A stretch of DNA of 30,382 nucleotides. Source: a virus. Position 1 is the stretch's first letter, and every line of letters begins with the position of its first letter. Positions 1-30,382 of the stretch are shown here, in pieces. The notes under the pieces are model-generated. The model was given only the letters and a program-made list of their open reading frames with translations. It was not told the DNA's origin and did not search any database. The stretch lies in IMG/VR virus record IMGVR_UViG_3300029309_000222, positions 1 to 30,382 of that record, one strand, 5' to 3'. A program made the position numbers and the translations under genes.

Positions 1-185
1 CGAACTAAATCAAGAAATAAGACCATATATTTCAATCGTTACACCAGAGAATGTTTTAGATTGGAATTTTAAAAGAGAAGTTAATGGTAAATATTATTTA
101 GACTATTTAAAAGTAAGAGAAGAAATAGATAAAGATGGCGGTACATATTTTAGGTTATGGTTTCCTGATCGAATAGAAACAATTT
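1..185. repeat. Terminal overlap, left copy (circular genome join)
   Basis: The first 185 bases recur at the end of the window (30198-30382) with one difference: G at 113 versus A at 30310, which changes a portal codon from Val (GTA) to Ile (ATA). The portal reading frame continues without a break across the join, so this is the signature of a circular or circularly permuted genome rather than a separate element. The mismatch suggests population variation or a sequencing error. Confidence 0.93.
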
Positions 186-994
186 ATTCAAAAGATGATA
201 GATCAGACCCAATTACAATAGATACTGTCGATAATCTGATTGGCAAAATACCAGCAGTTATTTTATACAATTCCAAATCGCATAAGAGGGGGATTGGTCA
301 ATCAGACCTACAGGACATAGCTGATTTGCAAAAAAGTATATACAATGAATTATCTGAGATTGAACAATTAATAAGATTAACAAACCACCCATCATTAGTA
401 AAAACTCCAAGTGTCAATGCAAGTGCTGGTGCTGGTGCAGTTATTGAAATGCCAGATGAAATGGACTCAAACCTAAAACCATATTTACTTCAACCATCAG
501 GTCAAAATCTAAATGGTTTAATGGACTCAATAAATCACAAAGTAGATGCTATCAATAGGATTGCACATACAGGAGCAGTAAGAACAACTAAACAAGCAGT
601 ATCATCTGGAATAGCTTTACAAACAGAGTTTGAATTACTTAATGCAAGACTATCAGAAAAAGCAGATAATTTAGAAATAGCAGAAGAACAACTATTTAGA
701 TTATATTCCATATTCCAAAACACAACATTTGATGGTGAAATAAATTACCCAGATAGTTTTAATATAAGAGATTATGCTTCTGATTTGATTTACTTCCAAC
801 AAGCAAAAGCTATGTCTATTGGTTCACCTACATTTAACAAAGAAGTAGATAAAGAAATTGCAAGAGCAGTTGTAGATAATGATGAAAAACTAAATACTAT
901 CTTTGACGAGATTGATCAAAAAGCAGAAGTTGGTGAATTTACACAAGATGAAACTACACAAGAAGATCAAGAAGTAGAGCAAGAGCAGATTTAA
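1..994 (+). CDS. Portal protein, C-terminal part (gene spans the circular join)
   Basis: The portal is the dodecameric ring at the capsid vertex through which TerL pumps DNA and to which the neck attaches. The frame is open from base 2, so the gene does not start at the TTG at 326; it is the continuation of the ORF that starts at 29776, giving about 471 residues in total. The visible text includes ISIVTPENVLDW, typical of phage portals of this size, followed by long helical stretches (residues from about 325 on) and an acidic Glu/Gln/Asp tail. It sits directly between TerL and a minor head protein, the canonical position. No enzymatic motif is expected. The family call rests on context plus these motifs. 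Confidence 0.88.
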   Translation, partial: ELNQEIRPYISIVTPENVLDWNFKREVNGKYYLDYLKVREEIDKDGGTYFRLWFPDRIETIYSKDDRSDPITIDTVDNLIGKIPAVILYNSKSHKRGIGQSDLQDIADLQKSIYNELSEIEQLIRLTNHPSLVKTPSVNASAGAGAVIEMPDEMDSNLKPYLLQPSGQNLNGLMDSINHKVDAINRIAHTGAVRTTKQAVSSGIALQTEFELLNARLSEKADNLEIAEEQLFRLYSIFQNTTFDGEINYPDSFNIRDYASDLIYFQQAKAMSIGSPTFNKEVDKEIARAVVDNDEKLNTIFDEIDQKAEVGEFTQDETTQEDQEVEQEQI

Positions 995-997
995 TGA

Positions 998-1993
998 ATG
1001 GCAGATATAGTAAAAGACGCAACCAATTATCGTATCAAACAAATTGAGATAGCAGAAGAAAAATATTACAAAACTCTCATAGCAACACTTGATAGAATAG
1101 AACGAGAAGTAGTTGAACTAGCTAATAGAGATTTAAAAAAAACAACAGATGGAAGATTAATAGAACTCCAAGCCGCAATAGCAATAAGACCTAAAATAAA
1201 AGCAATACTTGATAGAGAATATTTAGCATGGTCAGATAACGTTGTTAGAGAGGGTTTTACTAAACAAGCTAAAAGAGTAGAAAAAGCTTTCAAAAGAATT
1301 GGTAATATTCCTGTACAGTTTCAAGAACTAACAAAAGGTGATCTTGCTTTAGTACAAAATCTGAAACAACAATACTTCACTCAATTTAAAGATGTATCGA
1401 ATACATTTACAAGAAGATTATCAGAAAAGGTTTATCAAAATACATTAATAGGTAACAGCTTTGTAGAACTTGAAAAAGAACTAAAACAAACAATCAATGG
1501 CATTTATGCTAGTTCAAATGATGCAGAAGCTAACAGACTAATAGATTTTATTAATAATAATAAATTTAATAAATCAAAAAAAACAGAAGTAGATACAGCT
1601 ATCCAAACTTTACAATCTAAGTTTGCAAGAGATAGGGCTGGAGAAAACATGAAAAGATATGCGAGTCAGATATTAAACGACTCATTAAGAGAATTTGATG
1701 CAACCCTTAATTTTAATAAAGCTAATGATGCTGGTTTAACATTTGTCAAATACTTTGGAGATGTAATACCTACAACCAGAGAGATTTGCAGAGATTTAAT
1801 AAATGGTGTATTAAATAGACGACCTAGTGGTTTATTTACTCTTGATGAAGTAAAAAGATTATGGGCTAGTAGGTCATGGTCTGGTAAAAAATCAGGCGAC
1901 CCATTATTCGTAAGAGGTGGGTATAATTGCAGACATCAATGGAGTTATGTCAATCCTAATTGGTATAACAAAAAAGGTGATCTGATAATATAA
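998..1993 (+). CDS. Minor head / head morphogenesis protein (Mu gpF-like)
   Basis: 331 residues. The first two thirds are charged and helical. The C-terminal part, roughly residues 250-325, has the layout of the phage Mu F-like head morphogenesis domain (PF04233 type): a TTREICRDLINGV segment, a WASRSW stretch and a closing GGYNCRHQW motif with Cys and His that may bind metal. Members are minor capsid components that act with the portal in head assembly or DNA ejection. ATG at 998 lies 3 nt after the portal stop (992-994), so translation is probably coupled. An ATG at 994 is in another frame and is not used. Confidence 0.83.
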   Translation: MADIVKDATNYRIKQIEIAEEKYYKTLIATLDRIEREVVELANRDLKKTTDGRLIELQAAIAIRPKIKAILDREYLAWSDNVVREGFTKQAKRVEKAFKRIGNIPVQFQELTKGDLALVQNLKQQYFTQFKDVSNTFTRRLSEKVYQNTLIGNSFVELEKELKQTINGIYASSNDAEANRLIDFINNNKFNKSKKTEVDTAIQTLQSKFARDRAGENMKRYASQILNDSLREFDATLNFNKANDAGLTFVKYFGDVIPTTREICRDLINGVLNRRPSGLFTLDEVKRLWASRSWSGKKSGDPLFVRGGYNCRHQWSYVNPNWYNKKGDLII

Positions 1994-2007
1994 ACAAAGG
2001 AGAAACA

Positions 2008-2715
2008 ATGTCAGAAGACAAACAGGTTAATCAACCGCAAAATGATGTTCAGGAAGCTGAAGTTAAACAAACTCAAACTGACGAAACAAAACCAACAGCA
2101 AGTTTCAATCAAGAAGATGTTGATAGAATAGTTAAACAAAGACTAGAAGCTGAAAAAGCAAAACATCAAAGAATGTTAGATGAAACAAAGAAAAAAGAAG
2201 AAGAAATCTTAAAAGAAAAACAAATACAAGATGCTAAAACAAAAGCTGATCTTGAAAATCTTATGAAAGCTAGAATAGCTGAAAAAGACAAAGAGTTAGC
2301 TGATTGGAAAAGCAAAGTAAAAACAATCAATGTAGATAATAGTATTTTATCATTGGCTTCAAAGAATAATGCTATTGCACCAGATCAAGTAGTTTCTTTG
2401 TTGAAAAACGAAGTAAATTATAATGATGATGGTAGAATAGAAGTACTTGATAATAATAAAAACATAAGATACAACCCAAAGGGTGAACTACTTACTATTG
2501 AAGATCGAGTAAAAGAGTTTTTAGATGCTAACCCACATTTCCGTAAAGGGTCATTGTCTGGAACAGGAAGCCAGAGTAGTGTCGAAGGTAAAACTGTAAA
2601 ACCATTTAACATTCAGGACTTAGACATGAGTAAGCCAGAAGATCGTAAGAAGTATGCTGAGTATCGCAAACAACGAGATTCACAACCTACTCAAATAAAT
2701 TTAACAAACAAATAA
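2008..2715 (+). CDS. Capsid scaffolding protein
   Basis: 235 residues, very rich in Lys, Glu and Gln. A disordered N-terminus leads into a predicted coiled coil (about residues 35-105) with the motif FNQEDVDRIVKQRL, then a short globular part and a C-terminus containing FLDANPHFRKGSLSGTGSQ and a basic tail. This resembles GP20/scaffold families encoded immediately upstream of the major capsid gene. Such proteins guide HK97-fold capsid assembly and leave before maturation. No separate prohead protease gene is visible nearby. The start has a good AAAGGAG site (about 1994-2000). Confidence 0.83.
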   Translation: MSEDKQVNQPQNDVQEAEVKQTQTDETKPTASFNQEDVDRIVKQRLEAEKAKHQRMLDETKKKEEEILKEKQIQDAKTKADLENLMKARIAEKDKELADWKSKVKTINVDNSILSLASKNNAIAPDQVVSLLKNEVNYNDDGRIEVLDNNKNIRYNPKGELLTIEDRVKEFLDANPHFRKGSLSGTGSQSSVEGKTVKPFNIQDLDMSKPEDRKKYAEYRKQRDSQPTQINLTNK

Positions 2716-2730
2716 TAAGGACAAAAAAAA

Positions 2731-3588
2731 ATGGCAAACGAAAGCACAAGTTCTACACTCACAGAATTATATACTGAGATTGTAGCAGAAGCATTATTCG
2801 TAGCATCAGAGCAATCAACAATGAGGCCTCTAGTACGAAATTATGCTATAACAGGTGGCGGAAAGTCAGTTGAAGTTCCAATTTACTCTGCTGTATCTGC
2901 GGCGGCTGTATCGGAAGCATCTGATTTATCTAACACAGCAATCAACCCAACATCTGTAACTATTTCAGCATCAGAAGTTGGAATTATGACAACTTTAACT
3001 GATCTAGGAAGAAATGCAGCACCAAGAAATGTTGCGGCAGACATAGGTCGATTATTTGGTGAAGCAATCGCAAAAAAAATAGACACAGATTTAACTGCGT
3101 TGTTTGATGGTTTCTCACAAGAAGTTGGAGATGGCACAGCAGTTTTAAGTGCGGCTAATGTATTTAATGCAGTAGCAATACTTAGAAAAAATGCAGTACC
3201 AATGTCAGACCTAGCTGGTGTATTCCACCCACTAAATGCGTTTGATTTAAAAAGTAATTTAACAAACACATTCGTTGGTAGAGAATCACCTTTATCAAAT
3301 GAAGCTTTAACAACAGGTTTCGTTGGTAATGTTGCTGGTGTTCCAATATTTGAAACTTCAAATATTGCTGACAACTCTGGTAATAATCCGGGTACTACAG
3401 GAGACTACAAAGGTGCAATATTCCATAGAGATGCGTTAGCATTAGCTATGATGCAAGACCTAAAAATCGAAACTCAAAGAGATGCTTCTCTAAGAGCAGA
3501 CGAGATTGTAGCAACTGCTGTATATGGTACAGGAGAACTAAACGATACTTATGGAGTTGAATTGAACGTAGATTCATCAATCCAATAA
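2731..3588 (+). CDS. Major capsid protein (HK97-like fold)
   Basis: 285 residues, Ala/Thr/Ser-rich with little Cys or Trp, directly after the scaffold. The text VEVPIYSAVSAAAVSEASD and the C-terminal MMQDLKIETQRDASLRADEIVATAVYGTGELND correspond to the E-loop region and the P-domain/strand regions of HK97-fold capsid proteins that lack a long protease-cleaved delta domain. Codon use shows more GCG/GCA Ala codons than its neighbours, consistent with high expression. A perfect stem-loop follows the stop (3598-3623). AAGG at 2717-2720 precedes ATG 2731. Confidence 0.9.
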   Translation: MANESTSSTLTELYTEIVAEALFVASEQSTMRPLVRNYAITGGGKSVEVPIYSAVSAAAVSEASDLSNTAINPTSVTISASEVGIMTTLTDLGRNAAPRNVAADIGRLFGEAIAKKIDTDLTALFDGFSQEVGDGTAVLSAANVFNAVAILRKNAVPMSDLAGVFHPLNAFDLKSNLTNTFVGRESPLSNEALTTGFVGNVAGVPIFETSNIADNSGNNPGTTGDYKGAIFHRDALALAMMQDLKIETQRDASLRADEIVATAVYGTGELNDTYGVELNVDSSIQ

Positions 3589-3597
3589 TCGTACTTT

Positions 3598-3623
3598 TAT
3601 CAGGGCGAGAAATCGCCCTGATA
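3598..3623 (+). other. Perfect 11-bp stem-loop with GAAA tetraloop after the capsid gene
   Basis: Bases 3598-3608 (TATCAGGGCGA) pair perfectly with 3613-3623 (TCGCCCTGATA) around a GAAA loop, a stable GNRA tetraloop. No run of T follows on either strand, so a simple Rho-independent terminator is unlikely. A role as a 3' stability or processing hairpin, raising capsid mRNA over downstream genes, is more plausible. Confidence 0.78.
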
Positions 3624-3639
3624 CTTAAAAGGAGATTTT

Positions 3640-3843
3640 ATGAACATAAGATTAACAAATGGAAAAAAAACTATAACAAGGGCTAAAGATCAATACGAAG
3701 CTAATATAAAACATTTTCAAATGAGAGGATTTACTCCTGTAGACTCAGTAAAAAAACAAATTAAAAAAGCGACAGCAAAAGACATTTCTGATAAAGTAAT
3801 AGAACTTAAAACTAAGAAAAGAAAAACAAGGAAAAAGAAATGA
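3640..3843 (+). CDS. Small basic protein after the capsid gene
   Basis: 67 residues. The N-terminal half (IRLTNGKKTITRAKDQYEAN then MRGFTPVD) looks like a small folded domain, while the tail is Lys/Arg-rich (KTKKRKTRKKK). From memory, similar short proteins with a TNGK-x-TI-TR start occur between capsid and connector genes in marine phages; the function is unknown. The ribosome site AAAGGAG (3628-3634) is strong. The stop overlaps the start of the next tiny ORF (ATGA at 3840). DNA or capsid-interior binding is possible from the charge, but this is inference. Confidence 0.68.
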   Translation: MNIRLTNGKKTITRAKDQYEANIKHFQMRGFTPVDSVKKQIKKATAKDISDKVIELKTKKRKTRKKK

Positions 3844-3962
3844 ACAAGATTATAATTATGAAAGCAAAAAAATGGTCAAAATGGGTATGGATAAAAGCTA
3901 AAAATAATCCAATGTACTCAATACCACTAATTTTAATTATTGCTTATCTTATGTGGAAATAA
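3840..3962 (+). CDS. 40-residue single-pass membrane protein
   Basis: The ORF starts at ATG 3840, overlapping the previous stop as ATGA, and ends with TAA at 3960-3962. The N-terminal half is basic with three Trp (KKWSKWVWIKAK). The C-terminal half is one hydrophobic helix (YSIPLILIIAYLMW). The coupled start, the short gap to the next gene and the sharp polar/hydrophobic split argue that it is real. A membrane-active peptide in a structural operon is unusual; a virion, ejection or lysis-timing role is speculation. Confidence 0.5.
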   Translation: MNKIIIMKAKKWSKWVWIKAKNNPMYSIPLILIIAYLMWK

Positions 3963-3965
3963 ATA

Positions 3966-4451
3966 ATGACAAATTTTACTGGTGCAAATGTTATTACTGC
4001 AAGTGATGTTACGAAATATCAACCTGATGTTTTTGAGTTTGGTATTGCATCTGGCTCAACAGAAGCAACAAATTATTTTGCACAAACCACAAACGATATT
4101 TTAAGACAGCTTAGAATAGAATGGTTTCCAACTTATAAAACAAATGTCTACACAGATATTACAGTTTTAAATACTGTTGAGATGGACAATACAAAAGTAA
4201 ATTTAGATCAGTTTGAAAGAGCTGGTGTATATTTATTTCTTGGTAGATTCCTTTTACCAGCACTTACAAAATTTAGACCAGAAGCTGACAAAGACAGATT
4301 TGAAAGAATGGGTGAATATTATATGGCTGAATATAACAAAGAGTTTAGAGCAATACTTGAAGATGGTGTTGAATATGACTCTACAGCAGATGGCTCTATA
4401 GTTTCAAATGAAAGAGAACCTTTACATGGCTACAGACGATTAAATAGATAA
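3966..4451 (+). CDS. Head-tail connector (adaptor) protein
   Basis: 161 residues. A short N-terminal segment with ITASDVTKYQPDVFEFG is followed by alpha-helical text (TTNDILRQLRIEWFPTY; FERAGVYLFLGRFLLPALTKFRPEADKDRFERMGEYYMAEY), as in the helical adaptor proteins that dock under the portal (HK97 gp6/SPP1 gp15 type). Its place between the capsid and the gp10-like neck gene fits. The stop shares bases with the next start (TAATG at 4449-4453). Assignment is by order and helical character, not by a catalytic motif. Confidence 0.68.
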   Translation: MTNFTGANVITASDVTKYQPDVFEFGIASGSTEATNYFAQTTNDILRQLRIEWFPTYKTNVYTDITVLNTVEMDNTKVNLDQFERAGVYLFLGRFLLPALTKFRPEADKDRFERMGEYYMAEYNKEFRAILEDGVEYDSTADGSIVSNEREPLHGYRRLNR

Positions 4452-4927
4452 TGGCTGTAAATATAAATATCAAAACAAACTCAAAACAAGTATCTGCAAA
4501 ATTTAAAAAGTTTGGTGCTGTATTACCAAGAATAATTGATAAAGGTGTAAAACAAGCTGGTTTTCAATTAGTAGAAATAATAAGGACTAAAACATTAAAA
4601 GGGCAAGATTTTAAAGACAGAAGATTTGCACCATATTCTGAGGGCTACATAAAACAGTTACAAAGAGAGGGTAAGCCAACAGCAGTAGATTTATTTTATT
4701 CTGGTAGAATGTTAGGTGCTTTGACTCCATCAATGGTAAAGAAAACAGGTAAGCATAAAGTAACATTAGCTTTTTCAAGAAAAGAAGAAATAGATAAAGC
4801 TTTTTTTAATCAAGTAACTACAGACCCACAAAGAGAATTTTTTGGCTTTAATACTAGAACAGAAAAGATTATAAACAAATCTTTTGAAAAATTTGTCAAA
4901 GATGAACTAAGGAAATTTAAGTTATGA
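4451..4927 (+). CDS. Neck / tail-completion protein (HK97 gp10 or Mu gpG-like)
   Basis: 158 residues. It starts with INIKTNSKQVSAKFKKFG and continues with VLPRIIDKGVKQAGFQLVEIIRTKTLKG, the helix-rich start typical of HK97 gp10 and virion-morphogenesis proteins. Then come FAPYSEGYIKQL, DLFYSGRMLGAL and FGFNTRTEKII, which match the layout of that family (an L-x-x-SG-x-ML-x-A-L motif and a late FGF motif). These proteins close the head-tail interface or complete the tail end. It overlaps the next gene by 4 nt (4924-4927). Confidence 0.76.
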   Translation: MAVNINIKTNSKQVSAKFKKFGAVLPRIIDKGVKQAGFQLVEIIRTKTLKGQDFKDRRFAPYSEGYIKQLQREGKPTAVDLFYSGRMLGALTPSMVKKTGKHKVTLAFSRKEEIDKAFFNQVTTDPQREFFGFNTRTEKIINKSFEKFVKDELRKFKL

Positions 4928-5361
4928 GTACAAGAGAAAATATTGCATCAAATATATTATCTACCATTTCTGGTATATCTAGCCCAAGTATAAAAAAAGC
5001 TACAAGACAACCATTTCAATTAGATGAATTGTCTGACAAACAATATCCAGCAGTTATAGTACAAACATCAGAAGAAACTAGAGAAGATCAAGAAATAGGT
5101 GTAGGTGCAAAAACAAGGATTGGTACGATAGACTTCTTAATTCTTGGATTTGTAAAAGGTGCGGAAGTTAATATTGATACAAAAAGGAATCAGTTAATAA
5201 CAGCTATTGAAACAGAACTAGAATCTGATATTACTCGATCTGGTAACGCACTTGATACAGAAGTTATTCAGGTTGAAACTGATGAGGGTACTTTGTTTCC
5301 TATAGGTGGTATTAGAATGACGATTAGGTGTATTTACGAATTTGAAGCTGGTACACCATAG
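4924..5361 (+). CDS. Tail terminator protein
   Basis: 145 residues of mixed alpha/beta text: a helical start (STRENIASNILSTISGISS), a PAVIVQTSEE strand, then IGTIDFLILGFVKG and a closing IRCIYEFEAGTP strand. This length and pattern, and the position between the gp10-like neck gene and the tail tube gene, match tail terminators of the lambda gpU/minor tail Z-like group, which cap the tube and join it to the head. It is coupled to the previous gene by ATGA. The call is positional with a consistent fold pattern. Confidence 0.66.
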   Translation: MSTRENIASNILSTISGISSPSIKKATRQPFQLDELSDKQYPAVIVQTSEETREDQEIGVGAKTRIGTIDFLILGFVKGAEVNIDTKRNQLITAIETELESDITRSGNALDTEVIQVETDEGTLFPIGGIRMTIRCIYEFEAGTP

Positions 5362-5369
5362 GACATAAT

Positions 5370-5570
5370 ATGAACAAAGATAAAATAATAGACAAGATAG
5401 AAAAGAAAATAGATAGCATTGAAAAGTTACATGACAAGGAATCAATGATGTGTGAAGAAGTCAAAGATTTACTTGCAGAACTTAGAGATGAAGAAGATGA
5501 CTCATTTGAAGATGATGAAGAATTTGAAGATGACGAAGAAGAAGAAATTGACGAACAACAAGAAAACTAA
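5370..5570 (+). CDS. Small highly acidic coiled-coil protein
   Basis: 66 residues. The N-terminal half is a Lys/Glu helix (KIIDKIEKKIDSIEKLHDKE). The second half is almost entirely Asp/Glu (for example DDEEFEDDEEEEIDE). It lies between the tail terminator and the tail tube gene, where some phages carry small accessory or chaperone-like genes. I do not recognise a family. The low-complexity acidic tail might mimic DNA or bind basic partners, but no function can be assigned. Confidence 0.6.
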   Translation: MNKDKIIDKIEKKIDSIEKLHDKESMMCEEVKDLLAELRDEEDDSFEDDEEFEDDEEEEIDEQQEN

Positions 5571-5600
5571 TATAACAATTTAATCAAAGGAGAATAAAAA

Positions 5601-5987
5601 ATGGCAGTACATCACGGAAAAGAAGGTGAAGTAGTAGTTGGCGGTTCAGCAGTTGGTGAACTTGTTTCATTTACTATCGAAACTACAGGAGATGTTGTTG
5701 AAAGTACAAAAATGGCTGATGCCGCTAAAACTTTTGTTGCTGGTAGAACATCATTCTCTGGTACTTTAGAAATGCACTTTGACGAAGCAGATAGTGTTCA
5801 AACACAATTAACTGCTGGTTCAAGTATAACTTTTAAATTATTACCAGAGGGAAGTTCAACAGGTGACAGAAAATTTGAGGGTGCAAGTGTTATTACAGGA
5901 ATGTCAGTATCACAACCTTTAGATGGAATAGTTGCTAGATCAGTTACTTTTCAAGGAACAGGTGCTTTAACAATCGGAACTGAATAA
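5601..5987 (+). CDS. Major tail (tube) protein
   Basis: 128 residues, beta-rich with few charged helices: GKEGEVVVGGSAVGELVSF, TIETTGDVVESTKMADAAKTF, SFSGTLEMHFDEAD and a closing VARSVTFQGTGALTIGTE. Short tail tube proteins of this kind (one jelly-roll-like beta domain) polymerise as hexamer rings along the tape measure. A strong AAAGGAG site (5585-5591) precedes the ATG, and the gene is followed directly by the tail assembly chaperone pair, as in lambda-type tails. Confidence 0.83.
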   Translation: MAVHHGKEGEVVVGGSAVGELVSFTIETTGDVVESTKMADAAKTFVAGRTSFSGTLEMHFDEADSVQTQLTAGSSITFKLLPEGSSTGDRKFEGASVITGMSVSQPLDGIVARSVTFQGTGALTIGTE

Positions 5988-5993
5988 TAATTT

Positions 5994-6347
5994 ATGTCAA
6001 TAATAGATAGGGTCAAAACACATTTTGATTCTTTACAAACTATTAGTATTGAAGTTCCTGAATGGAAAGATGATGCTGGTAATCCATCAATATTTTACTC
6101 AGAACCTTTAACACTTGAAGAAAAAAATATTATTTTTAAAAAATCTAATAACTTTACTGATCTTACAGTTTTAGTTGATTTACTTATAATGAAACTTCAG
6201 GTTAAAGACGAAAAAGGTAATCTTAAAAAAGCTTTTAAATTAGAAGATAAATTTGAACTAAGAAGAAAAGCAGATTCAAATGTAATAGCTCTTGTAGCAA
6301 ATAAAATATTAGCTGATACATCATTCGAGGAAGCTGAAAAAAAGTAA
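5994..6347 (+). CDS. Tail assembly chaperone, short form (lambda gpG-like)
   Basis: 117 residues, mostly helical (TLEEKNIIFKKSNNFTDLTVLVDLLIMKLQVKDEKG; LRRKADSNVIALVANKILAD). It ends in EKK-stop over an A7G run. Its place between tail tube and tape measure genes is the universal site of G/GT-type chaperones, which coat the tape measure during tail assembly and are absent from the virion. The last sense codons form a classic slippery heptamer (6338-6344), so this is the unshifted product. No AAGGAG site is visible before ATG 5994, which follows the tail tube stop by only 6 nt. Confidence 0.78.
   Translation: MSIIDRVKTHFDSLQTISIEVPEWKDDAGNPSIFYSEPLTLEEKNIIFKKSNNFTDLTVLVDLLIMKLQVKDEKGNLKKAFKLEDKFELRRKADSNVIALVANKILADTSFEEAEKK
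6338..6344 (+). promoter_or_regulatory. Programmed -1 frameshift slippery heptamer A AAA AAG
   Basis: In the zero frame the codons are GAA AAA AAG TAA, so the heptamer A-AAA-AAG (X-XXY-YYZ form) sits immediately before the stop at 6345-6347. Slipping back one base lets ribosomes continue at 6344 (GTA AGA AGC...). A AAA AAG is among the most efficient bacterial -1 sites, as in E. coli dnaX. I did not identify a clear downstream stimulatory hairpin. Confidence 0.8.
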
Positions 6348-6511
6348 GAAGCGACCCAGATATTCGTAATATATTGGTGGTCGCAGAAAAACTTAAAGTT
6401 CCAATACAAACTGTTTTAGATATGCCATTACAACATTATCATTTATGGTTAGCTTACTTGAAAAAACAACAAGATGAGTATAATAATCTAAAGAACACTA
6501 ATAGAACATAA
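6344..6511 (+). CDS. Tail assembly chaperone, frameshift extension (lambda gpT-like)
   Basis: This is the -1 frame extension of the preceding gene. It has no start codon of its own near the junction, 55 codons from GTA at 6344, and a TAA stop at 6509-6511, one base before the tape measure ATG. The predicted fusion is 172 residues (117+55). The extension reads through DPDIRNILVVAEKLKVPIQT to WLAYLKKQQDEYNNLKN, a Leu/Trp-containing helical domain like the T parts of GT proteins that bind the tape measure. The frame fills the otherwise empty gap exactly. It would be missed by a plain ORF search. Confidence 0.8.
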   Translation, partial: VRSDPDIRNILVVAEKLKVPIQTVLDMPLQHYHLWLAYLKKQQDEYNNLKNTNRT

Positions 6512-6512
6512 A

Positions 6513-8282
6513 ATGGCTCAAAAATTAAATATAGATATTGTTGCAAGAGATAGGTCGAAACAAGCCTTAAATAATTTACAGGGTAATCTACAAAAAGTTA
6601 GACAATCAGTTTTTAATTTAAAAAATGCTTTTATCGGTCTTGGTGCTGGTATTGTAATAAAAGGTTTTGTAGATGCTGGAATACAAATAGAAAATTTAGG
6701 AGTTCAACTTAAAGCTTTGTTCGGCTCTGCAAAAGCTGGTGAAAAAGCACTAAAAGATGTTACAAAATTTGCGGCGACAACTCCATTTGAATTAAGAAAT
6801 ATACAACAAGGTATAACAGCTTTAGCAACAGTAAGAAAACAAGCAGAAAAAAGTGGTGTATCATTTGAAGAATTATTAAAAATAACAGGAAACACAGCAA
6901 CAGTTTTAGGTGGAGATTTTGCTTTAGCATCTTTACAAATACAAAGATCATTTAGTGCTGGTATAGGAAGTGCAGAATTATTTAGAGAGAGAGGTGTAAG
7001 GGCTATGGCTGGTTTTCAAGGGGGAGTAAATGTTTCTGTTGATGAATCAATTAAAGGATTACAAAAAGCATTTGGTACTGGTGGAGAGTTTGGAAGTTTA
7101 ACTGATGAACTTGCACAAACTTTATTTGGTACAGTATCTAATATAAAAGATGCTTTTTTCCAATTTCAAGTAGAAGTTTCTAAAGGTTTTTTCGGTGCAT
7201 TAAAAGAAAATTTAGGTGATTTAAAATCAACTGTAGAAGCAAATAGAGAAGAAATAGCTGAGTTTGGAAATCTAATAGGTAAAGGATTAAGTGTTGCTAT
7301 AAATGCAACTGCAAAAACTTTAAAATTTTTTAAAGATAATATTGATCTTATTGTTGATGCTATAAAAATATTGATAGCTTTTAAATTAATTACTTTTTTT
7401 GCAAATCTTACAACAGCTATTGTATCAGCAACAATCGCTATGAGAGGTTTTAACATGGCTGTAAAGAAAAATATATTAATAGGTGGTGCGGCAGTTCTTA
7501 TTTCTCAATTAGATTTAATAATAGAAAAACTTAGAGAAATAGGATTATTAAGTGAAAAAGAAAAAATACCTAAAACACCAGAGCAAGATAAACCTGATAT
7601 TACTGTAACACCATCAAGAAAAGAAACATTTGGAGAAGCTGTTATAAGAAATATTAAATCATTTAGAGATACTTTAGGAAATTTAAACAAAAAAGAAATA
7701 GAAGAATTTCAAGCAAGATTAACAAGTATTGGTTCAATTATTGCAAAAGGTATAAATGGTGGAATTAAAAAAACTTCTGATGCTCTTGCAAGATCAATAA
7801 TACTCGGACAAAATTTAGCTGATACATTTAAAAAAATGGCTCAAGAATTAGCAATTAGAGTTTTAAGTGCAATTATAGAAATAGTTGCTAGAAAAACTGT
7901 TGAACTTGCAATAGAAAAATTAATAACTAGAGAAAAACAAAAACAAGCGGCTTTAGCAAAAGCATCAACATTATCTAGTTTTTTCAATCCATTAAGTTTT
8001 ATTGGTGGATTTTTTGGTTTTGGAAAACAATCAGGTGGAGCAGTAAGAAAAGGACAGCCAACTATTGTAGGTGAAAGAGGTGCTGAAATGTTTATACCAA
8101 ACTCATCAGGGCAAATAACACAATCTGCAAGAGGTCTTGGCGGTGGTGGTGTAAATGTTAATTTTAATATCAATACTGTAGATGCTTCAGGTTTTGAAGA
8201 ATTACTTGTAAGATCAAGAGGAACAATAACACAATTAATAAACAATGCAGTAAATGAAAAAGGGAGAAGTAGTATAATCTAA
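6513..8282 (+). CDS. Tail tape measure protein
   Basis: 589 residues, the usual long helical protein between chaperones and tail tip genes. It sets tail length, is threaded by tube subunits, and is ejected with the DNA. The N-terminus (residues 1-110) has the RDRSKQALNNLQGNLQKVRQS and FGSAKAGEKALKDVTKFAATTPFELRNI text typical of tape measures. Hydrophobic segments lie at about 283-310 and 321-331 and could insert in the host membrane. A Gly-rich region (about 505-555) includes GERGAEMFIPNSSGQI, a common C-terminal tape measure motif. The length suggests a tail of roughly 90 nm if fully extended. Confidence 0.92.
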   Translation: MAQKLNIDIVARDRSKQALNNLQGNLQKVRQSVFNLKNAFIGLGAGIVIKGFVDAGIQIENLGVQLKALFGSAKAGEKALKDVTKFAATTPFELRNIQQGITALATVRKQAEKSGVSFEELLKITGNTATVLGGDFALASLQIQRSFSAGIGSAELFRERGVRAMAGFQGGVNVSVDESIKGLQKAFGTGGEFGSLTDELAQTLFGTVSNIKDAFFQFQVEVSKGFFGALKENLGDLKSTVEANREEIAEFGNLIGKGLSVAINATAKTLKFFKDNIDLIVDAIKILIAFKLITFFANLTTAIVSATIAMRGFNMAVKKNILIGGAAVLISQLDLIIEKLREIGLLSEKEKIPKTPEQDKPDITVTPSRKETFGEAVIRNIKSFRDTLGNLNKKEIEEFQARLTSIGSIIAKGINGGIKKTSDALARSIILGQNLADTFKKMAQELAIRVLSAIIEIVARKTVELAIEKLITREKQKQAALAKASTLSSFFNPLSFIGGFFGFGKQSGGAVRKGQPTIVGERGAEMFIPNSSGQITQSARGLGGGGVNVNFNINTVDASGFEELLVRSRGTITQLINNAVNEKGRSSII

Positions 8283-8902
8283 TGGCTGGTGCATTTCCAA
8301 TATCTTCTGCTGGTTTTTCAACTCTTGGCATCAAGAGCATACAAAATACAATTATATCTAAATCACAATCAGGTAAGAAACTTGCAAGACAAATAGATGG
8401 TCAAAGATTTGCTTTTACTGCACAAATAATTACAGGAAAAAGGTCTGACATTTATGGCGAACTTATGGCATTTATTATCAAACAAAGATCACAAAAAGAA
8501 AACTTTACAATCATACCGCCAGAAATAGAAGATGCTAGAGGTGTAGAAACAGGAACACTTGCTGTTAATGGTAGTCACACAGTTGGAGATACTACTATTG
8601 CTATTGATGGATTTGCGGCTGATACAGCAAATAGATTGAGGGCTGGTGATTTTATAAAATTTAATGGACACACAAAAGTCTATATGGTTGTTGCAGATGT
8701 TACAAGTTCTTCAGGTGCGGCTACTGTCACAATAGAGCCACCATTAACTACAGCATTGTCAGATGACGAAACTGTACTTTATGACAATATTCCTTTTACA
8801 GTACATCTTACAAATGATGTTCAAGAGTTTGGTGCTGTAAGTGCTGACAAAGATGGGAATGTTCTTTATCAATTTGAATTAGATGTAGAAGAAACTTTGT
8901 AA
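8282..8902 (+). CDS. Distal/minor tail protein
   Basis: 206 residues, following the tape measure with a 1-nt overlap (TAATG). The N-terminus has FSTLGIKSIQNTIISKSQSGKKLARQIDGQRFAFTAQI, a beta pattern of distal tail proteins. The middle (about residues 95-165) is an independent beta domain (TLAVNGSHTVGDTTIAIDGF ... LRAGDFIKFNGHTKVYMVV) like those seen inserted in marine phage tail tips. The C-terminus returns to the first domain (LYQFELDVEETL). It likely forms the ring connecting tube and tip. Assignment is by order and beta architecture. Confidence 0.66.
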   Translation: MAGAFPISSAGFSTLGIKSIQNTIISKSQSGKKLARQIDGQRFAFTAQIITGKRSDIYGELMAFIIKQRSQKENFTIIPPEIEDARGVETGTLAVNGSHTVGDTTIAIDGFAADTANRLRAGDFIKFNGHTKVYMVVADVTSSSGAATVTIEPPLTTALSDDETVLYDNIPFTVHLTNDVQEFGAVSADKDGNVLYQFELDVEETL

Positions 8903-9126
8903 TGAAGTATAAAGTCACTTATTGGCTTAATGCTGATTTTACTGCTGAAGAAATCATTGACGAAGAAAATATTAATTTTAAAACAAATGATCTTGGACAA
9001 TATAATCAGCCTACCAAAAATGCTAAATATAAGGTATTAGATACTATTAAAATAAACAGAACAAGTTACGAGAAATATGACGAGAAGCCTAACATCATCA
9101 ATAAAGACAGAACTAGCGACAAATGA
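8902..9126 (+). CDS. Small tail-module protein of unknown function
   Basis: 74 residues, hydrophilic, with YKVTYWLNADFTAEEIIDEENI at the start and a Lys/Asp-rich end. It starts at ATG 8902, sharing the A of the previous stop, and its last 50 nt overlap the next gene (9077) in another frame. Position among tail tip genes suggests a small tip or assembly factor. I do not recognise the family; the text offers no motif. Confidence 0.58.
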   Translation: MKYKVTYWLNADFTAEEIIDEENINFKTNDLGQYNQPTKNAKYKVLDTIKINRTSYEKYDEKPNIINKDRTSDK

Positions 9127-9643
9127 TATTAGACCTGTCCATCTTATTACCATTGGTTTTGGCACTCCTGTTAATATTACAGATTGTTCATTTTCACTAA
9201 CATCTTCAGTTTCAGGAAGTTCAGTAACTTATGTTGCTAGTGATTTTATTATGGGTGTTTCTGATTTTACAGAAGAAACAGATGTAAATTTATCTCCAAT
9301 ATCAATTACACTTTCAGGTGCAGATCAAACCTTTATTTCAACAGTTCTAAATGAAAATGTAATTACAGATACAGTTACAATATTTAGAGGGTTTTTAGAT
9401 GACAATAGTGCTTTGATAGCTGACCCTTTTTTACTTTACAAAGGCACTATTGATAATTTTGCAATATCAGAAACAGATACATCAAGCGGAGTAACTTTAG
9501 ACATAGTTTCTCATTGGGCTGACTTTGAAAAAAAATCAGGTCGCAAAACAAATAATACATCACAACAAAGATTTTTTAGTACAGACAAAGGTATGGATTT
9601 TTCTAGTCAAACTGTACAAGATATAAAATGGGGTAGAGCATAA
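9077..9643 (+). CDS. Tail tip/hub protein (DUF2163-like N-terminal domain)
   Basis: 188 residues. It begins SLTSSIKTELATNDIRPVHLITIGFG, similar to the start of DUF2163/baseplate hub proteins encoded just before J-like genes. Beta-strand text follows (ITDCSFSLTSSVSGSSVTYV; FTEETDVNLSPISITLSGADQ; DTVTIFRGFLDD; LLYKGTIDNFAIS) and a short tail ends KWGRA. It is encoded between the distal tail protein and the tip attachment protein, overlapping the latter by 1 nt. A structural hub role is inferred from order and strand pattern. Confidence 0.64.
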   Translation: MTRSLTSSIKTELATNDIRPVHLITIGFGTPVNITDCSFSLTSSVSGSSVTYVASDFIMGVSDFTEETDVNLSPISITLSGADQTFISTVLNENVITDTVTIFRGFLDDNSALIADPFLLYKGTIDNFAISETDTSSGVTLDIVSHWADFEKKSGRKTNNTSQQRFFSTDKGMDFSSQTVQDIKWGRA

Positions 9644-12600
9644 TGTTTAATTGGTTTGATAAACTATTAATAAAAATAGCAAAAAAAATATTAAATAAAT
9701 ATGCACCTAAAGGTGAGTTTATTGCTTACATAAATAAGGAAGAAGAAAAAATATTAAAAAAATTAGGTGGATATGGAAAACCTGTAAATAAAACAGGTAT
9801 CAAATCTTTTCTTAAATTACCAAATCCTTTTAAACCTATAAAAAAAGCTTTTAAAAAACTAACAAAAGTTTTTACAAAAATATTCACTAAATTTATATCA
9901 TGGCTTATACCAACACCTGATATTCCTGATTTTGGTGGAAGTGAATTTGATGATTTTGAACGAGGAGTATTACTTAACAAACAAAGTAATGATGCGGCTA
10001 TTCCTGTTGTATATGGTGAAAGATTAATTGGTGGAATTAGAATATTTTTATCTACTTCAGGAACAGATAACGAGTTCTTATACATGGCTCTTGTTATGTG
10101 CGAGGGTGAAATAAATTCTATACAAGAAATAAGAGTTGATGACAAAGTAGTTACATTTGATGGTTCACTTACAGATAACACACAAAGAACAGTAGCAAGT
10201 TCAGATAGTAATTTTTATAAAGATAATGTTAGTTATATCACAATCGAGCCACATTTCGGAAGTGATGGTCAAAGTGCATCTAGTTTATTATCTCAATTAT
10301 CAAGCTGGACAAGTAACCATAAACTATCAGGTATTGCTTATCTTGCTTTGAAGTTTAAATGGAATCAAGATATTTTTGGCTCAATCCCAAAAGTACAAGC
10401 TAAGATACAAGGTAAAAAAATAGTTACATTAGATTCAAGTTTAAACGAGTCTAGTGCAACATATTCTACAAACCCAGCATTTTGTATTTTAGATTATTTA
10501 AGAAATGAGAGATATGGAAAAGGAATACCAACTGCTGACATAGATTTACAAAGTTTTAGAGATGCTTCACAAGTTTGTATCACTCAAGTAACTCCCTTTT
10601 CAGGTGGCTCACAAATAAATCTTTTTGATACAAATGCAGTTTTAGATACATCAAAAAAAGTCATCTCTAACCTGAGAGAGTTGATTACAGGGTGCAGAGG
10701 ATTTTTACCTTATGCTGGTGGTAAATATAAATTAGTTATTGAAACAACAGGTTCAGCTTCAATCACACTTACTGAAGATGATATTATTGGTGGTTACAGT
10801 TTATCTTCTCCGAGTAAAAATGATAGATATAATAGAGTTATAGTTTCTTTTGTAAATCCAGATAGAAACTTTCAAGCAGATGAAGTTCAGTTCCCACCAA
10901 TTGATGACTCAGGATTAGATGTTGCAGATAGACACGCAACTCTAAAAGCGGCTGATGGTGGTTTTTTGCTAGAGGGTAGATTTTCAATGAAGTCACTTAC
11001 GTCACCTTATCAAGCAGAGGAGATGGCTGAAATAATTCTTAGAAGATCAAGAGAAGCTTTACAACTTCAAATTAATGTTGGCTTTGATGCTTATGATTTA
11101 GTTATTGGAGATATTGTAAATATAACACATTCATCATTAGGTTTTTCTGCAAAACCATTTAGAGTTATGTCTTTAACTTTCAATGAAGATTTTACAATAG
11201 GATTAGCATTAGTAGAATATCAAGGAAGTCATTACACGTTTGCACCAAAAACACAACAAACGACAACACCATCTACAAATCTTCCAAATCCATTTGTAAT
11301 ACAGCCACCAGCAAGTCTAACTTTAGATGATGAATTAATTGAATATAATGACGGAACTGTCATAGTGGCATTAAATGTAACTATCGGTGCTTCACCTGAT
11401 AGCTTTGTTGATTTTTACCAAGTAGAATATAAATTAAGTACAGATTCTAATTTTATAATAGGTTCAAGAGGTTCATCATTAAATCATAGAATATTAAATG
11501 TAATTGATCAAAAAGTATATGATGTAAGAGTAAAAGCTGTAAATACACAAGGAGTCAGTTCATCTTTTGTAACAGCACAAAGAACTATTGTAGGAGCTAT
11601 ACTTCCACCCTCAGATGTCGAGAACTTTACTTGTAATGTTTCAGGACAAGATGCACATTTATCTTATGATGCTGTACCTGATTTAGATTTAGCATTTTAT
11701 CAAATAAGATTTTCTTCAAAAACTGATGGAACTGCTGAATGGTTAAACTCTGTAAATCTTGTAACAAAAGTATCAAGACCAGCAACTTCAATTACAGTAC
11801 CAGCAAGAGTAGGAACATATCTAATCAAAGCTGTAGATAAATTAGGAAACTTTAGTTCAAATGCAACAGCAGTAATATCAACTGTTGCTGGATTACAAAA
11901 TTTCAATGCTGTTTCTACTATCAATGAACACCCTACATTTTCTGGAACTAAAAATGATGTTGTCATATCAGATAATGCAATAATATTAGATTCAAGCGAA
12001 CTTTTTGATAGTGCTTCTGGAAATTTTGATGATGAGACTACAAGATTTTTTGATTCTGGTGTATCTAATGCAGACTTTAAATCTACAGGAAACTATGAGT
12101 TTGCTAATGTAGTTGATATTGGTGCGAAACATACAGTAAGAGTTACAGCTTCATTAACTCAAACTGCAAGAAATCCTGATGATTTATTTGATAATCGTTC
12201 AGGGAATTTTGACAGCGGAAAATCCAATTTTGACGGAGATGCACCAGCAAACTCAGACGCACATTTAGAAGTTGCAACATCAGATGACAATGTAACTTTC
12301 ACATCTTTTCAAACATTTGTAATAGGAAATTATACCTGTAGATTTTTAAAATTTAGGCTTGTATTAACATCAAGTGATTTAGCTTCAACTGCTGTTGTAT
12401 CTGAAGCTACAGTTACAGTTGATATGCCTGATAGAATACAAAGCAGTAATGATATTGTTTCAGGAACATCAACAAAAACTGTTACATTTTCTTCACCATT
12501 TAAGAGTACAAGTTACGCAGTAGGTATAACAATGGAAGATGCAAATACAGGAGATTTCTTTACAGTTTCAAATAAAACTGTTAATAGTTTTGACGTTTTA

Positions 12601-12663
12601 TTTAAAAATTCAAGTGGTTCAAATATTTCAAGAACTTTTGATTTTATTGCAAAAGGATTTTAA
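9643..12663 (+). CDS. Tip attachment / host specificity protein (J-like)
   Basis: 1006 residues, the largest gene here. A basic, amphipathic N-terminus (1-95) is followed by NDAAIPVVYGERLIGGIRIF, the hallmark IPVVYG-x-R-x-x-GG of tail tip J-type proteins, then LYMALVMCEGEINSIQEIRVDD. Residues about 335-520 resemble the Phage-tail_3/tip region (RELITGCRGFLPYAGGKYKL). Fibronectin type III-like repeats follow (about 540-740; YQVEYKLSTDSNF, VYDVRVKAVNTQGVSS). The last 250 residues are beta-rich and probably contact fibres or receptor. This is the central spike/hub of the siphovirus tail. Confidence 0.87.
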   Translation: MFNWFDKLLIKIAKKILNKYAPKGEFIAYINKEEEKILKKLGGYGKPVNKTGIKSFLKLPNPFKPIKKAFKKLTKVFTKIFTKFISWLIPTPDIPDFGGSEFDDFERGVLLNKQSNDAAIPVVYGERLIGGIRIFLSTSGTDNEFLYMALVMCEGEINSIQEIRVDDKVVTFDGSLTDNTQRTVASSDSNFYKDNVSYITIEPHFGSDGQSASSLLSQLSSWTSNHKLSGIAYLALKFKWNQDIFGSIPKVQAKIQGKKIVTLDSSLNESSATYSTNPAFCILDYLRNERYGKGIPTADIDLQSFRDASQVCITQVTPFSGGSQINLFDTNAVLDTSKKVISNLRELITGCRGFLPYAGGKYKLVIETTGSASITLTEDDIIGGYSLSSPSKNDRYNRVIVSFVNPDRNFQADEVQFPPIDDSGLDVADRHATLKAADGGFLLEGRFSMKSLTSPYQAEEMAEIILRRSREALQLQINVGFDAYDLVIGDIVNITHSSLGFSAKPFRVMSLTFNEDFTIGLALVEYQGSHYTFAPKTQQTTTPSTNLPNPFVIQPPASLTLDDELIEYNDGTVIVALNVTIGASPDSFVDFYQVEYKLSTDSNFIIGSRGSSLNHRILNVIDQKVYDVRVKAVNTQGVSSSFVTAQRTIVGAILPPSDVENFTCNVSGQDAHLSYDAVPDLDLAFYQIRFSSKTDGTAEWLNSVNLVTKVSRPATSITVPARVGTYLIKAVDKLGNFSSNATAVISTVAGLQNFNAVSTINEHPTFSGTKNDVVISDNAIILDSSELFDSASGNFDDETTRFFDSGVSNADFKSTGNYEFANVVDIGAKHTVRVTASLTQTARNPDDLFDNRSGNFDSGKSNFDGDAPANSDAHLEVATSDDNVTFTSFQTFVIGNYTCRFLKFRLVLTSSDLASTAVVSEATVTVDMPDRIQSSNDIVSGTSTKTVTFSSPFKSTSYAVGITMEDANTGDFFTVSNKTVNSFDVLFKNSSGSNISRTFDFIAKGF

Positions 12664-12680
12664 AAGGAGTATAAATTGAT

Positions 12681-13574
12681 ATGTCACAAGCTTTAGATTT
12701 CACAATTTCAAATCAGTCTTTTCCAAATTTCAGGACTGATCTTAATACAGTTTTAGGAGCAATCAATTCTTCTAACTCTGGTACATCAAGACCTAGTTCT
12801 GCAACAACAGGCACATTCTGGCTTGATACAACAAACTCAGGGTCTAATTTATTAGTTCTTAAATTCTTTGATGGTTCAGATGATATTACATTTGCTACAT
12901 TTAACACATCATCAAATACAGTTGATGTTTCTGATTCATCATCTGATGTTGTTGGAGACACTACTCCACAATTAGGCGGTAATTTAGATGTAAATGGAAA
13001 TGATATAGTTTCAACATCAAACGCAGATATTGATATTATTCCTAATGGAACAGGAGATGTTAATTTAGGTGCAGACACAGTTCAAATAGGTGATAATAAC
13101 GCAAACGCAACTTTAACAACACAAGGTACAGGAGATTTAATTTTAAATACAAATAATGGAACAAATGCTGGTAATATTACATTAGAAGATGGTGCTAATG
13201 GTCATATACAATTTACAACTAATGGAACAGGAGCAATAAAATTTAATGATTTAGCTTATGTACCACAACAAGCATTAACTTCTTCATCAAATGCTGTTGC
13301 ATGGGATTCTCAGGCAAAACCAAATGCATATCATTTAACAACAGAAAATACTACTTTTGCCGCTCCAACTAATTCTGTAGAGGGTTCATTTATTTGTTTA
13401 GAAATAAATTATAATGGTTCACACACAATCGCTTTTAATACTGCTTTTGAATTTGCGGCATCAACAGCACCAACATTTACTTCAACAGATGGTAAAACAG
13501 ATATTTTAGTTTTTAAATATAATGGTTCTGTCTGGCAAGAAGTAGGTAGAACATTAAATTTAAGTGAGAGTTAA
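12681..13574 (+). CDS. Tail fibre protein
   Basis: 297 residues. It starts MSQALDFTISNQSFPNFRTD with a conserved-looking N-terminal attachment region and SSATTGTFWLDTTNSGSNLL, then a Gly/Asn/Thr-rich repeat zone (about 100-190; NGTGDVNLGADTVQIGDNNA, QGTGDLILNTNNGT, TNGTGAIKF) typical of trimeric beta-helical fibres, and a compact C-terminal domain. AAAGGAG at 12662-12668 lies 12 nt from ATG 12681, a long spacing, but no better in-frame start is seen. It probably hangs from the J-like tip. Confidence 0.8.
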   Translation: MSQALDFTISNQSFPNFRTDLNTVLGAINSSNSGTSRPSSATTGTFWLDTTNSGSNLLVLKFFDGSDDITFATFNTSSNTVDVSDSSSDVVGDTTPQLGGNLDVNGNDIVSTSNADIDIIPNGTGDVNLGADTVQIGDNNANATLTTQGTGDLILNTNNGTNAGNITLEDGANGHIQFTTNGTGAIKFNDLAYVPQQALTSSSNAVAWDSQAKPNAYHLTTENTTFAAPTNSVEGSFICLEINYNGSHTIAFNTAFEFAASTAPTFTSTDGKTDILVFKYNGSVWQEVGRTLNLSES

Positions 13575-13577
13575 AAT

Positions 13578-14198
13578 ATGTACGCATTAGTTAAAGACGA
13601 TAAAATTGAAAAAATAATTAATAATCCAAAACCTTTAATTATTGATGATGTTCAATATCCAACAAAGATTTTTCAATTATGGTCATCTTCTGAATTAAAT
13701 GCCATAGGTATATTTGAAGTTATAACTGATACATCTAATTTTAAAGATGAATATTATTACATAAATACTAATGAACAATTCAATTATTCGGACAATAAAG
13801 TTACAAGATCATGGGGAAATGCTACACCAAAAAGATTAGAAGATGAAAATGCTGTAGATGAAGATGGAGAAAATATTTTAGATGAAGATGGCAACCAAGT
13901 AATTAATTATGGTTTAAAAACAGAAAAGAAAAGAATAGTAAAACAACAAGCATCAGGATTATTAGCACCTACTGATTGGTATGTAGTAAAAGCTAATGAA
14001 GTTGATGGTTACACAGTACCAGAAAACATAACAACTTTTAGAGCAAATGTAAGAGCAAAATCAAATGAAATGGAAACTCAAATAGATGCTTGTATTACTG
14101 TTGATGAACTAAAAACTCTTTATGAATATGTAAATACAGGAACAGAAGAAAATCCTGTAATTGAAAGACCTTTAGCAGAATTTCCAAAGGAGATTTAA
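13578..14198 (+). CDS. Tail fibre-associated / assembly-like protein
   Basis: 206 residues. It begins MYALVKDDKIEKIINNPKPL, has an acidic AVDEDGENILDEDGNQV insert, and contains SGLLAPTDWYVVKANEVDGY followed by helical RANVRAKSNEMETQIDAC. The motif with a TDW-Y followed by R-x-x-x-R/K helices resembles tail fibre assembly chaperones and related fibre-end proteins of marine phages. It sits between two fibre genes (3 nt after the first, 1-nt overlap with the next). Chaperone versus structural role cannot be settled from sequence. Confidence 0.56.
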   Translation: MYALVKDDKIEKIINNPKPLIIDDVQYPTKIFQLWSSSELNAIGIFEVITDTSNFKDEYYYINTNEQFNYSDNKVTRSWGNATPKRLEDENAVDEDGENILDEDGNQVINYGLKTEKKRIVKQQASGLLAPTDWYVVKANEVDGYTVPENITTFRANVRAKSNEMETQIDACITVDELKTLYEYVNTGTEENPVIERPLAEFPKEI

Positions 14199-15637
14199 TG
14201 TTACCAACTATTGCAACAGGAAACGTATCATCTGCACTAACTGGAGAATATGAAGTTGCTAATTCACTAAGGTTTGATGATGGTAGTGATCATAATTTAG
14301 AGAGAACGCAAGATGATGGAAACAAAAGAACTTGGACAACATCATGGTGGGTTAAGAGAACAAATTTAGACATAAATACAACAATGTGGGATACAGGAAC
14401 TAGTGGTGGTAACAACTATACTCCGTTTTTTTTTCAGTCTAATAACACCATAAGATTTTATGAAGTTATAGGAGGTAGTTTACAATCTTTTAATTTCATC
14501 ACTAATAGAGTGTTTAGAGATACTTTAGCTTGGTATCACATTGTCTATAGAGTTGATACAACACAGAGTACAGAAGCTGACAGAGTAAGATTGTATATAA
14601 ATGGAGTACAAGAAACAAGTTTTTCAACATCAGCATATCCAGCACTAAATTATGATACTGCAAAAAATAATTCAAGTTATAGAAATACGATTGGAACTGC
14701 ATCAGATAACAATGGTAATGATCTTGATGCTTATTTAGCAGAGTTTGTGCATGTTGATGGTCAATCATTAGACCCAACATCATTTGGAGAGTTTGATAGT
14801 GATAGTCCTAACATTTGGAAACCAATAGATGTATCAGGTTTAACCTTTGGCACTAATGGATTTTATTTAGACTTTGAAAATGCAAGTAGTTTAGGTGCAG
14901 ATGTATCAGGAAACTCTAATAACTTTACTGTAAATAATTTAACAAGTGTAGATCAATCTTCTGATACTTGCACAAATAATTATGCTACTATAAATTCTTT
15001 AGAAAATTATTACACTCCACATACTTTATCAGAGGGTAATTTAAGACAAACAACAGCTAGTTCTAATCTTTATGCACCAAGTATTTCAACAATAGCTTTA
15101 TCACAAGGTAAATGGTATTTCGAATGTAAATATGTTTCAAGAAGTAGTAGCGATAATTATAATTTAATTGGAGTTAAATCTACACAAGTTACAAACACAA
15201 ATTATTTAGGACAAAATCAACATGACTATGGATATTATTCAAGTAGTGGAAAATATTACACAAACGGAAGTGCTGTCACTTATGGAGATAGTTATGATCA
15301 AGGAGATATTATAGGAGTATATCTTGATCTTGATAATAATAAATTATATTTTGCAAAAAATGGAGCATTACAAAATAGTGGAACAGGAATATCAATAACT
15401 GACCCAGCATCTACACCTCTAGGACACTATTTTTTTGCTACAGGAGATTATGGAAGTTCACTTGTAATTGTTAATGATTGGAATTTTGGCGGAACACAAT
15501 CATTTAGTATTTCATCAGGAAATACAGACCCTAATGGTTATGGAAATTTTGAATATGACCCTAGTTCTGGAACTTTTGATGGCGGTTCAAAATCTTTTTA
15601 TGCACTTAACACAAAAAACCTAGCGGAGTTTGGATAA
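14198..15637 (+). CDS. Adhesin-type tail protein with LamG-like and SPRY-like domains
   Basis: 479 residues. The N-terminal half (about 20-225) has concanavalin/LamG-like text: SLRFDDGSDHNLERT, TWTTSWWVKRTN, WYHIVYRVD, VRLYINGVQE and YLAEFVHVDGQ. The C-terminal half (about 285-445) has SPRY/B30.2-like text: GKWYFECKYVSR, DIIGVYLDLDNNKLYFAKNG and GHYFFATGDYGSSLVIVNDWNFG. Both folds bind ligands, so glycan or surface-protein binding is likely. A T9 run near 14426-14434 codes Phe. The gene is placed between fibre genes with 1-nt overlaps on both sides. Confidence 0.78.
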   Translation: MLPTIATGNVSSALTGEYEVANSLRFDDGSDHNLERTQDDGNKRTWTTSWWVKRTNLDINTTMWDTGTSGGNNYTPFFFQSNNTIRFYEVIGGSLQSFNFITNRVFRDTLAWYHIVYRVDTTQSTEADRVRLYINGVQETSFSTSAYPALNYDTAKNNSSYRNTIGTASDNNGNDLDAYLAEFVHVDGQSLDPTSFGEFDSDSPNIWKPIDVSGLTFGTNGFYLDFENASSLGADVSGNSNNFTVNNLTSVDQSSDTCTNNYATINSLENYYTPHTLSEGNLRQTTASSNLYAPSISTIALSQGKWYFECKYVSRSSSDNYNLIGVKSTQVTNTNYLGQNQHDYGYYSSSGKYYTNGSAVTYGDSYDQGDIIGVYLDLDNNKLYFAKNGALQNSGTGISITDPASTPLGHYFFATGDYGSSLVIVNDWNFGGTQSFSISSGNTDPNGYGNFEYDPSSGTFDGGSKSFYALNTKNLAEFG

Positions 15638-17091
15638 TGGCTTATACAACTATTGACAACCCAAGATTGTTTTTTAACACTGTTCTTTATACTGGTAATA
15701 CAAGTGGTCAGTCGATAACAGGAGTTGGTTTTCAACCAGATTGGTTATGGATAAAATCAAGAAGTGCCGCTTATCAACATTCTTTGAGAGATTCTACAAG
15801 AGGTTCTACTAAAACATTGAGATCAAATGGAACTAATGCAGAAGCAACTCAATCAGATTCTGTAACTTCATTTGATAGTGATGGTTTTACTTTAGGAGCA
15901 GATAGTAGTTCATTTGTAAATGAAAATAGTGCAACTTATGTTGGCTGGAACTGGTTGGCTGGCGGAACTGCACCAGCTATAACTTATGTTGTTAAAGTAG
16001 TTTCAGATAGTGGTAACAAATATAGATTTGATGATTATGGAACAAGTGCTGTTACATTAGATTTACAAGAGGGTGGTACTTATACATTTGATTTATCAGA
16101 TAGTTCAAATGATGGACACCCAATGAAATTTTCAGAAACTTCTGGGGGAAGTCATGGTGGTGGTTCAACTTACTCAACAGGAGTAGTTTATCAATTAGAT
16201 GGTGCAAGTGTAACTGAATCAAATTATGTTTCAAATTTTAATTCTGCATCATCAAGAAAAATTATAATTACAGTAGCGGCATCAGCACCAACTTTATATT
16301 ATTTTTGTCATTATCATTCTGGTATGGGTGGACAAGCAAACACAAACTCTACATTTGGTTCATCAAATTTTTCAGGCAGTATTCAATCAACTGTGTCTGC
16401 TTCAACTGATGCTGGATTTAGTATTGTGGGTTATCAAGGAACAGGAAGTAATGCCACTATTGGTCATGGATTATCTTCTGCTCCTGAAATAATATTTCAA
16501 AAATGTAGGAGTAATTCTTCAACATGGTGGCATGTAGGTTCAACAAAAATTTCTACAGGATTTAATAATTATTTACATTTAAATGAAACTGATGTTGTTG
16601 CATCTGATTCTAGTGTTTGGAATAACACAAATCCGACATCAAGTGTATTTTCTGTTGGTTCTGCGGCTGGAACTAATGGAAGTTCAAGAACAAACATAGC
16701 TTATTGTTTTCATAGTGTTAAAGGCTACTCAAAAATTGGAAGTTATACAGGATCTGGCTCGACAAACGGAAGCTATATTCATCTCGGATTTAAACCAGCT
16801 TGGACTATGTATAAAAGGATTTCTTCTGGTGGTTCAGGAGGTTGGTCGATTCATGATAATAAAAGAAGTGAATCTAATGGTAATAATCCATTAAGAAAAT
16901 ATATAGTTGCACAAACTTCTGGTACAGAAAGCACAGATGATTTTTTTACAATAGATCATTTATCTAATGGTTTTAAATTAAGAGCCACAGATGGAGAATC
17001 TAATGCTTCAGGTGTAACATATTTATACATGGCTTTTGCAGAATCGCCATTTGTAACAGGTGCTTCAGGAATACCAACAACAGCGAGGTAA
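15637..17091 (+). CDS. Tail fibre/adhesin with an embedded cupredoxin-like domain
   Basis: 484 residues with three parts. Residues 1-110 carry a DUF7483-like adhesin segment (GVGFQPDWLWIKSRS, FDSDGFTLGADS, YVGWNWLAGG). Residues about 113-240 form a cupredoxin-like beta domain with candidate copper ligands His161 (DGHPMKF), Cys224, His227 and Met230 (YYFCHYHSGMGG). Residues about 255-484 are a second DUF7483-like domain (GHGLSSAPEIIFQK; LGFKPAWTMYKR) closing with YLYMAFAESPFV. The flanking domains are common in marine phage fibres; the copper-site text is seen directly, metal binding is inferred. Probably the outermost receptor-binding protein. Confidence 0.79.
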   Translation: MAYTTIDNPRLFFNTVLYTGNTSGQSITGVGFQPDWLWIKSRSAAYQHSLRDSTRGSTKTLRSNGTNAEATQSDSVTSFDSDGFTLGADSSSFVNENSATYVGWNWLAGGTAPAITYVVKVVSDSGNKYRFDDYGTSAVTLDLQEGGTYTFDLSDSSNDGHPMKFSETSGGSHGGGSTYSTGVVYQLDGASVTESNYVSNFNSASSRKIIITVAASAPTLYYFCHYHSGMGGQANTNSTFGSSNFSGSIQSTVSASTDAGFSIVGYQGTGSNATIGHGLSSAPEIIFQKCRSNSSTWWHVGSTKISTGFNNYLHLNETDVVASDSSVWNNTNPTSSVFSVGSAAGTNGSSRTNIAYCFHSVKGYSKIGSYTGSGSTNGSYIHLGFKPAWTMYKRISSGGSGGWSIHDNKRSESNGNNPLRKYIVAQTSGTESTDDFFTIDHLSNGFKLRATDGESNASGVTYLYMAFAESPFVTGASGIPTTAR

Positions 17092-17140
17092 TATGAATGA
17101 TAAAATTATTAAACTTACTAAAACATTGGAAAGGTAACTT

Positions 17141-17569
17141 ATGGAAGAAATCAAACAACGAATTAAAGAACATGAAGGGTTTAGGGATACTGTGTATTCC
17201 GATAGTCTGGGTTTCGCTACTATTGGCTATGGTCATCTTGTACTTCCCACTGACAACTTTGTTGAGGGTACTACTTATGATAAAGAAACTCTTGAAGAAG
17301 TTTTTGATAATGATTTTAAAATAGCACACGATTCAGCTAACGAACTTCTTGCAGATATAGAACATAATCACATTGTTAAAGGTGTAATTATAGAGATGTG
17401 TTTCCAATTAGGAAAACCAAGAGTAATGAAGTTTAAAAAGATGTGGGAAGCATTAAAAAATAATGATCTTGAAACTGCATCAAAAGAAATGATAGATAGT
17501 AATTGGCATAAACAAACTACAAAAAGATGTGAGAGTTTAGCTAATGTAATGAGAAATGCTAACAAATAG
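17141..17569 (+). CDS. Endolysin: T4-type lysozyme (GH24)
   Basis: 142 residues. The N-terminus carries the T4 lysozyme catalytic set: Glu12 in EHEGFRDTVY, Asp21 in SDSLG, and Thr27 in TIGYGH, one residue off the T4 positions 11/20/26. The enzyme hydrolyses the MurNAc-GlcNAc bond of peptidoglycan. There is no signal peptide, so it needs a holin to reach the wall; candidates lie downstream (18459 and 19608). The start is preceded by GGAAAGG. Overlapping ORFs in the other frames here are shadows. Confidence 0.92.
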   Translation: MEEIKQRIKEHEGFRDTVYSDSLGFATIGYGHLVLPTDNFVEGTTYDKETLEEVFDNDFKIAHDSANELLADIEHNHIVKGVIIEMCFQLGKPRVMKFKKMWEALKNNDLETASKEMIDSNWHKQTTKRCESLANVMRNANK

Positions 17570-17577
17570 GAGAAACA

Positions 17578-17673
17578 ATGCTAACTAAAAAACAGAAAAA
17601 ACTACCAATGGCTTTACAAAAAGCTATTATGAAGAAGATGAAAAAAACTAAAAAAACAAAAAGGAGAAAATAA
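17578..17673 (+). CDS. Tiny hyper-basic protein 1 (31 aa)
   Basis: 31 residues with 13 Lys, 2 Arg and no acidic residue (net about +15); it starts MLTKKQKKLPMALQKAIMKK. An AGGAG site sits 6-7 nt before ATG 17578. It is the first of six consecutive basic small ORFs after the endolysin. The middle could form an amphipathic helix (LPMALQKAIMKKMKK). The family is not recognised. DNA/RNA binding, anionic-membrane disruption during lysis, or a virion-internal role are all possible. Confidence 0.55.
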   Translation: MLTKKQKKLPMALQKAIMKKMKKTKKTKRRK

Positions 17674-17674
17674 T

Positions 17675-17761
17675 ATGCCTTATCATTATGGAAGTGGTGC
17701 TATGAAGAAGAAAAAAAAGAAAAAGAAAAAAAAGTCTAAAATGAAACCAAGTAGAAGATAA
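17675..17761 (+). CDS. Tiny hyper-basic protein 2 (28 aa, ten-Lys run)
   Basis: 28 residues: MPYHYGSGAM followed by ten consecutive Lys, then SKMKPSRR. Net charge is about +14 with no acidic residue. The previous stop is 1 nt upstream, with AGGAG 13 nt before the ATG, and the stop overlaps the next start (TAATG at 17759-17763). From memory, short proteins with a Y-x-Y-G start and a poly-Lys tail are recurrent in marine phages. The Lys run uses both AAA and AAG, so it is not just a poly-A slip artefact. Confidence 0.55.
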   Translation: MPYHYGSGAMKKKKKKKKKKSKMKPSRR

Positions 17762-17958
17762 TGGTTAAAGTAGCATCAATTAAAAATATAATAAAAGACC
17801 TTACACCAAGACAACAAAAAACTATGCGTGGTCATGCAAGACACCATACTCTAAAACACATGAGAACTATGGCTAGACTTATGAGTGGTGCTGGTGGAAG
17901 AAGAAAACGTACATTTGGTCAAGCACACACTATTGCTATGAGGACTACAGGTAAATGA
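17761..17958 (+). CDS. Small basic protein 3 (65 aa, His/Arg-rich)
   Basis: 65 residues with a helical IKNIIKDLTPRQQKTMRGHARHH segment, then HMRTMARLMSGAGGRRKRTFGQAH. Five His and many Arg/Lys, with one Asp as the only acid. It starts on the A of the previous stop and ends inside the ATGA start of the next ORF (17955), so translation is coupled through the cluster. The pattern is familiar from short marine phage ORFs but has no function I can name; nucleic-acid binding is the simplest guess. Confidence 0.62.
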   Translation: MVKVASIKNIIKDLTPRQQKTMRGHARHHTLKHMRTMARLMSGAGGRRKRTFGQAHTIAMRTTGK

Positions 17959-18068
17959 GTGGATTTACAACATCAGTTACATTAAAAGAAATGATAAATA
18001 AATTTCCAATGCGTAAAAGGAGAAGAAGTGCCAAAAAAAAGAAAAAGAAAAAGAGTAGCAAGAGATAA
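17955..18068 (+). CDS. Tiny hyper-basic protein 4 (37 aa)
   Basis: 37 residues, starting at ATG 17955 (ATGA overlap with the previous stop) and ending TAA at 18066-18068. An N-terminal MSGFTTSVTLKEMINKFPM is followed by RKRRRSAKKKKKKKSSKR. One Glu against 16 Lys/Arg. Its last 41 nt overlap the next gene in a different frame, and both frames encode basic residues there because the DNA is purine-rich. The overlap lowers certainty, but the start coupling supports it. Confidence 0.48.
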   Translation: MSGFTTSVTLKEMINKFPMRKRRRSAKKKKKKKSSKR

Positions 18069-18222
18069 ACAAACAGACTTGCCAAAAAAATATTTATCTG
18101 GTCTTAAAAGTGGTGCTAGATCAGAGAGAGCAAGTTTGATAAAAGCTATGTCTGAAGCTTACAAAAAAGGACAAAGAATTCCAAGATCAATGTTTAGGGC
18201 GAGGGCAAGAAGTGGCTATTAG
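18028..18222 (+). CDS. Small basic protein 5 (64 aa, GTG start)
   Basis: 64 residues starting at GTG 18028, chosen because AAAAGGAG (18015-18022) sits 5 nt upstream. Text: MPKKRKRKRVARDKQTDLPKK, then YLSGLKSGARSERASLIKAMSEAYKKGQRIP. The K-YLSGL-K plus helix and KKG-x-x-IP pattern resembles small uncharacterised proteins (I recall DUF5872-type text) found in phages and large DNA viruses; this is from memory and unverified. The last bases overlap the next GTG start by 11 nt. Confidence 0.6.
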   Translation: MPKKRKRKRVARDKQTDLPKKYLSGLKSGARSERASLIKAMSEAYKKGQRIPRSMFRARARSGY

Positions 18223-18457
18223 AAGAAAACCTTTATCTGCAAGAGTTGTTTCTATACTTAGAGCAAAAGCTAAGAATAGAAAAAACATAACTTTAGGTAT
18301 GCTTAAAAAAGTATATCGTAGAGGACAAGGTGCTTATTTATCTTCAGGTTCAAGACCTCGTACTTCTATGGCTTCTTGGTCACTTGGTCGTGTTAATAGT
18401 TTTTTGCGTGGAAGTAGAAAACATGATACAGACCTAAGAAGAAAAAGAAAAAAATAA
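18212..18457 (+). CDS. Small basic protein 6 (81 aa, DUF5824-like)
   Basis: 81 residues from GTG 18212. The C-terminal two thirds read LKKVYRRGQGAYLSSGSRPR, then SMASWSLGRVNSFLRGSRKHDTDLR. The G-x-GAY-x-S-x-x-RP ... W-x-x-x-RVNSFL ... D-x-DL pattern is one I associate with DUF5824-type proteins of marine phages and nucleocytoplasmic large DNA viruses (memory, not checked). Highly basic, so nucleic-acid contact is likely. Function unknown. Last of the six basic ORFs. Confidence 0.66.
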   Translation: MAIRRKPLSARVVSILRAKAKNRKNITLGMLKKVYRRGQGAYLSSGSRPRTSMASWSLGRVNSFLRGSRKHDTDLRRKRKK

Positions 18458-18458
18458 A

Positions 18459-18644
18459 ATGAAAACAACTAAAGAAAAATTTGCAGAATTAGATGGAAGA
18501 ATAAAATTAGTAAATCAAAAAATAGATTTAATAATTAAAAACCATCTTTTTCACATGAAACAAACACAAGATCGTATTTTATATTCTCTTGGTGCTGTAG
18601 GACTTCTAGTTTTAGGTCAGCTTCTTTACATACTCACCAAATAG
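18459..18644 (+). CDS. Small membrane protein, XhlA/holin-like
   Basis: 61 residues. The N-terminal 42 form a charged amphipathic or coiled-coil helix (FAELDGRIKLVNQKIDLIIKN, with HLFHMK), followed by one C-terminal transmembrane helix (residues about 43-60, LYSLGAVGLLVLGQLLYIL). This N-in helix plus C-terminal anchor layout is that of XhlA-type haemolysin/holin partners. It lies 0.9 kb after the lysozyme. Direct holin activity cannot be shown from sequence; it may assist the GTA-type holin at 19608. Confidence 0.6.
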   Translation: MKTTKEKFAELDGRIKLVNQKIDLIIKNHLFHMKQTQDRILYSLGAVGLLVLGQLLYILTK

Positions 18645-18659
18645 TTGTATAGGTCTATA

Positions 18660-19361
18660 ATGACCTATAAGCGAATATTAGTTATATCTGATCTTCATAT
18701 TCCATATCATCACAAAGATTCAATCAGATTTTTAAAAGAAATTAAAAAAGAATTTAAACCAGATACAATAGTTAATATTGGAGATAGTTTAGACTTTCAT
18801 GCAATATCTATGCACGACTCAAACCCAGATTTATTTAGTGCTGGTCAAGAATTAGCAGAAGCTAGAAAATATATAAAAGAATTAGAAGATATATTTCCGA
18901 TTGTTACAGAAGTAGATAGTAACCATTCTAGTCTTGTTTATAGACGAGCATTGAAACATGGAATGAGTAAAGAATTTTTAAGAGATTATGGAGATTTTCT
19001 AGGAACTAAAAAATGGAAATGGACAGATGATTTAACTCTTACTATGGCCAATGGCCAAAGATGTTTTTTTACACATGGAAGAAGTGCAGATGTATTAAAG
19101 GTATCTCAAACTATGGGCATGAGTGCAGTACAAGGCCACTATCATACAAAGTTTGTAATATCTTGGTGGGCTAATCCTGATAATCTATTCTTTGGTATGA
19201 ATGTAGGTTGTTTAATTAATCAAAAGTCTATGGCCTTTGCTTATGCCAAGAATTTTAAGACAAGGTTTATTTTAGGTTGTGGTATAATTATTGATGGAAT
19301 ACCAAGACTTTTGCCAATGGTATTGAATAACAAGGGTAATTGGATTAAAAAGCTTGTATGA
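18660..19361 (+). CDS. Calcineurin-like metallophosphoesterase
   Basis: 233 residues with the full dinuclear-metal set in order: Asp11 and His13 (SDLH), Asp42 (NIGDSLDFH), Asn88-His89 (DSNHS), His139 (FTHG) and His160/His162 (GHYH). Such enzymes cleave phosphomono- or diesters; phage members may act on nucleotides, DNA ends or RNA, and the substrate here is unknown. I chose ATG 18660 over an upstream TTG (18645) because AGG at 18651-18653 is well spaced. It overlaps the DUF3310 gene by 4 nt. Confidence 0.88.
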   Translation: MTYKRILVISDLHIPYHHKDSIRFLKEIKKEFKPDTIVNIGDSLDFHAISMHDSNPDLFSAGQELAEARKYIKELEDIFPIVTEVDSNHSSLVYRRALKHGMSKEFLRDYGDFLGTKKWKWTDDLTLTMANGQRCFFTHGRSADVLKVSQTMGMSAVQGHYHTKFVISWWANPDNLFFGMNVGCLINQKSMAFAYAKNFKTRFILGCGIIIDGIPRLLPMVLNNKGNWIKKLV

Positions 19362-19606
19362 AGAACAAAAAGAGTACTTTAAAGGCTCATAGAGGCCATT
19401 TAAAGGCTACTGACAGACAAATAGGTGGTAAGCACTATCAACTACCAATATCACCATTAAAATTCATTTTAGCCAATAATTTAAACTTTGTAGATGGTAA
19501 TATTGTAAAATATGCAGTTCGTAAGAAAAAAGGTGAGTCTTTAAAAAGTAAATACGAAAAGATAAAGCATTATTGCGATCTTGGAATAGAATTGATAAAA
19601 GAATAA
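19358..19606 (+). CDS. DUF3310 family protein
   Basis: 82 residues. The core DRQIGGKHYQLPISPLKFI, then NNLNFVDGNIVKYAVRKKKG and KYEKIKHYCDLGIEL, matches DUF3310, a small phage family sometimes labelled nucleotide kinase-like without direct proof. The family layout is a Y-x-x-x-x-I-x-P start, then L-x-F-x-x-GN-x-x-KY-x-x-R and a closing K-I-x-H-Y helix. It is coupled to the metallophosphoesterase by an ATGA overlap, hinting at a joint role in nucleotide or nucleic-acid metabolism. Confidence 0.85.
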   Translation: MKNKKSTLKAHRGHLKATDRQIGGKHYQLPISPLKFILANNLNFVDGNIVKYAVRKKKGESLKSKYEKIKHYCDLGIELIKE

Positions 19607-19607
19607 T

Positions 19608-19973
19608 ATGTGGTTATCTTTACTTAAAAATCCTTTAACAAAAATGATTGCTAATAAAGCAATAGATCATTTCAAGCATAAAGCAGAAAAAGTCAAAACT
19701 ATTAGAGAAGCAGAATTACAAGCTTGTAAAGAAGTAGATGTTCAAAGAATAAAGTCACAAGATAAAAGTTGGAAAGATGAAATATTAATGGTATGGCTTA
19801 TTACTATGCTATCTACAGGTTGGTTTGACGAAACTAGAGATAACTTTGAGGAATGGGTAAGAATTATAAATGATTTACCTGATAGTGTTTGGTACTTAGT
19901 TATAATAGTTTTTACTGCAACATTTTCTACTAAAATGACAGATAAAGTTTTAAATCGTAATAAAAAAAAATAA
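19608..19973 (+). CDS. Holin, GTA-holin-like (3TM family)
   Basis: 121 residues. A basic N-terminal helix region is followed by QDKSWKDEILMVWLITMLSTGWF (motif SWKDE at 54-58 then a membrane segment about 59-73), an acidic loop, and NDLPDSVWYLVIIVFTATFSTK (membrane segment about 94-107). SWKDE directly before the first helix and a PD-x-x-W/Y before the last are hallmarks of the GTA_holin_3TM family (PF11351 type). It would open the inner membrane for the lysozyme at 17141. Unusually, it is separated from the endolysin by 2 kb. Confidence 0.76.
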   Translation: MWLSLLKNPLTKMIANKAIDHFKHKAEKVKTIREAELQACKEVDVQRIKSQDKSWKDEILMVWLITMLSTGWFDETRDNFEEWVRIINDLPDSVWYLVIIVFTATFSTKMTDKVLNRNKKK

Positions 19974-19987
19974 TATAAATTCATATC
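19974..19987 (+). promoter_or_regulatory. 14-bp element TATAAATTCATATC, copy 1
   Basis: TATAAATTCATATC begins right after the holin stop and lies 21 nt before the ATG at 20009. The identical 14-mer occurs in the control region at 24088-24101, also on the plus strand. It could hold a -10 box (TATAAA) or an operator for the XRE regulator. No good -35 box is obvious upstream. Confidence 0.4.
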
Positions 19988-20008
19988 AAACATCTGTATT
20001 AAGAATCT

Positions 20009-20245
20009 ATGAGGATAGATGCAGTTATTATAGATGCAGAGTTTAGAATGGAATCAGCTTATTCAGAGTATGGTCACTTTATCTGTTTAAGATTTGTAGA
20101 TGAAAGCCCAGCTTTAAATAAACTTAAAGGTTTTGTACATGAACTTTCGCAGTTTGAAGATGTAAAACTTGTAGATTATGATTACAATATTGAAACAATA
20201 AACGAGTTTTCTAATTTAGATGGCTTTGATATTACAAAGCATTAA
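20009..20245 (+). CDS. Small protein of unknown function (last rightward gene)
   Basis: 78 residues, mildly acidic, with alternating strands and helices (RIDAVIIDAEFRMES, GHFICLRFVDESPALNKLKG, VKLVDYDYNIETINEF), probably one small alpha/beta domain. No family recognised. It is preceded by a 35-nt spacer with the repeated 14-mer, so it may have its own promoter. The stop (20243-20245) overlaps the stop of the convergent minus-strand gene (20242-20244) with no visible terminator between them. Confidence 0.62.
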   Translation: MRIDAVIIDAEFRMESAYSEYGHFICLRFVDESPALNKLKGFVHELSQFEDVKLVDYDYNIETINEFSNLDGFDITKH

Positions 20246-20586
20246 CCCTCTTGTCTGTTTGCTAACTTAATATCTGTTTTTATTTCTGTTTGTTTCATAG
20301 AAGAATATCTATCAAGATTATTATATTTAAGTTTTGCTTTCAGTAATGATTTAGATGCAAGTGCATAAGCTTTTACAATTTGTTGATACTCAGGTCTGTT
20401 TCTTGCTCTATTTTCTGCTTTTTTATCTGTAACTTTTTCTGTACCAGATTGTTCTTCTGTCATAAGCTTAGACAGCAAAGCTTTTTTGCCCTCGTCTAAA
20501 ATTATTTCTTTTTCTTGACAATCAGCCCATTCTTCAGCCGCTTTGTCCATTTGGATATATGCTTCTTTACTATTAAGGGTGTTCAT
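20242..20586 (-). CDS. Helical protein of unknown function
   Basis: 114 residues, Lys/Glu/Ala-rich and predicted helical throughout: NSKEAYIQMDKAAEEWADCQEK, GKKALLSKLMTEEQ, EYQQIVKAYALASKSLLKAKLKYNNL. It is the last gene of the leftward block, overlapping the upstream gene by 14 nt. The block also holds a RecB-like nuclease and an SSB-tail protein, so a recombination or replication accessory role is possible. No motif proves it. Confidence 0.66.
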   Translation of the reverse strand: MNTLNSKEAYIQMDKAAEEWADCQEKEIILDEGKKALLSKLMTEEQSGTEKVTDKKAENRARNRPEYQQIVKAYALASKSLLKAKLKYNNLDRYSSMKQTEIKTDIKLANRQEG

Positions 20587-20785
20587 ACATTAATTGATTT
20601 ATTTCTTCTAGTGATGCAATCTCCTCTCGTAATTTACCATTAAGTTTTTTATGTTCATTATTAATATCTTTAAGATTTTCGATTTCTTTTTCTAAATCTT
20701 TTATTTTTTTACCAGCTTTACGAAGTTGAGATTGCATATACTCTTTTTGTTTTTTCCAATATTCTTGTGTTCTATATACTTTCAT
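20573..20785 (-). CDS. Small coiled-coil protein
   Basis: 70 residues, nearly all heptad-like: SQLRKAGKKIKDLEKEIENL and KLNGKLREEIASLEEINQLM. It is a strong coiled-coil candidate with a short charged N-terminus (MKVYRTQEYWKKQKEYM). Its start lies 3 nt beyond the stop of the SSB-tail gene; the ribosome site is weak, so translation may depend on coupling. Function unknown. Confidence 0.62.
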   Translation of the reverse strand: MKVYRTQEYWKKQKEYMQSQLRKAGKKIKDLEKEIENLKDINNEHKKLNGKLREEIASLEEINQLMYEHP

Positions 20786-20788
20786 AAT

Positions 20789-21247
20789 TTAAAATGGTGG
20801 TAAATCATCATCTAAATCATTTATCTCTATTGGTTTTGCATGTTCAGGAGCAGATGGTCTAGCTTCTGTCATTGTCATTTCTTTGTATCTTGGAACAGAC
20901 TCACCTATAGGCTTCATGCCATCTATATTGGGTTGGGGTTTAAATGGTTTTATCATTATAAAACTTAAAATCATTTGCAAATTACTTTTATCATATTTGT
21001 TAGGATTTTCAATTTCTTGTGTCTTTGCAAACCATTTTCCTCTATATCCCTCATTATGAAACTTCTGAACTTCTGGTGTACTATACCAATCATTTATCTG
21101 AGATAATGAGTATTTTTTCTTAGTTAAGCTACAAGTAAAAAGCGATTTTGCATCAGCTTTATACTCATACTTAGGTGATTTGTTGCCTGTACTTCTTAAA
21201 TACATAGTCAAAGCACAAAATGGTGTTTTTTTTTGTTGTTGGTACAT
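20789..21247 (-). CDS. Putative ssDNA-binding protein with SSB-like acidic tail
   Basis: 152 residues. The first 100 form a basic, aromatic-containing domain (PFCALTMYLRSTGNKSPKYEY, SLFTCSLTKKKYSLSQINDWY, YRGKWFAKTQEI, SFIMIKPFKP). A Pro-rich linker (about 105-140) leads to the end NDLDDDLPPF. The DDDLPPF end mimics the acidic C-terminal tip of bacterial SSB (DDDIPF) that recruits recombination and replication partners. Next to a RecB/Cas4-like nuclease this suggests an SSB or annealing function. I cannot confirm an OB fold. AAAGGAG precedes the ATG. Confidence 0.58.
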   Translation of the reverse strand: MYQQQKKTPFCALTMYLRSTGNKSPKYEYKADAKSLFTCSLTKKKYSLSQINDWYSTPEVQKFHNEGYRGKWFAKTQEIENPNKYDKSNLQMILSFIMIKPFKPQPNIDGMKPIGESVPRYKEMTMTEARPSAPEHAKPIEINDLDDDLPPF

Positions 21248-21468
21248 TAGTTCTCCTTTTTTATTAAATTGATTTCAAGATCATCTACATCATCAGGATT
21301 TGATATATCCCAAAATAAATCTCCATGAATTAAATTTCCTCTTTGATGTTGAGTAATTATCATTTCAACAAGATGTTCTATGTGTTCTCTTTTAGATGTA
21401 TCTATTTTTCCCTCTAAATCTATTGCATTTTTAGATGGACTTGTTTGAACTCTAATGTTTATTGTCAT
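21247..21468 (-). CDS. Small protein of unknown function
   Basis: 73 residues. It starts INIRVQTSPSKNAIDLEGKI, then a helix KREHIEHLVEMIITQHQRGN, and a C-terminus with DVDDLEINLI. It is flanked by the nuclease and the SSB-tail gene with 1-nt overlaps on both sides, so it is part of the same translational unit. AAGGA precedes the start. No family recognised. Confidence 0.62.
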   Translation of the reverse strand: MTINIRVQTSPSKNAIDLEGKIDTSKREHIEHLVEMIITQHQRGNLIHGDLFWDISNPDDVDDLEINLIKKEN

Positions 21469-22223
21469 TATTTTTTCCTTATAAGTTGATTATATTTTCT
21501 TAGTTGCTCATTAAAAAGTAGTTCTGATTTATGACAACTTAATAAACCAAGAAAAGCTTTTAAATGTTCTTTTTTGTATAAGATGTGTCTAGCTTCAAAA
21601 TCACCATTATCTTTAGGCAATCTTACAATATACATCTTATTTATTTTTTTACCTGTTTGTTCTTCATAAGCTAATTTATATCCATGAACTTGATGCACCA
21701 TGTTTATAAATATACCCTTACTTGTTTTTATATCAATCAACCAAAGATTTCCTTTAGGGTCTATTGCAACTAAATCTAAAGTTCCACAATATCCTCTTTC
21801 TGAATATAAAATCTTTTCTGACTCAGCTAATTTAAGTTTATGTTTTTTCCAAAACTTTTTAAATTTATCAAAACAAGCTTTGACAACAGGGTCACTAGGT
21901 TCTGTAAATTTTTCACTTTTGAGCCACATTTCACAAAATTTATGAACCATTGAACCAATATTTAAAATACTATCACCTTGTTTTTTTGCATTAGTTTTTG
22001 CATTTAAGATAATAGTTTCTATTTTATCTATTGGAATACCATGTCTTTCCATTTCTTTTTTTATAGCATTTACTTGATTTGCAATCTTCCAATTTTCTAA
22101 CATTGGACTTGCTAATTTTCCAAGTATTGTACTCATACCAACTACATAATTATTGTTATGAATATAAACATGCTTTTCTGCATTGAACTCAACTTGATGT
22201 CCATGTTCAGTAACTATTTGCAT
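21468..22223 (-). CDS. RecB/Cas4-like exonuclease (PD-(D/E)XK)
   Basis: 251 residues from ATG 22223. I prefer this to ATG 22229 because the AGAGAGAGG site is 7 nt away rather than touching. Motifs in order: His94 (GSMVHKFCE), Asp150 (GYCGTLDLVA), Asp164 and Lys166 (LIDIKTSKG), and Gln178/Tyr182 (QVHGYKLAY), the H...GxxD...D-x-K...QxxxY signature of RecB-family and Cas4-like nucleases. Such phage enzymes resect DNA ends to start recombination with an SSB or annealing partner, which fits the neighbour at 20789. No Fe-S cysteine cluster is seen, unlike true Cas4. Confidence 0.86.
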   Translation of the reverse strand: MQIVTEHGHQVEFNAEKHVYIHNNNYVVGMSTILGKLASPMLENWKIANQVNAIKKEMERHGIPIDKIETIILNAKTNAKKQGDSILNIGSMVHKFCEMWLKSEKFTEPSDPVVKACFDKFKKFWKKHKLKLAESEKILYSERGYCGTLDLVAIDPKGNLWLIDIKTSKGIFINMVHQVHGYKLAYEEQTGKKINKMYIVRLPKDNGDFEARHILYKKEHLKAFLGLLSCHKSELLFNEQLRKYNQLIRKK

Positions 22224-22566
22224 ATCCATTCCTCTCTCTCTTTAAAAATTTATAATTGTTTTCAATAAGTGGTTTTACAAAGTAATCAGCATCACATTCA
22301 AACAATTCGCAAAGCTTTAACTCATTCCATTTTGGACAAGCATTTGCACCTTTTTCATATTTTTGTATTTGTTGAAATGTAACATTAACTGCTTTTGCAA
22401 CTCTAGTCTGTGTATATCCTCTCATAAGTCTAATCTTCTTTAGCTGACAGCCATACACTTTTCTAAAGACTTTTTCGTTTTGTTCGTCTGATATTCCGAA
22501 CTGATTTAGATAAGATGGTATGATACCATTGATCTCTTGTATCTTATCTTCATTTTTTATTATCAT
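22207..22566 (-). CDS. XRE-family transcriptional regulator
   Basis: 119 residues. A helix-turn-helix domain spans about 41-98 with the XRE pattern LKKIRLMRGYTQTRVAKAVN, then VTFQQIQKYEKGANACPKWNELKLCEL and an ECDADYF end. The N-terminal 40 residues are extra and may dimerise. It is encoded inside the leftward block, a typical place for a cI-like or early regulator acting on the divergent region 23869-24167. It overlaps the nuclease gene by 17 nt, and its start lies in the previous gene. No integrase accompanies it. Confidence 0.85.
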   Translation of the reverse strand: MIIKNEDKIQEINGIIPSYLNQFGISDEQNEKVFRKVYGCQLKKIRLMRGYTQTRVAKAVNVTFQQIQKYEKGANACPKWNELKLCELFECDADYFVKPLIENNYKFLKRERNGYANSY

Positions 22567-22753
22567 AAAATGACCATTCCTTTTTCTCTCTATCGCTTAA
22601 TCTATTAAATTGATCTTTCCAACAAGTACGACAGAGTAATGACTCATTGAAAAGAGTTTTACCAGAAAACCAAGCTAATTTATCTGCATCATCTATAAAA
22701 CATCTTGCACATTGAAAGCTTAGTTTGATAATTTTTGCTGTGGGTTTTGTCAT
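22550..22753 (-). CDS. Small zinc-ribbon-like protein
   Basis: 67 residues with two CxxC pairs, QCARC near residue 15 and CRTC near 41, spaced as in zinc ribbons. A helical tail follows (KDQFNRLSDREKKEWSFYDN). It may bind DNA, RNA or a host protein such as RNA polymerase. AGGAG sits 5 nt before the ATG within an AGGAGAGAGA leader. Its stop region overlaps the XRE start by 17 nt, linking the two. Confidence 0.66.
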   Translation of the reverse strand: MTKPTAKIIKLSFQCARCFIDDADKLAWFSGKTLFNESLLCRTCWKDQFNRLSDREKKEWSFYDNKK

Positions 22754-22761
22754 TCTCTCTC

Positions 22762-23070
22762 CTAATCTAATATCGAATGTCCACGATTTTTAAGACATTC
22801 TCTATTTATTTTTTTTGATTTTAATTCATCAGCTTTGACAAAGCCAACAGTTCCTAATTCTACATATTTAGCAAAAGCAAACCTTGTGTAATCAAACACT
22901 AAATTTACATTTTCTTTTACCAATTCTTCACATAGAATTTGATCGTTAGTCAAATCTTCTGCTCTTGAATAGTCGAAAGTACCTGAACGACCTTTAGTAT
23001 CAACAACCATTTTAGGAACACAAGCTTGTAAAAGACATACAAGTAGGGCTAAAAAAAGTATCTTTTTCAT
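22762..23070 (-). CDS. Small lipoprotein
   Basis: 102 residues. A classic lipoprotein signal peptide: MKKILFLALLVCLLQAC with lipobox LLQAC, so the mature protein would start at Cys17. The body has VDTKGRSGTFDYSRAEDLTN near the N-terminus, one internal Cys in DQILCEEL, one in NRECLKNRGHSILD, and Tyr/Phe-rich helices. I associate the K-GRSGTF and NRGHS ends with small marine bacterial and phage lipoproteins (memory). Located beside a phage regulator, a role in superinfection exclusion or envelope modification is plausible but unproven. Confidence 0.77.
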   Translation of the reverse strand: MKKILFLALLVCLLQACVPKMVVDTKGRSGTFDYSRAEDLTNDQILCEELVKENVNLVFDYTRFAFAKYVELGTVGFVKADELKSKKINRECLKNRGHSILD

Positions 23071-23094
23071 ATCTATTTATCCTCTCTCTACAGA

Positions 23095-23370
23095 CTATTT
23101 GGGTGATACTTTATCTGATGTATCTTCCAAGCCATCTGTTTTTTTCTTTTCCGTAGCTTTTTCATCTTTTCCAACAAATCTTTTTCTTGAATTAAAGCTT
23201 TGTCGTACTTTGATTGAAGCTTTGGGAGTGCCTTTAACATTAGCTTTCTCCTTTTTTATTATAGTTACTACTTCATCTAAAGTAGTATTTGGGTAAAACT
23301 CACCCAAATTCTTTTGCATATCTTGTAACAAATCAAAGTTTTTGTTTCTAGTTTTTATTTTAATAATCAT
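23095..23370 (-). CDS. Small basic protein of unknown function
   Basis: 91 residues. A short alpha/beta start (MIIKIKTRNKNFDLLQDMQKN, then FYPNTTLDEVVTIIKKEK) is followed by a disordered Lys-rich tail containing KASIKVRQSFNSRKRFVGKD. No family recognised. The ribosome site AAGGAAAGAG lies upstream of ATG 23370. It is followed by a 24-nt gap before the lipoprotein start. Confidence 0.6.
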   Translation of the reverse strand: MIIKIKTRNKNFDLLQDMQKNLGEFYPNTTLDEVVTIIKKEKANVKGTPKASIKVRQSFNSRKRFVGKDEKATEKKKTDGLEDTSDKVSPK

Positions 23371-23383
23371 GCATGCTCTTTCC

Positions 23384-23602
23384 TTATCTGTTATATTTAC
23401 TTTTTAATGCATTTAAAACATCAGATAACTTTTCTGGTCTAGCATTTAAAATATTCTCTAAATCCCAAGCTAATTCCATTTGAACAGCAAAATCTATATC
23501 TGATCTTGATGTTTTTCTTCCACCCCTCATTTTATCTTTTTCTCTTATTTCTTTTATATTTTCGTGAAAAACATCTAGTTGAATATTATGTGCAGTTATC
23601 AT
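23384..23602 (-). CDS. Small helical protein of unknown function
   Basis: 72 residues, mostly helical and rich in Asp/Glu/Arg: VFHENIKEIREKDKM, SRSDIDFAVQMELAWDLENI, EKLSDVLNALKSKYNR. Its AGAGAGAG leader (plus strand CTCTCTCT at 23607-23614) is one of the repeated GAGAGAG-type sites. It overlaps the stop of the first leftward gene by 1 nt. Function unknown. Confidence 0.62.
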   Translation of the reverse strand: MITAHNIQLDVFHENIKEIREKDKMRGGRKTSRSDIDFAVQMELAWDLENILNARPEKLSDVLNALKSKYNR

Positions 23603-23868
23603 TATGCTCTCTCTTTTTTTTTAATATCAGCTAATCTATTGTTATACATTCTTACACCAAGTTCGTCTTGCTTTGAAAGGTCTGCAAAATGTAAATGATT
23701 AAACTCAACATTTACTAAACCTGATCTAGCAAAACTCATAACTTTGGCATACTTGTTTCCAATTTTAGCAATTACCCCAAAAGTACCACTTACATATTGA
23801 GGGTACTCACTCCATTGGTCTCGGTCAATTTGTATAAAATCTCCGACGTTAAAATTTTCTTTTTTCAT
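23602..23868 (-). CDS. First leftward gene; small KOW/SH3-like protein
   Basis: 88 residues from ATG 23868, chosen over ATG 23895 because GGAGAGAG (complement of 23873-23880) is well placed before it. Text: FNVGDFIQIDRDQWSEYPQY, GTFGVIAKIGNKYAKVMSF, VNVEFNHLHFADL. This is a five-strand barrel-like pattern similar to KOW/SH3 or small RNA/DNA-binding folds, then a basic helix. As the first gene of the leftward unit it may be an early control factor. Its leader can pair fully with the terminator loop at 24129-24138. Confidence 0.63.
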   Translation of the reverse strand: MKKENFNVGDFIQIDRDQWSEYPQYVSGTFGVIAKIGNKYAKVMSFARSGLVNVEFNHLHFADLSKQDELGVRMYNNRLADIKKKERA

Positions 23869-23914
23869 TATACTCTCTCCTTTTTTATTTTTCATACTAA
23901 AAATGTATATTATT

Positions 23915-23979
23915 GAGTTGTATTATCAAGCATTAATTTACCGCATAAAACCTAGCTTTTTTAACATCACATACAACTC
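23915..23979. repeat. Inverted repeat GAGTTGTAT / ATACAACTC
   Basis: GAGTTGTAT (23915-23923) is the exact reverse complement of ATACAACTC (23971-23979), 47 nt apart. In an AT-rich control region beside an XRE regulator this is a candidate operator pair. A 9-bp match could occur by chance, so support is modest. Confidence 0.45.
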
Positions 23980-24003
23980 TAGCTATTAATTTGCATCATA
24001 AAA
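23932..24003 (+). repeat. Two direct repeats ATTAATTT-N5-ATAAAA
   Basis: 23932-23950 and 23985-24003 share ATTAATTT, a 5-nt spacer, then ATAAAA (14 of 19 positions fixed). Their starts are 53 bp apart, close to five helical turns, so the same face of DNA is presented. They may be operator half-sites or origin-like repeats. Confidence 0.5.
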
Positions 24004-24019
24004 GCAAATCAGTTACAAA
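23991..24019 (+). promoter_or_regulatory. Possible sigma70-type rightward promoter
   Basis: TTGCAT (23991-23996) and TACAAA (24014-24019) are separated by 17 nt, a usable but weak sigma70 pair. Initiation about 7 nt downstream would start RNA near 24026, precisely where the structured element begins. This is a prediction from pattern only. Confidence 0.33.
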
Positions 24020-24087
24020 TCAAAATAAGATATGAAAAAATTTAATATTTATGTTAAGAGAGATTATTGCTCCCGAAGCAATATAAG

Positions 24088-24101
24088 TATAAATTCATAT
24101 C
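24088..24101 (+). promoter_or_regulatory. 14-bp element TATAAATTCATATC, copy 2
   Basis: Identical to 19974-19987 on the same strand. Its 3' part forms the right arm of the outer stem (TTCATATCTTA), and the left arm (24026-24036) is an inverted partial copy (GATATGAA). So three related TTCATATC units occur in likely control positions. Confidence 0.42.
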
Positions 24102-24118
24102 TTACTTAGGTTAATTAA

Positions 24119-24153
24119 GGTAGCGGACTACTCTCTCTGTCCGCTATCTTTTT
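24119..24153 (+). terminator. Rho-independent terminator with CUCUCUCU loop
   Basis: GGTAGCGGAC (24119-24128) pairs with GTCCGCTATC (24139-24148) over 10 bp with one G-T wobble, followed by TTTTT (24149-24153). The loop is TACTCTCTCT. The GC content of the stem stands out from the flanking AT-rich DNA. It lies just 14 nt before the ATG at 24168, so it would act as an attenuator for rightward transcription or as the end of a small RNA. Confidence 0.8.
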
Positions 24154-24162
24154 AGAGAGAGG
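24154..24162 (+). promoter_or_regulatory. AGAGAGAGG ribosome-binding site, complementary to terminator loop
   Basis: AGAGAGAGG sits 5 nt before ATG 24168, a usable purine-rich ribosome site. Its first 8 bases are the exact complement of the loop CTCTCTCT (24131-24138), so in read-through RNA the loop could mask the site as a pseudoknot. Similar GAGAGAG leaders precede genes starting at 22223, 22753, 23070, 23602, 23868 and 24696. Confidence 0.66.
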
Positions 24163-24167
24163 AAAAT

Positions 24168-24467
24168 ATGAAACAATTAGAGTTGGAGTACCCAGCACAT
24201 AATTATACTGAAACAAGCAAGTCAGCTTACAAAAAACAAAAACCAAAATTAAAAACTAAAAGAGAAAAGGTTTTGGAATTTGTAAAATCGCAATCATCAA
24301 CTAATTATCAAATTGCAGATGAATTAGAGATGCCATTATCTAGTGTATGTGCTAGAGTTCGAGAGTTACAGCTTTTAGAACTTATTGAAGATAGTGGACA
24401 TAGACGAGAAACACCTTATGGAAAAACAGCGATAGTATGGCAAACAAAAAAGAACGAGAATACATGA
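24168..24467 (+). CDS. Winged-helix DNA-binding protein
   Basis: 99 residues. A basic linker (about 15-40) leads to KREKVLEFVKSQSSTNYQIA, then LEMPLSSVCARVRELQLLELIEDSGHR and GKTAIVWQ. This is the helix-turn-helix plus wing layout of small MarR/ArsR-like or phage DNA-binding proteins: tri-helical core, recognition helix SSVCARVREL, beta wing ending in VWQ. As the first rightward gene it may regulate early or replication genes. Expression probably depends on the attenuator just upstream. No acid or drug-binding domain is present. Confidence 0.75.
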   Translation: MKQLELEYPAHNYTETSKSAYKKQKPKLKTKREKVLEFVKSQSSTNYQIADELEMPLSSVCARVRELQLLELIEDSGHRRETPYGKTAIVWQTKKNENT

Positions 24468-24706
24468 GTAAGGTTGCAAGTCTTGGCTGTTGGATTTGTG
24501 AAGCACCAGCTAATGTTCATCACATAAGACCAAAAGGTTTAGGTATGGGTAGAAGATCATCTCATTATGATACAATTCCATTGTGTTACTTTCATCATCA
24601 AGGTCAGGGTGGAATACATCATAATAAAAAAATCTTTGAACAAAAGTATGGTACTGAATTAGAAATATTAGCCAAAGTAAAAGAGAGGATAAAAAATGAG
24701 TCGTAA
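24437..24706 (+). CDS. Ref-like HNH nuclease
   Basis: 89 residues. After KKEREYMSKVASLGC come WICEAPANVHHIRPKGLGMG, SSHYDTIPLCYFHHQGQG, and GIHHNKKIFEQKYGTE. The C-x-x-C pair, HHIR, a PLC-x-x-HHQG block and IHH match the compact zinc/HNH fold of Ref-type RecA-dependent nucleases and DUF968-like phage proteins. I kept ATG 24437 because the KKEREYM segment precedes the Cys pair in that family; ATG 24464 is an alternative. Likely roles are recombination or replication-fork processing. Confidence 0.77.
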   Translation: MANKKEREYMSKVASLGCWICEAPANVHHIRPKGLGMGRRSSHYDTIPLCYFHHQGQGGIHHNKKIFEQKYGTELEILAKVKERIKNES

Positions 24707-25268
24707 GTCAGGTTATTTTATTTGTTACAGGAATATATGGCAACACCCTGTATTCAAAAATTTATTACAGGCTAGTTGCTGGATATATATGATTAGTTCT
24801 GCAAGTCATCAGGATAAAGATTTGAGATTTTTAGAAAACAAAATTTTCATTAGACGAGGTGAATTAATAATGCCGCTAAGAGTTACTGCTAAAAGATTTG
24901 GTATGTCATATTCTGAAATGAGAACTTTTATACTAAGGCTTGTGCATAGGAAGATGATAACTACTAGAACCGCCCAGTTACAGCCCACAAGCAACCACAA
25001 GAACAGAAAAGTAACTATAATAAATGTTATAAATTACGATAAATTTCAGTATGTTGATAAAGAACAACCACTTACAGACCGCATATCGCAACAAGTACTA
25101 AATAACAATACTAATACACATACTAATATAGGGTCTTGCAAAGATAACATTGTTAATAGTGAATATAAAATCGTGTCTGAGTGGGGTCAGTATAATATAA
25201 TTATGAAAGATGGCAAAAAATATAAAAAGCACAAATGGAAGAATGAGCCAATAACAGAATATTTATAA
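24696..25268 (+). CDS. Replication initiator-like protein
   Basis: 190 residues. The N-terminal part (about 1-115) reads GYFICYRNIWQHPVFKN, then ENKIFIRRGELIMPLRVTAK and YSEMRTFILRLVHRKMITTR: a winged-helix domain of the type found in phage replisome organisers and DnaD-like or O-like initiators. The middle is polar and Asn-rich; the C-terminus is basic. It sits between the HNH nuclease and the methyltransferase, usual early genes. No helicase motor is present, so it would load host machinery. AGAGAGG is 7 nt before the ATG. Confidence 0.7.
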   Translation: MSRKSGYFICYRNIWQHPVFKNLLQASCWIYMISSASHQDKDLRFLENKIFIRRGELIMPLRVTAKRFGMSYSEMRTFILRLVHRKMITTRTAQLQPTSNHKNRKVTIINVINYDKFQYVDKEQPLTDRISQQVLNNNTNTHTNIGSCKDNIVNSEYKIVSEWGQYNIIMKDGKKYKKHKWKNEPITEYL

Positions 25269-25399
25269 TGAAAATACTGCGGTTATTTAAGTATGTCAGA
25301 AAAAGATTGATTAAACTGTCACTTGAAAATAAAATGCTTAAAGTTCAGCTTGAATATTATAGGGCTGTTGTAGAATCTATAGAAAAACGAAAGCATTAA
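25268..25399 (+). CDS. 43-residue basic helical protein
   Basis: The ORF starts at ATG 25268, sharing the A of the upstream stop, and ends TAA 25397-25399, just before the next ATG (25400). Text: MKILRLFKYVRKRLIKLSLE, then KMLKVQLEYYRAVVESIEKR. It has a basic amphipathic start and a coiled-coil-like end. The tight fit between neighbours supports translation. Function unknown. Confidence 0.55.
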   Translation: MKILRLFKYVRKRLIKLSLENKMLKVQLEYYRAVVESIEKRKH

Positions 25400-25678
25400 A
25401 TGGTCAGAAAAAAGTCAAAATACAGACATATTTCAATAGGTAAGAAAAAATATTTCTTTTATGAAATCTCATGGATTGACCCATGTGGAGATTCTGGCCA
25501 TGCTTATGAAAAAGAATTTCTTGCTATGAAACCAGCCATGATGACAACTAATGCTTATGTGTTCAAAAAAGATAAAAAGTATTTATGGACATTTGCTAGT
25601 TATGATGAAGAAACTTTTAGTGATCGTAATGTTTTTCCTATTGGTTGCATAAAAGAACTTAAAAAGATAGAAATTTGA
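25400..25678 (+). CDS. Conserved-looking small protein of unknown function
   Basis: 92 residues, beta-rich: YRHISIGKKKYFFYEISWID, then DSGHAYEKEFLAMKPAM, and VFKKDKKYLWTFASYDEETF followed by FSDRNVFPIGCIKEL. The D-SGHA followed by aromatic strands and FSDRN-x-x-P-x-GCI looks like a real, conserved domain that I have seen in marine phages without a function (memory). It overlaps the methyltransferase TTG start by 4 nt. Confidence 0.63.
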   Translation: MVRKKSKYRHISIGKKKYFFYEISWIDPCGDSGHAYEKEFLAMKPAMMTTNAYVFKKDKKYLWTFASYDEETFSDRNVFPIGCIKELKKIEI

Positions 25679-26214
25679 TACCTTTACCAAAAAAAAAATA
25701 TAATATTATTTATGCAGACCCAGCTTGGCATTTTAAAACCTATTCTAATAAAGGTGAGAAACGATCTGCTATACAGCATTATAACTGTCTTAATATTAAT
25801 GATATTTATAATATTCCTGTTGCTACAATTAGCGATACTAACTGCATCTTATTTATATGGATTATCGACTCAATGTTGCCAGAAGCTTTGGAAACTATTA
25901 AAAGATGGGGTTTTAAATATAAAACAGTAGCTTTTACTTGGGTCAAACAAAATAAAAAATCAGATGGCTATTTTACAGGCATGGGATATTGGACAAGATG
26001 TAACCCTGAACAATGTTTGTTAGCAACTAAAGGTAATCCAAAAAGACTCTCAAAAGCTGTAAAACAATTAATTATTAGTAAAAGACAAGAACATAGTAAA
26101 AAACCAGATGATATAAGAAATAGAATTGTAGAACTTTGTGGTGATCTTCCAAGAATAGAATTGTTTGCAAGACAAAAAGTAAAAGGTTGGGATTATTGGG
26201 GAGATCAGGTATAA
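25675..26214 (+). CDS. MT-A70 family DNA adenine-N6 methyltransferase
   Basis: 179 residues. YNIIYADPAWHFKTYSNKGE carries the catalytic DPAW (15-18, a DPPW variant of MT-A70), followed by HYNCLNINDIYNIPV, NCILFIWIIDSMLPE, a FTWVKQNKK stretch and GYWTRCNPEQCLLATKG. It ends LPRIELFARQKVKGWDYWGDQ, the usual family close. The start is TTG 25675 (TTGA overlap); there is no earlier ATG. An A10 run (25689-25698) lies in the first nine codons. It probably methylates phage DNA against host restriction or for regulation. Confidence 0.87.
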   Translation: MIPLPKKKYNIIYADPAWHFKTYSNKGEKRSAIQHYNCLNINDIYNIPVATISDTNCILFIWIIDSMLPEALETIKRWGFKYKTVAFTWVKQNKKSDGYFTGMGYWTRCNPEQCLLATKGNPKRLSKAVKQLIISKRQEHSKKPDDIRNRIVELCGDLPRIELFARQKVKGWDYWGDQV

Positions 26215-26223
26215 GAATCGATT

Positions 26224-26610
26224 ATGAAAAGCGACATAAACAAGGCAGAAAAGAAGAAACAATTAGGCAGACCACATAAAGCTATTGATGAAAAAATACT
26301 CGCTAATCTAAGCCAAATTGGTTGTACTCAGGAAGAATTGGGAAGTATCTTAGGTGTATCAGCAAGAACATTACAGCGAAGATTTGCCGAAATTATTGAG
26401 GTTAATAAAAACAAAGGCAAAGCTAGTTTAAGAAAAAGAATGTACGAAAAAGCTATGAAAGGTAACGATAAGCTTTTGATTTGGCTTTCAAAACAATACC
26501 TACAAATGTCAGATAGAATACACAACACCAACACTACAGAACCTTTACCATTAATTATAGAAGCTAAAGCTGAAGAAGTAAAAGATTTGAATGGCAAAAA
26601 AAAAGGGTAA
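26224..26610 (+). CDS. Small terminase (TerS) candidate
   Basis: 128 residues. GRPHKAIDEKILANLSQIGC, then TQEELGSILGVSARTLQRRF form a DNA-binding HTH; SLRKRMYEKAMKGNDKLLIW and LSKQYLQMSDRI follow. The GRP-K start, HTH and SLR-x-x-M-x-x-KA-x-x-GN-x-x-x-x-IWL-x-KQ pattern matches small terminase-like HTH proteins of tailed phages, which recognise cos or pac and load TerL. TerL is 1.9 kb downstream, with nine small ORFs between. The C-terminal tail would contact TerL. Confidence 0.7.
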   Translation: MKSDINKAEKKKQLGRPHKAIDEKILANLSQIGCTQEELGSILGVSARTLQRRFAEIIEVNKNKGKASLRKRMYEKAMKGNDKLLIWLSKQYLQMSDRIHNTNTTEPLPLIIEAKAEEVKDLNGKKKG

Positions 26611-26740
26611 TCTTTATGGTAAAGTCATAGAATATACTCGTACAGAGAATGGTACATCTATTGGTAGACGACCTAAATTTAGTTCAATGAATCGCAATAA
26701 ACGCAGATCGTATAAAAAATATCGAGGACAAGGTAAATGA
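26591..26740 (+). CDS. 49-residue basic protein
   Basis: ATG 26591 to TGA 26738-26740, overlapping the TerS end by 20 nt and the next start by 4 nt (ATGA). Text: KVIEYTRTENGTSIGRRPKF, then SMNRNKRRSYKKYRGQG. The TENGTSIGRRP and KRRSYKKYRGQG pieces are familiar from short marine phage ORFs (memory). It is strongly basic, so probably binds nucleic acid or the terminase complex. Function unproven. Confidence 0.62.
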   Translation: MAKKKGNLYGKVIEYTRTENGTSIGRRPKFSSMNRNKRRSYKKYRGQGK

Positions 26741-26940
26741 AAAGATCAAACTTCTATCCTAATGGTGAGTTTATACCCTACCAAATGCCTCAGGATTTTA
26801 GACCATCACAAGGTAGAGGGTCATGCGGAAACTGCGGAATGTTTTCTGAAAGAAGAATGTTTTGCGGTGTATTCAGGACTCAGGGAGTCAAAGATACTTA
26901 TGTCTGCAACAAATGGCGACCAAGACATTTTAGAAGATAA
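26737..26940 (+). CDS. Small Cys-rich protein (zinc or Fe-S candidate)
   Basis: 67 residues with four Cys: SCGNCGMFSERRMFCGVF, then DTYVCNKWRPR, giving C-x2-C, C, C. The pattern suits a zinc knuckle or a small Fe-S site. The N-terminus (FYPNGEFIPYQMPQDFRPS) is polar and aromatic. Starts on ATGA overlap with the previous ORF; its last base is the first of the next ATG. Function unknown. Confidence 0.63.
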   Translation: MKRSNFYPNGEFIPYQMPQDFRPSQGRGSCGNCGMFSERRMFCGVFRTQGVKDTYVCNKWRPRHFRR

Positions 26941-27149
26941 TGGAACTTATAATTTTAAATGATGGTGTTTATTCATTAATAGAAGTAACAAAAGAAATGC
27001 TAGATCATATAAAGATTTTAGCAGATGTAGATTGTTTTTCTTTATGCGATATTATTAGATTAGAATTTACAGAATATTTAGACTATCCAATAAATCTACA
27101 TCAAATGAAAGATGGTTCAGGTTATTTTTTTGGGTGTATTTGTAGATGA
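26940..27149 (+). CDS. Small protein of unknown function
   Basis: 69 residues: MELIILNDGVYSLIEVTKEM, then LADVDCFSLCDIIRLEFTEY and a YFFGCICR end. It looks like a small alpha/beta domain with four Cys. One-nucleotide overlap with the previous gene. No family recognised. Confidence 0.55.
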   Translation: MELIILNDGVYSLIEVTKEMLDHIKILADVDCFSLCDIIRLEFTEYLDYPINLHQMKDGSGYFFGCICR

Positions 27150-27168
27150 TAAGTGATAATAAAAAACC

Positions 27169-27441
27169 ATGTCAATACATGGAAATAGAAAATTAAATAA
27201 ACCTTTTAGAACACCATCAGCTTCAAAGAAGTTTGGAGTTTTTGTAAGAAATAAGAAATCAGGTAGAGTTCAGATAGTGCGGTTCGGAGCAAAGGGTATG
27301 CCTATTCGTAAGAATAATCCCACAAGACAGAGAATGTTTTTTGCAAGATTTCGACCTATCTTAGCAAAAGTAAAAGGACAGAAAACTTTAAGCCCAGCTT
27401 ATTGGGCTATCCAATCATGGAAAAAAGGATTTAAAATATGA
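27169..27441 (+). CDS. Small basic protein, structural-motif-like
   Basis: 90 residues. KKFGVFVRNKKSGRVQIVRF, then GAKGMPIRKNNPTRQRMFFARF and AYWAIQSWKKG. This is reminiscent of a short module I recall in marine phages, K-x-SV-x-V-x-N ... V-x-FG-x-x-x-M-x-I-x-x-x-P-x-R-x-x-F-x-AR ... YW-x-x-x-x-W, often fused to or near head genes, but here the Cys pair usually found before the end is absent. Function unknown; a structural or DNA role is possible. Confidence 0.6.
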   Translation: MSIHGNRKLNKPFRTPSASKKFGVFVRNKKSGRVQIVRFGAKGMPIRKNNPTRQRMFFARFRPILAKVKGQKTLSPAYWAIQSWKKGFKI

Positions 27442-27860
27442 GTAATAAACCACTTAATATATCAGATGAAGCTAGAGTACAGATGCCAATGAAAACAGTT
27501 GCTTCTTTGATTGCTATGGTTGCAATAGGAACATGGGCATATTTTGGTATTATTGAATCACAAAATAGAATGGCAACAACATTAGAACTTATGCAAAAAG
27601 ATGTCGAACACAATACTGAATTTAGAATAAAATGGCCGCGGGGCCAAATGGGGTCGCTTCCCGCGGACTCAGAACAATTTATGATGATAGAGGATTTATA
27701 CAAAACAACAGATAGACTAAATAAACATATTGAATCAATGGCCTTGAACAAAGTTAATATAGAGTTTCTACAAAAACAAATGGATAAAGTTTTAAATGAT
27801 ATTGAAAAATTAAAAGATGCAAACAGAGAAATAGGTTTAAAAAATGGTTCGTATAACTAG
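27438..27860 (+). CDS. Single-pass membrane protein with coiled coil
   Basis: 140 residues. A cytoplasmic start (PLNISDEARVQMPMKTV) leads to one transmembrane helix about 18-38 (ASLIAMVAIGTWAYFGII), then EFRIKWPRGQMGSLPADSEQ and a long coiled coil (NIEFLQKQMDKVLNDIEKLK). I recall near-identical proteins in many marine phages; none has a proven function. The WPRGQMGSLPAD segment is encoded by a striking GC-rich island (27634-27666), so this gene may double as a packaging-site host. Overlaps its upstream neighbour by 4 nt. Confidence 0.7.
   Translation: MSNKPLNISDEARVQMPMKTVASLIAMVAIGTWAYFGIIESQNRMATTLELMQKDVEHNTEFRIKWPRGQMGSLPADSEQFMMIEDLYKTTDRLNKHIESMALNKVNIEFLQKQMDKVLNDIEKLKDANREIGLKNGSYN
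27634..27666. other. GC-rich island with paired CCGCGG sites (candidate cos/packaging site)
   Basis: 33 bases, 26 of them G or C, in a genome of very low GC. CCGCGGG (27636-27642) and CCCGCGG (27660-27666) form a 7-bp inverted repeat; CCGCGG hexamers start at 27636 and 27661. GGCC-N4-GGCC lies at 27634-27645. It is coding (WPRGQMGSLPAD) but uses CCG, CGG, GGC, GGG, TCG, CCC, GCG, codons the neighbours avoid. It sits between TerS and TerL, so a terminase recognition or cutting site is a strong guess. Confidence 0.5.
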
Positions 27861-28008
27861 ACAAGTGTTAGATCATATTAAAAAACAAAAAGAAAAAACT
27901 AAACAAATGATGTTAGTAAAAGATTTAAAAAAAGAAGTAGAAATAGGCAAATACGGAACACAAAAATATGTAATTAAACAAGGTGAAAACAAAGGTAAGG
28001 TATTATGA
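27844..28008 (+). CDS. 54-residue basic protein
   Basis: ATG 27844 to TGA 28006-28008, overlapping the upstream gene by 17 nt and the next by 4 nt (ATGA). Text: MVRITRQVLDHIKKQKEKTK, then QMMLVKDLKKEVEIGKYGTQ. A charged helix followed by a small strand part. Lys-rich. No family recognised; the coupled layout supports it. Confidence 0.55.
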   Translation: MVRITRQVLDHIKKQKEKTKQMMLVKDLKKEVEIGKYGTQKYVIKQGENKGKVL

Positions 28009-28217
28009 TAGAGACTGTGGTAGCCCTAATTATGTTTATGAACAATGAGATTGTAGAACACAGAATACAGTCAGAAGGTATGGCACAATGCCTTCGAGGA
28101 AAACGTCATGCGGAGAGACAGTATACACCAAATGTGACTTATAAGTGCATAAAAAGTAAAGCGGAAACTGAAATTTATATGGGTGAAAAAAGTATAAAAA
28201 AACTTATTTTAAAATAA
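28005..28217 (+). CDS. Small protein with hydrophobic N-terminus
   Basis: 70 residues: IETVVALIMFMNNEIVEHRI, then MAQCLRGKRHAERQYTPNVT and YKCIKSKAETEIYMGEKSIK. The first 12 residues could be a signal or short anchor. Two Cys (MAQCL, YKCIK) may form a disulfide if exported. ATGA overlap with the previous ORF. A marine phage small-ORF look, function unknown. Confidence 0.6.
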   Translation: MIETVVALIMFMNNEIVEHRIQSEGMAQCLRGKRHAERQYTPNVTYKCIKSKAETEIYMGEKSIKKLILK

Positions 28218-28220
28218 TTT

Positions 28221-28343
28221 ATGAGTATAACAATGATTGATTGGATTATAGCAAGTATTGAAAAGGTAACTAGAAACATATTTCATTGGTGCTGGAGAGT
28301 GCAAACTCATAGGAAATACAATGCAAAGAAGAAAAGAAAATGA
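28221..28343 (+). CDS. 40-residue basic protein
   Basis: ATG 28221 to TGA 28341-28343, overlapping the next start by 4 nt (ATGA). Text: MSITMIDWIIASIEKVTRNI, then FHWCWRVQTHRKYNAKKKRK. An amphipathic aromatic helix with a basic tail could attach to membranes. No family recognised; support is the coupled position and clear stop. Confidence 0.5.
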   Translation: MSITMIDWIIASIEKVTRNIFHWCWRVQTHRKYNAKKKRK

Positions 28344-28597
28344 GTTTTATTTTAACAATAATGATGTGTTCTGTAATAGATGGTAAAACTTCATGTATTC
28401 CACCACACACTTTTGAAGTGAAATATCCTGATGCTTATGAATGTATGCTAGATGGCTACAATGAGTCTTATAATAAAATTGTAGAACTAGGCAGAGAAGA
28501 TGTTAATAAATACAACATCTATATTAAATTTGGTTGCTATGAAGATAACTCTAACAAAACCCCAACATCATATATCGTCATCAAAGAAAAGATTTAG
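28340..28597 (+). CDS. Small Cys-containing protein upstream of TerL
   Basis: 85 residues: MSFILTIMMCSVIDGKTSCI, then PPHTFEVKYPDAYECMLDGYNESYNKI and VNKYNIYIKFGCYEDN. A hydrophobic start may be a signal peptide; four Cys (residues 10, 19, 35, 65) could form disulfides. The text resembles short marine phage ORFs that precede TerL (memory). Its last 59 nt overlap the preferred TerL start, in another frame. Confidence 0.62.
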   Translation: MSFILTIMMCSVIDGKTSCIPPHTFEVKYPDAYECMLDGYNESYNKIVELGREDVNKYNIYIKFGCYEDNSNKTPTSYIVIKEKI

Positions 28598-29774
28598 AGT
28601 TTTAATATCAGGTAGAAGATTTGGTAAGACATATCTTGCTATAACTGAAATGATGAAATATGCGGCACTACCAAATCAGAAAATCTGGTATGTAGCACCA
28701 ACTCTAAAAATGGCAAAAGACATTTGTTGGTCAAATCTAAAAGAAATTCTAAATCAATTTAATTGGATAGAAGATATAAACGAAACTACACTTACAATAA
28801 CTATAAGAAAAACAAAAAGCACTATATCACTAAAGTCTGCTGATCTACCAGATACACTTAGAGGAACAGGATTAAATTTTTTAATTTTAGACGAATTTGC
28901 TGACATAGACAAAAGAGCATGGTTTGAAGTTTTAAGGGCTAGTGTAAGTGACACATTAGGAAATGTTTTTATGTGTGGAACTCCTAAAGGTTATGGTAAT
29001 TGGTCTTATGAGATGTATTTAAAAGGCAAACAAGACCCTGAATGGGATAGCTTTCAATACACTACATTAGATGGTGGAATGGTTACACCAAAAGAAATAG
29101 ATCAAGCTAGACAAGATTTAGATCAAAGAACCTTTAGGCAAGAGTTTGAGGGAACATTTGAAAATTATGCTGGGGCTATTTATTATAACTTTCACCCTGT
29201 TGAGTCCGTTGTGCATAAAAAATTAGATTGGACAAAACCTTTACATATTGGAATGGACTTTAACATAGACCCAATGTCAGCTTGTGTTGCACAAATAGAA
29301 AAAGAAAAAATATATTTAGTTGACGAGATAGTAATTTATTCAAGTAATACTGACGAAATGGTACAAGAGATCAGAGATAGATATGGAACAAAGATACCTA
29401 TATTTATCTATCCTGACCCAGCTTCAAAACAAAGAAAAACTTCTGCTGGTGGTAGAACAGATTTATCTATTTTACAAAATGGTGGATTTACAGTTAAGGT
29501 AAAACATAAACACCCAGCAGTTCGAGATAGAATAAATGCTGTCAATTCCAAACTAAAAGATTCAAAAGGAATAAGGCATATTTTTGTTTCCAATTCTTGC
29601 AAATATCTTATAAAAGGATTACAAAGACAAACGTACAAGGAAGATACAAATATTCCTGACAAAGAAGATGGATTTGACCATATGAATGATGCTCTAGGCT
29701 ACATGATTGATTATATAAAACCTTTAGTAACTCAAATGCCAAGTTCAGTACCAACAAGATGGGTTCACAAATAA
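28539..29774 (+). CDS. Large terminase subunit (TerL)
   Basis: 411 residues from ATG 28539; ATG 28500 is possible but gives a less family-like start. ATPase motifs: Walker A SGRRFGKT (24-31), Walker B FLILDE (114-119), coupling motif CGTPKG (146-151). RNase H-like nuclease: Asp240 (GMDFNIDP), Asp293 (YPDPAS), and Asp380/Asp384 (FDHMNDALGY). This is the complete headful/cos packaging motor and nuclease, docking to the portal that follows 1 nt later. The GC-rich island upstream (27634-27666) could be its substrate. Confidence 0.95.
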   Translation: MKITLTKPQHHISSSKKRFRVLISGRRFGKTYLAITEMMKYAALPNQKIWYVAPTLKMAKDICWSNLKEILNQFNWIEDINETTLTITIRKTKSTISLKSADLPDTLRGTGLNFLILDEFADIDKRAWFEVLRASVSDTLGNVFMCGTPKGYGNWSYEMYLKGKQDPEWDSFQYTTLDGGMVTPKEIDQARQDLDQRTFRQEFEGTFENYAGAIYYNFHPVESVVHKKLDWTKPLHIGMDFNIDPMSACVAQIEKEKIYLVDEIVIYSSNTDEMVQEIRDRYGTKIPIFIYPDPASKQRKTSAGGRTDLSILQNGGFTVKVKHKHPAVRDRINAVNSKLKDSKGIRHIFVSNSCKYLIKGLQRQTYKEDTNIPDKEDGFDHMNDALGYMIDYIKPLVTQMPSSVPTRWVHK

Positions 29775-29775
29775 T

Positions 29776-30382
29776 ATGGCTTATACAAGAGATGATGCTT
29801 ACGAAACACACAAAGATTACAAAGAAAACGTAAATCTTTGGGAATATTTTATAAGATCATACAATGGCGGCTATGATTATACTATTGGTCAATATTTAAA
29901 CAGATACAATCTTGAATTAGATAACGAATACAATCAAAGACTTGGAAACACACCATGCGATAATCATTGTAAAAATATAATTCAAATTTATTCATCTTTT
30001 TTATTTAGAGTAAAAGCTTCGAGAGATTTTGGTTCTATGGCTGACGAGCCTAGTTTAGAATCATTCTTAAGAGATGCGGATTTAGAGGGTAACAATTTTA
30101 ACTCTGTAATGAAACAGGCTCAAAATTATGCGGCTATTTATGGCCATACTTTTTTAGTTTTAGATAAACCAGCTATACAAACCAGAACAAGAGCAGACGA
30201 ACTAAATCAAGAAATAAGACCATATATTTCAATCGTTACACCAGAGAATGTTTTAGATTGGAATTTTAAAAGAGAAGTTAATGGTAAATATTATTTAGAC
30301 TATTTAAAAATAAGAGAAGAAATAGATAAAGATGGCGGTACATATTTTAGGTTATGGTTTCCTGATCGAATAGAAACAATTT
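29776..30382 (+). CDS. Portal protein, N-terminal part (continues at base 1)
   Basis: ATG 29776 follows the TerL stop by 1 nt. The visible text begins MAYTRDDAYETHKDYKENVN, then WEYFIRSYNGGYDYTIGQYL, LRDADLEGNNFNSVMKQAQN and HTFLVLDKPAI. The frame runs through the end of the window and, after the 185-bp overlap, on to the stop at 992-994 (full length about 471 residues). The first 140 residues match clip/wing-type N-termini of siphovirus portals. Neighbours TerL and head protein fix the identity. Confidence 0.9.
   Translation, partial: MAYTRDDAYETHKDYKENVNLWEYFIRSYNGGYDYTIGQYLNRYNLELDNEYNQRLGNTPCDNHCKNIIQIYSSFLFRVKASRDFGSMADEPSLESFLRDADLEGNNFNSVMKQAQNYAAIYGHTFLVLDKPAIQTRTRADELNQEIRPYISIVTPENVLDWNFKREVNGKYYLDYLKIREEIDKDGGTYFRLWFPDRIETI
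30198..30382. repeat. Terminal overlap, right copy
   Basis: Identical to 1-185 except A at 30310 (G at 113). Position 30198 equals position 1. It closes the circle in the middle of the portal gene, so it is an assembly overlap and not a functional terminal repeat. Confidence 0.93.

Follow-up and report, generated by a model that had tools for sequence, protein, structure and literature searches.

A predicted two-domain leader RNA with a conserved CUCUC loop heads an early operon in a group of SAR11 phages

The window analysed here is the whole of a 30,382-base viral record (IMGVR_UViG_3300029309_000222), for which sequence searches identified pelagiphages HTVC026P, HTVC111P and HTVC202P as relatives. 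Its first 20 kb were occupied by structural genes, and divergent early operons begin at 23.9-24.2 kb. The rightward operon comprises a 99-aa gene, an HNH gene resembling DUF968/RecA-dependent nucleases and a DnaD-like gene; in the leftward operon small genes accompany an HTH regulator gene and one resembling exonucleases. At the head of the rightward operon the following features were seen.

24004..24028, + strand: conserved block with CAAATCAGTTACAAATCAAAATAA, directly upstream of the leader RNA; similar blocks in relatives
24029..24101, + strand: domain 1 (P1 GATATGA/TCATATC, inner helices, internal loop), from matches of covariance model R1 and from folds
24057..24063, + strand: AGAGAGA in the domain-1 internal loop (GAGAG at 24058-24062), with which the CUCUC loop may pair intramolecularly
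24065..24083, + strand: P3, a small hairpin (TATTGCT CCCGA AGCAATA), with a GNRA tetraloop in most relatives outside the window's clade
24085..24090, + strand: near-invariant AAGTAT after P3, in 56/57 distinct domain-1 sequences
24117..24150, + strand: hairpin 2, from folds and from several Watson-Crick pair types per stem position among relatives
24129..24138, + strand: loop UACUCUCUCU, 10 nt, with a conserved CUCUC core (CUCUC in 48/49 distinct hairpins)
24149..24153, + strand: run of U 3' of hairpin 2, confined to the window's clade (window, L004-L007)
24168..24467, + strand: first rightward early gene, 99 aa, PHROG 1123, no assigned function

A hairpin with an exposed loop had been noticed here by the first-pass annotation, and it withstood analysis: the window displayed a 12-bp stem (24117-24128 / 24139-24150) and a 10-nt loop, UACUCUCUCU, unpaired in both the minimum-energy and the centroid structures predicted. 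That annotation was right about the hairpin and missed a larger RNA. Judged from comparison of relatives, hairpin 2 makes up the 3' half of a leader RNA with two domains, located at the head of the rightward early operon; domain 1 of this RNA carries a GAGAG of its own. Blocks like CAAATCA..., TATAAAA and CGAATCA precede domain 1 in relatives, and the block at 24004..24028 is probably the promoter and transcript start region.

Domain 1 consisted of the outer helix P1, an inner AU helix and, on the 5' side, a long unpaired stretch with GAGAG. A compensatory change in P1 turned GATATGA/TCATATC into GTTATG/CATAAC in the HTVC026P group. P3 occurred in 22 distinct versions with pair changes, 15 of them with a GNRA loop; one of these 22 entries (L063, L065, L203) was mis-picked, and L049, which lacks AAGTAT, was left out of the count. 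The window's own minimum-energy fold did not contain the P3 helix in its family form. Fold z-scores of eight members lay between -3.5 and -6.6 for seven and at -2.7 for one. The GATATGA inverted repeat was also considered as a DNA operator, a reading lowered by the compensatory changes in P3 and in the stem and by variable helix length. In many relatives AAGTAT (24085-24090) is complementary to ATACT(T) just 3' of P1 (24102-24108); the two may form an alternative helix or a pseudoknot in competition with P1. Hairpin 2 was misaligned by MAFFT, and the RNAalifold result was not used for its stem; a loop-to-site helix proposed by RNAalifold was rejected as an artefact of the same alignment.

Copies of the element were gathered by pattern scans and with the covariance model of domain 1 (R1), starting from the DNA that precedes the first gene's viral relatives (57 loci, of which 54 were examined). 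The leader RNA was found in 77 distinct copies, nearly all of which came from viral contigs or from three SAR11 phage isolates; in searches of phage collections HTVC026P, HTVC111P and HTVC202P were the only true relatives. R1 detected no element in HTVC023P, HTVC027P and HTVC104P, and an exact 20-mer pattern search of genome contigs gave 0 matches. A host origin was ruled against by the R1 search of 147 SAR11-family genomes (0 matches), for which the positive control recovered 4/6 phage records, the two misses being type II members (described below) that lie outside the R1 model. At least eight different first genes were encountered downstream, so the element belongs to the head of the early operon and not to one gene.

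Rfam appears to lack the family to which this leader RNA belongs: the window gave 0 matches to Rfam 15 above the gathering threshold, and the best sub-threshold match over 23880-24180 was PrrF (16.6 bits against a gathering value of 90). A literature search on pelagiphages, mainly of open-access papers, gave no prior description of the leader RNA among the matches listed, and the single pelagiphage transcriptome located covers other phages, with no mention of small RNA, noncoding, promoter or intergenic. Early gene control is essentially unknown in phages of SAR11, the most abundant ocean bacteria; a conserved structured RNA whose pairing code can be tested, placed where an early operon begins, is a concrete entry point.

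All eight loop-proximal positions of the hairpin 2 stem displayed several pair types (49 distinct sequences), and the inner six-pair stems fell into 32 distinct versions with a mean identity of 31%. CUCUC was kept on 31 of these 32 unrelated stems, against 4.3 expected when each loop was shuffled. This comparative result is the strong evidence concerning the loop; as far as sequence conservation tells, the loop is selected for its sequence and the stem drifts freely. Small RNAs of the RepG or SmelA075 type share this trait, a pyrimidine loop that stays constant while its stem changes freely.

The first-pass annotation had described the loop as the exact complement of AGAGAGAG at 24154-24161, in the ribosome site of the gene at 24168, as able to form a 10-nt pairing, one G-U included, with the sequence before the first leftward gene, and as matching several further early leaders. 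All these pairings were recovered by duplex computation. The partners in the window are as follows.

24154..24162, + strand: AGAGAGAGG, cis site (ribosome site of the 24168 gene); duplex -12.8 kcal/mol
23871..23880, - strand: GGAGAGAGTA, leader of the first leftward gene; 10-bp match with one G-U, -14.9 kcal/mol
23607..23614, - strand: AGAGAGAG, leader of the gene starting at 23602; loop duplex -12.4 kcal/mol
23082..23089, - strand: AGAGAGAG, leader of gene D (starts at 23070); loop duplex -12.8 kcal/mol
22753..22762, - strand: GGAGAGAGA, leader of the gene starting at 22753; loop duplex -12.4 kcal/mol
22584..22593, - strand: AGAGAGAA, leader of the HTH gene starting at 22566; loop duplex -9.4 kcal/mol
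22232..22243, - strand: AAAGAGAGAGAG, leader of exonuclease gene G (starts at 22229); loop duplex -13.0 kcal/mol
24680..24687, + strand: AAAGAGAG, leader of DnaD-like gene R3 (starts at 24696); loop duplex -8.8 kcal/mol

The leader at 23370 paired weakly (-6.0). With at most one mismatch, AGAGAGAG occurred 32 times in the whole window against 21.8 +/- 5.8, a mild excess reached by 6/100 shuffles; the signal was clearer for GAGAG, which stood 4-10 nt before ATG 12 times against 4.7 +/- 2.4 (1/100 shuffles), eight of these 12 sites falling at early starts. At <= -8.5 kcal/mol the window loop bound 7/24 early versus 2/25 late leaders (cis leader excluded); among shuffled loops of the same composition, 35/1000 reached seven early leaders and 11/1000 the early-late difference. 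The pairing signal from the window by itself was above chance and not overwhelming. As in anti-ribosome-site sRNAs of the RepG or SmelA075 type, the loop is complementary to the ribosome-site tracts of several messages more often than by chance, here without covariation of the flanks.

Two candidate partners in the leader itself were compared over 73 distinct combinations of element, loop and leader. The CUCUC loop and the domain-1 GAGAG, whose duplex was computed at -9.5 kcal/mol for the window (AGAGAGA), occurred together in 71/73 combinations; L211 displayed GAGGG in domain 1 instead of GAGAG, and L037 was the sole copy of the 73 in which both loop and domain-1 GAGAG were lost. The cis ribosome site was more variable, with GAGAG in 42/73, GGGAG in 19/73 and neither in 12/73 (L037 included). 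Loop and domain-1 GAGAG were both kept despite cis sites changed to AAAGGAAG (L093, L142, L221), GAAAGTTGG (L145) or CAGGAG (HTVC026P, L034), and because of these six members the cis site is not the sole reason for the loop. When loops were exchanged within the CUCUC class, shuffles paired as well in 1943/2000 cases for domain 1, 139/2000 for the cis site, 1679/2000 for D, 506/2000 for G and 1273/2000 for R3; the match between loop and partner in this class is a fixed core and not a fine covariation.

Outside the window the contrast between early and late genes was borne out, as the earlier view of a GAGAG family limited to early genes had anticipated. With annotated starts of the three isolates, GAGAG was found upstream of 18/82 early versus 5/106 late genes (Fisher p = 5e-4); among first-ATG ORFs of the window the values were 6/28 and 1/30. 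Other pelagiphages (first-ATG ORFs in the first 45 kb of each) displayed GAGAG in 1/67 (HTVC023P), 0/72 (HTVC027P) and 3/76 (HTVC104P), that is 4/215 in total, and host ORFs in 2/145. On this comparative basis, GAGAG leaders are a mark of early genes within this phage group, one not shared by late genes, by other pelagiphages or by the host; GAGAG is a ribosome-site variant confined to early genes of one phage group. Shine-Dalgarno-like motifs were seldom seen in leaders of SAR11 ORFs (host stretches L432-L439; GGAG in 5/145), while purine sites were frequent in phages.

Three early genes accounted for a difference between loop classes (distinct leaders). GAGAG was found for gene D in 36/44 leaders from CUCUC-loop phages versus 0/5 from phages with other loops, for gene G in 28/33 versus 1/6 and for gene R3 in 36/41 versus 1/5. 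Pooled, these gave 100/118 versus 2/16 with nominal p = 1e-8; D, G and R3 were selected after the leader table had been seen; the leaders are moreover related by descent, and the class test is confounded by kinship, with about three independent loop changes (type II as one group, the separate single loss in L037 and a further change in L258). The concatenated tree was mosaic and served only for the placement of L037 among CUCUC-loop phages and of type II as one group. Genes F (3/41 versus 0/6), I (0/27 versus 0/4) and R2 (1/33 versus 1/5) seldom displayed GAGAG in either class. Genes C and E displayed it in 5/19 each in CUCUC-loop phages and had no counterpart in other-loop phages. The GAGAG leader of the HTH gene starting at 22566 was not conserved in other phages (3/41). 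Several CUCUC-loop phages lacked GAGAG before gene D, and L037 had lost the loop yet kept GGAGAG in its R3 leader. The GAGAG before gene D mostly ended 9-13 nt from the start codon, which is far for a ribosome site; gene D of other-loop phages displayed GGAG or GGAA closer to the start.

The members designated type II (L038/L238, L239, L240, L244, L245, L256 and L259) displayed a different domain 1 lacking GAGAG, a CUCCCU loop and an AGGGAG cis site; two further pattern scans added no new type II members. Their non-cis leaders contained GAGAG once versus GGGAG four times among 47, compared with 112 GAGAG and 19 GGGAG-only among 577 in the main class (shift p = 0.003). Type II loops bound two to three of their own leaders at <= -8 (cis leader counted), and a CUCUCUC loop zero to one. 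L258 displayed loop CUUCAUCC with an AGAGATA site, and none of the 11 leaders of this phage matched its loop well. L010 combined a domain 1 similar to type II, lacking GAGAG, with a CUCUC loop and with GAGAG in the leaders of D and R3. Since type II RNAs and L010 lack the domain-1 GAGAG, docking of the loop on domain 1 is not universal. Covariation of loop and leaders, put forward in the first-pass annotation as a check, gave a mixed outcome: loop classes co-switched with their leaders, and loop-flank covariation was absent within the main class.

Comparison of the copies brings out a predicted structured leader RNA, a selected CUCUC loop, a complementary tract in domain 1 and group-specific GAGAG leaders on early genes. 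The leader RNA is probably a base-pairing regulator, in either direction, and its CUCUC loop may, together with the GAGAG tracts, tune early-gene translation. The reading that we favour, tentatively and short of calling it probable, is a two-domain leader RNA whose loop would dock on the domain-1 GAGAG and compete for early ribosome sites. The loop would act through base pairing. At rest it would be docked on the GAGAG of its own RNA; in competition with docking it would pair with the GAGAG ribosome-site tracts of early messages, those of its own gene in most members and of several genes in both early operons. Pairing there would lower translation, and domain 1 would serve as a built-in decoy setting the amount of free loop. 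A fuller version is more doubtful: a self-gated anti-ribosome-site riboregulator whose CUCUC loop would target an early regulon with a private GAGAG code and carry its own GAGAG decoy, loop and regulon code having co-switched at least once (CUCUC/GAGAG to CUCCCU/GGGAG). Were it true, an abundant marine virus group would possess an RNA-only circuit of early-gene control. For the compact early-gene switch proposed in the first-pass annotation, support came from the conservation of the loop sequence and from the early-only leaders; the terminated RNA and the cis pseudoknot as a rule were not supported.

Several other explanations were weighed against docking. The leader, entire or processed, might present its loop in trans to the ribosome sites of early messages alone, without docking, domain 1 being a stabiliser or protein site and its GAGAG incidental. 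The joint switching of loop and early leaders would agree with this, as would the loop-leader matches retained by L010 and type II without a domain-1 GAGAG; in the main class, however, the domain-1 GAGAG is kept as strictly as the loop itself (71/73), and the family shows neither a conserved terminator nor a processing signal by which a small RNA could be set free. We rate this explanation as rather unlikely. Equally unlikely is a purely internal role, in which loop and domain-1 GAGAG hold a compact fold that serves the stability of the messenger, the loading of ribosomes or, as a put-like antiterminator, transcription; the GAGAG leaders would then be a separate habit of these phages. It would account for the 71/73 co-occurrence and the joint loss in L037, and the position at early operon heads before at least eight different first genes resembles a general transcript-start device; type II and L010, however, lack the inner partner, and nothing in this explanation accounts for GAGAG leaders being restricted to early genes or for their changing together with the loop. 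The put antitermination RNAs of phage HK022 are two-domain structured RNAs near the start of an early transcript and act on RNA polymerase. By description only, they share the two domains and this location with the phage leader RNA, and they have no known anti-ribosome-site loop.

The remaining explanations are improbable. According to one, a cis pseudoknot would let the loop cover the ribosome site just downstream and control the first gene only; a pseudoknot switch was one of two possibilities named in the first-pass annotation. GAGAG or GGGAG cis sites do accompany the CUCUC loop and the domain-1 GAGAG in 60/73 copies (41 + 19), CUCCCU loops face AGGGAG in type II, and loop exchange gave a weak best fit to the cis leader. 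Complementarity to the own site was nevertheless not found in all members: 11/73 copies keep the CUCUC loop with neither GAGAG nor GGGAG in cis, and the rule fails on them. The linker of 3-6 nt between stem and cis site would also have to span a stem of usually 12-15 bp, for which it looks short by known pseudoknot geometry. We regard this pseudoknot as a slight possibility. An intrinsic terminator or attenuator before the early operon is more improbable still. A GC-rich stem followed immediately by four to five U was found in the window's clade (window, L004-L007), and the earlier description of a terminated RNA fits that clade; among 51 parsed copies, only one displayed at least four T within 8 nt past the stem. 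Because the U-run is confined to this clade, hairpin 2 is not a conserved terminator. Moreover, the site was absent from a terminator scan of the window (with a loop limit of 8), and termination would not conserve a loop sequence. Just as remote is the idea that GAGAG is a protein target, recognised by a RegB-like nuclease or by a protein that represses translation of early messages, and that the CUCUC loop masks or mimics it, the match being a by-product. RegB of T4 acts on ribosome sites with GGAG and inactivates early messages there (consensus GGAGRAYARAA; PMC3014915), and several leaders here read GGAGAGAATA. RegB resembles the present case in that a purine motif in the ribosome site singles out early messages, and differs in being a protein nuclease in place of an RNA loop in the phage leader. 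Against a protein target, no RegB relative was found among the ten early proteins scanned, and the near-invariant complementary loop would be left unexplained.

By mechanism, the closest analogues of the favoured docking RNA, alike in loop logic, are RepG and the sRNAs with CCUCCUCCC loops. RepG, an sRNA of Helicobacter pylori, has a C/U-rich terminator loop as its seed for binding messenger leaders at a simple purine tract (PMC8295292), which parallels the pyrimidine-rich hairpin loop and purine leader tracts of the phage RNA. RepG is free-standing and terminated and has few targets, whereas the phage hairpin forms part of a leader, in most members lacks a terminator and has a GAGAG partner within its own RNA. 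The alphaproteobacterial sRNAs SmelA075/SmelA099 and RSs0680a display conserved CCUCCUCCC anti-ribosome-site loops on freely varying stems, and were proposed to block the ribosome sites of many messages (PMC3927594). The conserved anti-ribosome-site loop on a drifting stem would be shared with the phage leader RNA. The cellular RNAs comprise several hairpin modules with a canonical anti-SD loop and are stress-induced, in contrast to the CUCUC loop and non-canonical GAGAG set of the phage RNA in one phage group.

Three minor observations concern the isolates. Among the tail genes of HTVC111P and HTVC026P stands one annotated as a toxin-activating lysine acyltransferase (gp50 and gp47, respectively). 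In HTVC202P (L002) the annotated CDS gp12 (3889-4077) reads straight through the leader RNA (R1 match 3917-4007); because its frame overlaps a structured leader RNA, gp12 is probably a spurious gene call. In HTVC026P (L001; 850-940, minus strand) and in L030, L032, L034, L045 and L050, the RNA points away from the operon that contains the homologues of the first gene, the HTH gene and the exonuclease gene. This subgroup has its early operon inverted and other genes downstream of the RNA, which stays at the divergent junction.
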